Shown here one piece after another: positions 1-45,942 of a stretch of DNA of 45,942 nt. Origin of the DNA: Candidatus Cybelea tumulisoli (lineage in GTDB: Bacteria > Vulcanimicrobiota > Vulcanimicrobiia > Vulcanimicrobiales > Vulcanimicrobiaceae); assembly GCA_003167155.1 (NCBI GenBank), contig PMTY01000146.1, forward strand, positions 21,540 to 67,481. Direction: 5' to 3'. Within the stretch, counting starts at the first letter, position 1, and the number at the start of each line of letters is the position of its first letter. The translations under genes and the position numbers were made by a program. The notes beneath the pieces were generated by a model, which made no database searches, was not told where the DNA came from, and saw only the letters and a list, made by a program, of their open reading frames with translations.

Positions 1-158
1 TGCGCTGCCTCGTCGCTCCGGCATCCATGCCTGCGCTCCTCGGTCAGAACTTCCTCAGCATCGCGTCAACGCGCGACCCGCTAGAAGTTAAAGCTCTCTT
101 TTGAAAATAGAATCGCAAATAGACGCTGGGAAGAGGGGATTTAGCCCATCCCTATCTT

Positions 159-186
159 TGTCATCCTGAGCGCAGTCGAAGGATAG
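159..186 (+). repeat. Short dispersed hairpin repeat, copy 1
   Basis: The + strand reads TGTCATCCTGAGCG followed by CAGTCGAAGGAT. ATCCT and AGGAT can pair around a 12-base loop. A second, longer copy lies on the minus strand at 24866-24909, inside a cytochrome P450 gene, and shares both ends of the element. This copy lies just downstream of the metallothionein-like gene and may act as its transcript end, though no T-run follows. I recall similar TCATCCTGAGCG...GTCGAAGGAT elements from many environmental bacterial genomes; their function is unknown to me. Confidence 0.7.
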
Positions 187-202
187 GATAAGTTGAAGAC
201 GC

Positions 203-370
203 CTAGGGTTCGTCGCAGGGGGGGTGGCCGCAGATGCAGGTTTCTGACTCGATGGTTGATTCGGATGCATCTTGGCAAATGTCGCTGCAGAAGATTTCGT
301 CGGTTCCAACTGGCGAGGTTACGGTGCAGTTGCAGATTTCGTAGCTGCACTCGACGCCCAGTTCACGCAT
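203..370 (-). CDS. Small bacterial metallothionein-like protein (55 aa)
   Basis: A 55-residue acidic protein with eight cysteines (C8, C13, C15, C28, C32, C45, C47, C52) and one histidine (H49). Cysteine order matches the bacterial SmtA/metallothionein family (PF02069): an N-terminal C-x4-C-x-C block, a central F-C-S-x2-C block like the Y-C-S-x2-C of cyanobacterial SmtA, and a C-terminal C-x-C-G-H-x2-C block. Family members bind Zn, Cd or Cu through thiolate clusters in the cytoplasm. Compared with SmtA it lacks the second cysteine of the first block, the mid-protein histidine and the terminal cysteine, so metal capacity is probably lower. The ATG follows AGGAG with a 7-base spacer, and that AGGAG overlaps the stop codon of the upstream lipoprotein gene. 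At 55 codons it falls below common length cut-offs. Family call from motif order by eye; metal specificity is not known. Confidence 0.82.
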   Translation of the reverse strand: MRELGVECSYEICNCTVTSPVGTDEIFCSDICQDASESTIESETCICGHPPCDEP

Positions 371-377
371 CTACAGG

Positions 378-383
378 CTCCTA
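378..383 (-). promoter_or_regulatory. Shine-Dalgarno of the metallothionein-like gene overlapping the upstream stop
   Basis: On the minus strand the six bases are TAGGAG: the TAG stop of the lipoprotein gene runs into the AGGAG ribosome-binding site of the metallothionein-like gene, 7 bases before its ATG. This supports both the start choice and translational coupling of the two genes. Confidence 0.75.
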
Positions 384-1106
384 GGGACACGGCGTGGCGG
401 TTACTGGGTTATTCGAGATTTCGATGCTTACGATCTGGGCGGTCGGATCCCCAGGCGTGTAGAGTCCGAAGTACGTGTTGTCAAAGGGTTCGGTCATGCA
501 GAGCTTCGGTGAGATGAATTGCGGGTCGGTCGGACCGCCCGCACCCATTGAATCGAGGAAGTACCACTGGCCTTGGCTAGCCTCCGTGACGAACGCGTTG
601 AAGGTCCAGATATTGTTCGGGCTGGCGCTCGGCGAGGGCGATGGCGACGCGACGCCTTTAAAGATGGCCTTTTGAGCGATCATGGCGAACTCGGTACCTT
701 GCCCGTTGCTGTTCGGATTATAGGTAAGCTGGCCCGGCGTGGTGCCCAGCTTGAGCCACGCTGGAGGAATGTGGGGATTTTGATTTCGAACGAACTGCAC
801 CGCCTCCGCATACGAGGTTCCGGCAGTGCCCAACGCAACCAAGGCAAACGTATAGCCCGCCCAGTTCGTTTGTATGGTATCGGTCGACGGCGTCACTCCG
901 GTTCCCGACGTATTAAAGACGATCATGTATTGATAGTTCGAGAAGTTGAAGGGAGATTCTACGTCATAGTGTATGGCTATATATCCCGGAGGTGCGCCTC
1001 CGGGTCCCAGACCCGGAGGATTCGGCGTAACCTGACGACCGCACGCCACAACGATGAACGCCGTAACTAGCACGACAATAAAACCGAAACTTAATCTGCG
1101 AATCAT
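381..1106 (-). CDS. Lipoprotein of unknown function (241 aa)
   Basis: I do not recognise a family. The protein opens with MIRRLSFGF, a hydrophobic stretch and a lipobox ending V-V-A-C, so it should be a lipidated envelope protein. A proline/glycine linker (PNPPGLGPGG) follows, then a mostly beta-looking body rich in N, T, S, G and P, with a PSPSPSASP linker near residue 155. Two later cysteines (in the KLCMTEP motif and near the C-terminus, ATPCP) could form a disulfide. The open frame extends 61 codons further upstream, but ATG 1106 is preceded by GAGGAGACC at good spacing and starts the signal peptide, so I use it. Its ATG overlaps the lnt ATG on the other strand (shared CATG). The metallothionein-like gene follows 10 bases after the stop, so the two are probably co-transcribed. 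Confidence 0.75.
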   Translation of the reverse strand: MIRRLSFGFIVVLVTAFIVVACGRQVTPNPPGLGPGGAPPGYIAIHYDVESPFNFSNYQYMIVFNTSGTGVTPSTDTIQTNWAGYTFALVALGTAGTSYAEAVQFVRNQNPHIPPAWLKLGTTPGQLTYNPNSNGQGTEFAMIAQKAIFKGVASPSPSPSASPNNIWTFNAFVTEASQGQWYFLDSMGAGGPTDPQFISPKLCMTEPFDNTYFGLYTPGDPTAQIVSIEISNNPVTATPCP

Positions 1107-2580
1107 GGTCTCCTCGCTGTCCGCGCGCGATGCAGGCCTTGCTGCGTGCGCAGCCGTTCTTTTAGCGGCCGGGTTTCCAAAGTTTGGCGCAGCCTGGCTC
1201 GTCCCGTTCGGAACTGCAATCCTCTTCTGGCTTTGGCAAGGAGCTTCCTGGAAACGCGCGGCGCTTCTCGGTTGGTTAACCGGGTTCATTTTTTTTGCAA
1301 TCGACTTCGCGTGGGTCGGCCATACGGTAGGACGCTACATCGGCGCCTTCGGACCCTTTCTCGCAATTGGCCCCGCTTTGATCGAGGCCCCTTTCATCGC
1401 GTTAGCCGGCGCACTCTGCGGGATTGCCTATACTCGCATGCGTCCCGGCATAGCGCCGCTCGGTGCCGCCGCGGCGTTTACGATCTGCGAGTGGCTGCGA
1501 TCGATCGGCGTTCTGGCCGCACCTTTCGATCAGCTGGGCTACACCCAAGCGGATTCGCCGCTGCGAGCGATCGCCGCCTACGCGGGAACCTACGGCATCA
1601 CGTTCGTCTTGTGCGCGCTTGGAGCGTATGCGGCGGATGCACTGCGCCGCAAAACGTGGCGGCCGCTGCTCGCCGCGGTTGCGTCGACCGTCGTGCTCAC
1701 TCTGGGCGCGTGGACGTTCTGGCCGGCGCGTACGCTCGCGCCTGCGACGATTCCGGTCGTCGCGGTGCAAGGCAACATTCCGCAATCATTCAAATGGAAC
1801 GCGCTGGCGCTGGCGGTTCGCCGTTACTCGGAGATGACGCTGGCCTCCGCTCGCGTGCATCCGCGACTGATCGTGTGGCCTGAGACCGCGATCCCGACGG
1901 CGATCGACCTAGACCCGCTGCTGCTGGACCAGTTTTCCGACCTCGCACGCCGGCTTGGAAGCACGATCGTCGCCGGAGGCATCGATTCCAGCGGGACCAA
2001 GGTGTATAACGCACTCTATATCTTCTCGCCGGACGGTAGTTCCAAAATTTATCGGAAGCGCCAGCTCGTGGCTTTTGCCGAATGGTTTCCGGGCCGGGAC
2101 TTCCTCTCGTGGCTGCCCTATATCGGCGCACTCAACGGAGGTCTCACGCAGGGAAGAACGGCCGGCGTCTATCCCACCACCGCGCTCCCCATCGCCCCGC
2201 TTATCTGCTGGGAGTCGGCTTTCTCCGATTTGGCCTACGCCCAACTGCAGCGCGACTCCCAAATTCTCGTCGTGAGCACTGACGACGCCTGGTTTGGAAC
2301 GACCTCCGGACCGTACATGCACGCACAAATCGCGCAACTGCGAGCCATCGAAAGCGGAGCCTACGTCGTGCGGGCGGCGGCCACCGGCATCAGCGGCATC
2401 ATCGCCCCGGACGGAAGGTGGCAAGCACGCAGCCGTCTCGAACAACAAACTACCGTGGTCGGCAAAGTGGGCCGGCGGGTCCCGACGCTCTTCGCTCGCA
2501 TCGGTCCGACCCGCGTCGCACTGGCCTTGATCGCCTTGTATGGGCTGCTCTTCCTCGTTCCGTGGGCGCGGGCCGGGTAG
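1105..2580 (+). CDS. lnt: Apolipoprotein N-acyltransferase
   Basis: Inner-membrane enzyme that adds the third acyl chain to lipoproteins, making them ready for Lol sorting. At 491 residues it has the normal family length. Residues 1-210 carry the multi-pass membrane region; residues 215-470 are the nitrilase-like periplasmic domain, and one membrane segment follows at the C-terminus. The catalytic triad can be read as E260 (in IVWPETAIP), K318 (in YRKRQLVAF) and C368 (in LICWESAF), matching E. coli E267-K335-C387. I start at ATG 1105 rather than 1054, because the earlier ATG adds 17 residues of antisense to the divergent lipoprotein gene. No strong ribosome-binding site is visible. The LptC-like gene follows 7 bases after the stop. 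A complete Lnt fits the lipoproteins seen elsewhere in the window. Confidence 0.95.
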   Translation: MVSSLSARDAGLAACAAVLLAAGFPKFGAAWLVPFGTAILFWLWQGASWKRAALLGWLTGFIFFAIDFAWVGHTVGRYIGAFGPFLAIGPALIEAPFIALAGALCGIAYTRMRPGIAPLGAAAAFTICEWLRSIGVLAAPFDQLGYTQADSPLRAIAAYAGTYGITFVLCALGAYAADALRRKTWRPLLAAVASTVVLTLGAWTFWPARTLAPATIPVVAVQGNIPQSFKWNALALAVRRYSEMTLASARVHPRLIVWPETAIPTAIDLDPLLLDQFSDLARRLGSTIVAGGIDSSGTKVYNALYIFSPDGSSKIYRKRQLVAFAEWFPGRDFLSWLPYIGALNGGLTQGRTAGVYPTTALPIAPLICWESAFSDLAYAQLQRDSQILVVSTDDAWFGTTSGPYMHAQIAQLRAIESGAYVVRAAATGISGIIAPDGRWQARSRLEQQTTVVGKVGRRVPTLFARIGPTRVALALIALYGLLFLVPWARAG

Positions 2581-2587
2581 CGAATGC

Positions 2588-3157
2588 GTGCGCATTAGCA
2601 GAGTCTGGCGAGCCTGGCGGAAGCGGGTCCTTATCGGGGGCGGCCTGCTCCTATTCGTTTACGTCGTGGTCGAGATCGTGCTGGCAGGAAGAGGGGTGCC
2701 GCCGATTCCCCCCGCTCAGTTGCCGATCGATCTCCGGGGCGGTCACGTGCTCAACAATCACATTACGACGAAATCGTGGAGCTTCGATTACGAGCACGCG
2801 CGCCTTTCGCCCGACGGCCTGAGCGGCAGCGTCGAGGGCGTCCGCAACGGAATAGTCTTTCGAAAGGGAAAGCCCTACCTACGGATTTCGGCCAAGCACA
2901 TTCAAGTCAACATCTCGACACTGGATTTCACCGCCGTCGGAAAGGTTCACATCGAACGGATAAACGACCCCGAAAAGCGCTCGTTCGACACCGACCTGGT
3001 GACGTGGACGAACGACGCCAAGGTTTTGCGTATGGCGCATCCGAGTTACGTACGTTCCGGTGATCAGACGCTCGTCATCTCGAATATTACCGTCAACTTT
3101 GACGACAATACGATTCACCTCGGCAAGGTCAGCGGGGGAGTCGAACTCCACCGCTGA
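2588..3157 (+). CDS. LptC/OstA-like envelope protein, single N-terminal anchor
   Basis: A 189-residue protein with a basic N-terminus (RISRVWRAWRKR), one membrane segment (about 14-35, LIGGGLLLFVYVVVEIVLAG) and a beta-rich periplasmic body. Alternating patterns such as G-V-R-N-G-I-V-F-R-K-G-K and the C-terminal S-G-D-Q-T-L-V-I-S...G-G-V-E-L-H resemble the LptC/LptA (OstA) jellyroll fold used in lipopolysaccharide transport. Length and topology agree with LptC, but I cannot align it properly by eye, so the family is probable only. The start is uncertain: GTG 2588 leaves 7 bases after the lnt stop, while ATG 2540 would overlap lnt by 41 bases. It is very probably co-transcribed with lnt, which fits an envelope-biogenesis role. 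Confidence 0.6.
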   Translation: MRISRVWRAWRKRVLIGGGLLLFVYVVVEIVLAGRGVPPIPPAQLPIDLRGGHVLNNHITTKSWSFDYEHARLSPDGLSGSVEGVRNGIVFRKGKPYLRISAKHIQVNISTLDFTAVGKVHIERINDPEKRSFDTDLVTWTNDAKVLRMAHPSYVRSGDQTLVISNITVNFDDNTIHLGKVSGGVELHR

Positions 3158-3165
3158 CTCGAGGG

Positions 3166-3465
3166 TTAGTCTTTATCGCCGAGCCTTTTCTTTGCCTCGG
3201 CGATCAGTTTCTTGACCTTCTGTCCGCCTTTATGGCCGATCGTCTCGTAAAAGTCCGAGCCGTATTTTTCCTTGACGACCTTGCCGCCTTTTTGGCCGAT
3301 CGTCTCGTAGAACTCCACGCCGTGGCGATCCCGCGTGGCCTTTCCGCCTTTACGGCCGATGTCTTCGTAGAACGTCGAACCGTAGCGGTCGCGCACGGTA
3401 TCGCCGCCCTTCTTTCCTGCCTCGCGCACGGACATCTCGCGCTTCGGCGCGCTTTTTTCAGCCAT
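3166..3465 (-). CDS. KGG-motif (GsiB-like) stress protein, four-repeat form
   Basis: A 99-residue, highly charged protein made of near-identical units of about 20 residues of the form Y-G-S-x-F-Y-E-x-I-G-x-K-G-G-x-x-x-x. Four KGG signatures follow the entry unit MSVREAGKKGG. This matches the stress-induced KGG repeat family (PF10685), whose best-known member is Bacillus GsiB, a hydrophilic general-stress and desiccation-type protein. The C-terminus is lysine-rich. No catalytic residues are expected. Start at ATG 3465; a second in-frame ATG before SVREAG is possible. A shorter paralogue lies directly upstream (3493-3708), and the two are probably co-transcribed after a local duplication. Confidence 0.85.
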   Translation of the reverse strand: MAEKSAPKREMSVREAGKKGGDTVRDRYGSTFYEDIGRKGGKATRDRHGVEFYETIGQKGGKVVKEKYGSDFYETIGHKGGQKVKKLIAEAKKRLGDKD

Positions 3466-3492
3466 GGGTCGTCACTATCGAAAGGTTAAGCG

Positions 3493-3708
3493 TTACGACG
3501 CCGTCGCCTTTCGCTTGGGGCGCTGACCGCCCTTTTGGCCGATCACCTCGTAGAACGAGGGGCCGTATTTGCTTTTGGTGGCTTCCCCACCCTTGCGACC
3601 GATTTCTTCATAAAATTCCGAGCCGTACTTCGCCTTAACGCGTTCGCCGCCGCGGCGACCCGCCTCGCGGACGCTCATGCCGCCCGACTGTCCCGAATCC
3701 TGTGCCAT
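3493..3708 (-). CDS. KGG-motif (GsiB-like) stress protein, short form
   Basis: A 71-residue paralogue of the neighbouring gene, with the same MSVREAG entry unit followed by Y-G-S-E-F-Y-E-E-I-G-R-K-G-G type repeats (one repeat fewer) and a basic tail (QRPKRKATAS). The frame is open for 19 more codons, but ATG 3708 is preceded by AAGGAGG at normal spacing, one of the strongest Shine-Dalgarno sequences in the window, suggesting high expression. Family as for the neighbour: hydrophilic stress protein of the GsiB/KGG type. This is the first gene of the two-gene unit; about 110 bases separate it from the coaE stop upstream. Confidence 0.85.
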   Translation of the reverse strand: MAQDSGQSGGMSVREAGRRGGERVKAKYGSEFYEEIGRKGGEATKSKYGPSFYEVIGQKGGQRPKRKATAS

Positions 3709-3782
3709 GTAGATCGATCCTCCTTGGTCTGGTGTATATTCCTTTCCCATACAAGCGCTCGGCAAACTCGGGATTTGCTGAG

Positions 3783-3806
3783 AATTTGGCCTCCGAAGGC
3801 CAATTT
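3783..3806 (-). terminator. Possible hairpin terminator downstream of coaE
   Basis: AATTTGGCCT and AGGCCAATTT form a 7-bp stem with one mismatch and two further pairs, around a short CCGA-type loop. It sits between the coaE stop and the next minus-strand gene, where the housekeeping transcript could end. No T-run follows on the minus strand, so the call is weak. Confidence 0.3.
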
Positions 3807-3818
3807 AGCTAAAACGCG

Positions 3819-4394
3819 TTAGCGCAGTTCGTCGTAGACCGCACCAGTGCGCTCGCGCAGATGCTCAAGGTTACCGTCGTTTTCGATCACGAAGTCGGCA
3901 CGCCGGCGCGCCACATCGGGATCGACCTGAGCGTCTATTCGCGCCCGCACCCGCGCCTCGTCGCTGCGGTCGCGCTCGACGACGCGCGCGATCCGTTGTT
4001 CCAGCGGAGCGACGACCACAACGGACTTATCCACAAGGCGATCGTACCCCGTTTCGAAGAGTAACGGCACGACGTGCACGATCGGCTGCCCCGGCCCGGC
4101 ACGCGACTCGCGTTCCAGGGCGATCCGGCGGATGTGCGGATGCAGCAAAGCATTGAGCCGGTCGCGCGCGGCGGCGTCGCTAAAGACGATGTCCGCCAGC
4201 GCGGCCCGGTCCAAAACGCCGTTTCGCACGACTTGCGGCCAGATTCGGCCGACGGCTAAGAGTCCGTCGCTCTGCGGAGCTACCACCTCACGGGCGAGGG
4301 CATCGGTATCGACGACGAAAGCGCCGAGCTCGCCCAGGATCGCGGCGACCGCGCTCTTCCCTGCTCCGATGCCGCCGGTTAAACCAACGCGCAC
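3819..4394 (-). CDS. coaE: Dephospho-CoA kinase
   Basis: Cytoplasmic ATP-dependent kinase for the last step of coenzyme A synthesis (3'-phosphorylation of dephospho-CoA). The 191 residues match the family length. The P-loop GLTGGIGAGKS is at residues 4-14, followed by the typical F-V-V-D-T-D-A-L-A-R-E-V segment and the H-P-H-I-R lid motif around residue 85. V-P-L-L-F-E-T matches the conserved V-P-L-L-F-E motif. It is the last gene of the minus-strand run polA, DUF192, mutM, rpsA, coaE; polA-mutM-coaE linkage is common in bacteria. Its start lies 9 bases from the rpsA stop, suggesting one transcript. Confidence 0.95.
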   Translation of the reverse strand: MRVGLTGGIGAGKSAVAAILGELGAFVVDTDALAREVVAPQSDGLLAVGRIWPQVVRNGVLDRAALADIVFSDAAARDRLNALLHPHIRRIALERESRAGPGQPIVHVVPLLFETGYDRLVDKSVVVVAPLEQRIARVVERDRSDEARVRARIDAQVDPDVARRRADFVIENDGNLEHLRERTGAVYDELR

Positions 4395-4403
4395 GGTGCG
4401 ACG

Positions 4404-5516
4404 CTACTCGCTGATCAACGACTCCGGAGGTGCTGCCGCCGGCACTTCGATTTCGCCGATCTCTTCCACGTACTTCTCGATCTCCTCGAGCGGTACGTCG
4501 GCGACGTGCTGGATCGAGGCCGTAATGCGGCGCGTTGCATGATTGATCGACACCAGCGTCACTTCGACTTCCTGACCGGCGACGAACTGAGCCGACGCGT
4601 CGAACTCGCCTTTGGGTACCATCGCGAGAATCCCGGGAATCACTTCGACCAGCATGTAGTTGGGCGTAACCTTGACGATCGCAGCCGTTAGCTTGTTGGT
4701 TTCGTACAGACGATCGGCGTACTGATCCCACGGATCGGGAAGGGCGTGCTTGAGCGACAGGCTGACCTTCTTCGCTTCCGGATCGAACTTCATGATCTCG
4801 ACCTGCACGACGTCGCCGATCTTCACGACCTCGGACGGGTGCTTGATCCGCGAGTACGAGAGCTCGCTGTTGTGGATCAGTCCGTCGATGCCGCCAAGGT
4901 CCACGAATGCACCGAAGTCGGCGAGACGCACCACGACTCCCGAGCGGATTTGTCCAACCTCGAGCGTGTCGAGGAGCTCCTGTTTTTTCGCTTGCAGCTC
5001 TTCTTCCAAGACGAGTCGTTGCGAGAGGACGACGCGATGGCGTTTGTGATCGAGATCGATCACTTTGAGGCGGAGGTGCTGATTGACGAGCTCGTCGAGG
5101 TTTCCGACGGGCTGACGGCGGATCTGCGAGGCCGGGACGAATCCGCGCATCCCCAGATCGACCAACACGCCGCCTTTGACGACCTGCGTGACGGTCGCTT
5201 CGATCACTTCGTCGCGATTGTGCGCCTCAATGACCTTCTCCCACGTTTTAAGCGCGCGGGCTCGACGCTCGGATAGAAAGAGCGTTCCGTCCATCTCGTC
5301 GATCCGGTGAACCATCACTTCGATGGTATCGCCGACCTTGAGCAGTTTGGAATCGATGGCGAGCGACAACTCGCGGAAAGGAAGTACGCCTTCGGACTTT
5401 CCGCCGACGTCGACCAGCACTTCATCCTTGTCCCTCTGGACGATCGTACCGGTGAGAACTTGTCCCTCGTCGAGAACCTTGAGCGATTCTTCGTATAGGC
5501 GCTGTTCGAGCGCCAA
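4404..5516 (-). CDS. rpsA: Ribosomal protein S1, four S1 domains
   Basis: Contains four consecutive S1 (OB-fold) RNA-binding domains, roughly residues 17-85, 103-170, 186-256 and 272-342. Each shows the usual pattern, for example G-G-V-L-V-D-L-G-M-R-G-F-V-P-A-S-Q and F-G-A-F-V-D-L-G-G-I-D-G-L-I-H-N-S-E. S1 binds mRNA on the 30S subunit and helps initiation on weak leaders. At 370 residues it is shorter than the six-domain E. coli protein and similar to four-domain S1 proteins of many other phyla. The start is TTG 5516, preceded by a purine run (GAAGAAGAAGA). There is no in-frame ATG or GTG between that codon and mutM, but a rarer codon further up cannot be excluded. It lies 72 bases downstream of mutM. 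Confidence 0.9.
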   Translation of the reverse strand: MALEQRLYEESLKVLDEGQVLTGTIVQRDKDEVLVDVGGKSEGVLPFRELSLAIDSKLLKVGDTIEVMVHRIDEMDGTLFLSERRARALKTWEKVIEAHNRDEVIEATVTQVVKGGVLVDLGMRGFVPASQIRRQPVGNLDELVNQHLRLKVIDLDHKRHRVVLSQRLVLEEELQAKKQELLDTLEVGQIRSGVVVRLADFGAFVDLGGIDGLIHNSELSYSRIKHPSEVVKIGDVVQVEIMKFDPEAKKVSLSLKHALPDPWDQYADRLYETNKLTAAIVKVTPNYMLVEVIPGILAMVPKGEFDASAQFVAGQEVEVTLVSINHATRRITASIQHVADVPLEEIEKYVEEIGEIEVPAAAPPESLISE

Positions 5517-5588
5517 TTGATCTTCTTCTTCGGGAATGGGAGCAACGTACGTTATTGAGATTTGAATATTCCTACCTTCGTATTTTTT

Positions 5589-6404
5589 TTATCGTTGGCA
5601 TCTCCGGCACCACCACGTTCCGCGCTGCGCCACAACAGTGCGCACGATTCTGCTTTTGCGGCACCGCGAGCAGAGCCGGCCGTGCCTGCCGTAAACCATA
5701 AGGTCGTTTTGAAAACCGCCCTCGAGGCCTTCGGCGTCCACATAATCGTCGACGCTCGTTCCGCGCTTGGTGATGGCGCGTCGCAAAACGTTAACGATGG
5801 CGTCATGTAAGCGGCAGGCCGCCGCTCTTGTCAATTCCCCCGCCGGCCGGTTCGGACGGATCCGAGCCTCCCAGAGGGCCTCGCAGGCATAGATGTTGCC
5901 GATGCCGGCGATGCGCCGCTGATCGAGCAAGAACGCCTTGATCGACCTCGTCCGCCCCGCCAGCATACCGATAAAGGCCTCTGGTGTAAAGCCGTTGGAG
6001 AGCGGTTCCAGGCCGAGCTCCCCGTCCCACGCTTCTCCCGCCTCAACCAGGCGCATTCGACCGAACGTCCGCACGTCGGCGAAATGCAGCCGAGCGCCGT
6101 CCGTAAAGCGCAAGACCACGTGCGACCGCGGGTACTCTGGCCCCCCGCGCGAGGTCACGACCAGCCGGCCCGTCATTCGCAGACTGACCACGAGGGACCG
6201 GCCCGAGTCCAGCTCGATCACCGCGTATTTACCGCGACGGCGAATCGCGCCGATAAGGCTTCCCTCCAAGGCCCGCGCAAACTCCACACCGCTCGGTGCG
6301 ACGGCCATGCGAGCGAGTCTCACGTCGGCAGATGCGATCGTCTTGCCGACGACGGATCGGCGCAGGCCGCGCACGATCGTTTCGACCTCGGGCAACTCGG
6401 GCAC
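5589..6404 (-). CDS. mutM: Formamidopyrimidine-DNA glycosylase
   Basis: Base-excision repair glycosylase/AP lyase that removes 8-oxoguanine and formamidopyrimidines. The N-terminal P-E-L-P-E-V-E carries the catalytic proline and glutamate exposed after Met removal. R-R-G-K-Y near residue 57 holds the conserved lysine, and R-R-I-A-G-I-G-N-I-Y is the family's helix-two-turn-helix signature. The C-terminus (about 237-271) holds a four-cysteine zinc finger with C-x2-C and C-x2-C and the Q-R-G-T motif between them. Length 271 is normal. It lies 9 bases downstream of the DUF192 gene, in the polA-mutM-rpsA-coaE run. Confidence 0.96.
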   Translation of the reverse strand: MPELPEVETIVRGLRRSVVGKTIASADVRLARMAVAPSGVEFARALEGSLIGAIRRRGKYAVIELDSGRSLVVSLRMTGRLVVTSRGGPEYPRSHVVLRFTDGARLHFADVRTFGRMRLVEAGEAWDGELGLEPLSNGFTPEAFIGMLAGRTRSIKAFLLDQRRIAGIGNIYACEALWEARIRPNRPAGELTRAAACRLHDAIVNVLRRAITKRGTSVDDYVDAEGLEGGFQNDLMVYGRHGRLCSRCRKSRIVRTVVAQRGTWWCRRCQR

Positions 6405-6413
6405 CAGCGAGCG

Positions 6414-6845
6414 CTACTGCGGCGGGGGAGCGCCGCTCAGGTCGAGTTTGACGCCGGCGACGATTCCGTCGGTCGAGGCCTCTCCTGCCGCCAGCTCGAT
6501 CACAAACTTCGCTCGCGCTCCCTCTCGCGGGATTTGCTCGTCCGGCAGCGTTGGCGCAACGACCGGTACGTTGGAGAAGACGCGTCGCACGGTGCCGTCG
6601 GCCGCGATAAAGATCATGTCCAGCGGCACCAGCGTATCTTTCATCCAAAAATCGACGTTTTCGTCGCGTTCGAAAACGAAGAGCATCCCCGTGTGCGCCA
6701 AGAGAACGCGCCGATTCATCAGCCCCTGCTCCCGTTGCGCTTCCGTCCGCGCGATTTCGACGGTCAGGTCCGCTTTGGGGGCATGGACGACCATCGTCGC
6801 GAGCGCGGATGCTAGCACCGTTGCGAGCGCGGCTACCTTAAACAC
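6414..6845 (-). CDS. DUF192 family exported protein
   Basis: A 143-residue protein with a signal peptide (residues 1-22, ending VVHAP) and one DUF192 domain. The domain is recognisable from R-T-x-A-Q-R-E-Q-G-L-M-N-R, G-M-L-F-V-F and the F-W-M-K-D-T-L-V-P-L-D-M-I-F-I core. The function of the family is not established. The start overlaps the end of polA by 8 bases, so translation is probably coupled. Its place between polA and mutM looks accidental with respect to function. The family call is secure; the role is unknown. Confidence 0.85.
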   Translation of the reverse strand: MFKVAALATVLASALATMVVHAPKADLTVEIARTEAQREQGLMNRRVLLAHTGMLFVFERDENVDFWMKDTLVPLDMIFIAADGTVRRVFSNVPVVAPTLPDEQIPREGARAKFVIELAAGEASTDGIVAGVKLDLSGAPPPQ

Positions 6846-9459
6846 GCTCGAAGCTTTCTGCAGTCATCGGCTCGACGTCGTACCAGTTTCGTCCCGCTTT
6901 GAGCGTCACTTCCAGCGGCACCGAGAGCTCGATGGCGTTCTCCATGTGCAACCGAACGAGATCTGCCGTCTCGCTCAGTTGGGTCGCCCGCACCTCGAAG
7001 ATGAGTTCGTCGTGAATCTGCAGCAGCATCGTGGCGTCGAGTTCGGAATCTTGCAAAGCACGGTCGATTCGCACCATCGCCAACTTCATGAGATCCGCCG
7101 CACTGCCCTGTAGCGGTGCGTTGGTTGCTTCGCGCTCGGCAGCGGCCCGCAGCATGTAGTTACCCGACGTCAGGCCCGGCATGTAACGCCGCCGGCCGAG
7201 AATTGTCGAGACGTAGCCGTTGCGCCGCCCCTCTTCGATCGTGCGATCGATATACGCCCGTACGTCGGGAAAGCGCGCAAAGTACGCCATCGTAATCTCT
7301 TTGGCTTCGGCGCGACCGATCTCGAGGCGCTGGGCTAGTCCAAAATCCGACATCCCGTAGAAGAGCCCGAAGTTTACGCTCTTTGCCATCCTGCGTTGAT
7401 TTGGATCGACCGGCGTGCCGGGTGCGATGGCGAAGATTTGGCGTGCGGTAAAGTCGTGAATGTCTTGCGACTGCGCGAAGGCGCGGCGCATCGCTTCATC
7501 TCCCGAAAGATGCGCCATCAAGCGAAGCTCGATCTGGCTGTAGTCCGCGGCGAGCAGAACGTAGGCGTCGTTCTTTGCTACGAAGGCGCGGCGAATCCGG
7601 CGTCCAAGCTCGCCGCGCACCGGAATGTTTTGCAGATTCGGGTTGGTGGAAGAGAGGCGCCCCGTCGCCGTCGCGGTTTGGTTGAACTCCGTGCGCAAGC
7701 GCCCGTCCTTTGGATCGACGAGCTGCGGAATCACGTCGATGTAGGTGTTCTTGAGTTTGGTCACTTCGCGCCATTCCAAAACGAGGGCGCAGATGGGATA
7801 ATCCCGCGCCAGCCCTTGGAGCACCTCAACGCCGGTCGCCCAGCCCGTCTTCGTCTTTTTACCGCCGGGAATGTTGAGCTTTCCAAAGAGGACCTTGCCG
7901 AGCTGCTGCGGCGACCCGATGTTGAACTCTTCGCCGGCGAAGTCGAATATGTGCTTGCGTAGCTGCTCGGCGGCGGTGTCGACTCGGTCACCGATGATCC
8001 GCAGTTCGTCGGGATCGATGGCAACGCCGGCGTGCTCCATCCGCGCCAGCACCGGCGCCAGCGGCAACTCCAGTTCCTCGTAAAGCTGCAGCTGATCTCG
8101 CTGCTCGAGCTCCGTTCGCGTTTTGGCGATGAGCCGCAACGCCGCATCGGCGGCCGCCGCGGGGTCGCTGGGCACTCCCAAGCCCAAGAACCGCGAGGCG
8201 GCATCTTCGACGTCGGCAAAGCCGCGCGCGGGATCGAGCAGGTGCGCCGCGATCATTGCATCGTCGGTGAACCGCACGCCGCCGATTCCGGCGGAATGAA
8301 GAACGTGAAGCACCTTCTTAACGTCGTAGGCGCCCGCGCGCGAAGAACCGTGTACGATGCTCTGAGCCGCCTCTCGCACGTTTTCGTGCGAGAGCGCGCC
8401 GGCGGAAAAGGCAATGCCTTCGCCTGCGCGAGAGGTCGCTCCGATCGCGCCGTCGCGCAGCGCAAAGACGATTTGCTCGGCGCCACGCAAAGAGCGCAAC
8501 TCGCCGGCCAGCTGTGCGAACTCCGGGGGGTCGGCGGATGGAACGTAGCTTCGATAGTTGCCGGTCAGCTTCGCGCTGGTCTCCAGCAGCGGCAGATCGT
8601 CGGGCGGCTGGAGCCTTGCCAGCAGCGTCTTGAACTCGAGTTCGCTATAGAGGCGATAGAGCTCGTGGCCTGCCGGCGCGGTATAACGGCTCGCTTCCCA
8701 ATCGACGCTCAACGGCAAGTCGCGGCGGACGACGGAGACGGCTCGACAGAGGCAGGCCTGCTGCCCGTACTCTTCGATCAAACGTTCCAGCTTCGGATTG
8801 CCGGCCAAGGCCGGATTGGCGACCAGCGCATCGAGCGAGCCGGCTGCCTGGAGTAGTTTGCTCGCCGTCTTTTCGCCGACGCCGGGAATTCCGGGAAGGT
8901 TGTCCGATGGATCCCCTTTGAGGCCGCGGTAATCGGGCAGCTGCGCGGGTTCGAGCCCAAAGCGTTGCCGAACCGCAAGCGGATCGTAGCGCCCAAGCTC
9001 GGTTATGCCGCGCTTGGTCACCAGGACGGTGACGCGATCGTCAACGATCTGCAATAAATCGAGATCGCCGGTGACCACGATGGTTTCCTCGCCGGCCTCT
9101 TCTGCTTGGCGCGCGAGCGTCGCGATGACGTCGTCCGCCTCTTGACCCTCGATTTCAACGACGGGAACGCGATAGGTCGCCAGGACTTGGCGCACGAGTG
9201 CGAACTGTCCGCGCAGTTCGTCGGGCATCGCGCGGCGCTGCGCTTTATACTGAGCAAATAACGCGACGCGCTCCGCCGGCATACCTTTATCGAAGGCCGC
9301 AAGCACGTGCGTCGGCTTTTCGTCGGCGATCAGTTTGTTGAGCATCATCGTAAATCCGTAGACGGCATTGATCGGCGTCCCGGCGCTCGTCGTCAATCCT
9401 GGGAGGGCAAAAAATGCCCGGTAGACCAGGCCGTACGTGTCGAGCAGCATCAGCGCCAC
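6838..9459 (-). CDS. polA: DNA polymerase I, proofreading site apparently lost
   Basis: Repair and Okazaki-fragment polymerase of 873 residues. The 5'-nuclease domain (about 1-290) has the acidic motifs (L-L-D-T-Y-G, E-A-D-D-V-I, T-G-D-L-D-L-L, and the helix-hairpin-helix G-I-P-G-V-G-E-K-T-A). The polymerase domain (about 490-873) has motif A (D-Y-S-Q-I-E-L-R), motif B (R-R-M-A-K-S-V-N-F-G-L-F-Y-G) and motif C (Q-I-H-D-E-L). In the middle domain the D-x-E of Exo I is replaced (V-F-A-L-R-D-G), so 3'-5' exonuclease is probably inactive, as in Taq polymerase. I start at GTG 9459: GAGGTCC sits 8 bases upstream, overlapping the end of the preceding gene, and the frame before it overlaps that gene. 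ATG 9450 is the alternative. Confidence 0.95.
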   Translation of the reverse strand: MALMLLDTYGLVYRAFFALPGLTTSAGTPINAVYGFTMMLNKLIADEKPTHVLAAFDKGMPAERVALFAQYKAQRRAMPDELRGQFALVRQVLATYRVPVVEIEGQEADDVIATLARQAEEAGEETIVVTGDLDLLQIVDDRVTVLVTKRGITELGRYDPLAVRQRFGLEPAQLPDYRGLKGDPSDNLPGIPGVGEKTASKLLQAAGSLDALVANPALAGNPKLERLIEEYGQQACLCRAVSVVRRDLPLSVDWEASRYTAPAGHELYRLYSELEFKTLLARLQPPDDLPLLETSAKLTGNYRSYVPSADPPEFAQLAGELRSLRGAEQIVFALRDGAIGATSRAGEGIAFSAGALSHENVREAAQSIVHGSSRAGAYDVKKVLHVLHSAGIGGVRFTDDAMIAAHLLDPARGFADVEDAASRFLGLGVPSDPAAAADAALRLIAKTRTELEQRDQLQLYEELELPLAPVLARMEHAGVAIDPDELRIIGDRVDTAAEQLRKHIFDFAGEEFNIGSPQQLGKVLFGKLNIPGGKKTKTGWATGVEVLQGLARDYPICALVLEWREVTKLKNTYIDVIPQLVDPKDGRLRTEFNQTATATGRLSSTNPNLQNIPVRGELGRRIRRAFVAKNDAYVLLAADYSQIELRLMAHLSGDEAMRRAFAQSQDIHDFTARQIFAIAPGTPVDPNQRRMAKSVNFGLFYGMSDFGLAQRLEIGRAEAKEITMAYFARFPDVRAYIDRTIEEGRRNGYVSTILGRRRYMPGLTSGNYMLRAAAEREATNAPLQGSAADLMKLAMVRIDRALQDSELDATMLLQIHDELIFEVRATQLSETADLVRLHMENAIELSVPLEVTLKAGRNWYDVEPMTAESFERV

Positions 9460-9461
9460 GT

Positions 9462-11813
9462 TTAGCGGACCTCGACGATCGACGAACCGGCGCTCACGCT
9501 GCCGTCGTCGGAGATATCGAGCGCCGTGACCAAGTAACGCCCGCCGCGCGCCGGCAACTCGACCGCGATACCGTCCACGCCGCCGCGCGCGACCTTCCAA
9601 GAGACGGTCTCGGTCTGCGCCTGCGGCAACGATTCGTCCGGCGGCGGTTGCGAGCGCCGAACGAAGCCGAGAATCTGCGCATGATTGCCGGTCGAATCGA
9701 CCGAGGGATGCCAGGTGACGGCCTCCGGGGCGCTGCTTTGAGTCGTCGTCAGACCGATTGCTAAGAGTGCCGGAGCCGAGGAGAAGAGCGCACTCCCCGA
9801 CGGAGTCCCGCGGCTGATTCGCACGATAAACGTGCCGCGGCCTTCGCCCCCTTGCTCAAACGCGACCCGCGCGGCTTCTCCGGGCGCAAAATGTTCGCTT
9901 CGCACCGATAGACTCGAGAGGTGCGGGCGTCCCGGTGCGGTGAGTGCCAACGGAAGGGTACTCCACTCGATGGCACCGTCGCGAACGAACGCGGCACCGA
10001 CGGATAGCTCCCCCGCCGCGTTGGCGGCACGCACCTTCGCGGCCGCATCTCCGCCGCTGGTTCCGACGACGCTGAACTGCAACCCCAAACCGCTTTCGAA
10101 GGTGATCAGCGCATCGCCCTGTGACCCGGGCGCAGCCGCGCTGACCGCGACCTCCTCTCCCGCGCGATACGAACCGGCGCCCACGGAGATTCTCACGTTC
10201 GGACTGCGCCCGTCCGAGGCTGGCGTTGAGGCCTGAGGATCGATCTGCACTCCGGCTGCATCCGTGGCACGACCGCCGCGGTCCGTCGATGCGAAGATCA
10301 AGTTCGTTCCCAGCTCCGGCGACGTGAAGCTTCCTCGCGCGTGACCGTCGCCATCGAGCGTAAGTTGTTGTTGTTGCGTCGATCTTCCGTGCACCAGCTC
10401 GACGCTCACGCTCGCGTTAGCCAGCGGTTTTCCATCGAGCATCTCTCCATAGACGTCGAAGTTCAGCGGCGTGCCCAAACTCTGTTCGGCTCGGTCGACG
10501 TTCAAACGAATCACGGCCTGCGCCGTCGGCACCACGACGCGGGTATCGGCGGTGGCGCCGTCCGATTCGAGATGCACGCCGTAGGTCGAGCCGAGATCGT
10601 CAAGCGGTCGCGGAACGTCCACCGTCGCGTTGCCGCTGCCGTCGACACGGACCGTTTCGGCCAGCCACTCCGTCGTCGCCCACGGCGTCGCGTCGGGCGA
10701 ATACCCGAGGTAGACGTGCGGGGACCGGACGACGGTTACACGTACCGAAACGCCGCCGCGTGAGGCGTGCACGAGCAACGGAACGTCCTCCCGAAAGTCG
10801 CACGTACTGCCGCAGACCGCGTTTGCGTCGAGCGAAAGGTCGCCGGCATTCGAATCGACGTGCACCGTGGCGCCACCGGCGCTGCCGCCTACTTGCGCCA
10901 GCACCGTGTAGTCGCCGGCCGAAGCAGCGGCCGGAATCGTGAGGGCCGTGGAGAATGCCCCCGCCTCGTCAATCGGAACGTGACGCGCGGCGATCGTTCT
11001 TGCGCCCTCACGCAGCGAGACGAGGGCGATTCCGCTGCCGGCCCGCAGAACGCCGCTGGAGCGCGTGCGCGCGAAACCGGCGACGCGAACGACACCACCG
11101 GCGTGTACGACCGCCGAATCGGTTCGTACGCCGACGAGCGTGGCGGGAAACGGTGCTTGCGGCAAAAGGCTTAAGAATGCGTAGCTGTCGCCCCACTGCG
11201 CCAGCGCAAAGACGGGACGGGACGGCCGATTCCAGCGCACCAGCCCTTCGCCATCGGTCATGGCGGTAACGAACGTGTTATTGACGACCAACTGCACGCG
11301 CATTCGGGCCAGAGGCATACCCGTTCCGAGATCCATGCCATAAAAAAGAAAGCCGCTCGGCGTCTCCTTGGAGATGAGACCGACTCGCGAGCGATTGATC
11401 CATACTTGCTCCCCGACGTCGCCTCGGCGCGCTTCGACGACGAAGAAGCCTTCGCGCGTTCCAAGCGGCACGCCCACCTGATTTGATGCAAACTGATAGC
11501 CGCCCGGCGGCGTAAAGCTGAACGAGAGTATCGGACGGCGCCGAGTCATATCGACTGCACGCGGGCTGAAATTCGAGCCCGCAGTCAGCACGTCCGCGGG
11601 GTCGACCGCGTAGACCGCAAAGGCAACGGTAGCACTTGAATAGGTATCCAACCGAACCGTGGCCGTCTTCCACGGGTCGCTCGAATCGCCGGCAAAGAGT
11701 TGGAAATCCGAATCGAGGCGATGCAAATCGACGATCGGCCGCTCGGCTTGCGCGGCGGAGAGGTTGAGCGCGAAGGCGAGCAGAGCAACGGCTACCAGAC
11801 GAGCGGCCATCAT
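9462..11813 (-). CDS. Secreted MG2-domain protein, short alpha-2-macroglobulin-like
   Basis: A 783-residue exported protein with a signal peptide (MMAARLVAVALLAFALNLSAAQA). The body is a chain of beta-sandwich domains. G-F-F-V-V-E-A-R-R-G, V-W-I-N-R-S-R-V-G-L-I-S-K and the Y-x-x-G-M-D-L-G-T-G-M-P-L segment resemble the MG1-MG3 region of bacterial alpha-2-macroglobulins; V-R-V-A-G-F-A-R and A-V-I-R-L-N-V-D-R mark later MG domains. I find no thioester motif (C-G-E-Q) and no C-terminal complement-type domain, so it is not a complete protease trap. It may be an envelope structural or adhesion protein. The start is the first of two adjacent ATGs (11813), at the signal peptide; upstream codons overlap the divergent zinc-ribbon gene. 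It ends 2 bases before polA. Confidence 0.7.
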   Translation of the reverse strand: MMAARLVAVALLAFALNLSAAQAERPIVDLHRLDSDFQLFAGDSSDPWKTATVRLDTYSSATVAFAVYAVDPADVLTAGSNFSPRAVDMTRRRPILSFSFTPPGGYQFASNQVGVPLGTREGFFVVEARRGDVGEQVWINRSRVGLISKETPSGFLFYGMDLGTGMPLARMRVQLVVNNTFVTAMTDGEGLVRWNRPSRPVFALAQWGDSYAFLSLLPQAPFPATLVGVRTDSAVVHAGGVVRVAGFARTRSSGVLRAGSGIALVSLREGARTIAARHVPIDEAGAFSTALTIPAAASAGDYTVLAQVGGSAGGATVHVDSNAGDLSLDANAVCGSTCDFREDVPLLVHASRGGVSVRVTVVRSPHVYLGYSPDATPWATTEWLAETVRVDGSGNATVDVPRPLDDLGSTYGVHLESDGATADTRVVVPTAQAVIRLNVDRAEQSLGTPLNFDVYGEMLDGKPLANASVSVELVHGRSTQQQQLTLDGDGHARGSFTSPELGTNLIFASTDRGGRATDAAGVQIDPQASTPASDGRSPNVRISVGAGSYRAGEEVAVSAAAPGSQGDALITFESGLGLQFSVVGTSGGDAAAKVRAANAAGELSVGAAFVRDGAIEWSTLPLALTAPGRPHLSSLSVRSEHFAPGEAARVAFEQGGEGRGTFIVRISRGTPSGSALFSSAPALLAIGLTTTQSSAPEAVTWHPSVDSTGNHAQILGFVRRSQPPPDESLPQAQTETVSWKVARGGVDGIAVELPARGGRYLVTALDISDDGSVSAGSSIVEVR

Positions 11814-11868
11814 TCGTCTGCGCTGCTTCGGCAGGTTGAAGCGCGAAGCCCGCGTAAAGGCGAGCATC

Positions 11869-12036
11869 GTGGACGAACAGGCAGCGGGGGAGCGACCCAC
11901 CTCGACGCGGTGCCGTTTCTGCGGCTTTGAAGAAGGCGCGGACGAAGCGAGAACCGTGCGCGAAAAACCGCACCTTCAAGTGGTAGTCGCCTGCGGCTCG
12001 TGCGGACATCCCTTCGCGGTACTCTCACGCAACTAG
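11869..12036 (+). CDS. Zinc-ribbon microprotein (55 aa)
   Basis: A 55-residue protein read from GTG 11869, preceded by AAAGGCGAG at normal distance. It contains two C-x2-C knuckles (C-R-F-C-G near residue 15 and C-G-S-C-G near residue 43), separated by 24 residues with charged and then hydrophobic stretches (LQVVVACG). This layout fits a small rubredoxin-like zinc ribbon, probably structural or nucleic-acid/protein binding. I cannot name the family. The stop overlaps the GTG start of the next gene by one base (TAGTG), so the two may be coupled. It is divergent from the MG2 gene, whose start is 55 bases away. The frame is open well upstream, but that part is antisense to the MG2 gene. Confidence 0.6.
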   Translation: MDEQAAGERPTSTRCRFCGFEEGADEARTVREKPHLQVVVACGSCGHPFAVLSRN

Positions 12037-12584
12037 TGCGCTTGCCCTCAGTCCTTAAATCGGTGAGCTGGAGTGCGGCAGCGCTCGCAGTGATCCTAGG
12101 TGCCGCGACCTTCCCGGCCGCCGCAGCAACCTCGACTCCACCGCCGCGGCATTACGCGCTTCCTACGGTTCCTTTGCACACCGAAGCCATCGTTGAAGTC
12201 AACAAAAAGGGTCAGGTCGTAAGAATCAAATCGACCAAGCCTTGCAAGGTCGCGTCGTTCAATATTCAAACTTTCGGCAACGCCTTACAGATGTGGATTC
12301 GGCGCCCCAACGGGACCGCCGAGGTCGGGCTCTATCGCGTTTCTTACGATTACGACCCCACGACGCACGGCGTCATGCGGAAGATTGCATTGGTTTCGGC
12401 CGGCGGCAACTGGGGTGACGAAGAAGGCGCGGCTAACGTCATGATCGAGAACGCCAAAAAACAGGCGGACGCAGAGAGACAACGAGACGCGGAGCAGAAC
12501 ACGAAGCTGCCCTCGCTCAACCAGATACGCGGCAGTTCGCCGAGCCCCAAACCGGGCCCGCAGATCACCTTTCCACCCGCTTGA
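12036..12584 (+). CDS. Exported protein of unknown function (182 aa)
   Basis: I do not recognise this protein. An N-terminal signal peptide (SAAALAVILGAATFPAAAA) is followed by a proline-rich spacer and a domain of about 100 residues with K-K-G-Q-V-V-R-I-K-S, then L-Q-M-W-I-R-R-P and Y-R-V-S-Y-D-Y-D-P strands. The tail is charged, low in complexity and rich in E, K, Q, ending in a proline-rich S-P-S-P-K-P-G-P segment. It is probably periplasmic. GTG 12036 shares a base with the stop of the zinc-ribbon gene; an upstream ATG (12000) or an internal GTG (12066) are alternatives. Its end overlaps the TTG start of the FAH-family gene by four bases. Confidence 0.65.
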   Translation: MRLPSVLKSVSWSAAALAVILGAATFPAAAATSTPPPRHYALPTVPLHTEAIVEVNKKGQVVRIKSTKPCKVASFNIQTFGNALQMWIRRPNGTAEVGLYRVSYDYDPTTHGVMRKIALVSAGGNWGDEEGAANVMIENAKKQADAERQRDAEQNTKLPSLNQIRGSSPSPKPGPQITFPPA

Positions 12585-13429
12585 AGTTTGTGACGTACCG
12601 GTCGGATGACGGCCGGCTTCGTCCGGGCGTTCTCGAAGGCGACATGATTCGCGCCATCGCAACGGCGACACTGCGCGAGTACCTCGAGCTTGCGCCGCAC
12701 GAACGCGTCGCCTGGCATACCGCCGACGAGCTCGTTGCGCTGCAGAGCGTCACACTCGATGCGCCCGTTCGTCCGTCGCGCAACGTTTTTTGCGTGGGAC
12801 GCAACTATCTCGAGCACGCAAAAGAAGGCGCGCGAGCCGCCGGGCGCGAGTTGAAACTCCCCAACGTTCCGACTTTCTTCACCAAAGCTCCCACGGCAAT
12901 TGCGGCGCCTGCAGCCGACTTGCGTCTCGAGGCACGAGTTTCGCGGGAGTATGATTTTGAAGCCGAGCTCGCCGTAGTCATTGGAGCCGAGTGCAAGGAC
13001 GTTCCGGAGGACCAGGCGCTCCACGTCGTCTTCGGCTATACCGCGCTCAACGACATAACCGCCCGCGACTTGCAGCGCGAGCACGGTCAATGGTTCAAAG
13101 GCAAGAGCCTGGATTCGACCTGTCCGATCGGACCCTGGATCGTCACCCCCGATGAAGTTGGTGACGCCCAAGCGCTCGCGATATCCTTTCATCGCAACGG
13201 CGTAGAAAAGCAGAACAGCAATACCGGTAAGATGATTTTCCCGGTCGCGCGCGTGATCGCCGAGCTCTCGAAGGGCCTGACCCTGCTTCCCGGCGACATC
13301 ATCGCCACGGGGACCCCCGAGGGAGTCGGCTTCGCGCGTAATCCACCCGAGTTTCTCGCCGACGGCGACCTCCTCGACGTCTGGATCGAGAAGATCGGAC
13401 ATCTCAAAAACACGGTGACCATCGCATAA
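12581..13429 (+). CDS. Fumarylacetoacetate hydrolase family protein
   Basis: A 282-residue cytoplasmic enzyme of the FAH superfamily (hydrolases and decarboxylases acting on 2-oxo acids, divalent-metal dependent). Landmarks: C-V-G-R-N-Y-L-E-H-A-K-E near residue 70; F-T-K-A-P-T; the metal-ligand region D-F-E-A-E-L-A-V-V-I; F-G-Y-T-A-L-N-D-I-T-A-R-D; K-G-K-S-L-D-S-T-C-P-I-G-P; and the C-terminal G-D-I-I-A-T-G-T-P-E-G-V-G. The substrate cannot be told from sequence: acylpyruvate hydrolase, HpcE-type and YisK-type proteins all share this fold. The start is TTG 12581, overlapping the upstream stop (TTGA). Confidence 0.9.
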   Translation: MKFVTYRSDDGRLRPGVLEGDMIRAIATATLREYLELAPHERVAWHTADELVALQSVTLDAPVRPSRNVFCVGRNYLEHAKEGARAAGRELKLPNVPTFFTKAPTAIAAPAADLRLEARVSREYDFEAELAVVIGAECKDVPEDQALHVVFGYTALNDITARDLQREHGQWFKGKSLDSTCPIGPWIVTPDEVGDAQALAISFHRNGVEKQNSNTGKMIFPVARVIAELSKGLTLLPGDIIATGTPEGVGFARNPPEFLADGDLLDVWIEKIGHLKNTVTIA

Positions 13430-13435
13430 TCGCGC

Positions 13436-13451
13436 CGCCCTGCGAAGGGCG
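13436..13451 (+). other. GNRA-loop hairpin before pntAA
   Basis: CGCCCT and AGGGCG form a perfect 6-bp GC-rich stem closed by a GCGA tetraloop, between the FAH-family stop and the pntAA start. It could be a weak terminator, processing site or leader element. No T-run follows. Confidence 0.35.
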
Positions 13452-13486
13452 CCGTCGCGTTGGGGACGTATGAGAGGACCCGACCA

Positions 13487-14608
13487 ATGATTATTGCCGT
13501 TCCTCGCGAGGCCGCGGTAAAGGAGCGCAGGGTGGCGCTCGTACCCGAAACGGTCTCGCGATTCGCTAAATCGGGTGTGGGCGTTAGCGTGCAGCGCGGA
13601 GCCGGCGACGCCGCCGCATTTCCCGACGAACTCTATGTCGCGGCCGGTGCAAGCCTGGCAGAGGATGAGCGGTCTTTGGCCGCAGCGGCGGACGTCCTGG
13701 TTACCGTCGGCCGTCCGAGCGACGGCGCGCTCGCGAGCCTGCGCGAAGGCAGCGTCGTCGTAGGTTTTCTCAATCCCCTCGGCGATCCGGCCTTTACGCA
13801 GCGCCTCGCGGCGGCAAAACTCACCGCCGTGGCGATGGAGATGATTCCGCGCATCACGCGCGCGCAATCGATGGACGCGCTCTCCTCCCAAAGCAACATC
13901 GCCGGCTATAAGGCCGTGCTGCTCGCCGCCACGACGCTGCCGAAGTTCTTTCCGATGCTCACGACGGCCGCCGGAACGATTCCACCGGCAAAAGTGCTGG
14001 TGCTGGGCGCCGGCGTCGCCGGGCTCCAAGCCATCGCCACCGCGCGGCGTCTTGGCGGGGTCGTAAGCGGCTACGACGTGCGCGCCGTCGTCAAGGAACA
14101 AGTCATGTCGCTGGGCGCACGCTTTCTCGAGTTCGATCTCGGGGTCGACGCGCAGACCGCCGGCGGTTACGCGAAGGAGCTCTCGGCGGAAGAACAGGAG
14201 CGCCAGCGCCAATGGATGGCCGAGCAGATCGGCGCTAACGACGTCGTTATAACGACGGCGCTGGTTCCGGGCCGAAAGGCGCCGGTTCTTATCACGGCGG
14301 CAGCGGTCGCCGCGATGAAACCGGGAAGCGTCATCGTCGATATCGCTGCCGAGGCCGGCGGCAACTGCGAGCTGACCGTCCCCGATCAAATCGTCACGAC
14401 GCCCAACGGCGTCACGATCGTCGGCACGACGAACTTGCCGAGCACGATGCCGGGCGACGCGAGCCGGCTCTACTCGCGCAACGTCGCGGCCCTCCTCTCG
14501 CCGTGGATCAAAGTCGGCGAACTGGAGATCGACATGAACGACGACGTTGCCAAAGGCGCGGTTATCGCACGCGACGGCAGCGTCTTGCTTGGAGGAGGCC
14601 AATCCTGA
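13487..14608 (+). CDS. pntAA: NAD(P) transhydrogenase subunit alpha part 1
   Basis: The soluble NAD(H)-binding subunit (domain I) of the proton-translocating transhydrogenase, 373 residues, resembling alanine dehydrogenase. The N-terminus M-I-I-A-V-P-R-E and E-R-R-V-A-L-V-P-E are typical. Q-S-M-D-A-L-S-S-Q-S-N-I-A-G-Y holds the conserved QSMDxLSSQ region; the Rossmann motif is V-L-V-L-G-A-G-V-A-G-L-Q-A. P-G-R-K-A-P and D-I-A-A-E-A-G-G-N-C-E are also diagnostic. Start at ATG 13487, with AGAGGA about 9 bases upstream; the frame is open nine codons earlier. It is the first gene of a three-gene split transhydrogenase operon, as in Rhodospirillum and many other bacteria. Confidence 0.95.
   Translation: MIIAVPREAAVKERRVALVPETVSRFAKSGVGVSVQRGAGDAAAFPDELYVAAGASLAEDERSLAAAADVLVTVGRPSDGALASLREGSVVVGFLNPLGDPAFTQRLAAAKLTAVAMEMIPRITRAQSMDALSSQSNIAGYKAVLLAATTLPKFFPMLTTAAGTIPPAKVLVLGAGVAGLQAIATARRLGGVVSGYDVRAVVKEQVMSLGARFLEFDLGVDAQTAGGYAKELSAEEQERQRQWMAEQIGANDVVITTALVPGRKAPVLITAAAVAAMKPGSVIVDIAAEAGGNCELTVPDQIVTTPNGVTIVGTTNLPSTMPGDASRLYSRNVAALLSPWIKVGELEIDMNDDVAKGAVIARDGSVLLGGGQS
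14591..14607 (+). promoter_or_regulatory. Shine-Dalgarno and CTG start of pntAB
   Basis: GGAGGAGG (14591-14598) stands 6 bases before CTG (14605-14607), which overlaps the pntAA stop TGA by two bases. There is no in-frame ATG, GTG or TTG near this site; the next in-frame ATG would remove over a third of the protein. The spacing is ideal for a CTG start. Confidence 0.65.
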
Positions 14609-14916
14609 ACGAACTTGCAAGTCTCGTCGCCCCTCTTACCGTTCTTCTGCTCGCGGTCTTCGTGGGATTCGAAGTGATCTCCAAGGTGCCGACGACGCTG
14701 CACACGCCGCTGATGTCGGCCACCAACGCGATCCACGGAATCGTACTCGCAGGAGCGATCGTCATCGTTGCTGGGCTGGCCGGCGTAACGCACGGCCCGC
14801 TGCTCACAACGCTGGCGGTTGCCGCAGTAACGCTGGGAGCGATCAACGTCTTCGGCGGCTTTGCTGTGACCGAGCGAATGTTGCAAATGTTCCGCCGCAA
14901 GGGTGACGATAAATGA
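14605..14916 (+). CDS. pntAB: NAD(P) transhydrogenase subunit alpha part 2, CTG start
   Basis: The short membrane subunit of the split transhydrogenase, 103 residues with about three membrane helices. Diagnostic segments are F-V-G-F-E-V-I-S-K-V-P, T-P-L-M-S-A-T-N-A-I-H-G-I-V (with the conserved N-A-I-H-G-I) and F-G-G-F-A-V-T-E-R-M-L-Q-M-F. From CTG 14605 the length fits the family (about 95-110). Start choice rests on the strong Shine-Dalgarno at 14591-14598 and the lack of other usable codons; ATC 14602 is a less likely alternative. The stop overlaps the pntB ATG (ATGA), so the three subunits are translationally coupled. Confidence 0.92.
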   Translation: MNELASLVAPLTVLLLAVFVGFEVISKVPTTLHTPLMSATNAIHGIVLAGAIVIVAGLAGVTHGPLLTTLAVAAVTLGAINVFGGFAVTERMLQMFRRKGDDK

Positions 14917-16304
14917 GCGTGGCGGTCGATTTCGCCGATTTGGTCGCCATCGCGCTTTTCATCTACGGTCTGCACGAGTTGAACTCGCCGGCCACGGCGC
15001 GCCGCGGCAACCGCCTCGCCATGGCCGGAATGGCGATCGCGCTCGTCGGCATTATCATTCAAACCGGAGGCGCCGGTTGGCCCTCGGTGGCCGTCGGAAT
15101 TGCGATCGGCGGATTGGTCGGAATCTACGCCGCGCTCAAAGTAAAAATGACCGCGATGCCGCAGATGGTCGCGCTCTACAACGGCGCGGGCGGCGGCGCC
15201 GCGGCGTTAATTTCGACCGTCAAGTACTTCACCGCAGCTCCGGCCGCAAACCTCGATGCGATCGTTGCGGTCTCGCTCGTGCTCTCTGCAATCATCGGTG
15301 CGATCAGTTTCGCCGGCTCGATTATCGCCTTTCTCAAGCTGCAGGAGGTCATGACCGGCCGTCCCGTCACCTATCCCGGGCAGCAAATCGTCAACGGCAT
15401 CGTTCTGATCGCGATTCTGGGCTTGGGAAGCTGGTTCGTGGCGACGCTGGGAGTGCTGCCCGAATGGGCCTTCCCGGTGCTTCTGCTGGCGGCGCTGCTC
15501 CTCGGCGTCTTCTTCACCTTGCCGATCGGCGGCGCCGATATGCCGGTCGTAATTTCGTTGCTCAACTCGTTCACCGGCGTCGCGGTCGCGATTACCGGTT
15601 TCGAAATAAACTCGACGCTGCTGATTATCTGCGGCGCGCTCGTCGGCGCAAGCGGCACCATCCTGACGGTCGCGATGAGCCGCGCGATGAACCGGCCGCT
15701 GACCAACGTGCTCTTCGGCGCCTTCGGCTCGGCCGGTGGATCGGAGCCCGCCGCCGGCAGCGGCGGCCCGCAGCAGATCCGAGCCACGAGCGCCGACGAT
15801 GTCGCGGTCATGCTGGCCTACGCTTCTAAAGTAATCTTCGTACCGGGTTACGGCATGGCGGTCGCGCAAGCCCAACACAGCGTCAAAGCTCTTGCCGATC
15901 AGCTCGAAAAACGCGGCGTTAAAGTTCTGTACGCGATCCATCCGGTCGCGGGACGCATGCCGGGACACATGAACGTCCTGCTGGCTGAGGCAAACGTGCC
16001 GTACAACCAGCTGCTCGACATGGAGGACGTTAATACGGAGTTTCCGACCGCCGACGTCGCGCTCGTGATCGGCGCAAACGACGTGACCAATCCGGCCGCG
16101 CGCACCGTTGCGAGTTCTCCGATTTACGGGATGCCTATCCTCGACGTCGACAAGGCCAACAACGTCGTCGTGCTCAAGCGCTCGATGCGTTCGGGCTTCG
16201 CCGGAATCGAGAATCCGCTCTACGAGCTTCCCAACACCTCGATGCTCTTCGGCGACGCCAAGGCGTCGGTTGACGCGCTGACGGCGGCAGTCAAAGCGCT
16301 ATAG
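14913..16304 (+). CDS. pntB: NAD(P) transhydrogenase subunit beta
   Basis: A 463-residue subunit with an N-terminal membrane half (about 1-270, eight or nine helices) and a C-terminal NADP(H)-binding domain III (about 290-463). Recognisable motifs are M-P-Q-M-V-A-L-Y-N-G-A-G-G-G-A-A, G-S-I-I-A-F-L-K-L-Q and A-D-M-P-V-V-I-S-L-L-N-S-F-T-G-V-A. In domain III, V-P-G-Y-G-M-A-V-A-Q-A-Q is the NADP-site fingerprint, followed by I-H-P-V-A-G-R-M-P-G-H-M-N-V-L-L-A-E. Together with pntAA and pntAB it couples hydride transfer between NADH and NADP+ to proton movement. It ends 2 bases before the convergent NHL lipoprotein gene. Confidence 0.97.
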   Translation: MSVAVDFADLVAIALFIYGLHELNSPATARRGNRLAMAGMAIALVGIIIQTGGAGWPSVAVGIAIGGLVGIYAALKVKMTAMPQMVALYNGAGGGAAALISTVKYFTAAPAANLDAIVAVSLVLSAIIGAISFAGSIIAFLKLQEVMTGRPVTYPGQQIVNGIVLIAILGLGSWFVATLGVLPEWAFPVLLLAALLLGVFFTLPIGGADMPVVISLLNSFTGVAVAITGFEINSTLLIICGALVGASGTILTVAMSRAMNRPLTNVLFGAFGSAGGSEPAAGSGGPQQIRATSADDVAVMLAYASKVIFVPGYGMAVAQAQHSVKALADQLEKRGVKVLYAIHPVAGRMPGHMNVLLAEANVPYNQLLDMEDVNTEFPTADVALVIGANDVTNPAARTVASSPIYGMPILDVDKANNVVVLKRSMRSGFAGIENPLYELPNTSMLFGDAKASVDALTAAVKAL

Positions 16305-16306
16305 AT

Positions 16307-17416
16307 TCACGGGCCCGACGCCAGCGACGTCGGCAAATCGTAGCGCCGCACGCCGCGAACGCAACGCAGCGGCTTCTCGGTCTTCGGTGCGTAGACGCAG
16401 ACGGCGCGGCGATCCTCGATCGGACTGCTGTAACCAACGTTGCCAACGTAGAGGTCGTCCTGCGCGTCAACGGTTAGCGACTTCGGATAATCCACACCGT
16501 GCTCGATCTCGTAACTCGGAGTCGATGCGGCGGGCGGGTAGACGGAAATCGACCCGCGGCCGCTGACCCCGCCGGAGTCGTTCGCGACGTAGAGCGTCGC
16601 GGAGCTATCGAGCGCAATCGCTTGCGGACTCTGTATCCCGGTTGTGATCGTTCGCAAGACTTTGCGCGAACCCGCCTCGTATTCGACGACGCTCGGAGAC
16701 CCGCTCGGCTGGCCATTCATTACGAAGAGATCGTTTGAAGGATCGAGTGCAATCTCCGCCGGTCCCGTCACTCCTTGTGTAATCTTGCGCAAAGGTTTGC
16801 TCGATCCCGGCGCGTAGACCATCACCGCCGGACGAGCGTAATCGCCGTTGAGCACATAGAGGTCGTCGTTCGTATCGACGGCCAGTGAGATCGGCAAGTC
16901 GATACCCTTTGTGATCGTGCGAACCAGCTTCGTCGTGCCGGCCTTATACACATCGACCGAACCGTTGCCGCTGTGGCTGTGGTACTCAATGCACGAAGGG
17001 CATGAAGCGACGTAGAGATTGTTCGCGCTGTCCGTTGCGACCGCCCACGCGTAGTCCTTTTCGATTTTGCGTGATGGGATAAGGCTGCCGCGATCGTACT
17101 CCGTGACGGCGCCGTCGTAGTAGTGCTGGCCTATGATGTCGTACAGCCGTCCCGACCGGTCGACCATAATAGGGCCCGGATAGGCTGCCCCTTTAGTAAT
17201 TCGTTCGGCGACGCCGGTGAGCCCGAGGTTATACAGCGTAATGCTGCCGCGACCGCAGCATTCACTTACGAACACGTAAGACGCGGGGGTGTGGGCGGCG
17301 CTACCGGTGGCCGGCAGGAGCGGCGAAGCGGGGTTCGGCGACGGCACCGTGGCGCATCCGGCGAGCACGGCGGCCGCGACGGCCCAAGCGTGGCAACGAA
17401 GATTTGCGATATTCAT
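16307..17416 (-). CDS. NHL-type beta-propeller lipoprotein, downstream copy
   Basis: A 369-residue lipoprotein: signal peptide with lipobox V-L-A-G-C near residue 21, then a beta-propeller built from repeated units such as I-A-L-D-P-S-N-D-L-F-V, I-A-L-D-S-S-A-T-L-Y-V-A-N and L-T-V-D-A-Q-D-D-L-Y-V-G-N. These resemble NHL/SMP-30 blades. Such propellers usually bind proteins or ligands; I cannot assign a partner. Two cysteine features are shared with its neighbour: E-C-C near residue 53 and A-S-C-P-S-C near residue 140. A GAGAGG ribosome-binding site precedes ATG 17416, and 9 bases separate it from the stop of the upstream paralogue. Confidence 0.8.
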   Translation of the reverse strand: MNIANLRCHAWAVAAAVLAGCATVPSPNPASPLLPATGSAAHTPASYVFVSECCGRGSITLYNLGLTGVAERITKGAAYPGPIMVDRSGRLYDIIGQHYYDGAVTEYDRGSLIPSRKIEKDYAWAVATDSANNLYVASCPSCIEYHSHSGNGSVDVYKAGTTKLVRTITKGIDLPISLAVDTNDDLYVLNGDYARPAVMVYAPGSSKPLRKITQGVTGPAEIALDPSNDLFVMNGQPSGSPSVVEYEAGSRKVLRTITTGIQSPQAIALDSSATLYVANDSGGVSGRGSISVYPPAASTPSYEIEHGVDYPKSLTVDAQDDLYVGNVGYSSPIEDRRAVCVYAPKTEKPLRCVRGVRRYDLPTSLASGP

Positions 17417-17425
17417 ATCTGCCTC

Positions 17426-18532
17426 TCACGGCCCAGACGCAAGCCACGTTGGAAAGTCGAACTTCCGCTGACTTCGAACGCAATGCAACGGCTTTTGGGT
17501 ATCTACCGCGTAGACGCAGGTGGTTCCGCGATTGCGGGGAGGGACGTAATATCCGGCGTTCGCAACGTAGAGATTATCCTCTGCATCGGCCATCAAGGCG
17601 CCCGCGCCATCCACGCCCTCTGTGATCGTGTAACTCGGAGCCGATGTCCCCGTCTTATAAACGGAGACCCAGCCGTGGCCGGTGTTGTCGACGTTCGAGA
17701 CGTAGAGCGTACCGGAGGCATCGAGCGCGAGGGCCTGCGAATTCAAGAGACCGCTCGTGATCCTTCGCAGGATTTTGTCCGAGCCCGCCTGATACTCCAC
17801 GACGCTCTTCGAAGTACTCGACGGATTGTTCAGCACGAAGAGATCGTTCGAAGGGTCAAGCGCAATCGCGAGCGGTGAATTCAATCCGCGCCGAAGCTCG
17901 CGCAGCGGCCGGCTCGATCCCGGCGAGTAGACGGAGACGTCGGGGCGTGGGTAGACGCTGTTCGCGACGTACAGGTTCCCACTCGTGTCGAATGCGAGCG
18001 AAAGTGGAACGTCGACCCCATTGGCGATCGTCCGCAGCACCTTCGTCGTACCTGCCTTATACACGACGACGGTGCCCCTGCCGCTTCCGTACGGTAGGCA
18101 GGTCGGGCATGAGGCGACGTACAGATTATTTGAGTCGTCCGTTGCTGCAGCCCACGCGCCCTTGGATCGAAAGTGGCGTGTCGGCGTGAGACTCCCGCGA
18201 TCGTATTCGGTAACGGTGCCGCCGTAGAACCGATTTACGGCGTACAGCCGGCCGGAGCCGTCGACGGTGATAAAATCCGCTTCTCCGACCCCGTCGGTGA
18301 TCGTGCGAGCCACTCCGGCGAGCGCCGGCTCGTAAAGCGTGATGTTGCCCCCGGACTCGTTGAAGCGGCAACACTCGGCCACAAACACATACCGGGCGAG
18401 CGTGTGGGCGGGGCGACCGGCCGCCGGGGGCGGGAGCGCCTGGACTGCATTCGGGGACGGCGCGGCGGTGCACCCTGCTAAAATTGCGGCGGCAACGGCC
18501 CAAGCGTGGCAACGAAGATCGGCGATAATCAT
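17426..18532 (-). CDS. NHL-type beta-propeller lipoprotein, upstream copy
   Basis: A 368-residue paralogue of the next gene downstream; both begin with almost the same leader (A-D/N-L-R-C-H-A-W-A-V-A-A-A) and lipobox A-G-C, and end with the same L-A-S-G-P. Blade motifs are I-A-L-D-P-S-N-D-L-F-V-L-N, L-A-L-D-A-S-G-T-L-Y-V-S-N and L-M-A-D-A-E-D-N-L-Y-V-A-N. E-C-C and A-S-C-P-T-C are kept from the paralogue, as is the D-R-G-S-L-x-P-x-R loop. ATG 18532 has GAGGAG about 8 bases upstream; an in-frame codon 10 residues earlier lacks one. This is a tandem duplication in one transcription unit. Function is unknown. Confidence 0.8.
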   Translation of the reverse strand: MIIADLRCHAWAVAAAILAGCTAAPSPNAVQALPPPAAGRPAHTLARYVFVAECCRFNESGGNITLYEPALAGVARTITDGVGEADFITVDGSGRLYAVNRFYGGTVTEYDRGSLTPTRHFRSKGAWAAATDDSNNLYVASCPTCLPYGSGRGTVVVYKAGTTKVLRTIANGVDVPLSLAFDTSGNLYVANSVYPRPDVSVYSPGSSRPLRELRRGLNSPLAIALDPSNDLFVLNNPSSTSKSVVEYQAGSDKILRRITSGLLNSQALALDASGTLYVSNVDNTGHGWVSVYKTGTSAPSYTITEGVDGAGALMADAEDNLYVANAGYYVPPRNRGTTCVYAVDTQKPLHCVRSQRKFDFPTWLASGP

Positions 18533-18610
18533 ACCTGCTCTCCTCAAACGCCTCGGACTCAAATGTTAAGCCAGGTCACCATTCCTGTCAACGCCGCGCC
18601 GGCGTACGCT

Positions 18611-20203
18611 TCACTTCAAACGCCAGTCGGCGGCGTTCCAGGTGGGCAGGAAGGCGTTGGGGGCAAAGCCGTGCAGCCGCACGCGATACGCGTAGACGTA
18701 ATCAGCGTTGAAGAGGTAAACGATCGGCACTTGCTCCGCGACGATCGTGGCAATCTCGCGATAGAGACGCTTGCGCCGGTTGGGATCCGTCCGTGCAAGC
18801 GCTTCGTCTTCGAGTCGATCGACGCGCGCGTCGCACCAGCGCATGTAGTTCGACGGCGCGCCGCAGCGGAGAACCGAAGAGTCGTCCGGATCGGCGCCCA
18901 TCGTCCACGGCACATAGGCTAGATCGAATTTGCCGGTTGCGAGCACACCGGTTCGCGGCAGAAAGAGCTGGGCGTTGCTGACCGACTTCACGACGACGTC
19001 GATGCCGCGGTCGCGCAACTCGGCCTGAACCGTCGTCGCGACGCGGACGCCGGTCGTCGACTCGGGAAACTGCACGTAAACCAGCTGTAAAAGATTTCCG
19101 TCACGGCGGCGCATCCCGTCCGACCCACGGCGCCAGCCGGCCTGGTCGAAGATGCGATCGGCGCTGGCTGGATCGTACCCCGGCTCGCGCACCGTGGAAT
19201 CGAACGCCCACGAAAAGCGCGGCTGGATCATGTCGGTCACGGGATAGATTCCGAGCGTTATTTTTTGCGAGATTTCGCGGCGGTCGATCGACATGGCAAT
19301 CGCGCGGCGTACCGCCGGGTTGTCGAGCGGCACGTGTTCGGTATTGAGTGCCAGTCCGGCGACCACGGCGGTCGGCACGGTAACAAAACGCAAATGCGGA
19401 TCGCCGTGCACGACGGCGAGTTGCGCCGGCGCCAGAAGGTTCCAATCCAACTCGCCCGATTGCAGCAACAGCAGGTTCGTCGACGGGTCGGGGATGGTTC
19501 GAACGTCGAGTGCGGCGATCGCGGGTTTGCCGCGCCAATACCGCGGATTGGCGACGTAGCGCAAGCCTTCGCCGCGCCTCCACGATTCGAAACGGTACGG
19601 ACCGTCGCCGACGATAGGTTGCGAGCCGAACGCGGCTCGCGCCAATGGCGACTGCGCTCGTAAGACGTGCGCCGGCAGAACGAACTGTGGTGAGATTCCG
19701 TACGAGAAGTACGTCGTCGCGGCGGGCGCCCAAGGCCGCCGCAGGTGGAAGACGACGGTGTGCGGCCCCGGTGCGAACGCGCGGTCGATAAGTTCGTAGC
19801 CTTCGTGCGAGCGCACGGGATTGCGCGGATCTAGGATCGCCTTCAAGGTAAACAGGACGTCCGTGGAAGTAACCGGCTGCCCGTCGCTCCAGGTTACGCG
19901 GCGGCGCAGGCGGTACGAAATCGTTCGGCCGTCGGCTGAAACCCCGCCGTTGGCCCGGGTCGGGACGACCTCCAAGAGCGCCGGAACCGTCCGCCCGGCC
20001 GGATCGAGGTCGACAAACGGCTCGAAAGCCAGCCGCGCCGCCTGTAGCTCGACCGAAGCGGCGTCGGGCGTTAGAAAGAGCGGATTGAGGTTTTGCGGAT
20101 CCGCGGCCAGATCGAAGCGAACCGTGCCGCGGGCGGCCTGGGACGACGGGCTGCAGCCGGCGTTCCCGGCTGCTAGCGCGAGCCACAAAGCTATGGCGGC
20201 CAC
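18611..20203 (-). CDS. Peptide/nickel-type ABC transporter substrate-binding lipoprotein (SBP family 5)
   Basis: A solute-binding protein of about 530 residues with a lipobox (N-A-G-C) after a hydrophobic leader. Family 5 (DppA/OppA) features include D-P-Q-N-L-N-P-L-F, the long lobe segments with R-R-R-V-T-W-S-D-G-Q-P-V-T-S-T-D-V-L-F-T-L, G-D-G-P-Y-R-F-E-S-W, and the A-V-R-R-A-I-A-M-S-I-D-R motif. No permease or ATPase genes are adjacent, so it is an orphan binding protein or works with components encoded elsewhere. It is divergent from the Lrp-kdd-kamA operon, which suggests import of peptides or amino acids feeding lysine degradation, but that is inference. The start is unsettled: GTG 20203 has a poor ribosome-binding site, and ATG 20296 would overlap the Lrp start. 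Confidence 0.85.
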   Translation of the reverse strand: MAAIALWLALAAGNAGCSPSSQAARGTVRFDLAADPQNLNPLFLTPDAASVELQAARLAFEPFVDLDPAGRTVPALLEVVPTRANGGVSADGRTISYRLRRRVTWSDGQPVTSTDVLFTLKAILDPRNPVRSHEGYELIDRAFAPGPHTVVFHLRRPWAPAATTYFSYGISPQFVLPAHVLRAQSPLARAAFGSQPIVGDGPYRFESWRRGEGLRYVANPRYWRGKPAIAALDVRTIPDPSTNLLLLQSGELDWNLLAPAQLAVVHGDPHLRFVTVPTAVVAGLALNTEHVPLDNPAVRRAIAMSIDRREISQKITLGIYPVTDMIQPRFSWAFDSTVREPGYDPASADRIFDQAGWRRGSDGMRRRDGNLLQLVYVQFPESTTGVRVATTVQAELRDRGIDVVVKSVSNAQLFLPRTGVLATGKFDLAYVPWTMGADPDDSSVLRCGAPSNYMRWCDARVDRLEDEALARTDPNRRKRLYREIATIVAEQVPIVYLFNADYVYAYRVRLHGFAPNAFLPTWNAADWRLK

Positions 20204-20241
20204 CCCGCTTGCGCCGAACGGATTCTGGGTGCTATGCTTAG

Positions 20242-20264
20242 GATTCCGAAAATTGTTCGGAATC
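20242..20264. promoter_or_regulatory. Perfect 9-bp palindrome between divergent genes, candidate Lrp operator
   Basis: GATTCCGAA and TTCGGAATC are exact inverted repeats separated by AATTG, 18 bases upstream of the Lrp-family ATG and 38 bases from the likely start of the binding-protein gene. Position, symmetry and the AT-rich centre suit a binding site for the dimeric regulator encoded next to it, allowing control of both directions. The assignment is inference. Confidence 0.6.
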
Positions 20265-20282
20265 TCGGACTTCTTACCAACT

Positions 20283-20756
20283 ATGATTGCAAACATTGAA
20301 GGGCTCGACGAGCTCGACCTCCGGATCCTCGACGCGTTGCAGCGCAACGCGCGTTCGACCTTCAGCCAGCTGGGAACCTTGGTTGGCCTCAAGCCGCCAG
20401 CGGTGCACGACCGGGTGAAGCGGCTCGAGCAGCGCGGCTATATCCGGGGTTATGGAGCCAAGCTCGACCCCGCGCGTCTGGGAATCAATCTCACGGCCTT
20501 CATTAGCTGTTACACCTCGCCGGACTGCGCCTACGACGAGTTTACGCGGACGCTGAGCGAGATGCCCGAGGTCTGCGAAGTGCATTCCGTCGCCGGCGAG
20601 GAGAGTTTCGTCTGTAAGGTGGCAACCCGTTCGACGCAACATCTCGACGACTTGCTCGCGCGGCTCAAAGCGACGCCGGGCATGGCGCGCACGCGGACCA
20701 CGATCGTTCTCGGGATGCCGTTCGATCGCGGCGGCGTAACGGTGCAGATGCGATGA
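20283..20756 (+). CDS. Lrp/AsnC family transcriptional regulator
   Basis: A 157-residue regulator with an N-terminal winged helix-turn-helix (about 8-55: L-D-E-L-D-L-R-I-L-D-A-L-Q-R-N-A-R-S and V-G-L-K-P-P-A-V-H-D-R-V-K-R-L-E) and a C-terminal RAM ligand-binding domain (about 70-150, with V-C-E-V-H-S-V-A-G-E-E-S-F-V-C-K-V). Lrp/AsnC proteins sense amino acids. The start is ATG 20283; no Shine-Dalgarno is visible, so translation may be leaderless. Its stop overlaps the kdd start (ATGA), placing it in one operon with kdd and kamA. The natural reading is a lysine- or beta-lysine-responsive local regulator acting at the palindrome 18 bases upstream. Confidence 0.9.
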   Translation: MIANIEGLDELDLRILDALQRNARSTFSQLGTLVGLKPPAVHDRVKRLEQRGYIRGYGAKLDPARLGINLTAFISCYTSPDCAYDEFTRTLSEMPEVCEVHSVAGEESFVCKVATRSTQHLDDLLARLKATPGMARTRTTIVLGMPFDRGGVTVQMR

Positions 20757-21820
20757 GCGCTCCGTCAACGGCACGCTGTCATCCGCTGGGGGTTCATCGC
20801 GTGCTCGAACCGGCCGGGGCGATGCCCCAAGACGCCTGGAAACTCGACAATACGCCGGCGGCGGGTGAGAACGAAATTCTCTGCGATGTCGAGGTACTCA
20901 ACATTGACTCGGCTTCGTTCCGGCAAATCGCGAAAGCGTGCGGCTACGATCCCGGTCGCATCGGCGACCACGTCACCGCGAACGTTCGCGCACGCGGAAA
21001 GCAGCACAATCCCGTTACCGGCAGCGGCGGAATGTTTGTCGGATGCGTTTTACAAATCGGCGAAGCGCTGCGCGGCACCGTCGATCTGCGCCCCGGAGAT
21101 CGGATTGCATCGCTGGTTTCGCTGACGCTTACCCCGCTGCAGATCGACGCGGTCACCGGCGTGGATGTGGCGACGGCCCGAATTTGGATCCGCGGCAAGG
21201 CGATTCTCTTTCAAAGCGGGCTCTGGACGCGCTTGCCGGAGGACTTCGACGAAGAGGTAGCGCTCAGCGTGCTGGACGTCGCGGGGGCTCCCGCGCAAGT
21301 GCGGCGCCTCTGCTCGGCCGGCCAGACGGTGCTCATCGTCGGCGCGGACGGCAAGAGCGGTTTGCTGGCGTGCGCGCAGGCCAAGGACTGGGTCGGAGAG
21401 AGCGGCCGCGTCATCGGCATCGTACCTTCCGCGGATACTCCCGGGGCACGTCTCCTGGTTCTTGAGGGATTGGTCGACGAGCTGATCGTCGCCGACGCAC
21501 GCGATGCCGTTGCATCCAGCCGGCAAGTCGAGTCAGTAGCGCCGCAGCTCGCGGACCTCGTCATCAACTGCGTTAACGTTCCGGGAACCGAGTTGTGCTC
21601 GATTCTCTGCGCCCGCGATAGGGGAACCGTCTATTTCTTCTCGATGTCGACGTCGTTCACGGCGGCCGCGCTCGGTGCCGAAGGCGTCGGCCGGGACGTC
21701 ACGATGATCATCGGCAACGGCTATACGAAGGGTCACGCACAAATCGCCCTGCAAACGCTGCGCGATCGTCCCAAACTGCACGCACATTTCAACCAGACCT
21801 ACGCAAGGAAACCTCGATGA
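20753..21820 (+). CDS. kdd: L-erythro-3,5-diaminohexanoate dehydrogenase
   Basis: A 355-residue enzyme of the lysine degradation pathway, oxidising 3,5-diaminohexanoate with NAD(P)+ and releasing ammonia to give 5-amino-3-oxohexanoate. Family signs are H-P-L-G-V-H-R-V near residue 10, the M-P-Q-D-A-W-K-L-D-N segment, G-K-Q-H-N-P-V-T-G-S-G-G-M-F-V-G, and the Rossmann-like V-L-I-V-G-A-D-G-K-S-G near residue 198. T-V-Y-F-F-S-M-S-T-S-F-T-A-A-A-L-G-A-E-G is typical of the C-terminal half. Length is normal. It overlaps the Lrp gene before and kamA after by four bases each. The pairing with lysine 2,3-aminomutase supports the call strongly; the genes for the step between them (kamD/kamE) are not in the window. 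Confidence 0.88.
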   Translation: MSAPSTARCHPLGVHRVLEPAGAMPQDAWKLDNTPAAGENEILCDVEVLNIDSASFRQIAKACGYDPGRIGDHVTANVRARGKQHNPVTGSGGMFVGCVLQIGEALRGTVDLRPGDRIASLVSLTLTPLQIDAVTGVDVATARIWIRGKAILFQSGLWTRLPEDFDEEVALSVLDVAGAPAQVRRLCSAGQTVLIVGADGKSGLLACAQAKDWVGESGRVIGIVPSADTPGARLLVLEGLVDELIVADARDAVASSRQVESVAPQLADLVINCVNVPGTELCSILCARDRGTVYFFSMSTSFTAAALGAEGVGRDVTMIIGNGYTKGHAQIALQTLRDRPKLHAHFNQTYARKPR

Positions 21821-23202
21821 CCCAAACGTTCGCGCTCACGCCGCATACCAAACCACCCGTGCCCCCGGAACAGTTCGAGTATAAGGATTTGAAACAAGGC
21901 GAGTTTTGGCGCCACATCCCGGCCTATGCCGAGGTCGACGAAGCGACGTTCCTCGACCATTTGTGGCAACAGCGCCAGTCGGTGAAGACTGCCGAAGAGT
22001 TGCTCGAGACGATTCGCGGCGTCTGCTCGTCGGAGTTCTACGCAGATGCCGAAGAGGGCTTTCGCCAAGCTCCGATGGCGGTGCGCGTCTCTCCCTACGC
22101 CATCGCGCTGATCGATTGGAGCGATCCGATCGACGACCCGATTCGGCGGCAGTTCATCCCGCTGGCCTCGGCGCTGCTGCCCGACCATCCGCGTTTGACG
22201 CTCGATTCGCTGCACGAGCAGCAAGACTCGCCGCTTCCGGGACTCGTGCACCGCTACGTCGACAAAGCGCTCTTTCTGCCGCTGGCCGTCTGCCCGGTTT
22301 ATTGCCGCTTCTGCACGCGCAGCTATGCGATCGGACCCGACACCGAAAACGTCGACAAGATCACGCTGGCCCAGACGCCCAAGCAGTGGCAGGAGGCGTT
22401 TGCGTACATTGCAAGCCGTCCGGAGCTGGAAGATATCGTGATCTCCGGCGGCGACGTCTACCAGCTCGCGCCCAAGAACATCGAGCTGATCGGCAACGCG
22501 TTGCTGGACATTCCACATCTGCGCCGTCTGCGCTTCGCAACCAAAGGCCCGGCGATCATGCCGATGAAGCTCATCACCCACACGGAGTGGCTCGACGCGC
22601 TGACCTCCATCGTGGAGCGCGGGCGAAAGTGCGGCAAAGAAGTCGTCCTGCACACCCATTTCAACGCTCCCGAAGAGATCACGTGGATCACGCAGAAGGC
22701 AATGCGCCTGCTATTCGAGCGCGGGATTTTTACCCGGAACCAATCCGTGCTGATTCGCGGCGTCAACGACACGCGCGAACGGATGCAGTTACTGACCAAG
22801 CGGCTCGGCCACATCAACGTGCACCCGTATTACGTCTACATGCACGACATGGTTAAGGGCGTCGAGGAGTTGCGCACGACGATCGCCACCGCGGTGGACA
22901 CCGAGAAGTTCGTTCGGGGAAGCACCGCCGGATTCAATACGCCGACGTTCGTCTGCGACGCGCCAGGCGGCGGCGGCAAACGCGACGTCCACTCGTACGA
23001 GTATTACGATCGCGAGAACGGCATCGCGGTCTACGCGGCGCCGAGCGTCAAGCCCGGACAGGCCTTCCTGTACTTCGACCCGATCGACCAGCTCGGCGCA
23101 GAAGCCCAAGCTCGTTGGTCCGCTGCGGGCATTGCCGAACAGATGATTCGCGAAGCAATCGACAACGCGGGTCTCGAAAACGATCAGCTCGTTCTAGCGT
23201 AA
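21817..23202 (+). CDS. kamA: Lysine 2,3-aminomutase (radical SAM, PLP)
   Basis: A 461-residue radical SAM enzyme converting L-lysine to L-beta-lysine. The 4Fe-4S ligands are C159, C163 and C166 in C-P-V-Y-C-R-F-C-T-R. The SAM-side motif is I-S-G-G-D-V-Y near residue 210. The PLP-binding lysine lies in D-A-P-G-G-G-G-K (K388). V-L-I-R-G-V-N-D and Y-V-Y-M-H-D-M-V-K-G are also family motifs. Glutamate 2,3-aminomutase is close in sequence, but the adjacent kdd gene argues for lysine. The short EpmB type is excluded by length and by the full C-terminal region. ATG 21817 overlaps the kdd stop. Confidence 0.92.
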   Translation: MTQTFALTPHTKPPVPPEQFEYKDLKQGEFWRHIPAYAEVDEATFLDHLWQQRQSVKTAEELLETIRGVCSSEFYADAEEGFRQAPMAVRVSPYAIALIDWSDPIDDPIRRQFIPLASALLPDHPRLTLDSLHEQQDSPLPGLVHRYVDKALFLPLAVCPVYCRFCTRSYAIGPDTENVDKITLAQTPKQWQEAFAYIASRPELEDIVISGGDVYQLAPKNIELIGNALLDIPHLRRLRFATKGPAIMPMKLITHTEWLDALTSIVERGRKCGKEVVLHTHFNAPEEITWITQKAMRLLFERGIFTRNQSVLIRGVNDTRERMQLLTKRLGHINVHPYYVYMHDMVKGVEELRTTIATAVDTEKFVRGSTAGFNTPTFVCDAPGGGGKRDVHSYEYYDRENGIAVYAAPSVKPGQAFLYFDPIDQLGAEAQARWSAAGIAEQMIREAIDNAGLENDQLVLA

Positions 23203-23239
23203 GGCACTCCCGACGCGACCCCAGTCTAGCGTAAGAATG

Positions 23240-23265
23240 CCTCACGCGTGATAAGACGCGTGAGG
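23240..23265. terminator. Perfect 10-bp hairpin after kamA, before the Uma2 gene
   Basis: CCTCACGCGT and ACGCGTGAGG are exact inverted repeats around GATAAG. The hairpin begins 38 bases after the kamA stop and ends 18 bases before the next ATG. It may end the lysine operon or act as an operator or leader hairpin for the Uma2 gene. No T-run follows, so plain rho-independent termination is not certain. A direct repeat (TCTAGCGTAAG) lies at 23193 and 23225. Confidence 0.5.
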
Positions 23266-23283
23266 TGGTGCTATAGTCAGCTT

Positions 23284-23793
23284 ATGCACGCGCAAATACC
23301 GTTGTCTGCAAGCGACGAAGACCTGCTGCGCATCTCCGCACAGAATCCAGGTTGGAGAGTCGAGAGGACCGCCGACGGGCAGCTGCTGATGACTCCGCCT
23401 GCGGGCGCCAACTCGGCGAGGCGCAATGCGCGCCTAGCCGCAATCGTTGACGAATGGGCGCAATCGCACGGCTACGTCGCCTTTGACTCGAGCGGCGGTT
23501 TTTGTTTGGGCGCCTCCGAGGTTGTCTCGCCCGATGCATCGCTTGTCGCAGCCGAGAGCTGGGCGAAACTTGGCGACGAAGAACGCGAGCGTTTTTACCC
23601 CGGAGCGCCCGGCATTGCCATCGAACTCTGCTCGCCGACGGACGAGCCGGAAAGAATGCGAGCGAAGCTCCAACGACTGCGCGAAGCCGGGACCGCATAC
23701 GTCATCTTTATCGACCCCTATCGGCGCACTATTTGGACGGAAGGCACGCCGCCCGGTGGCTTCGACCTTAAATTTGAAGAACTCTTAGATTAG
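23284..23793 (+). CDS. Uma2 family (DUF820) putative endonuclease
   Basis: A 169-residue PD-(D/E)XK-fold protein. The Uma2 pattern is seen in the opening D-E-D-L-L-R-I-S, G-W-R-V-E-R-T-A-D-G-Q-L-L-M-T-P-P-A-G, the segment S-G-G-F-C-L-G-A-S-E-V-V-S-P-D-A-S-L-V with the catalytic-type S-P-D, and the later I-A-I-E-L-C-S-P-T-D-E and Y-V-I-F-I-D-P blocks. In cyanobacteria and related groups these proteins occur in many copies; a restriction or DNA-repair role is suspected but not shown. The start is ATG 23284, after the 23240-23265 hairpin. The frame is open 12 codons upstream, but those codons contain the hairpin. Confidence 0.85.
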   Translation: MHAQIPLSASDEDLLRISAQNPGWRVERTADGQLLMTPPAGANSARRNARLAAIVDEWAQSHGYVAFDSSGGFCLGASEVVSPDASLVAAESWAKLGDEERERFYPGAPGIAIELCSPTDEPERMRAKLQRLREAGTAYVIFIDPYRRTIWTEGTPPGGFDLKFEELLD

Positions 23794-23879
23794 AATAGCT
23801 TCGAGCCGGAGAGCCTTTCTTTACTTCGATCCGAACGGCTCTCGAGGATTGCCTGTCGAGCGAGGCAAATGTAACGTTC

Positions 23880-24293
23880 ATGTTCGGACATGGCGTAATC
23901 ACCGTCCGAGACGCCCTAATCGGTGGGATGCTTCTCGTCCCCTTGCCGGTGTTTCTCGCGAGTATGCTAGTCCATGGTCGTAATACGTCGTGGTCATCCC
24001 GTTATCGGGGATGGCTCGAGCGGGCGACCGTGCTTCAGCGCGCAGTCGCCTGGGTATCTTTGTATGCCATCCTCTGGGCGTTATTATTCGCGTTCATCAC
24101 GGGGCTGGACTTCTTGGGATTCCACGTCTGGCTCATCGATCATCGAAGGCCAGCGACCTATAGAACTGCCCTGCTTTTTGCGTTCATTTTTTCGGTTCTT
24201 TACTTCTTCGCGATCAACGCGTACCAGAAGCCGCTCGTTACCGAGGACTGGTTGCTTTGGGAAAAAGGCTCAGAAGAAACCAGTAAACGCTGA
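23880..24293 (+). CDS. Small membrane protein of unknown function (137 aa)
   Basis: I do not recognise a family. Three hydrophobic segments are clear: residues about 14-31 (IGGMLLVPLPVFLASML), 54-76 (VAWVSLYAILWALLFAFITG) and 96-112 (ALLFAFIFSVLYFFAIN). The loops are basic and the C-terminus charged (EKGSEETSKR), so it should be an inner-membrane protein. The start at ATG 23880 is the only reasonable one, with a weak GAGG upstream. The 3' end overlaps the convergent P450 gene by 24 bases. Base composition is slightly lower in GC than its neighbours. Confidence 0.55.
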   Translation: MFGHGVITVRDALIGGMLLVPLPVFLASMLVHGRNTSWSSRYRGWLERATVLQRAVAWVSLYAILWALLFAFITGLDFLGFHVWLIDHRRPATYRTALLFAFIFSVLYFFAINAYQKPLVTEDWLLWEKGSEETSKR

Positions 24294-25613
24294 CAACCTA
24301 ACGACCGCGCGCATCGGGACGGGACCGGCCGGACGCAGCGTGACGAGCGGCGCGGTTTCCACGCGGGCTCCCGCTTCGAGCGCAAAGCGGTAGCGGCGCA
24401 GCAGCGTTTCCAAAACGATCGTCGTTTCTCGCAGCGCAAACTCGTCGCCGATGCAGCGCCGTGCTCCGCCTCCGAACGGAATGTATGAAAACGGCGGTGG
24501 TTCGCCTTCGAGCCAGCGATCGGGATCGAACGCGTCGGGATTGGGGAAGTATTGCGGCTTGCGGTGCAGCAACAGCGGCACCATAAAAACCGTCGTCTTT
24601 GCCGGAATGTGGCTGCCGTCGCTCAGCGTTATATCGCGCAGCGTCTCGCGGCCGATGATCCAGGCGGGCGGGTAAAGCCGCAGAACCTCTTTGACGACCC
24701 GCGTGAGATACTCGCGATCGCCCTCGCGCGCGGCAAGTGCGGCACGGCGGTCGACTTCGTCGTTCTGCGCAAGGAGAAAGAGCGACCAGGTCAAGGTGTT
24801 GGCGGTCGTCTCGTGGCCGGCCATGAAGAGCGTCATGATCTCGTCGCGGATCTGTTCGTCGGAACGCCCTTCGACTTCGCTCGCTGCGCTCGCTCCGCTC
24901 AGGGTGACACTATCTTGGGCGGCGAGCAGCATCGAAAGGGCGTCGCCGCGGTCCTGGGGATCCGAGCGGCGGCGCGCGATGAGGCCGTAGACGATCTCGT
25001 CGAGCATTACACGCGCGCGCCAAAAGCGCCGCGTGCTGGGCAGTGGCAGGCGCGTTATCAGAGCGCCGGCGGGCGTGAGCATCTTTGGAAACTCGTTCAT
25101 CATCAGCCGTAGCGCCTCGCGAACCAGCCGCGCCGATTCGCTCTCGTCGCTTCCGAAAAGCGTCTCGGTGGCGATGCGCAACGTCAACTCGGTCATCGCG
25201 CCATGGGCATCGAAGGGCTCGTTCGGCGTAATCCGTTCGACGAACTCGGCTGCGTCGCGCTCCATGACGCGCGCGTACTCCGTGATGCGTTCGCGGTGAA
25301 AGGCCGGCTGCACGATGCGCCGCATCTGCCGGTGCAGCGGCTCTTCGCTCGTGAGCAATCCGTCGCCGAGCAGCTGGCGCAGGACTCGAGTCCCCAGCGA
25401 TTTCGAAAACGCGTGCTGCTGCGTAACGAGGATATCCTTGACAAGCGTTGGGTCGTTGACGAACACGTACGAACGCCACGGCAGCGAAAACGCCAAGATG
25501 TCTCCATAGCGCTGGGTCATCTCCGCCAAGAAATCCGGGAAGCGGCGGAACGGAACGGGCAAGAGACGCTGCAGCGTCGTCAACCGGCCCGGCCCTGGGA
25601 TCCGAGCGCTCAT
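24270..25613 (-). CDS. Cytochrome P450, with an in-frame repeat insertion
   Basis: A 447-residue soluble monooxygenase. Motifs in order: the A-G-H-E-T-T oxygen-activation motif of the I helix, E-V-L-R in the K helix, and the haem loop F-G-G-G-A-R-R-C-I-G with C387. It resembles the CYP102/fatty-acid-hydroxylase-like clan, but the substrate cannot be told. The start ATG 25613 overlaps the stop of the upstream DUF2079 gene (ATGA); the frame further upstream is antisense-like. Residues about 235-250 (S-V-T-L-S-G-A-S-A-A-S-E-V-E-G-R) are encoded by a dispersed hairpin repeat that sits in frame just before the I helix. Redox partners are not in the window. Confidence 0.93.
   Translation of the reverse strand: MSARIPGPGRLTTLQRLLPVPFRRFPDFLAEMTQRYGDILAFSLPWRSYVFVNDPTLVKDILVTQQHAFSKSLGTRVLRQLLGDGLLTSEEPLHRQMRRIVQPAFHRERITEYARVMERDAAEFVERITPNEPFDAHGAMTELTLRIATETLFGSDESESARLVREALRLMMNEFPKMLTPAGALITRLPLPSTRRFWRARVMLDEIVYGLIARRRSDPQDRGDALSMLLAAQDSVTLSGASAASEVEGRSDEQIRDEIMTLFMAGHETTANTLTWSLFLLAQNDEVDRRAALAAREGDREYLTRVVKEVLRLYPPAWIIGRETLRDITLSDGSHIPAKTTVFMVPLLLHRKPQYFPNPDAFDPDRWLEGEPPPFSYIPFGGGARRCIGDEFALRETTIVLETLLRRYRFALEAGARVETAPLVTLRPAGPVPMRAVVRLSAFTGFF
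24866..24909 (-). repeat. Short dispersed hairpin repeat, copy 2, inside the P450 gene
   Basis: On the minus strand this reads TGTCACCCTGAGCGGAGCGA, continuing with GCGCAGCGAGCGAAG and TCGAAGGGC. Both ends match copy 1 at 159-186. Within the terminal stem the T-A pair of copy 1 (ATCCT/AGGAT) is a C-G pair here (CCCT/AGGG), so pairing is kept. The centre is longer by GAGCGAGCGCAGCGAGC-like sequence. The element is translated in frame as part of the P450. Confidence 0.75.
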
Positions 25614-27013
25614 TTCGTGCTCGTAGCGCGGTAAGCGGTCACGTCGCCAAAACGGCAGACCGCGTGGTACTCGCCTCGCGCGACTTCGGAGGCGACTGCG
25701 GGACGGATGTGGAGCTGGTACTCGGTGCCGGGGAAATCGTCGGCATAGACGAGATACTCGACGCCGCCGGTGCGGTCGATGGTCGCTCGTGGCCGCTGCG
25801 CCGCCACGGCGGAGAACCACTCGTCATACGTTGCAACCGAAGCGCTTTCCGGCACGCAATCGAGCGCGCGGCGCGCGTCGGCAAGATCGTGATAGTACGG
25901 ATGCAGATAATGCAGCGGATGCATCGGGTCGAACGCAATCAAGAAGACGACACAGATCACGGCCGAAACCGTCGTCCAAACTTTTGCCACGCGTAGGCTG
26001 CTCTTCCGCGCCTGGACGACGACTCCCATGATCGTTGCAACGAGAAGCCAGGGTATCCACAGCGCCGCGTAGTGGTCGCCCATCCGCCAAACGTAGCCGG
26101 AGTTTGCGAGCAGCACGACGGTCGCGCCGGGTAGGGCGAGCGCCGACCACCAAGAGAACAGCGGCAAGAAGGCCAGCGGCACCAGCCCTTCCAGCACGTA
26201 CGTAAGACGTCCGAAGGTGAAAATTGAGGTCGCGAACTCGCGCGGGTGCGTGAGCGGCGAGAGTATGAGCGCGAGCGGGCCGCTCGCAAATGAGTACACG
26301 TAAAAATGACTCGGACCCCAACTGCCAAAGCGCAACGCAAGAACGGTATAGTACACTGCCAATACGCCCGCCGCACCGCAGGTCAGTGCAGCTCCGGCGA
26401 TCGCCGTTGCCTTCGGCTCGAGCGGGCGCCGGTCGAGTAGACCGAGCCCCGAAGCTGCGGGCCGTAATCCAATCGCGACTAAAACCAGGCCGAAGAAAAT
26501 CAGCGTTAGCGCGGCGTCTTCGCGCAGACCGACCGCGACAATCGCGCAGGCCGCAAACCAAAGCCAACGCGCGCGGTCGGCTGCGACAAAAAGGCCCAAA
26601 ACCAGCGGCGTGAACAGCCCGAGCTCGTGAAACTCGTCGAAGCCAAGTGCGAGCAACGGCGGATAGAGCAGCGTGAGGAATCCCAGACGCTGCGCGAGTT
26701 TGGGTCCGGCATACGGGCGTGCGAGAGCGGCGACCAACGGCGCGCACGCAACGGTCGCCGCAGCTTGAACGAGTTGCAAAGGCAGCGCGCTGCGGGTGAG
26801 CGCGACAAAGGGCCACAGCAACCCGAGCGACGGCGAGAAATGATAGCGGAGATGCGTACCGTTCTCGACGCCGTCTCGCATGCCGTTGAACGCATCGGCC
26901 ACGATCTGCGCGAAGGTGCCGGTGTCGGAGCCGTAGGTCCAAAGCTTCGCTCGCACGCACGCCAGCACGGCCAGAACCGCGAACTCGATCCCGGCCCAAA
27001 GCCAGACTCTCAC
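25610..27013 (-). CDS. DUF2079 family polytopic membrane protein
   Basis: A 467-residue protein with roughly ten to eleven membrane helices and a soluble C-terminal part of about 90 residues. DUF2079 features are the early Y-G-S-D-T-G-T-F-A-Q-I-V, the H-L-R-Y-H-F-S-P-S-L segment, and F-D-E-F-H-E-L-G-L-F-T-P with conserved acidic residues. The family resembles GT-C-type membrane glycosyltransferases, but activity has not been shown as far as I know. The start codon is GTG 27013. It overlaps the P450 gene by four bases, so the two are co-translated. The LOG-family gene starts 41 bases away on the other strand. Confidence 0.82.
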   Translation of the reverse strand: MRVWLWAGIEFAVLAVLACVRAKLWTYGSDTGTFAQIVADAFNGMRDGVENGTHLRYHFSPSLGLLWPFVALTRSALPLQLVQAAATVACAPLVAALARPYAGPKLAQRLGFLTLLYPPLLALGFDEFHELGLFTPLVLGLFVAADRARWLWFAACAIVAVGLREDAALTLIFFGLVLVAIGLRPAASGLGLLDRRPLEPKATAIAGAALTCGAAGVLAVYYTVLALRFGSWGPSHFYVYSFASGPLALILSPLTHPREFATSIFTFGRLTYVLEGLVPLAFLPLFSWWSALALPGATVVLLANSGYVWRMGDHYAALWIPWLLVATIMGVVVQARKSSLRVAKVWTTVSAVICVVFLIAFDPMHPLHYLHPYYHDLADARRALDCVPESASVATYDEWFSAVAAQRPRATIDRTGGVEYLVYADDFPGTEYQLHIRPAVASEVARGEYHAVCRFGDVTAYRATSTK

Positions 27014-27054
27014 GGGCAGGCACGCCGCGGTTCATTGACCAACCGCGCAGGACG

Positions 27055-27588
27055 GTGAAAAATATTTGCGTCTTTTGCGGCTCTCGCCTCGGCAACGATC
27101 CCGCCTACGCGGCGCTCGCGGCGGCGACGGCGCGGGCCATCGTGCGAGCTGGATACGGCGTGGTCTACGGCGGGGGGAGCGTCGGTTTGATGGCCATCGT
27201 TGCCGATGAAGCGTTGGCCTCCGGCGGCGAGGTAATCGGCGTCATACCTTCCGCGCTGGCCGTCAGCGAGATCGCGCACCCAGGCTTGACCAAGCTGCAC
27301 GTCGTGTCGACGATGCACGAGCGCAAGGCGCTGATGAACGACTTCAGCGACGCCTTCCTCGCGCTGCCGGGCGGCTACGGCACGATGGACGAGTTCTGCG
27401 AAGTGCTGAGTTGGCGGCAGTTGTGCATTCACGACAAACCCATCGGGCTTCTCAACTACCGTGGTTACTACGATGCATTGCTGGCTCTCTTCGACTCGAT
27501 GCTCGCCGAGGGCTTCCTCACCGCGCAGACGCGCCGGCTCTTCGTGGATGCTTCCGACATCGAAGATCTCTTGAAAGTAATGTTTTAA
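27055..27588 (+). CDS. LOG family protein (TIGR00730), putative nucleotide phosphoribohydrolase
   Basis: A 177-residue Rossmann-fold protein of the LOG / 'lysine decarboxylase-like' family, whose characterised members cleave cytokinin riboside monophosphates or other nucleoside monophosphates to base and ribose phosphate. Diagnostic motifs are V-F-C-G-S near residue 6, V-Y-G-G-G-S-V-G-L-M near residue 37, and the catalytic P-G-G-Y-G-T-M-D-E. Start at GTG 27055, with AGGAC close upstream. True lysine decarboxylase activity is not expected. It converges with the 2-oxoglutarate dehydrogenase gene with a 6-base gap. Confidence 0.92.
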   Translation: MKNICVFCGSRLGNDPAYAALAAATARAIVRAGYGVVYGGGSVGLMAIVADEALASGGEVIGVIPSALAVSEIAHPGLTKLHVVSTMHERKALMNDFSDAFLALPGGYGTMDEFCEVLSWRQLCIHDKPIGLLNYRGYYDALLALFDSMLAEGFLTAQTRRLFVDASDIEDLLKVMF

Positions 27589-27594
27589 CGGTCG

Positions 27595-30500
27595 CTAGCT
27601 CGGTTCGGCAAGCGCGGTTGTAACGATCCGTTCCTGCTCGGCCGCATGCTGGCCCGCGTAGCCTTCGCTGGGGCTTGCGCGATAACCGCGCCCGATATAC
27701 TCGATATCGAATCCGTCGCGCTTACCCTCGAGCAGGCGCCGGCGAACGAAGGCTCGCGCGCCCATGTTCTTCGGCTCTTCTTGCACCCACACGATTTTTT
27801 TGAGCTTCGGATAGCTCGAGATGACGCGGTTGATTTCGCCAACGGGCAGCGGCGCCAGCAGCTCGATGCGCGCGATTGCCGTGTGTCGCAACGAGCCGTA
27901 TGCCGGCTGCGCGATGAGATCGTAATAGATCTTCCCGCTGCAGAGAATGAGCCGCTCGATCTGCTCGCGATCGAGCTTTCGCGGATCGTCGAGTACCGGT
28001 GCGAAGCTTCCGGCCGCCATCTCGTCGAGCCGGCCGGCGGCAACGTCGGCGCGAAGTAACGACTTCGGGGTCATCACGACCAACGGCACCGCGATCGGCG
28101 AGCGTGCCTGCATTCGAAGGAGATGATAGTAGTTGCTTGCAACGGACGGCTCCGCGACCCGCAAGTTTCCTTCCGCGACGAGTTGCAAGAAACGCTCGGG
28201 ACGTGCGCTCGAATGCTCGGGCCCGGCACCTTCGTAACCGTGCGGCAGCAGCAGCGTCAAGCGCGAGGTCTGGCCCCATTTGGCTTGGCCGGCGGCGATG
28301 AACTGATCGACGATAATCTCCGCGCCGTTGAAGAAGTCGCCATACTGCGCCTCCCATAGCACGAGCGCGTCGCGCTGCTGCGCCGCGTACCCGTACTCGA
28401 AGCCCATGCAAGCATACTCCGAGAGCGGACTGTTTCGAATTTCGAAGGAGGCTTGTTCTGGGGCGAGGTGCTGCAGCGGTATCCAGAGGATCTCCTCGGA
28501 TTTTGCGGAGCTTGCTCGCTGCCCGGTCGAAGGATGGAAGACGTCGTGACGATGGCTGAAGGTTCCACGCTCGGTGTCTTGACCGGTTAGGCGAATCGGC
28601 GTACCGGCTAAAAGCAGCGAGGCAAAGGCGAGCGACTCGGCGGTTCCCCAGTCGACGGTTCCACTCTCCTCGATGGTTTTTTTGCGCCGCTCGAACTGAC
28701 TGCGCAGCTTGCGGTTGAGCGCGAATCCCTCGGGTACCGCAGTGAGCGCGTCGCTCCAAGCGATCAGCTGACGCCGATCGGCCTCCGGCAGGAGCGTGCC
28801 GTCGAAGGTGTTGCTTCCGGAGAGCTTTTGAGCGCGGGTATGCGGTGGCGTCGCCCCGCGTACGGCGCTGCGAACCTCTTGCAGACGCTGCGTCGCGGCC
28901 TCTTCCATTTCGCGCGCGCGGTCCGCAGGGATCACGCCTTGATTGACGAGCTTATTGGCGAAAAGCTCGCGCACCGTCGGATGACTCTTGATCCGTTCGA
29001 CCATGTCGGGCTGCGTGTAGGCCGGCTCGTCTTGTTCGTTATGGCCGAAGCGACGGTAGCCGATCAGGTCAATGAGCGCGTCGCGACCGAACGTCCGGCG
29101 AAAATCTACGGCAAGATGGACGGCCGCAATGCACGCATTGACGTCGTCGGCGTTGACGTGCACGATCGGAACGTCGTAGCCTTTGGCTAAATCCGAAGCG
29201 TATCGCGTGGAACGCGCGTCGCCCGGGTCGGTCGTAAACCCGATCTGATTGTTTGCAATGAGATGGATGGTGCCGCCGGTGTCGTAGCCGGGTAACGATT
29301 GTAAGTTGAAGACTTCCGCGACGATGCCTTGGCCGGTAAACGCGGCGTCGCCATGGATGAGAATCGGCACGGCCCGTTTGCGGTCAAACGACGGCACACC
29401 GTGCGAGTGGTCGGTCTGCAGCGCGCGCGCACTGCCCTCGACGACCGGATCGACGGCCTCGAGGTGGCTTGGATTATGGGCCAGCGTAACGTTGATGCTT
29501 TTCCCGCGCGAGGTTGCGAACGTGCCGGTGGCGCCGTGATGGTACTTGACGTCCCCCATCACGTCGTCGTCCCCGACGGTTCCGCGATACTGCGCCGCTT
29601 CGAACTCCGTCATCACCTCTTCGTACGGCATATTCACAACGTGCGCGATCACGTTGAGCCGCCCGCGGTGCGCCATGCCCAGAACTGCGTCGGCAACGCC
29701 GTCCTCAGCCAACATGTCGAGCATCTCCTCGAGCATCGGCACCATCACGTCGAGCCCTTCGCCCGAGAACGTTTTCTGACCGAGGAACGTCTTGCGCACG
29801 TAGCGGTCGAAGGCTTCGACGCGGGTCAGGCGTTCGAGCAGCTCGATCTGCTGCTGCGGCGTCTGCTCGAACTTGGCCCGTCCCGATTCGATGTAATCGC
29901 GAAGCCAGAGGCGTTGCGTAGCGTCGGAGATGTGCTCGATCTCGTAGGCAATCGTCGAGCTGTAGGTTTCACGCAGACGCGGCAGTACGTCGGCTAACGT
30001 GTTGCCGGGGAGCTTCACGTGCAGCACGCTGGCGGGAATCGCGCTCTGAAGCGCGGGAGTTAGACCGTAGGTCTGCGGCTGCAGCGACGGGTCGCCGACC
30101 GGCTCGGTGCCGAGCGGATCGAGGTTCGCGGCAAGGTGACCGTAGCGCCGGTACGCGGAGACGATCGCCATGCCGGCCGCCGCCGCGCGCAACATCTCGT
30201 CGGAGGGGCGCGCCGTCGCCTGACCCGCCGGCGCGAACGGCAGCTGCGCGACCGGCGCCGCTTGTAATCCGAGCGACGTGAAGACCGCCTCGTAAAAGCC
30301 GTCGGCGCCTTGCAGCAGTTCGTCGACGCGGCGCAGATACTCGCCCGATTGCGCGCCTTGAATAACGCGGTGATCGTAGGTGCTGGTGATTTGCATCACC
30401 TTCGATACGCCCAGCAGACGAAGCGATTGTTCGTTGGCGTTTGCAAACCCGCCGGGATAGCCGATTGCGCCGGTCGCGATGATTGCGCCCTGTCCCGGCA

Positions 30501-31554
30501 TCAAGCGCGGTACCGATGCTACGGTTCCAATGCCGCCCGGATTGGTCAGCGTGAAAGAAGCGCCGGCAATGTCGTCGGCGCCAAGCTTATTCTCCCGCGC
30601 TTTTGCGACGAGCTCTTCGTACGTCGCCCGAAACGCGGCAAAATCCAGTTCGCCGGCGTTGCGGATGACCGGCACGATCAAGAACCGCGTGCCGTCCTTG
30701 CGCTCGCTGTCGACGGCAAGTCCGAGATGAATGCCGGACTCGACGCGGACGGGCGCACCGCTCTCATCTCGCCGAAACGAGTAGGTAATGAACTGATTGT
30801 CGCGCGCCGCCGCAACGAGCGCGTACCCGATGAGGTGCGTGAACGAGACCTTCTCCGTTCGTCCCGCCCCTTTAATCGCGCCGGCCAGCTCTTTGCGGCG
30901 AGCGTCGAGCACGTCGACCCCGATGCTGCGAAAACTCGTCGCGGTCGGGATCGAGAGACTCTGCTCCATGTAGCCGGTCAGCGCAGCGGCCGGACCTCGC
31001 AACGGTGTCGTCCTCGTGCCGGGCGGCAGCGGCGGAAGCGGCGTCACCGTCGATGCCGGACGGCGATGCGCCTGCGGCGCTTGCTCGACCACATCGGAGC
31101 GCAGAATCAAACCGTTGGGCCCCGAGCCTCGAACGAGTTTGAGATCGACATCGAGCTGGCGCGCCATGCGCCGTGCCGGCTGGTCGGCGAGAGCTTCGCC
31201 CGCAGCCGCAGCCGGAGCGCTTCGGGGAGGCGCCGGCTTTGGAACTGTTGCACCGTTGACCGCACTGGGCTGACGGGCGGCTGCCCCATTTCCCTGGGAC
31301 GTGTCGATCTGCGCCAGAAGCGCGCCGACCGAGACCGTCTCGCCTTCGCGAACGGCAATTGAGGTCACGACTCCCGAAGCGGTCGCCGGAACCTCGACGT
31401 CAACCTTGTCGGTCGTCACCTCGACGAGGGGGTCGCCTTCGGCAACGAAGTCGCCGACGTGCTTGCGCCACTCTACGATCGAGCCTTCGGTAACGGACTC
31501 GCCCATTTCGGGAAGCGTTACGCTAACCAGGGTGCCTTCCAAAACAGGCTTCAT
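27595..31554 (-). CDS. kgd: 2-oxoglutarate dehydrogenase E2-E1 fusion with lipoyl domain
   Basis: A 1319-residue multidomain TCA-cycle enzyme. Residues about 9-86 are a lipoyl domain with the lipoylation site T-T-D-K-V-D-V-E (K50). About 118-160 is a peripheral-subunit-binding domain (Q-P-A-R-R-M-A-R-Q-L...G-S-G-P-N-G-L-I-L). About 190-425 is the E2 acyltransferase domain with D-H-R-V-I-Q-G (H395, with Q in place of the usual Asp, as in actinobacterial Kgd/OdhA). About 440-1319 is the thiamine-dependent E1 (H-R-G-R-L-N-V, G-D-V-K-Y-H-H-G, H-G-D-A-A-F-T-G-Q-G). Actinobacterial Kgd/OdhA normally lacks the lipoyl and binding domains, so this protein looks self-sufficient for E1 plus E2, needing only E3. 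It is preceded by the TsdA-like cytochrome gene on the same strand. Confidence 0.93.
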   Translation of the reverse strand: MKPVLEGTLVSVTLPEMGESVTEGSIVEWRKHVGDFVAEGDPLVEVTTDKVDVEVPATASGVVTSIAVREGETVSVGALLAQIDTSQGNGAAARQPSAVNGATVPKPAPPRSAPAAAAGEALADQPARRMARQLDVDLKLVRGSGPNGLILRSDVVEQAPQAHRRPASTVTPLPPLPPGTRTTPLRGPAAALTGYMEQSLSIPTATSFRSIGVDVLDARRKELAGAIKGAGRTEKVSFTHLIGYALVAAARDNQFITYSFRRDESGAPVRVESGIHLGLAVDSERKDGTRFLIVPVIRNAGELDFAAFRATYEELVAKARENKLGADDIAGASFTLTNPGGIGTVASVPRLMPGQGAIIATGAIGYPGGFANANEQSLRLLGVSKVMQITSTYDHRVIQGAQSGEYLRRVDELLQGADGFYEAVFTSLGLQAAPVAQLPFAPAGQATARPSDEMLRAAAAGMAIVSAYRRYGHLAANLDPLGTEPVGDPSLQPQTYGLTPALQSAIPASVLHVKLPGNTLADVLPRLRETYSSTIAYEIEHISDATQRLWLRDYIESGRAKFEQTPQQQIELLERLTRVEAFDRYVRKTFLGQKTFSGEGLDVMVPMLEEMLDMLAEDGVADAVLGMAHRGRLNVIAHVVNMPYEEVMTEFEAAQYRGTVGDDDVMGDVKYHHGATGTFATSRGKSINVTLAHNPSHLEAVDPVVEGSARALQTDHSHGVPSFDRKRAVPILIHGDAAFTGQGIVAEVFNLQSLPGYDTGGTIHLIANNQIGFTTDPGDARSTRYASDLAKGYDVPIVHVNADDVNACIAAVHLAVDFRRTFGRDALIDLIGYRRFGHNEQDEPAYTQPDMVERIKSHPTVRELFANKLVNQGVIPADRAREMEEAATQRLQEVRSAVRGATPPHTRAQKLSGSNTFDGTLLPEADRRQLIAWSDALTAVPEGFALNRKLRSQFERRKKTIEESGTVDWGTAESLAFASLLLAGTPIRLTGQDTERGTFSHRHDVFHPSTGQRASSAKSEEILWIPLQHLAPEQASFEIRNSPLSEYACMGFEYGYAAQQRDALVLWEAQYGDFFNGAEIIVDQFIAAGQAKWGQTSRLTLLLPHGYEGAGPEHSSARPERFLQLVAEGNLRVAEPSVASNYYHLLRMQARSPIAVPLVVMTPKSLLRADVAAGRLDEMAAGSFAPVLDDPRKLDREQIERLILCSGKIYYDLIAQPAYGSLRHTAIARIELLAPLPVGEINRVISSYPKLKKIVWVQEEPKNMGARAFVRRRLLEGKRDGFDIEYIGRGYRASPSEGYAGQHAAEQERIVTTALAEPS

Positions 31555-31610
31555 TTTATCTTTTCCGGCGCCGGGGGCCTACGACTCCGCACCGGTTCGG
31601 CCAAGGGAGC

Positions 31611-32417
31611 CTAGAAGTACTTCGCCGGCAAGGCACCCGTTACGACCAAGGCATTCTTGTTAAAGCGCGGGCGCGCGTGGCCGAGCACGAATGCGGCCAC
31701 ATCGTAGGATTGAGAAACGGAGAGCGAGCCCGGCGCGTTCTGCGGCATATTATACCGAATGAAACCGGTCATCCGGTCGGCGTGCGCCATCCCGGCGCCG
31801 CTATTGAACGAGTGCGCTCCCCATAAGGGCGGAAATCCCGCGGCGCTGATTCCGCTTCCATTGGGCTGGTGGCACATCGAGCACTTGCTTGCGTAGATCT
31901 TGGCGCCGTCGCCCACGTTCGCGGCAGCTTTTGGCAAGGGCACGATATAGCGATCGTCGTGCGGCTGCGCCGCGCCGACCGCGACTCCTCGCGAGAGCCA
32001 GGCGATGTAGGCGACGATGGAGATCATCGCCTTGCTGGAATAGGCCGGTGCTTTTCCGTTCATGCTGTACAAGAAGCATTCCGCGATGCGATCCTGCAGG
32101 GCGATCACGCGGTGCGCGCGCTTGTTCCATTGTGGAAAGCGGCCGTAGAGGCCGATGAAGCTGCCGCCGCGCGGCTGCGTGCCGGCCGCGATGTGGCAGG
32201 CCGCGCAGGACATTTGGGCGCCGACGTACGGCTTCATCAGCCGTGGCGTGTCGACGATGATGGAGTGTCCGTAGGCGATCGCTTCACCGACCGGTCCTGC
32301 AGGAAGCGCCTTCGGATCGTACGCGGGCGTAGCCGTTTGCGCCGCGCGCGCGGAGCACGCGGCTAGGGCAAGCGTGAGTGCAAGAAATGTCGCGCGCATC
32401 CAGATACTAGAAAACAT
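31611..32417 (-). CDS. TsdA-like dihaem cytochrome c (thiosulfate dehydrogenase family)
   Basis: A 268-residue exported cytochrome with two haem sites, C71-A-A-C-H75 and C179-S-M-C-H183. Between them, L-Q-D-R-I-A-E-C-F-L-Y-S-M-N-G-K holds C114, matching the cysteine that is the axial ligand of the active-site haem in TsdA. G-L-Y-G-R-F-P-Q-W and A-Y-I-A-W-L-S-R-G-V are also family motifs. TsdA joins two thiosulfates to tetrathionate. The leader L-A-L-A-A-C-S-A-R-A could be a lipobox or an ordinary signal peptide. ATG 32417 follows the stop of the upstream gene with no gap (TAAATG); ATG 32399 is an alternative. The direction of catalysis and substrate remain inference. Confidence 0.85.
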   Translation of the reverse strand: MFSSIWMRATFLALTLALAACSARAAQTATPAYDPKALPAGPVGEAIAYGHSIIVDTPRLMKPYVGAQMSCAACHIAAGTQPRGGSFIGLYGRFPQWNKRAHRVIALQDRIAECFLYSMNGKAPAYSSKAMISIVAYIAWLSRGVAVGAAQPHDDRYIVPLPKAAANVGDGAKIYASKCSMCHQPNGSGISAAGFPPLWGAHSFNSGAGMAHADRMTGFIRYNMPQNAPGSLSVSQSYDVAAFVLGHARPRFNKNALVVTGALPAKYF

Positions 32418-33098
32418 TTAGAGAACCAGCGTCAAGTACGTGTAGCGATAGGTCGCCTGCAGGACTGCGATGGCTGCCACCATAGACGGTACGACGACGG
32501 CACCCGGAACTAGGTGAGTCAAAATGTCGCCGGCCACCTCCGCGGCGGTCATCGAGGCGGGTGCGAAACCTCGGCTGACGATCGCGCGAGCCTGCTCTTC
32601 GACCGCGGTATGGCAGGTCAGGACGATCAGCCCTCGCCGCTGCAGCATCTCGATCGAGGCGTCCTGGTACATGCCCGCGCCGTCGTCGGGGTCGGCCCGA
32701 AGATCGACTGGTGCGCGCCGCTGGAGGAAGACGTTTGAAACGACGGGCGCGCCCGCCGCATCGCTCAGCTTGAAAAACTCTCCGATGCGATACTTGTTCC
32801 AAATGGGGTCGGCATACGCGTAGACTGCCGACGGACCGTGACCCGCAAGTGCGACGGCGATCGAACCTGCGGGGTAGCCAAAGCTAAACTGAAGTCCGTT
32901 CAAGGCATTCTTCACGTTAACGAGCATGCTCGGCCGAAAAGCGACGGCCTCAACAACCTGACGAATCGCGGCCGGACGCCCCACGATCTGCGCAAACGCC
33001 TGGGCGTCGAAATCGGAACGGCGTTCGACCAAGTGCGTGCCGCCGGGAACGACGGCGGCCGCGGTCGCCGATGCGGCGAGAAAGTCCTTGCGATTCAT
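32418..33098 (-). CDS. Tat-type exported DsrE-like protein beside TsdA
   Basis: A 226-residue protein. The N-terminus M-N-R-K-D-F-L-A-A-S-A-T-A-A-A resembles a Tat leader, with R-K in place of R-R. The body has an alternating fold with V-N-V-K-N-A-L-N-G-L, S-I-A-V-A-L-A-G-H-G-P-S-A-V-Y-A-Y, and a later L-I-V-L-T-C-H-T-A-V. This suggests the DsrE/DsrF-like sulfur-relay fold, and the C-H in L-T-C-H-T may be a reactive site. I am not certain of the family. The stop (TAA) is immediately followed by the ATG of the TsdA-like gene, so the two are co-translated and probably act together on periplasmic sulfur compounds. Confidence 0.6.
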   Translation of the reverse strand: MNRKDFLAASATAAAVVPGGTHLVERRSDFDAQAFAQIVGRPAAIRQVVEAVAFRPSMLVNVKNALNGLQFSFGYPAGSIAVALAGHGPSAVYAYADPIWNKYRIGEFFKLSDAAGAPVVSNVFLQRRAPVDLRADPDDGAGMYQDASIEMLQRRGLIVLTCHTAVEEQARAIVSRGFAPASMTAAEVAGDILTHLVPGAVVVPSMVAAIAVLQATYRYTYLTLVL

Positions 33099-33203
33099 CG
33101 GTGCATCTCTCCGTCAACTCTTTTCGTCTCCCTTCAATTCAGCGGTTCACATCGCGTTCACTACCGAGGTCCGGCCGGTTCACCTGGCCAAAAGAGAGAG
33201 TCG

Positions 33204-34427
33204 ATGGTGAACCTCACTGCAGTCGCGGTAGCGCTCTTCCTCTTTGGAGGCGTTATCGGAGCCACGATCGGATGGCTGGCGGCGCGAGCGGAGAACGCAG
33301 GGCTTCGCGCGACGCTCGAACAGACCCAGCACTCCGGAGAGAAGGCGATCGAAGCGCTCTTGGAGCGCGCGAAGAACGAACTGCGTGAAGCGACGGCGCT
33401 ACGTGCCAGCGAACGGGTCGGCGAGCTGGTCTCGCCGGTAACGCAAAAGCTGGGCGAGTTCGATCGGCTCATCTCCGATTTGGAGGCGATCCGCCAACGC
33501 GATGCGGGCAGCCTGCGCGAGCAGATCGATCAACTCTTGGGCCGGACCGACAAGTTGGAGACGGCAACCTCGCACTTGACCACGCAGACCTCAACGCTGG
33601 TAACGGCGCTGCGCAATCCGGCCTCGCGCGGCAAATGGGGCGAAATGCAGCTGCGCAACGTCGTTGAGAAAGCGGGCATGCTTGCCTACTGCGATTTCTC
33701 CGAGCAGCAGACCGTCGTGCTCGAGGAAGCGCGCGTCCGTCCCGACATGACGGTGAACCTGCCGGGCGAGCGCTGCGTCTTCATCGACGCCAAAGCGCCG
33801 ACCGATTCGCTGCAGGCCGCGCTCGAAGCCTCCGACGACGAGACGCGAAAAGCGCTCGTCAAGCAGCACGCGCGAGCCTTGCGCGACCATGTCGATGCGC
33901 TCGCGCGCCGCGGCTATCAAACGGCTAGAGGCTCCGCGGACTACGTCGTGATGTTCGTGGCCGGCGAAGCCTTCGTCAGCTCCGCCTGCAGCGAAGACCC
34001 TTCGCTGATCGAATACGCGCTCGACAAGGGGGTTCTGATTACCGGGCCCCTGACGCTGATCAGCCTGCTGCGCACGTTTGCGATGGGCTGGCAAGCATTG
34101 AGACAAGAAGAGAACGCAAAGCGCATCGCAATGATCGGACGAGTCCTCTACGAGCGCGCGCTGAAGTTTTCCGAGCATCTCGCGGAGGTGCGCAAACACC
34201 TCGAGCGCTCGGTCAATGCCTTCAACGGCGCCGTGGGCTCCTACGAAACCAAGCTTCTACCCCAAGGACGCAAACTCAAAGACGAGGCGTCGCTCCTGGG
34301 CGAGGAACTCAGCGAGCTGCCGCCGATCGACGTCGTGCCGCGCGACCTCACTGCGCTCGATACTTCGGGCACCAGCAAACGTCTGCCGCGCTCGCAGCAG
34401 CTCTTCGTCAACGACGACGCCGTCTAG
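33204..34427 (+). CDS. rmuC: DNA recombination protein RmuC
   Basis: A 407-residue protein with an N-terminal membrane segment (about 3-24), a coiled-coil region (about 30-120, rich in E, K, A, L) and a C-terminal nuclease-like RmuC domain. The domain is marked by S-R-G-K-W-G-E-M-Q-L-R-N-V-V-E, the R-P-D-M-T-V-N-L-P segment, the D-A-K-A-P-T-D motif and Y-V-V-M-F-V-A-G-E-A-F. RmuC limits DNA inversions between repeats in E. coli; the biochemical role is uncertain. The start is ATG 33204, preceded by GAGAGAG; the frame is open far upstream but those codons are antisense to the DsrE-like gene. Confidence 0.93.
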   Translation: MVNLTAVAVALFLFGGVIGATIGWLAARAENAGLRATLEQTQHSGEKAIEALLERAKNELREATALRASERVGELVSPVTQKLGEFDRLISDLEAIRQRDAGSLREQIDQLLGRTDKLETATSHLTTQTSTLVTALRNPASRGKWGEMQLRNVVEKAGMLAYCDFSEQQTVVLEEARVRPDMTVNLPGERCVFIDAKAPTDSLQAALEASDDETRKALVKQHARALRDHVDALARRGYQTARGSADYVVMFVAGEAFVSSACSEDPSLIEYALDKGVLITGPLTLISLLRTFAMGWQALRQEENAKRIAMIGRVLYERALKFSEHLAEVRKHLERSVNAFNGAVGSYETKLLPQGRKLKDEASLLGEELSELPPIDVVPRDLTALDTSGTSKRLPRSQQLFVNDDAV

Positions 34428-34439
34428 GTTCCCTACGGG

Positions 34440-35006
34440 TTACGGCGACGGCGTTGCGTCGGTAGCGTGATCCGCGCCCCAAGCCTTCAGCGCGTTCAAA
34501 GTGTTCTGCACGTGCAGCGTGGGATCGAGGCTGGTGTACGTGTAGACGATCGTACCGTCGGGAGCGATCACGTACGACGTGCGATTAGCGTATTGCGGGT
34601 GCTGCGCAAGCACGGCGTCGTAGGATTTCATGACGGTTCCGTTGGTGTCGGCCGCGACTGCGAACTTGCTGCGGCATTCACTAACGGAAAACTTCTGCAG
34701 CTTATCGAGCGGATCGTGCGAAACGCCGATGACCGTGGCGCCGAGCGCCTTGTACTGATCGATCGCATCGGCAAACTCGTGCGCTTCGATCGTGCAGCCC
34801 TGCGTGAACGCCGCGGGATAGAAGTAGAGCACGACCGGTCCCTTCTTCAGGGCCTCTGCCAGGCTGAAAGTGAAGGCGTTCCCGCCTTGACTTGCTTGGA
34901 GCGTAAAATCGGGTGCCTTCGTCCCAATCGAGAGCGCCGCCGATGCGGGAAGCGGAGAGATCATCGCTGCGAACACCGCCGCGGCCAAATACCGTCGAAT
35001 CATCAT
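34440..35006 (-). CDS. Exported Bcp/PrxQ-type peroxiredoxin
   Basis: A 188-residue thiol peroxidase with a signal peptide (about 1-23, ending A-S-A-A). The thioredoxin-fold core has the peroxidatic-site segment F-T-Q-G-C-T-I-E-A-H-E-F (C71). The usual T-P-G-C proline is Q here. A second cysteine, C111 in S-E-C-R-S-K-F, could be the resolving one, though its distance differs from the C-x4-C of classic Bcp. V-I-G-V-S-H-D-P and the Y-V-I-A-P-D-G-T-I-V strand are typical. Export makes it a periplasmic peroxidase. ATG 35006 has GAGGAGG at good spacing. It converges with rmuC. Confidence 0.9.
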   Translation of the reverse strand: MMIRRYLAAAVFAAMISPLPASAALSIGTKAPDFTLQASQGGNAFTFSLAEALKKGPVVLYFYPAAFTQGCTIEAHEFADAIDQYKALGATVIGVSHDPLDKLQKFSVSECRSKFAVAADTNGTVMKSYDAVLAQHPQYANRTSYVIAPDGTIVYTYTSLDPTLHVQNTLNALKAWGADHATDATPSP

Positions 35007-35155
35007 CGAGCAGCCTCCTCTCTCCGGCGCCGATACTCCTTCGACCGTCGCACTCTACCCGAGAAGGCACGTTGCGTTTTTGGGATACCGCGTCGCCGGT
35101 ATTCGAGCGTACACTAACGGCATATGAAGGCTCCGAGCGGTCGTCAAGTCCCGAA

Positions 35156-36124
35156 ATGAGAGTCTTTGCGCTAGCTGCTGCGCTATGTGCGGCGTTGGTG
35201 ATGCCAGTTGCGGTGCGCGCTCAGCCGGAGCCGTCACCGAGCCCAAGCTCGCAGGCGCCGGCGCCCGCGCCCGACTCGAGCACCGGCGGGTTCGACGCAA
35301 GCAAACTCACGCCGGCGCAGCAAGATGCGCTCCGGCTAGCGATCATCAAGACGTCGCAGAATCCCGTCGGGAACATCACCGTCGTTCCGTTCCAGAGCAA
35401 CTTCAACTACGGTTTCGGCCCGTATACGCGCTTTCAGTACAATCTCAACGTGCAGCCCGTCATACCGATCATGCTCTCTCCGAGCATGACGCTGATTGCA
35501 CGCACGATTTTCCCAATCGTCAACCAGCCTTCCGGCGCGCCTCCGGCGGTCTGCCTGTCACCAAACGGATGCCCCTCCACGTTCGGAATCGGCGATACGC
35601 AAGAGCAGTTCTTTTTTGCGCCGAAAACAAAACCGGATCAGCTGATTTGGGGCGTGGGCCCGATCTTCCAGGCTCCGACAGGCTCGCCGGCCTTGCTCAC
35701 GTCGGGCAAGTGGTCGGCCGGACCAGACGCAGTCGCTTTAGTTATGCCGGGAAAATGGGTGATTGGAGCGCTGGTAACGCAGCTCTGGTCGTTTGCCGGA
35801 GAATCGTCGCGCTCCGACGTCAATACGTTCTTGCTTCAACCGTTTGTCAACTACAATATCAAGAACGGCTGGGCCGTATCGACGTCGCCGGTCATGACGG
35901 CGAACTGGAGCGCCGCACAGAATAAGTGGGCCGTTCCGCTGGGCGGCGGCGTTGCGAGAACGTTCAAGGACGGCGATCAGCTGATGTCGCTAGCCGTATC
36001 CTACTACACCTACATAGCGCGCCCACTTAGCTCACCGCAGACCAACCTGAAGGTCGTATGGAGCCTACTGTGGCCCGTCAAGCGCGGCTTAGATATCGGC
36101 CAGTTATTGAAGGAAGCGCAATAA
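35156..36124 (+). CDS. Secreted beta-barrel protein, MetA-pathway/'neuromedin U' type
   Basis: A 322-residue exported protein with a signal peptide (about 1-22, V-A-V-R-A-Q), a proline-rich linker (PEPSPSPSSQAPAPAPD) and a body of amphipathic strands. T-R-F-Q-Y-N-L-N-V-Q-P-V-I-P-I, W-G-V-G-P-I-F-Q-A-P-T and V-N-Y-N-I-K-N-G-W are typical of outer-membrane proteins in the 'phenol MetA degradation' or 'neuromedin U' annotation group. The family's role is not established; an outer-membrane channel is plausible. ATG 35156 begins the signal peptide; no good ribosome-binding site is visible. It converges with the next gene with a 26-base gap. Confidence 0.75.
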   Translation: MRVFALAAALCAALVMPVAVRAQPEPSPSPSSQAPAPAPDSSTGGFDASKLTPAQQDALRLAIIKTSQNPVGNITVVPFQSNFNYGFGPYTRFQYNLNVQPVIPIMLSPSMTLIARTIFPIVNQPSGAPPAVCLSPNGCPSTFGIGDTQEQFFFAPKTKPDQLIWGVGPIFQAPTGSPALLTSGKWSAGPDAVALVMPGKWVIGALVTQLWSFAGESSRSDVNTFLLQPFVNYNIKNGWAVSTSPVMTANWSAAQNKWAVPLGGGVARTFKDGDQLMSLAVSYYTYIARPLSSPQTNLKVVWSLLWPVKRGLDIGQLLKEAQ

Positions 36125-36150
36125 GCCGGCCGTAGCGAACGCGGCGGTTC

Positions 36151-37053
36151 TTAGAGGTTGAAGGTATATCCGAAGAGCGGTCCGCTCATGTTGAACTTTT
36201 GAACGGCAACGTTGGGCGGAAACGCGAAGTAGTTCAGCGTACGGTACGTAAGGAGCAGGCTTTGGCCGTGATTGAATGCATAGCCCGCGCCGGTATAGCC
36301 TTCCCACGTCTGATTGTTCACGCCGGTGCTGGTTCCGAAGTCGATATAGTACGGCACAAAGATGTGGCCGTCTCCGAAGAACGCCTTTCCTCGCAGCCCG
36401 GTGATAACGTCGTTTGTCAGCGTCGAAGACAGCACGGTACCATTTGTCGTGAAGCTTCCTCGCCGACCGGTGACCGTGGCGTTATAACCCAACGTTAGGT
36501 TTATCGGGAACTCACGCAGGCCAAGGAAGATGCTTAGATCGGCATCGTGACCCCGCGCTACCGTGAAGCCCGCGGCAGCCTCCCAAATCCTGGGGACGAG
36601 CCGAGCCGACGTACCGAGAGCCAGCTGAAGTTGACGCCTGCCCAACGGTCCGCCGATCGACGCGGACTCATTCGCGCTGGCGGTGGCGTTCGTATAAATA
36701 TAGTCCCCGAAAACGTCGAAGCCCCCTTTGCGCACATCGAGCGCCCCCATCGCGGCAGAGTTCAGCTTCGATACGTAGTCGGCCGGACTGGTCGTAAAGT
36801 TGATATCGCCGCTATGCCCCGCATGTCGCGGTAGGTTGGGAACGGTGTATTGGACCGAACCGTGCACCGTGGGAAGCCAGACGTACGGCGCGAGCGTAAT
36901 ATGCATCTGCCCGTCGTACTCCCTGTCCATAAGCGTGGGACTCGCGGCTGGAGCCGGCGCCGCCGTCTCTTGCGCGCGCACCCCCACCGTCGCGGCGACG
37001 AACAGCAGCACCATCGTGGCAGAGAGCGCAGCAAAGCGCTTCGTTAAATTCAT
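36151..37053 (-). CDS. Secreted outer-membrane beta-barrel protein (300 aa)
   Basis: A signal peptide (about 1-27, ending V-R-A-Q-E) leads a 300-residue protein with alternating strands: I-T-L-A-P-Y-V-W-L-P-T-V-H-G-S-V, F-D-V-F-G-D-Y-I-Y-T, and Y-T-G-A-G-Y-A-F-N-H-G-Q-S-L. It ends in phenylalanine-rich G-P-L-F-G-Y-T-F-N-L, close to the terminal aromatic pattern of Bam substrates. I take it as an outer-membrane barrel of unknown function. An AAAGGA sequence lies upstream of ATG 37053 at a rather long spacing. Confidence 0.75.
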   Translation of the reverse strand: MNLTKRFAALSATMVLLFVAATVGVRAQETAAPAPAASPTLMDREYDGQMHITLAPYVWLPTVHGSVQYTVPNLPRHAGHSGDINFTTSPADYVSKLNSAAMGALDVRKGGFDVFGDYIYTNATASANESASIGGPLGRRQLQLALGTSARLVPRIWEAAAGFTVARGHDADLSIFLGLREFPINLTLGYNATVTGRRGSFTTNGTVLSSTLTNDVITGLRGKAFFGDGHIFVPYYIDFGTSTGVNNQTWEGYTGAGYAFNHGQSLLLTYRTLNYFAFPPNVAVQKFNMSGPLFGYTFNL

Positions 37054-37192
37054 CGGTGTTCAGAGGGTCCTTTCGTAGCCGATTCTATGGGGAATTGCGG
37101 CGCGGCGTCTATCCCAAAGGCGCAAATTCACGCCCGTCCGCCGATTGCGCTATCGGGACAGCAAAACCTTCGCCCTCGCGATATCATGGATC

Positions 37193-37738
37193 ATGACCGT
37201 CGACGCGCCGGTTCGGTACACGGCCCGCATGGAAGACTCCATCAGCATCGCGGAGGACGTTCCCTTCGAACGGCTCTCGGCCGGTATTCTGGCGTTCACC
37301 GTGCGCGCCGCGATGGCGCGATCCGGAGACGAAAGTGAGTGGGAGCATGAAGAACTGCGCCGGCGAGGACTAGGCGGCATCCATATCTTCCGCAACGGGA
37401 GAGCCCTCTGGACCGATCGCGATGCGTTCGAGGCCGAACTGGCCGAAGCTCGTCGCTCGACCTGCGCGGACCGTTTCAATGCAAGCAACGAACTCGACCC
37501 GGCCTTTCTCGAATTGCTCGATGAAGACCAACGGCAGCGGTGGCGGCTCGCCGGCTACGAAGTTCCCAGCCTACTGCAGGATATGAAGCTGCTCTTTTCC
37601 GAGATCGAGTCGGACGCGGAGAATCGCGTTGCCGATGCCCGCCGGGCCTTTGCCGTTGAAATCCTCGCCTCGGCCTGCCACGACCTCTACGAAGTGCGCA
37701 ACGTTTCCGACGGCGACTCTCCGAACATCTCCCGGTAG
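37193..37738 (+). CDS. Hypothetical cytoplasmic protein (181 aa)
   Basis: I do not recognise a family. The protein is acidic and alpha-rich, with E-D-V-P-F-E-R-L-S-A-G-I-L-A-F-T-V-R-A-A-M-A-R-S and the pattern W-T-D-R-D-A-F-E-A-E-L-A-E-A-R-R-S, and no signal peptide or membrane segment. Amino-acid use is natural rather than that of an antisense frame. It overlaps the last 52 bases of the AraC-family gene on the other strand, which lowers confidence. The start may be ATG 37193 or ATG 37229. Upstream (37054-37192) I see no other gene. Confidence 0.5.
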   Translation: MTVDAPVRYTARMEDSISIAEDVPFERLSAGILAFTVRAAMARSGDESEWEHEELRRRGLGGIHIFRNGRALWTDRDAFEAELAEARRSTCADRFNASNELDPAFLELLDEDQRQRWRLAGYEVPSLLQDMKLLFSEIESDAENRVADARRAFAVEILASACHDLYEVRNVSDGDSPNISR

Positions 37739-38757
37739 TCGGCGGTGAAATGTCCCATGTGCCAAAAGCCCCACGCGGTCGCCACATCGATGACGCGAGT
37801 TCGCGTCGGGTGCGGGCGCTGAAGCGTTTGACGAACGCCGTTGAGTCGCTCGCGCTTGAAATAGGCCATCGGGCTGAAGCCCGTGACCGCTTGGAAAGCG
37901 TTGATGAGCGAACGTAAGCGTAAGCCGGACGTTACGCTCAAATCGATCAGCGTGACGGTTTTGTCCAGATGTTCGCGCATATAGGCTTCGCAGACTCGCA
38001 CCGCAGCGACGCGGCGGTTCAGCGACGGGGACCGCTCGGCGGTTGCGCCATTGCGGCCGGCGAGAGCGTCGGCCAGCAGCGGAAGCAACGCGCGCTTGGC
38101 CATCGCGCGCGCCGTAACGCGTCGTAGGAAGCCCGACGATTTCGTGGAGTCGCGGGACAGCCATTGCAGATATTCGCGAAGCCGCTTTGCGAAAACGTCG
38201 TTGTGCTCCAGCCAAACGTCGCCGACGCTTTCCATCAATATCCGCGCGTCGGGCGAGTCTGGGAAGTCGCGCGCAAGCCGGCGTGCGTCGGTCGTCACGG
38301 AAAGGATCGCCGACGGTCCTGCGGTGCTAAGCCAAATGGACGCTCCGGAGGCGGCTACGTGACCTTCCTCCACGCCGGTTCCGAACCAACGAGCGCAGGT
38401 CGAGCCGCTCGCGAGAACCCCAATTACAAACCGATGCGGCTTAAGATCGGCCTCGAGCTTGAATCCGAGGTTGGAGCGATGCCAACCGACACGCATGGCA
38501 TCGAGTTTCACAATGCGATGCTCGGACTCAAAAGAGCCCGGCTCCATCTGCGTCCACGTGAAAGACTCGGGCACCAAGGCCCCTCGGGTACGGCCCGGCG
38601 GCATAAACCAGAATGCTACCGCCGGGTTGTGAAAATGATGTGAAGAAACTCGCGCCGGGACGTCTTTACCCAGAAAACAATTAAGCACGAAACGATCGCT
38701 CGCCCTGTAGCCAATCGAAGGAGTTCCTGCAAAGTCTCCGAGAGGATTAGAGTGCAT
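37687..38757 (-). CDS. AraC family transcriptional regulator
   Basis: A 356-residue regulator. The C-terminal region (about 255-356) is the double helix-turn-helix: V-C-E-A-Y-M-R-E-H-L-D-K-T-V-T-L-I-D-L is the first helix pair, and the second ends in A-T-A-W-G-F-W-H-M-G-H-F-T-A-D-Y-R-E-M-F-G-E-S-P-S-E-T, the signature stretch of the family. The N-terminal part looks like an AraC-binding-type cupin-like domain. Its ligand is unknown. The start ATG 38757 shares CATG with the divergent OMP gene; no strong ribosome-binding site is seen on this side. It probably controls the divergent outer-membrane gene, which is inference from layout. Confidence 0.85.
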   Translation of the reverse strand: MHSNPLGDFAGTPSIGYRASDRFVLNCFLGKDVPARVSSHHFHNPAVAFWFMPPGRTRGALVPESFTWTQMEPGSFESEHRIVKLDAMRVGWHRSNLGFKLEADLKPHRFVIGVLASGSTCARWFGTGVEEGHVAASGASIWLSTAGPSAILSVTTDARRLARDFPDSPDARILMESVGDVWLEHNDVFAKRLREYLQWLSRDSTKSSGFLRRVTARAMAKRALLPLLADALAGRNGATAERSPSLNRRVAAVRVCEAYMREHLDKTVTLIDLSVTSGLRLRSLINAFQAVTGFSPMAYFKRERLNGVRQTLQRPHPTRTRVIDVATAWGFWHMGHFTADYREMFGESPSETLRTS

Positions 38758-39529
38758 GCATTTGCACCGGGTCGTTTTTGCCGCGCTTGCTTTCGCGTTT
38801 GCAGTGTTGCCGACGCAAAGCCGCGCTGCGGAGATCTCCGGCTCGCCCACGCCGAGCCCAGCGCCGCCGGCGCCGTCCGTTTCCATCGAACAAGAGGTTT
38901 CGCCGGAATACGACGGTGAGAGCGGTTCCAGCAGTCTCGTCAACGTGCGCGGGCAACTGCCGTACGTCGCCGGTGCGCAGTACGTCCTCCGTCTCAAGCT
39001 GCCGATCGTGATATCCGCGCCGGCTGCTGCGGTGACGGGAGCGGGGGATCTCACCTTATTCGATTTGGCCGTCAGCGATGTCGCGGGCGGCCGGTGGCTC
39101 GAAGGCGTCACGATTCGCGTCCCGACCGCTCAAAACGACTCGTTAGGAAGTGGGAAATATTCCGTTGGCCCCGCCTTCGGTTATGAAACCGTAGACGGGC
39201 CTTGGACGCTGGGCTTCTTCCAGCAAGATTTCTTTTCTGTCATCGGGCCAAAATCACGGTCCCCGGTCGGGCAATCAAAGATCGAACCCTCGGTGACGCT
39301 TGCGCTTGCGCCAGGCTGGAGCATCGGTCTCTCGACCATGGCCGTTACGTACGATTGGGTTAAGAATGAATGGACCGAAGTGCCGGTGGGCCTGCGCGTC
39401 GCCAAACGGTTTAGCCGCGGTCGTAGCCCGCTCGAAGCCTCGTTCGAGGTGGAGCAAAACCTCGCCGACGCCAGGGGCGCGCCGGCGTGGACGATTCGTA
39501 CGCTGCTAAAGTGGACGTTGCCCCGATAG
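38756..39529 (+). CDS. Secreted beta-barrel protein divergent from the AraC regulator
   Basis: A 257-residue exported protein with a signal peptide (about 1-24, T-Q-S-R-A-A), a S-P-T-P-S-P-A-P-P-A-P linker and beta strands such as Y-V-L-R-L-K-L-P-I-V-I, G-P-A-F-G-Y-E-T and T-V-W-T-like strands ending in L-K-W-T-L-P-R. The layout resembles the secreted protein at 35156-36124 (signal peptide, proline-rich linker, strands beginning Q-P/K-L-P-I), so the two may be distant paralogues. GAGAGGA precedes ATG 38756 at normal distance. Function is unknown; an outer-membrane channel is plausible. Confidence 0.7.
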   Translation: MHLHRVVFAALAFAFAVLPTQSRAAEISGSPTPSPAPPAPSVSIEQEVSPEYDGESGSSSLVNVRGQLPYVAGAQYVLRLKLPIVISAPAAAVTGAGDLTLFDLAVSDVAGGRWLEGVTIRVPTAQNDSLGSGKYSVGPAFGYETVDGPWTLGFFQQDFFSVIGPKSRSPVGQSKIEPSVTLALAPGWSIGLSTMAVTYDWVKNEWTEVPVGLRVAKRFSRGRSPLEASFEVEQNLADARGAPAWTIRTLLKWTLPR

Positions 39530-39563
39530 CGGCGAACAAAACTCAAAGGATGACTACGCTTTG

Positions 39564-40280
39564 ATGGAGACCTGGGCGCACGGACTGCCTAACGGAGTCT
39601 TCTTTACGCGTTTAGCAATCGCCACCGCCCTCGGTTTGGCGATCGGATTCGAGCGGCAGTGGCGGCAACGAACGGCCGGTTTGCACACGTTGACGCTCGT
39701 TGCGGTTGGCGCGGCGCTGTTTTGCGCGATTCCTGGACTCGGTGGAAAGGTTTCGGACCCATGGCGCGTGGCGGCGCAAGTCGTCACGGGCGTCGGCTTC
39801 CTCGCCGGCGGCGTTATTTTGCGGCAAGGACTCGACGTGCGGGGACTCACCACGGCCGCCACGCTTTGGGCGACGGCCGCCGTCGGCGCGCTTGTCGGCA
39901 GCGGCTTCGAACTGCAAGGGGCGGTGGGGGCAGGAGTAATCGTTGCGGTCAACGCCTTCGTTCAGCCGCTCGCGACTTCCATTTCGCGAATACCTCGGCC
40001 GGCCTCGGAGAACTTCATAACGACGTACGTTCTGCGCGTGACATGCGCGGTTCCGGCGCAGAAATCCGTACGCGAATGCATTATTGGCGAGGTCGGAAAA
40101 ACCTCGCTCACGCTGCTCGAGCTGAACACATCGGCGGCAACAAATGGCTCCGTCGCAATCGTCGCCAACTTGAACAAACCCGGCCGCGACGACGGCGTCT
40201 CCGAAAGAATACGCAGCGAGATCGCCGCTCTTCCCGGCGTGGCGTCGGCAAGCACGGAATCCGCCGAACATGTTGTATGA
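39564..40280 (+). CDS. MgtC/SapB family membrane protein
   Basis: A protein of 238 residues with an N-terminal MgtC domain of four to five helices (about 10-140) and a C-terminal cytoplasmic ACT-like domain. Diagnostic stretches are A-L-G-L-A-I-G-F-E-R-Q-W-R, A-G-L-H-T-L-T-L-V-A-V-G, G-V-G-F-L-A-G-G-V-I-L-R-Q-G, and G-L-T-T-A-A-T-L-W-A-T-A-A-V-G. MgtC proteins modulate Mg2+ homeostasis, phosphate uptake or ATP synthase in different organisms; the role here is unknown. TTG 39561 directly precedes ATG 39564, and either could be used; AAAGGA lies upstream. The stop overlaps the next gene's ATG. Confidence 0.9.
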   Translation: METWAHGLPNGVFFTRLAIATALGLAIGFERQWRQRTAGLHTLTLVAVGAALFCAIPGLGGKVSDPWRVAAQVVTGVGFLAGGVILRQGLDVRGLTTAATLWATAAVGALVGSGFELQGAVGAGVIVAVNAFVQPLATSISRIPRPASENFITTYVLRVTCAVPAQKSVRECIIGEVGKTSLTLLELNTSAATNGSVAIVANLNKPGRDDGVSERIRSEIAALPGVASASTESAEHVV

Positions 40281-40905
40281 AGCCGCCAGCGCCAATCGCA
40301 AGGTGGGGCGGAACGCTCGGAGTTCTGCTGCTGGCCGCCGTCGCTTTGTCATTTCCGCGTCGTTACGAACTCGGACCACCTTGGGAAGAGACGATCTTTA
40401 TCATCACGTTGTTGGTCGCCGCCGTTATATCGGTGACGAGCAATCTCGTCAAAGCTCCGGGAAGTGTGAGCAACGCCGCGATCCTAACGGTCGTTGGCCT
40501 CATGTCGATTTACAATGCGCTGGCTCTCTTTCAGCTCGTGGTCTTCTTAGTCTTTCCGGACGCTAATCGGGCCGAGATCGAGGCGCCACGCCTTCTCGCC
40601 TCCGCGGTTTCGATCTGGCTCACCAACGTACTTTTGCACTGCTCTACTGGGAGGTCGACGGGGGAGGACCGGAACGTCGCTTGCGCGATCCAGCGGGTCC
40701 GCGCGACCTTGCGTTTCCGGGCGACCTTAGAGCGCCGCGTTACGCGGAGTATCTTTTCCTGGCCTTCAATACGGCGACCGCATTTAGCCCAACCGATACG
40801 ATGCCGCTAACCACCCGAGTGCGCATGATGATTATGGCGGAGTCGGCCGTTTCGTTGATGGCGCTGGCGATCGCCGCCGCGCGAGCAATCAATATCCTGC
40901 ATTAA
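40277..40905 (+). pseudogene. DUF1345-like membrane protein gene broken by a one-base deletion
   Basis: ATG 40277 overlaps the mgtC stop (ATGA). The frame encodes four clear membrane segments (L-G-V-L-L-L-A-A-V-A-L, T-I-F-I-I-T-L-L-V-A-A-V, I-L-T-V-V-G-L-M-S-I-Y, A-S-A-V-S-I-W-L-T-N-V-L-L) and then fails at 40632-40635. Four T bases stand where five would restore F-A-L-L-Y-W-E-V-D-G-G-G and continue into the other frame to the TAA at 40903-40905 (A-E-Y-L-F-L-A-F-N-T-A-T-A-F-S-P-T-D-T). The restored product would be 209 residues. The lesion is in a homopolymer, so a real mutation and a sequencing or assembly error are both possible. Confidence 0.75.
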
Positions 40906-41058
40906 GAAGCCAGCTCTCGTTTCAAGGCCGTCTTGCGTTTACGGGATAGAACGCGACCCCTCGAACGAAGTATGCTGTTTGCACGGTCGGAGCCGATGGC
41001 TTCGATATTTTCATCTTTCGAATTAGCAAGCAAGCCCAATCGAGAAAGGCTTCGAAAA

Positions 41059-42573
41059 ATGCCCGCCAAGAAACCGAATATCCTCATATTATGGGGCGAC
41101 GATATCGGCATCTGGAACATCAGCAAGTTCAGCAACGGCATGATGGGATACCGGACCCCGAACATCGACCGCGTCGCCAACGAAGGCGGCCTCTTCACCG
41201 ACTACTACTCGCAGCAGAGCTGCACTGCCGGCCGCGCCTGCTTTATCGCCGGCCAGAACCCGATCCGCACGGGCCTCACAAAAGTGGGCATGCCCGGAGC
41301 CACAGTCGGCCTGCAGGCAGAAGATCCCACGATCGCCGAGCTGCTCAAGCCGCAAGGTTACGCCACCGGCCAGTTCGGCAAAAACCATCTCGGCGACCGC
41401 AACGAATACTTACCGACCGTGCACGGTTTCGATGAGTTCTTCGGCAACCTCTATCACCTCAACGCCGAGGAAGAACCCGAGTTGCCCGACTACCCAAAGG
41501 ATCCCAAGTTCTTGGCGCAGTTTGGCCCGCGCGGTGTGCTGCATTGCCTGGCGACCGACAAGGACGACGCGACCGTGGATCCTCGTTGGGGGCGCGTCGG
41601 CAAACAGACGATCGAAGACACCGGGCCGCTCACCAAGAAGCGGATGGAGACTGTGGACGAGGAGATCACTGCCCGCGCGCTCGAGTGGATGGAGAAGCAG
41701 GCCAAGGCCGATCAGCCGTTTTTCCTCTGGTACAACTCGACGGCCATGCATTTCAGAACGCACGTCGCGGAGAAGAACATCGGAAAGAGCGGACAAGATC
41801 CCTATAGCGATCGCATGGTCGTGCACGACGAGCAGATCGGCATGATGCTCGACAAGCTCGACGAGCTGGGGATCGCCGACAACACCATCGTCATGTACTC
41901 CACCGACAACGGCCCGGAGAACGACACCTGGCCGGATGGCGCAAACACCCCATTCCGTGGGCAGAAGGACTCCAACTGGGAGGGCGGCTGGCGCGTGCCA
42001 TGCTTTATCCGCTGGCCCGGCACGATCAAGCCCGGGTCTGTATTCAACGGCATCGTCTCGCACATCGACATGTTCCCGACGCTGCTCGCCGCTGCTGGAA
42101 ATCCGGACGTCACGCAGCAGCTTCTCGACGGCTGCACGGTGGGCGGCAAGAAGTTCCACGTCCACCTCGACGGCTACAATCAGATCCCCTATTTTAGCGG
42201 CGCCGTGAAAGAAAGCCCACGCAACGAGATCGTGTACTTCAGCGACGACGGCGACCTCATCGCCGTGCGTGTCGGCGACTGGAAGTTCAACTTAGCCGTG
42301 CAGCGGGCCAATCAGCTGCAACTGTGGGCCGAGCCGTTCGTGAAGCTGCGCCTGCCGCACATCGTGAGCTTACGCCGCGACCCCTTCGAGCGGGCCGACT
42401 TCAACTCGAACACTTACTACGACTGGATGGTCGATCACGTGCCCCAGATGTACCAGATGCAGGCAGTGGTCGCGGGCGCGATCGCGGACTTCATCAAGTT
42501 CCCGCCGCGGCAAAAACCCGCATCCTTCAACCTGGACGAAGTCCTGGCGCAGGTGCAAAAGCCGCACAGTTAA
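41059..42573 (+). CDS. Arylsulfatase-type sulfatase
   Basis: A 504-residue sulfatase of the alkaline-phosphatase superfamily. The metal-binding start is P-N-I-L-I-L-W-G-D-D-I-G. The active-site motif is S-C-T-A-G-R (C55), a C-x-A-x-R form that needs conversion to formylglycine by FGE or anaerobic maturases not seen here. Y-S-T-D-N-G-P-E and the later K-D-S-N-W-E-G-G-W-R-V-P-C-F-I-R-W-P-G segment are typical of S1 sulfatases. No signal peptide is visible from ATG 41059, which has AAAGG about 10 bases upstream; a start further up would add residues without a clear leader. The substrate is unknown. The region 40906-41058 before it holds no recognisable gene. Confidence 0.93.
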   Translation: MPAKKPNILILWGDDIGIWNISKFSNGMMGYRTPNIDRVANEGGLFTDYYSQQSCTAGRACFIAGQNPIRTGLTKVGMPGATVGLQAEDPTIAELLKPQGYATGQFGKNHLGDRNEYLPTVHGFDEFFGNLYHLNAEEEPELPDYPKDPKFLAQFGPRGVLHCLATDKDDATVDPRWGRVGKQTIEDTGPLTKKRMETVDEEITARALEWMEKQAKADQPFFLWYNSTAMHFRTHVAEKNIGKSGQDPYSDRMVVHDEQIGMMLDKLDELGIADNTIVMYSTDNGPENDTWPDGANTPFRGQKDSNWEGGWRVPCFIRWPGTIKPGSVFNGIVSHIDMFPTLLAAAGNPDVTQQLLDGCTVGGKKFHVHLDGYNQIPYFSGAVKESPRNEIVYFSDDGDLIAVRVGDWKFNLAVQRANQLQLWAEPFVKLRLPHIVSLRRDPFERADFNSNTYYDWMVDHVPQMYQMQAVVAGAIADFIKFPPRQKPASFNLDEVLAQVQKPHS

Positions 42574-42631
42574 GCGCATCGCGTGCACCGGATCGGCGGA
42601 GCCTTGCATACCGGGTTTGAATAAGCTCGAC

Positions 42632-43873
42632 ATGGAGGGCTCCGACTCGTCCGTAACCGCACGGGTAACCGCTTTTTACGAACGCCATCCCTACCCGCCG
42701 CCGGTAGACGACCTGGACGTCTATCGGCGGAACTGGGACGACCGGCGCCGGCGTGCCGAATCGCATCTCCTTTGGCCGGCCGAGCCTTACCGCAACGATC
42801 GCAGCATCCTCGTCGCCGGCTGCGGCACCACGCAGGCCGCCCATTACGCCGTGCGCTGGCCGAAGGCACGCGTGATCGGGATCGACTTCAGCGCTGCGAG
42901 CATTGCATTCACGCGAGAGTTGAAGCAAAAGTATGGACTCGACAACCTCGAGGTGCGTCAACTTGCCGTCGAGCGGGCCGCCGAACTCGGCCAGTCGTTC
43001 GAATATGTGGTCGCCACCGGCGTGCTGCACCATCTGGCCGATCCCGACGCCGGTTTGCGTACGCTGAGCGGCGTGCTCGCTGCGAATGGCGCCATACACG
43101 TGATGGTCTACGCGCCGTACGGCCGCGCGGGAGTTTACATGCTTCAAGAGTATTCCCGGCGCCTCGGCATCGGCCACGCGGATGCCGAAATTCGGGATCT
43201 CGCCGCGAGCCTCAAAGCGCTTCCACCGGATCATCCCCTAGCGCCGTTGCTGCGTAACTCGCCCGACTTTGCGAGCAGCGCTGGCGTTGCGGATGCGCTG
43301 CTCCACCCAAACGACCGCTCCTACTCCGTCCCCCAACTGATGGACTTTCTGGATCGTGCAGGTTTGTCGTTCGGACGCTGGCTGCGCCAAGCGCCATACC
43401 TTCCGTGGTGTGGAGCGCTCGCGTCCGCCCCGCATCATTCCAAGCTGATCGAGCTAACGGCAGAAGCGCAATACGCCGCTATCGAGCTCTTCCGCGGAAC
43501 GATGGTCCGTCATAGCGTCGTCGCTTTTCGGAAGGATCGACCCGCGCATAATGCGTCCGTCGATTTCGACGGCGACGCCTGGCTGCGCTACGTCCCCGTT
43601 CGCCTGCCCGACACGATCGTCGTGCGGGACCGGCTGCCGCCGGGAGCGACGGCCGTGCTGATCAATCGCAATCACACCTATACCGACCTGTATCTGCCGA
43701 TCGACGCGCGGGAGGATCGGTTGCTCGCCGCCATCGACGGAGAACGCACCATCGCGGAGATCTACGGCGCCACACAGAGCGATCGCAGTCTCGCACGCGA
43801 CTTTTTCCGCCAGCTCTGGCGATGGGATCAAATCGTACTCGATACTTCTGGCGCCGCGCAGACGCATTCTTAG
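42632..43873 (+). CDS. Class I SAM-dependent methyltransferase with C-terminal extension
   Basis: A 413-residue protein. Residues about 10-200 are a Rossmann-type methyltransferase: Y-E-R-H-P-Y-P-P-P near the N-terminus, motif I I-L-V-A-G-C-G-T-T-Q-A-A, the acidic I-G-I-D-F-S loop, and G-V-L-H-H-L-A-D-P. The C-terminal 110 residues (V-R-L-P-D-T-I-V-V..., then E-R-T-I-A-E-I and F-F-R-Q-L-W-R-W-D-Q-I) look like a small winged or PqqD-like domain. Y-x-R-H-P-Y-P-P motifs occur in a group of methyltransferases of unknown substrate. The start may be ATG 42632 or TTG 42617. The 3' end overlaps the convergent NRAMP-like gene by four bases. Confidence 0.85.
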   Translation: MEGSDSSVTARVTAFYERHPYPPPVDDLDVYRRNWDDRRRRAESHLLWPAEPYRNDRSILVAGCGTTQAAHYAVRWPKARVIGIDFSAASIAFTRELKQKYGLDNLEVRQLAVERAAELGQSFEYVVATGVLHHLADPDAGLRTLSGVLAANGAIHVMVYAPYGRAGVYMLQEYSRRLGIGHADAEIRDLAASLKALPPDHPLAPLLRNSPDFASSAGVADALLHPNDRSYSVPQLMDFLDRAGLSFGRWLRQAPYLPWCGALASAPHHSKLIELTAEAQYAAIELFRGTMVRHSVVAFRKDRPAHNASVDFDGDAWLRYVPVRLPDTIVVRDRLPPGATAVLINRNHTYTDLYLPIDAREDRLLAAIDGERTIAEIYGATQSDRSLARDFFRQLWRWDQIVLDTSGAAQTHS

Positions 43874-45081
43874 GCATTTCGAATCGTCACTGCCAGGAAC
43901 GCCACGCACGACGCGCTGACGACGACCGTCACGGCCCATCCCGCGTAGGCGAGCCAACCCTCGATCCGGTTCTCACCCATAACGGCGCGGTTTTGCGCAA
44001 TTGCGACGAGGAGGCAGAGTGTCAGCGGCGTCGCCAAACCACCGGCCACCGACGCCCAATAGAGCAGCCCGATTGGAGAGAACCCCGCGAAAGCAAACGC
44101 CGCGGACACTCCTAGCGATCCAAGAAGAACTCCGTAAAAGATTCGGGCTTGGCCGATCGGGGCGTCGAGGCTCCCGCGCCAACCGAACGTTTGCGTCACG
44201 ACGTAGGCGCTCGTCCCGGCGAGAACCGGAACCGCAATGACGGCCGAGGCGAGCAATCCAATCGCAAAGAGCACCGTGGCCGAGCCGCCGGCCAACGGCG
44301 CAAGCGCGGCGGCGGCGTCGGTCGCGGTTTGAACGGGTGCATGAGTCTTGCCCAGCGTGGCCGCCGTCGCGACGAGAATGAACAAGAAACAGATCCCGGG
44401 AGCCAACGCACCCCAGGCGGCATCGGCCTTCATCGAACGCGCCTCTGACGGTAACGTCCCACGCTCCGACACCTCGATCGACTCCCAATAGTAGACATAG
44501 CTCGTCAGCGTGGTTCCCAGCAGTGCGAGTGCCCCCGTCGCGACCGGAACCGTGAAATCAAAATGCGGAATCGCAAGCGAGTGCGCCAGCGCTCCCCAAT
44601 CGGGCTTTGCGAGCACGGCGCTTATCCCGTAGCAAATGAATATCAAAGGAAGAAACGAGAGAAAACGCTCGACGTGCAAATAGGACCTCGACAGTAGAAG
44701 CCATGCCACAGCGCCGGCAAACGGGAGTACGAAGTAATCTCGTGATATGCCCGTGAGGATCTTGAGCGATTCGGCACCGGCCTCGAGGTCCGCGCTCAGC
44801 GTCATGATGTTGACCGCCAAGACGGCGACGAGCGCCAGCAACGCCCACGTCAGGCCATAGTGTCGCCGGATCGCGCCTTGGATGCTCATCGGCGATATCG
44901 CGCCGATTGCGGCGGCGATGCTCTGGACGACCGCGATCATCGGCAGCAGCAGCAACACCAGCCATGAAAGAGCGTAACCGGTAACCGCACCCACGACCGC
45001 AAGGCTCGCGACCGTCGTCGGATCGGCATCGGAGGCAGCTGAGACAAGACCGGGCCCAAAACCGACCGTTCTGCGAGTCAT
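43870..45081 (-). CDS. NRAMP-like divalent metal transporter lacking the TM6 methionine
   Basis: A 403-residue membrane protein with about eleven helices and the NRAMP (SLC11) layout. TM1 has G-P-G-L-V-S-A-A-S-D-A-D-P-T-T-V-A, where canonical transporters have D-P-G-N, so the metal-ligand asparagine is replaced by threonine. TM6 reads G-T-T-L-T-S-Y instead of the M-P-H-type motif, so the selective methionine is missing. Related sequences are NRAMP-related proteins, some of which carry Mg2+ or other ions; substrate cannot be inferred here. Start at ATG 45081; no clear Shine-Dalgarno. The stop lies within the end of the methyltransferase gene. Confidence 0.82.
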   Translation of the reverse strand: MTRRTVGFGPGLVSAASDADPTTVASLAVVGAVTGYALSWLVLLLLPMIAVVQSIAAAIGAISPMSIQGAIRRHYGLTWALLALVAVLAVNIMTLSADLEAGAESLKILTGISRDYFVLPFAGAVAWLLLSRSYLHVERFLSFLPLIFICYGISAVLAKPDWGALAHSLAIPHFDFTVPVATGALALLGTTLTSYVYYWESIEVSERGTLPSEARSMKADAAWGALAPGICFLFILVATAATLGKTHAPVQTATDAAAALAPLAGGSATVLFAIGLLASAVIAVPVLAGTSAYVVTQTFGWRGSLDAPIGQARIFYGVLLGSLGVSAAFAFAGFSPIGLLYWASVAGGLATPLTLCLLVAIAQNRAVMGENRIEGWLAYAGWAVTVVVSASCVAFLAVTIRNA

Positions 45082-45145
45082 GAGATCCCGCTTTCTTATT
45101 CACGCAGGCAAGGCATCCCCTAGGGCACGGCGTAACATCCGCACT

Positions 45146-45942
45146 ATGGCAAGTGTAATTACAGCACGCGAGTTCAAGCTTCTGCTCAAGCCGGGGCGTT
45201 TCCAAACCAAACGGTCCGTGCTCGAGTTCAACAATCAACTGGCGAAAATAGCCGACGATCTCGGAGCCGAGTACGAAGGGTTCGACCGCGTCGATTCCGA
45301 GCTTCGCGAAGTACGATTCTTCGATACGCCGGATGCGGTCTTCCGCAAGAACCACATCATTCTCCGGCTTCGGCGCGACCGATCGAGTGGTTGGCCGGAC
45401 GAAACCTGGGAAGTGACGTTCAAACGGCGTTCTCCCGACTTTAGGGAATCGGCCGATTTCGACGTGTCATCGTCGATGAAGGACCTAACGGTCAAGATGA
45501 AGTTCAAGGAGGAGATCATTCGGGGCGACGCTCCGCGCACGATAAAGAGCATCTTTTCGAATAACTACATTGCCTACTACCCGGTCCAAAACTTTGAACT
45601 GCCGATGTCGCGGATCATCGAGCTCTTCCCGGGCCTCAAAGCACTCGATCTCAACCCGGCCCAAAACGTTAAAGCAGTGAATAATGCGCGGGTGTTGGAG
45701 ATCGGCGCTCGGCTAGGAATCTTTACGTTCGGGAAAAACGCGGTCGCCCATGCCGATCTTGCGGTCTGGACCCGCCCCGCTACCGACAAAATGGACGTGC
45801 TGGTCGCGGAGTTTGGCTGGTCGTATCACATGCGAGGCGAGGCCGCCAAAGAACAGAAATCTCACGACGCCGCCGATAAGTTTTTCAAGGAGATCCAGGC
45901 GCCTCTCGAAGATGAGCTCTTCGACGGCACTACCAAAACGGC
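45146..45942 (+). CDS. CYTH-like protein, 3' end cut by the window
   Basis: An open frame from ATG 45146 runs to the window end without a stop (265 codons). The first part has R-E-F-K-L-L-L-K-P near the start and V-R-F-F-D-T-P-D-A-V-F...L-R-L-R-R-D near residue 60. This resembles the strand pair of CYTH/triphosphate-tunnel enzymes (adenylate cyclase or thiamine-triphosphatase type) and VTC-like proteins. K-R-R-S and later acidic residues could line a tunnel. The call is tentative: the signature E-x-E-x-K at the start is not exact. It is divergent from the NRAMP-like gene, 64 bases apart. Confidence 0.6.
   Translation, partial: MASVITAREFKLLLKPGRFQTKRSVLEFNNQLAKIADDLGAEYEGFDRVDSELREVRFFDTPDAVFRKNHIILRLRRDRSSGWPDETWEVTFKRRSPDFRESADFDVSSSMKDLTVKMKFKEEIIRGDAPRTIKSIFSNNYIAYYPVQNFELPMSRIIELFPGLKALDLNPAQNVKAVNNARVLEIGARLGIFTFGKNAVAHADLAVWTRPATDKMDVLVAEFGWSYHMRGEAAKEQKSHDAADKFFKEIQAPLEDELFDGTTKT

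Follow-up and report, generated by a model that had tools for sequence, protein, structure and literature searches.

A short minus-strand gene near the start of a 45,942-nt stretch of the Candidatus Cybelea tumulisoli genome (hereafter, the window) is confirmed here as a real, conserved gene. Its 55-residue product, P0001, carries eight cysteines and a conserved histidine, and appears to represent a selected and widespread variant of the bacterial metallothionein-like proteins that has no model of its own.

Gene structure, conservation, and selection

The frame translates without interruption into P0001 (MRELGVECSYEICNCTVTSPVGTDEIFCSDICQDASESTIESETCICGHPPCDEP), which has 12 acidic residues and a single Lys/Arg, giving a net charge of −11 when Lys, Arg, Asp, and Glu are counted. 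The preliminary description named no strand; the plus-strand frame at the same positions contains stops, and other short frames there are open. As that description had it, a good ribosome-binding site precedes the start, and the gene does not overlap its upstream neighbor (Table 1): the AGGAG shares bases with the stop codon (381–383) of the lipoprotein-like gene upstream, which ends 10 nt before the ATG on the same strand. This spacing suggests that the two genes share one transcript. A simple scan of window positions 1–1300 found no sigma-70-like promoter, weak evidence that fits read-through from upstream. The apolipoprotein N-acyltransferase gene (lnt) is divergent from the lipoprotein-like gene, and its true start is probably later in the frame. 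At window positions 1104–1107, an in-frame ATG of the lnt frame overlaps the ATG of the lipoprotein-like gene; if both starts are used, there is no room for an intergenic promoter.

Table 1. Features of the window around the metallothionein-like gene
Feature	Position	Strand	Remarks
Dispersed repeat	160–183		Just 3' of the metallothionein-like gene; once in the window
Metallothionein-like microprotein gene	203–370	minus	55 aa plus stop; C8, C13, C15, C28, C32, C45, C47, H49, C52
AGGAG ribosome-binding site	378–382	minus	Read from the sequence; 7 nt before the ATG
Lipoprotein-like gene	381–1106	minus	About 241 aa from the ATG at 1106; N terminus lipoprotein-like by eye
Apolipoprotein N-acyltransferase gene (lnt)	1054–2580	plus	Pfam LNT_N 8.2e-27, CN_hydrolase 4.5e-30
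KGG-repeat stress protein, first of tandem	3166–3465	minus	Pfam KGG 1.1e-13
KGG-repeat stress protein, second of tandem	3493–3765	minus	Pfam KGG 1.2e-08

A protein search with P0001 covered 41 genomes (its own and 40 relatives); 32 of them matched at E ≤ 1, many only weakly. Within the genus, strong homologues free of stops, 49–100% identical (E ≤ 9e-15), are present in 12 of 18 genomes, its own included, and in 8 of the 10 genomes with a completeness of ≥90% and a contamination of ≤5%. The remaining 6 of the 18, including G009 (95% complete) and G014 (97%), gave no strong match. A lack of homologues in related genomes, or a frame broken by stop codons or non-triplet indels in close relatives, had been named beforehand as decisive against the gene; we found neither.

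The gene is under purifying selection. We compared 12 ungapped coding sequences, 11 from the genus and one (L041) from another genus of the same family, leaving out G006, whose match had no aligned start. Over the 66 pairs, pN/pS in the frame of the gene had a median of 0.41 and a maximum of 0.83, whereas medians in the five other frames, with stop codons skipped, ranged from 0.56 to 1.33. Among these pairs, the nine of lowest pN had values of 0.17–0.42. Synonymous change thus dominates, a point that the preliminary description had proposed to check.

Distribution and genomic neighborhood

We built a profile (A1) from 27 BLAST-picked sequences, having dropped L028, L029, and L031 for stops or for want of the cysteine pattern. 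At E ≤ 0.001 it matched 89 of 149 genomes of the phylum (57 of the 85 good-quality genomes) and 39 of 70 genera, whereas the metallothionein model PF02069 passed its curated cut-off in 0/149. The expectation of a family widespread in the phylum and lacking an annotation model is borne out. A scan with a single peptide pattern, CxCGHP[PQE]CD, yielded 42 named loci. One is labeled Proteobacteria and eight simply "bacterium"; the others carry the labels Eremiobacterota/Eremiobacteria, Vulcanimicrobiota, WPS-2, or UBP12. The phylum of the window is thus apparently Candidatus Eremiobacterota. A sequence set chosen with this pattern (A3) is used below; invariance at the pattern positions in that set proves nothing. 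In the phylum of the Proteobacteria-labeled locus, A1 matched 3 genomes (E ≤ 0.001) of a sample of 398 that includes G149, the genome of that locus, and PF02069 was over its cut-off in 15 of the same 398. The metallothionein-like type is common in the phylum of the window, and rare but present in this sample of the other. We found no paper on metallothioneins of this phylum (Eremiobacterota, Eremiobacter, WPS-2) in the open-licence literature.

Copy number varies: two genomes from another family of the class (G032, G037) have seven copies of the gene each (e.g., L161, L163, L164, L165). A second subfamily (L174, L176, L178, L192, L196, L197), reading roughly CENLACLCEV...CSDYC.SPDGRDPQN..CECGHPxC, occurs in genomes of the same family as the window, in some as a second copy. 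Neither P0001 nor the L076 protein matched plasmids at E ≤ 1. Three relatives gave only weak plasmid matches (E ≤ 10), the best of them, in Halapricum (E = 0.03), lying antisense to an annotated gene, and we regard these as chance.

The surroundings of the gene are largely shared among the named loci. The lipoprotein-like protein, with no match in Pfam (E ≤ 10) or NCBIfam (E ≤ 1), has a homologue in 32 of the 42, within 250 nt of the metallothionein-like gene in 30; lnt is found in 32, an LptD-like gene in 31, and LptF/LptG in 27, while the other 10 loci have none of these. Lnt and LptF/G were identified by Pfam. The LptD-like label is our reading of the sequence of a neighbor that matched nothing in Pfam (E ≤ 0.01), NCBIfam (E ≤ 1), or PDB (E ≤ 1). 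The arrangement of the window, in which the metallothionein-like gene shares its strand with the lipoprotein-like gene and points against the LptD-like gene, occurs in 19 loci; L050, counted among these, is an exception, with the LptD-like gene on the far side and a convergent lipoprotein-like gene. In 12 it runs in the same direction as the LptD-like gene (L043, L045, L047, L049, L052, L056, L062–L064, L067, L070, and L071, in contrast to the window, L035–L037, and L039–L042), and L038 has no LptD-like gene. Across lineages, then, the metallothionein-like gene stays in one place, with the LptD-like gene on one side and the lipoprotein-like gene on the other, but its orientation changes. Since rpsA-like, coaE-like, and mutM-like genes (recognized by eye) are also syntenic, this stability of position may be due to inheritance alone.

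At other loci, the neighbors scanned are of different kinds (lysine decarboxylase-like, methionine synthase, MFS, DNA ligase, sigma factor, ABC-2 permease, and others), and among them we recognized neither a metal regulator nor a dedicated metal pump. Pfam likewise revealed no SmtB/ArsR-type regulator among the neighbors scanned (the lipoprotein-like protein plus 7, 10, and 10 proteins). The repeat listed in Table 1, GTCATCCTGAGCGCAGTCGAAGGA, recurs at 58 places in its own genome with at most two mismatches (18 exact; reversed control, 0), and presumably resembles repeats of other soil genomes.

Ligand pattern and relationship to known families

The eight cysteines and H49 are conserved, another point that the preliminary description had proposed to check. 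We scanned 140 loci, of which 136 matched, giving 132 distinct sequences, the number of A1 matches in the phylum; L028, L029, L031, and L089 had no profile match and so fall outside the counts. Seven cysteines (C8, C13, C15, C28, C32, C45, C47) are present in 132/132 and C52 and H49 in 130/132 each, frequencies that carry some bias because the sequences were selected with the A1 profile. Both exceptions (L183, L208) come from G138, a member of another family of the phylum that is not listed as the same class. All nine positions are invariant in the 27 A1 sequences. In a smaller set of 115 sequences, from which 17 matches are missing, 15 of these ranking with the weakest, H49 and C52 each occur in 114. 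The pattern C-x4-C-x-C...C-x3-C...C-x-C-x-H-x2-C fits 130 of the 132, with Tyr or Phe before C28 in 117 of those. The residues between the cysteines vary much across the family, whose net charge, taken over the matched part, has a median of −7.

For comparison we used a canonical alignment (A4) of 12 rows, the segment of SmtA from Synechococcus elongatus (PF02069; PDB entry 1jjd) and 11 of the 19 PF02069 matches over the cut-off in the sample of 398 genomes; left out were four without a locus, L103 and L104 (no pattern match), and L096 and L099 (long tails). The block order of the eight cysteines in P0001 agrees with SmtA/1jjd and with A4, as first described, with co-linear blocks CxxxxCxC, [YF]CSxxC, and CGHxxC. 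C8, C13, C28, and C32, present in 132/132, align with the zinc-finger (site A) cysteines of SmtA, which we take to be C9, C14, C32, and C36. The preliminary claim that three ligands are missing is true of P0001, which lacks counterparts of SmtA positions that we number C11, H40, and C54. C11 is Cys in all 12 rows of A4 and Tyr in P0001 (position 10), so that the CxCxxCxC start of PF02069 is absent; H40 is invariant in 12/12 rows and is Ser in P0001, the family showing no conservation there; and C54 has no conserved counterpart in the 115-sequence set. The claim is nonetheless incomplete: because C45, without counterpart in A4, is an extra cysteine, and because His occupies the C11 position in 77 of 132 relatives, the ligand set has been changed rather than only reduced. 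The other residues at that position include Asn (24), Tyr (17, P0001 included), Arg (6), and Cys (3). Two of these last three, the ten-cysteine relatives L216 (from G114) and L217 (from G112), combine the canonical CxCxxCxC start with the CxCxHxxC end and are possible intermediates to SmtA-type proteins.

The search with PF02069 that the preliminary description recommended did not recover P0001 (no match at E ≤ 10). At E ≤ 0.01 the 149 phylum genomes yielded 10 matches below the cut-off; A1 also detects 9 of the genes concerned. Of the 27 A1 members, 7 match PF02069 weakly (best E = 0.0048), and about equally well 5 match DUF2116, a "probable treble clef" family (best E = 0.0034). The best Pfam matches of P0001 itself, DUF1667 (0.094) and DUF2116 (0.096), are both below cut-off. 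NCBIfam gave no match to P0001 at E ≤ 10, and among the A1 members a single weak one, in which one sequence hit the model of an unrelated dehydrogenase. A second PF02069 match in the genome of the window (L001) proved to be a chance frame, covering profile positions 1–20 only; another frame at that place reads by eye as a signal-peptide-like protein. Judged by its sequence, P0001 is outside PF02069, both by the Pfam cut-off and by the three ligand positions, and it plausibly works like a PF02069 metallothionein. The idea that it escapes annotation by length is not supported: SmtA itself has 56 residues, the 55 of P0001 exceed the usual minimum of gene finders, and the obstacle is the absent model.

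Several comparisons point from the family to SmtA-type metallothioneins. Alignment of A1 with A4 by hhalign gave a probability of 90% and a score of 32.2 over 42 columns, and use of A3 gave 91% and 33.4. The maxima over 200 column shuffles each were 17.6 (A1 versus A4) and 17.9 (A3), and reversal gave 10.9, although shuffles test column order only and cyclic permutations of A4, in which large parts still align, score up to 31.6. The PDB profile search returned three matches at E ≤ 10, none significant on its own, led by SmtA (1jjd, E = 0.04), with the metallothionein of Pseudomonas fluorescens Q2-87 second (6grv, E = 2) and 6avj third (E = 3.8). For the fold we used an alignment-based AlphaFold2 model (pLDDT 77.5, pTM 0.55), setting aside a single-sequence model (pLDDT 67.0). 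Among 350,542 chains, Foldseek placed 1jjd first of 11 matches (TM 0.54/0.57 over 52 columns; E = 2.4, probability 0.20, not significant alone), so that SmtA is the best match of the family by both PDB sequence profile and fold. The profile–profile, PDB profile, and Foldseek results agree in supporting a distant homology to SmtA-type metallothioneins, each weakly to moderately and none conclusively alone, and the label "metallothionein-like" stands.

Less probable than the zinc buffer or store proposed below is a structural zinc finger that would bind a protein or nucleic-acid partner, like YacG, with one permanent zinc in a treble clef and another in a CxCGHxxC knuckle. This gyrase inhibitor, also a small zinc finger, supplies Foldseek matches 2 and 6 (1lv3 and 4tma), eight cysteines and one histidine suffice for two separate four-ligand sites, DUF2116 is matched about as well as PF02069, and the acidic surface could suit a protein partner. 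Yet the YacG alignments span 36 columns each versus 52 for SmtA, which also aligns over nearly the full length by sequence, and YacG is absent from the six Pfam families that the 27 members match at E ≤ 1. The variable residues between the cysteines are likewise unlike the fixed binding face of a structural finger. YacG has one zinc site only. We are similarly doubtful of a related reading, in which a separate acidic family of eight-cysteine, putative zinc proteins replaces the SmtA type in the phylum, with two largely independent sites (treble clef and CxCGHxxC). A role in envelope biogenesis might then be considered, since the slot between LptD-like and lipoprotein/lnt genes is kept in most named loci despite strand switching.

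It is very improbable that P0001 is an iron–sulphur or redox protein of CDGSH-like local design (CxC...[YF]CxxxC). The third PDB profile match, 6avj, is indeed CDGSH protein 3, but it spans profile positions 11–40 and leaves C8, C45, C47, H49, and C52 unexplained; the CDGSH family is absent from the same six Pfam families, and the local motif occurs also in SmtA. Although the frame has little length and this GC-rich region has many other open frames, a chance open frame is refuted, with next to no probability left, by the homologues, the purifying selection, the conserved ligand pattern, and the Shine-Dalgarno site.

Proposed function and significance

We consider it likely that P0001 is a zinc buffer or store, a small, very acidic and presumably cytosolic protein, descendant or sister of the SmtA-type bacterial metallothioneins, that would hold about 2–3 Zn(II); it would probably bind cadmium too. 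C8, C13, C28, and C32 would form a treble-clef fold around a single structural zinc, bound tightly, and C15, C45, C47, and C52 together with H49 would take one or two more exchangeable zinc ions. By count, eight cysteines and one histidine could make up either two sites that share no ligand or a cluster of three metals in which three thiolates bridge. The total would be about 2–3 zinc versus 4 in SmtA, a protein of 56 aa described as Zn4Cys9His2 (PMC10119931). The zinc-finger fold of SmtA forms once site A is filled, and the site A zinc is the last to leave (PMC10612145). The metal capacity of P0001 itself may be lower, with Tyr in place of His at position 10.

Because no SmtB-type regulator is recognized beside the gene, and because it lies 10 nt behind the lipoprotein-like gene, P0001 would be present constitutively or depending on growth phase, as a buffer or store of zinc, and would not be an inducible detoxifier. 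P0001 differs from SmtA in its PF02069 result, in its ligands, in its charge, −11 versus −1 for the 49-residue SmtA segment compared, and, among the neighbors scanned, in having no recognized SmtB-type regulator. The Q2-87 metallothionein has no adjacent metal regulator and apparently shares one operon with genes of unknown function; the Pseudomonas protein is induced in stationary phase and is dispensable for metal resistance (PMC7387436). An SmtB/ArsR-type regulator lies beside a number of cyanobacterial metallothionein genes and is lacking for those of Pseudomonas (PMC7387436). Unlike P0001, the Q2-87 protein has a CxCxxCxC start; it also has a disordered C-terminal tail and nine cysteines and one histidine in a Zn3Cys9His cluster (PMC7387436).

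The family would extend the known sequence diversity of bacterial metallothionein-like proteins to an uncultured phylum, where PF02069 passes its cut-off in none of 149 genomes, and the A1 profile could become an annotation model. With three SmtA ligands lost, one cysteine gained, and Cys replaced by His in 77/132, it would also provide a natural variant for asking which ligands set zinc capacity.
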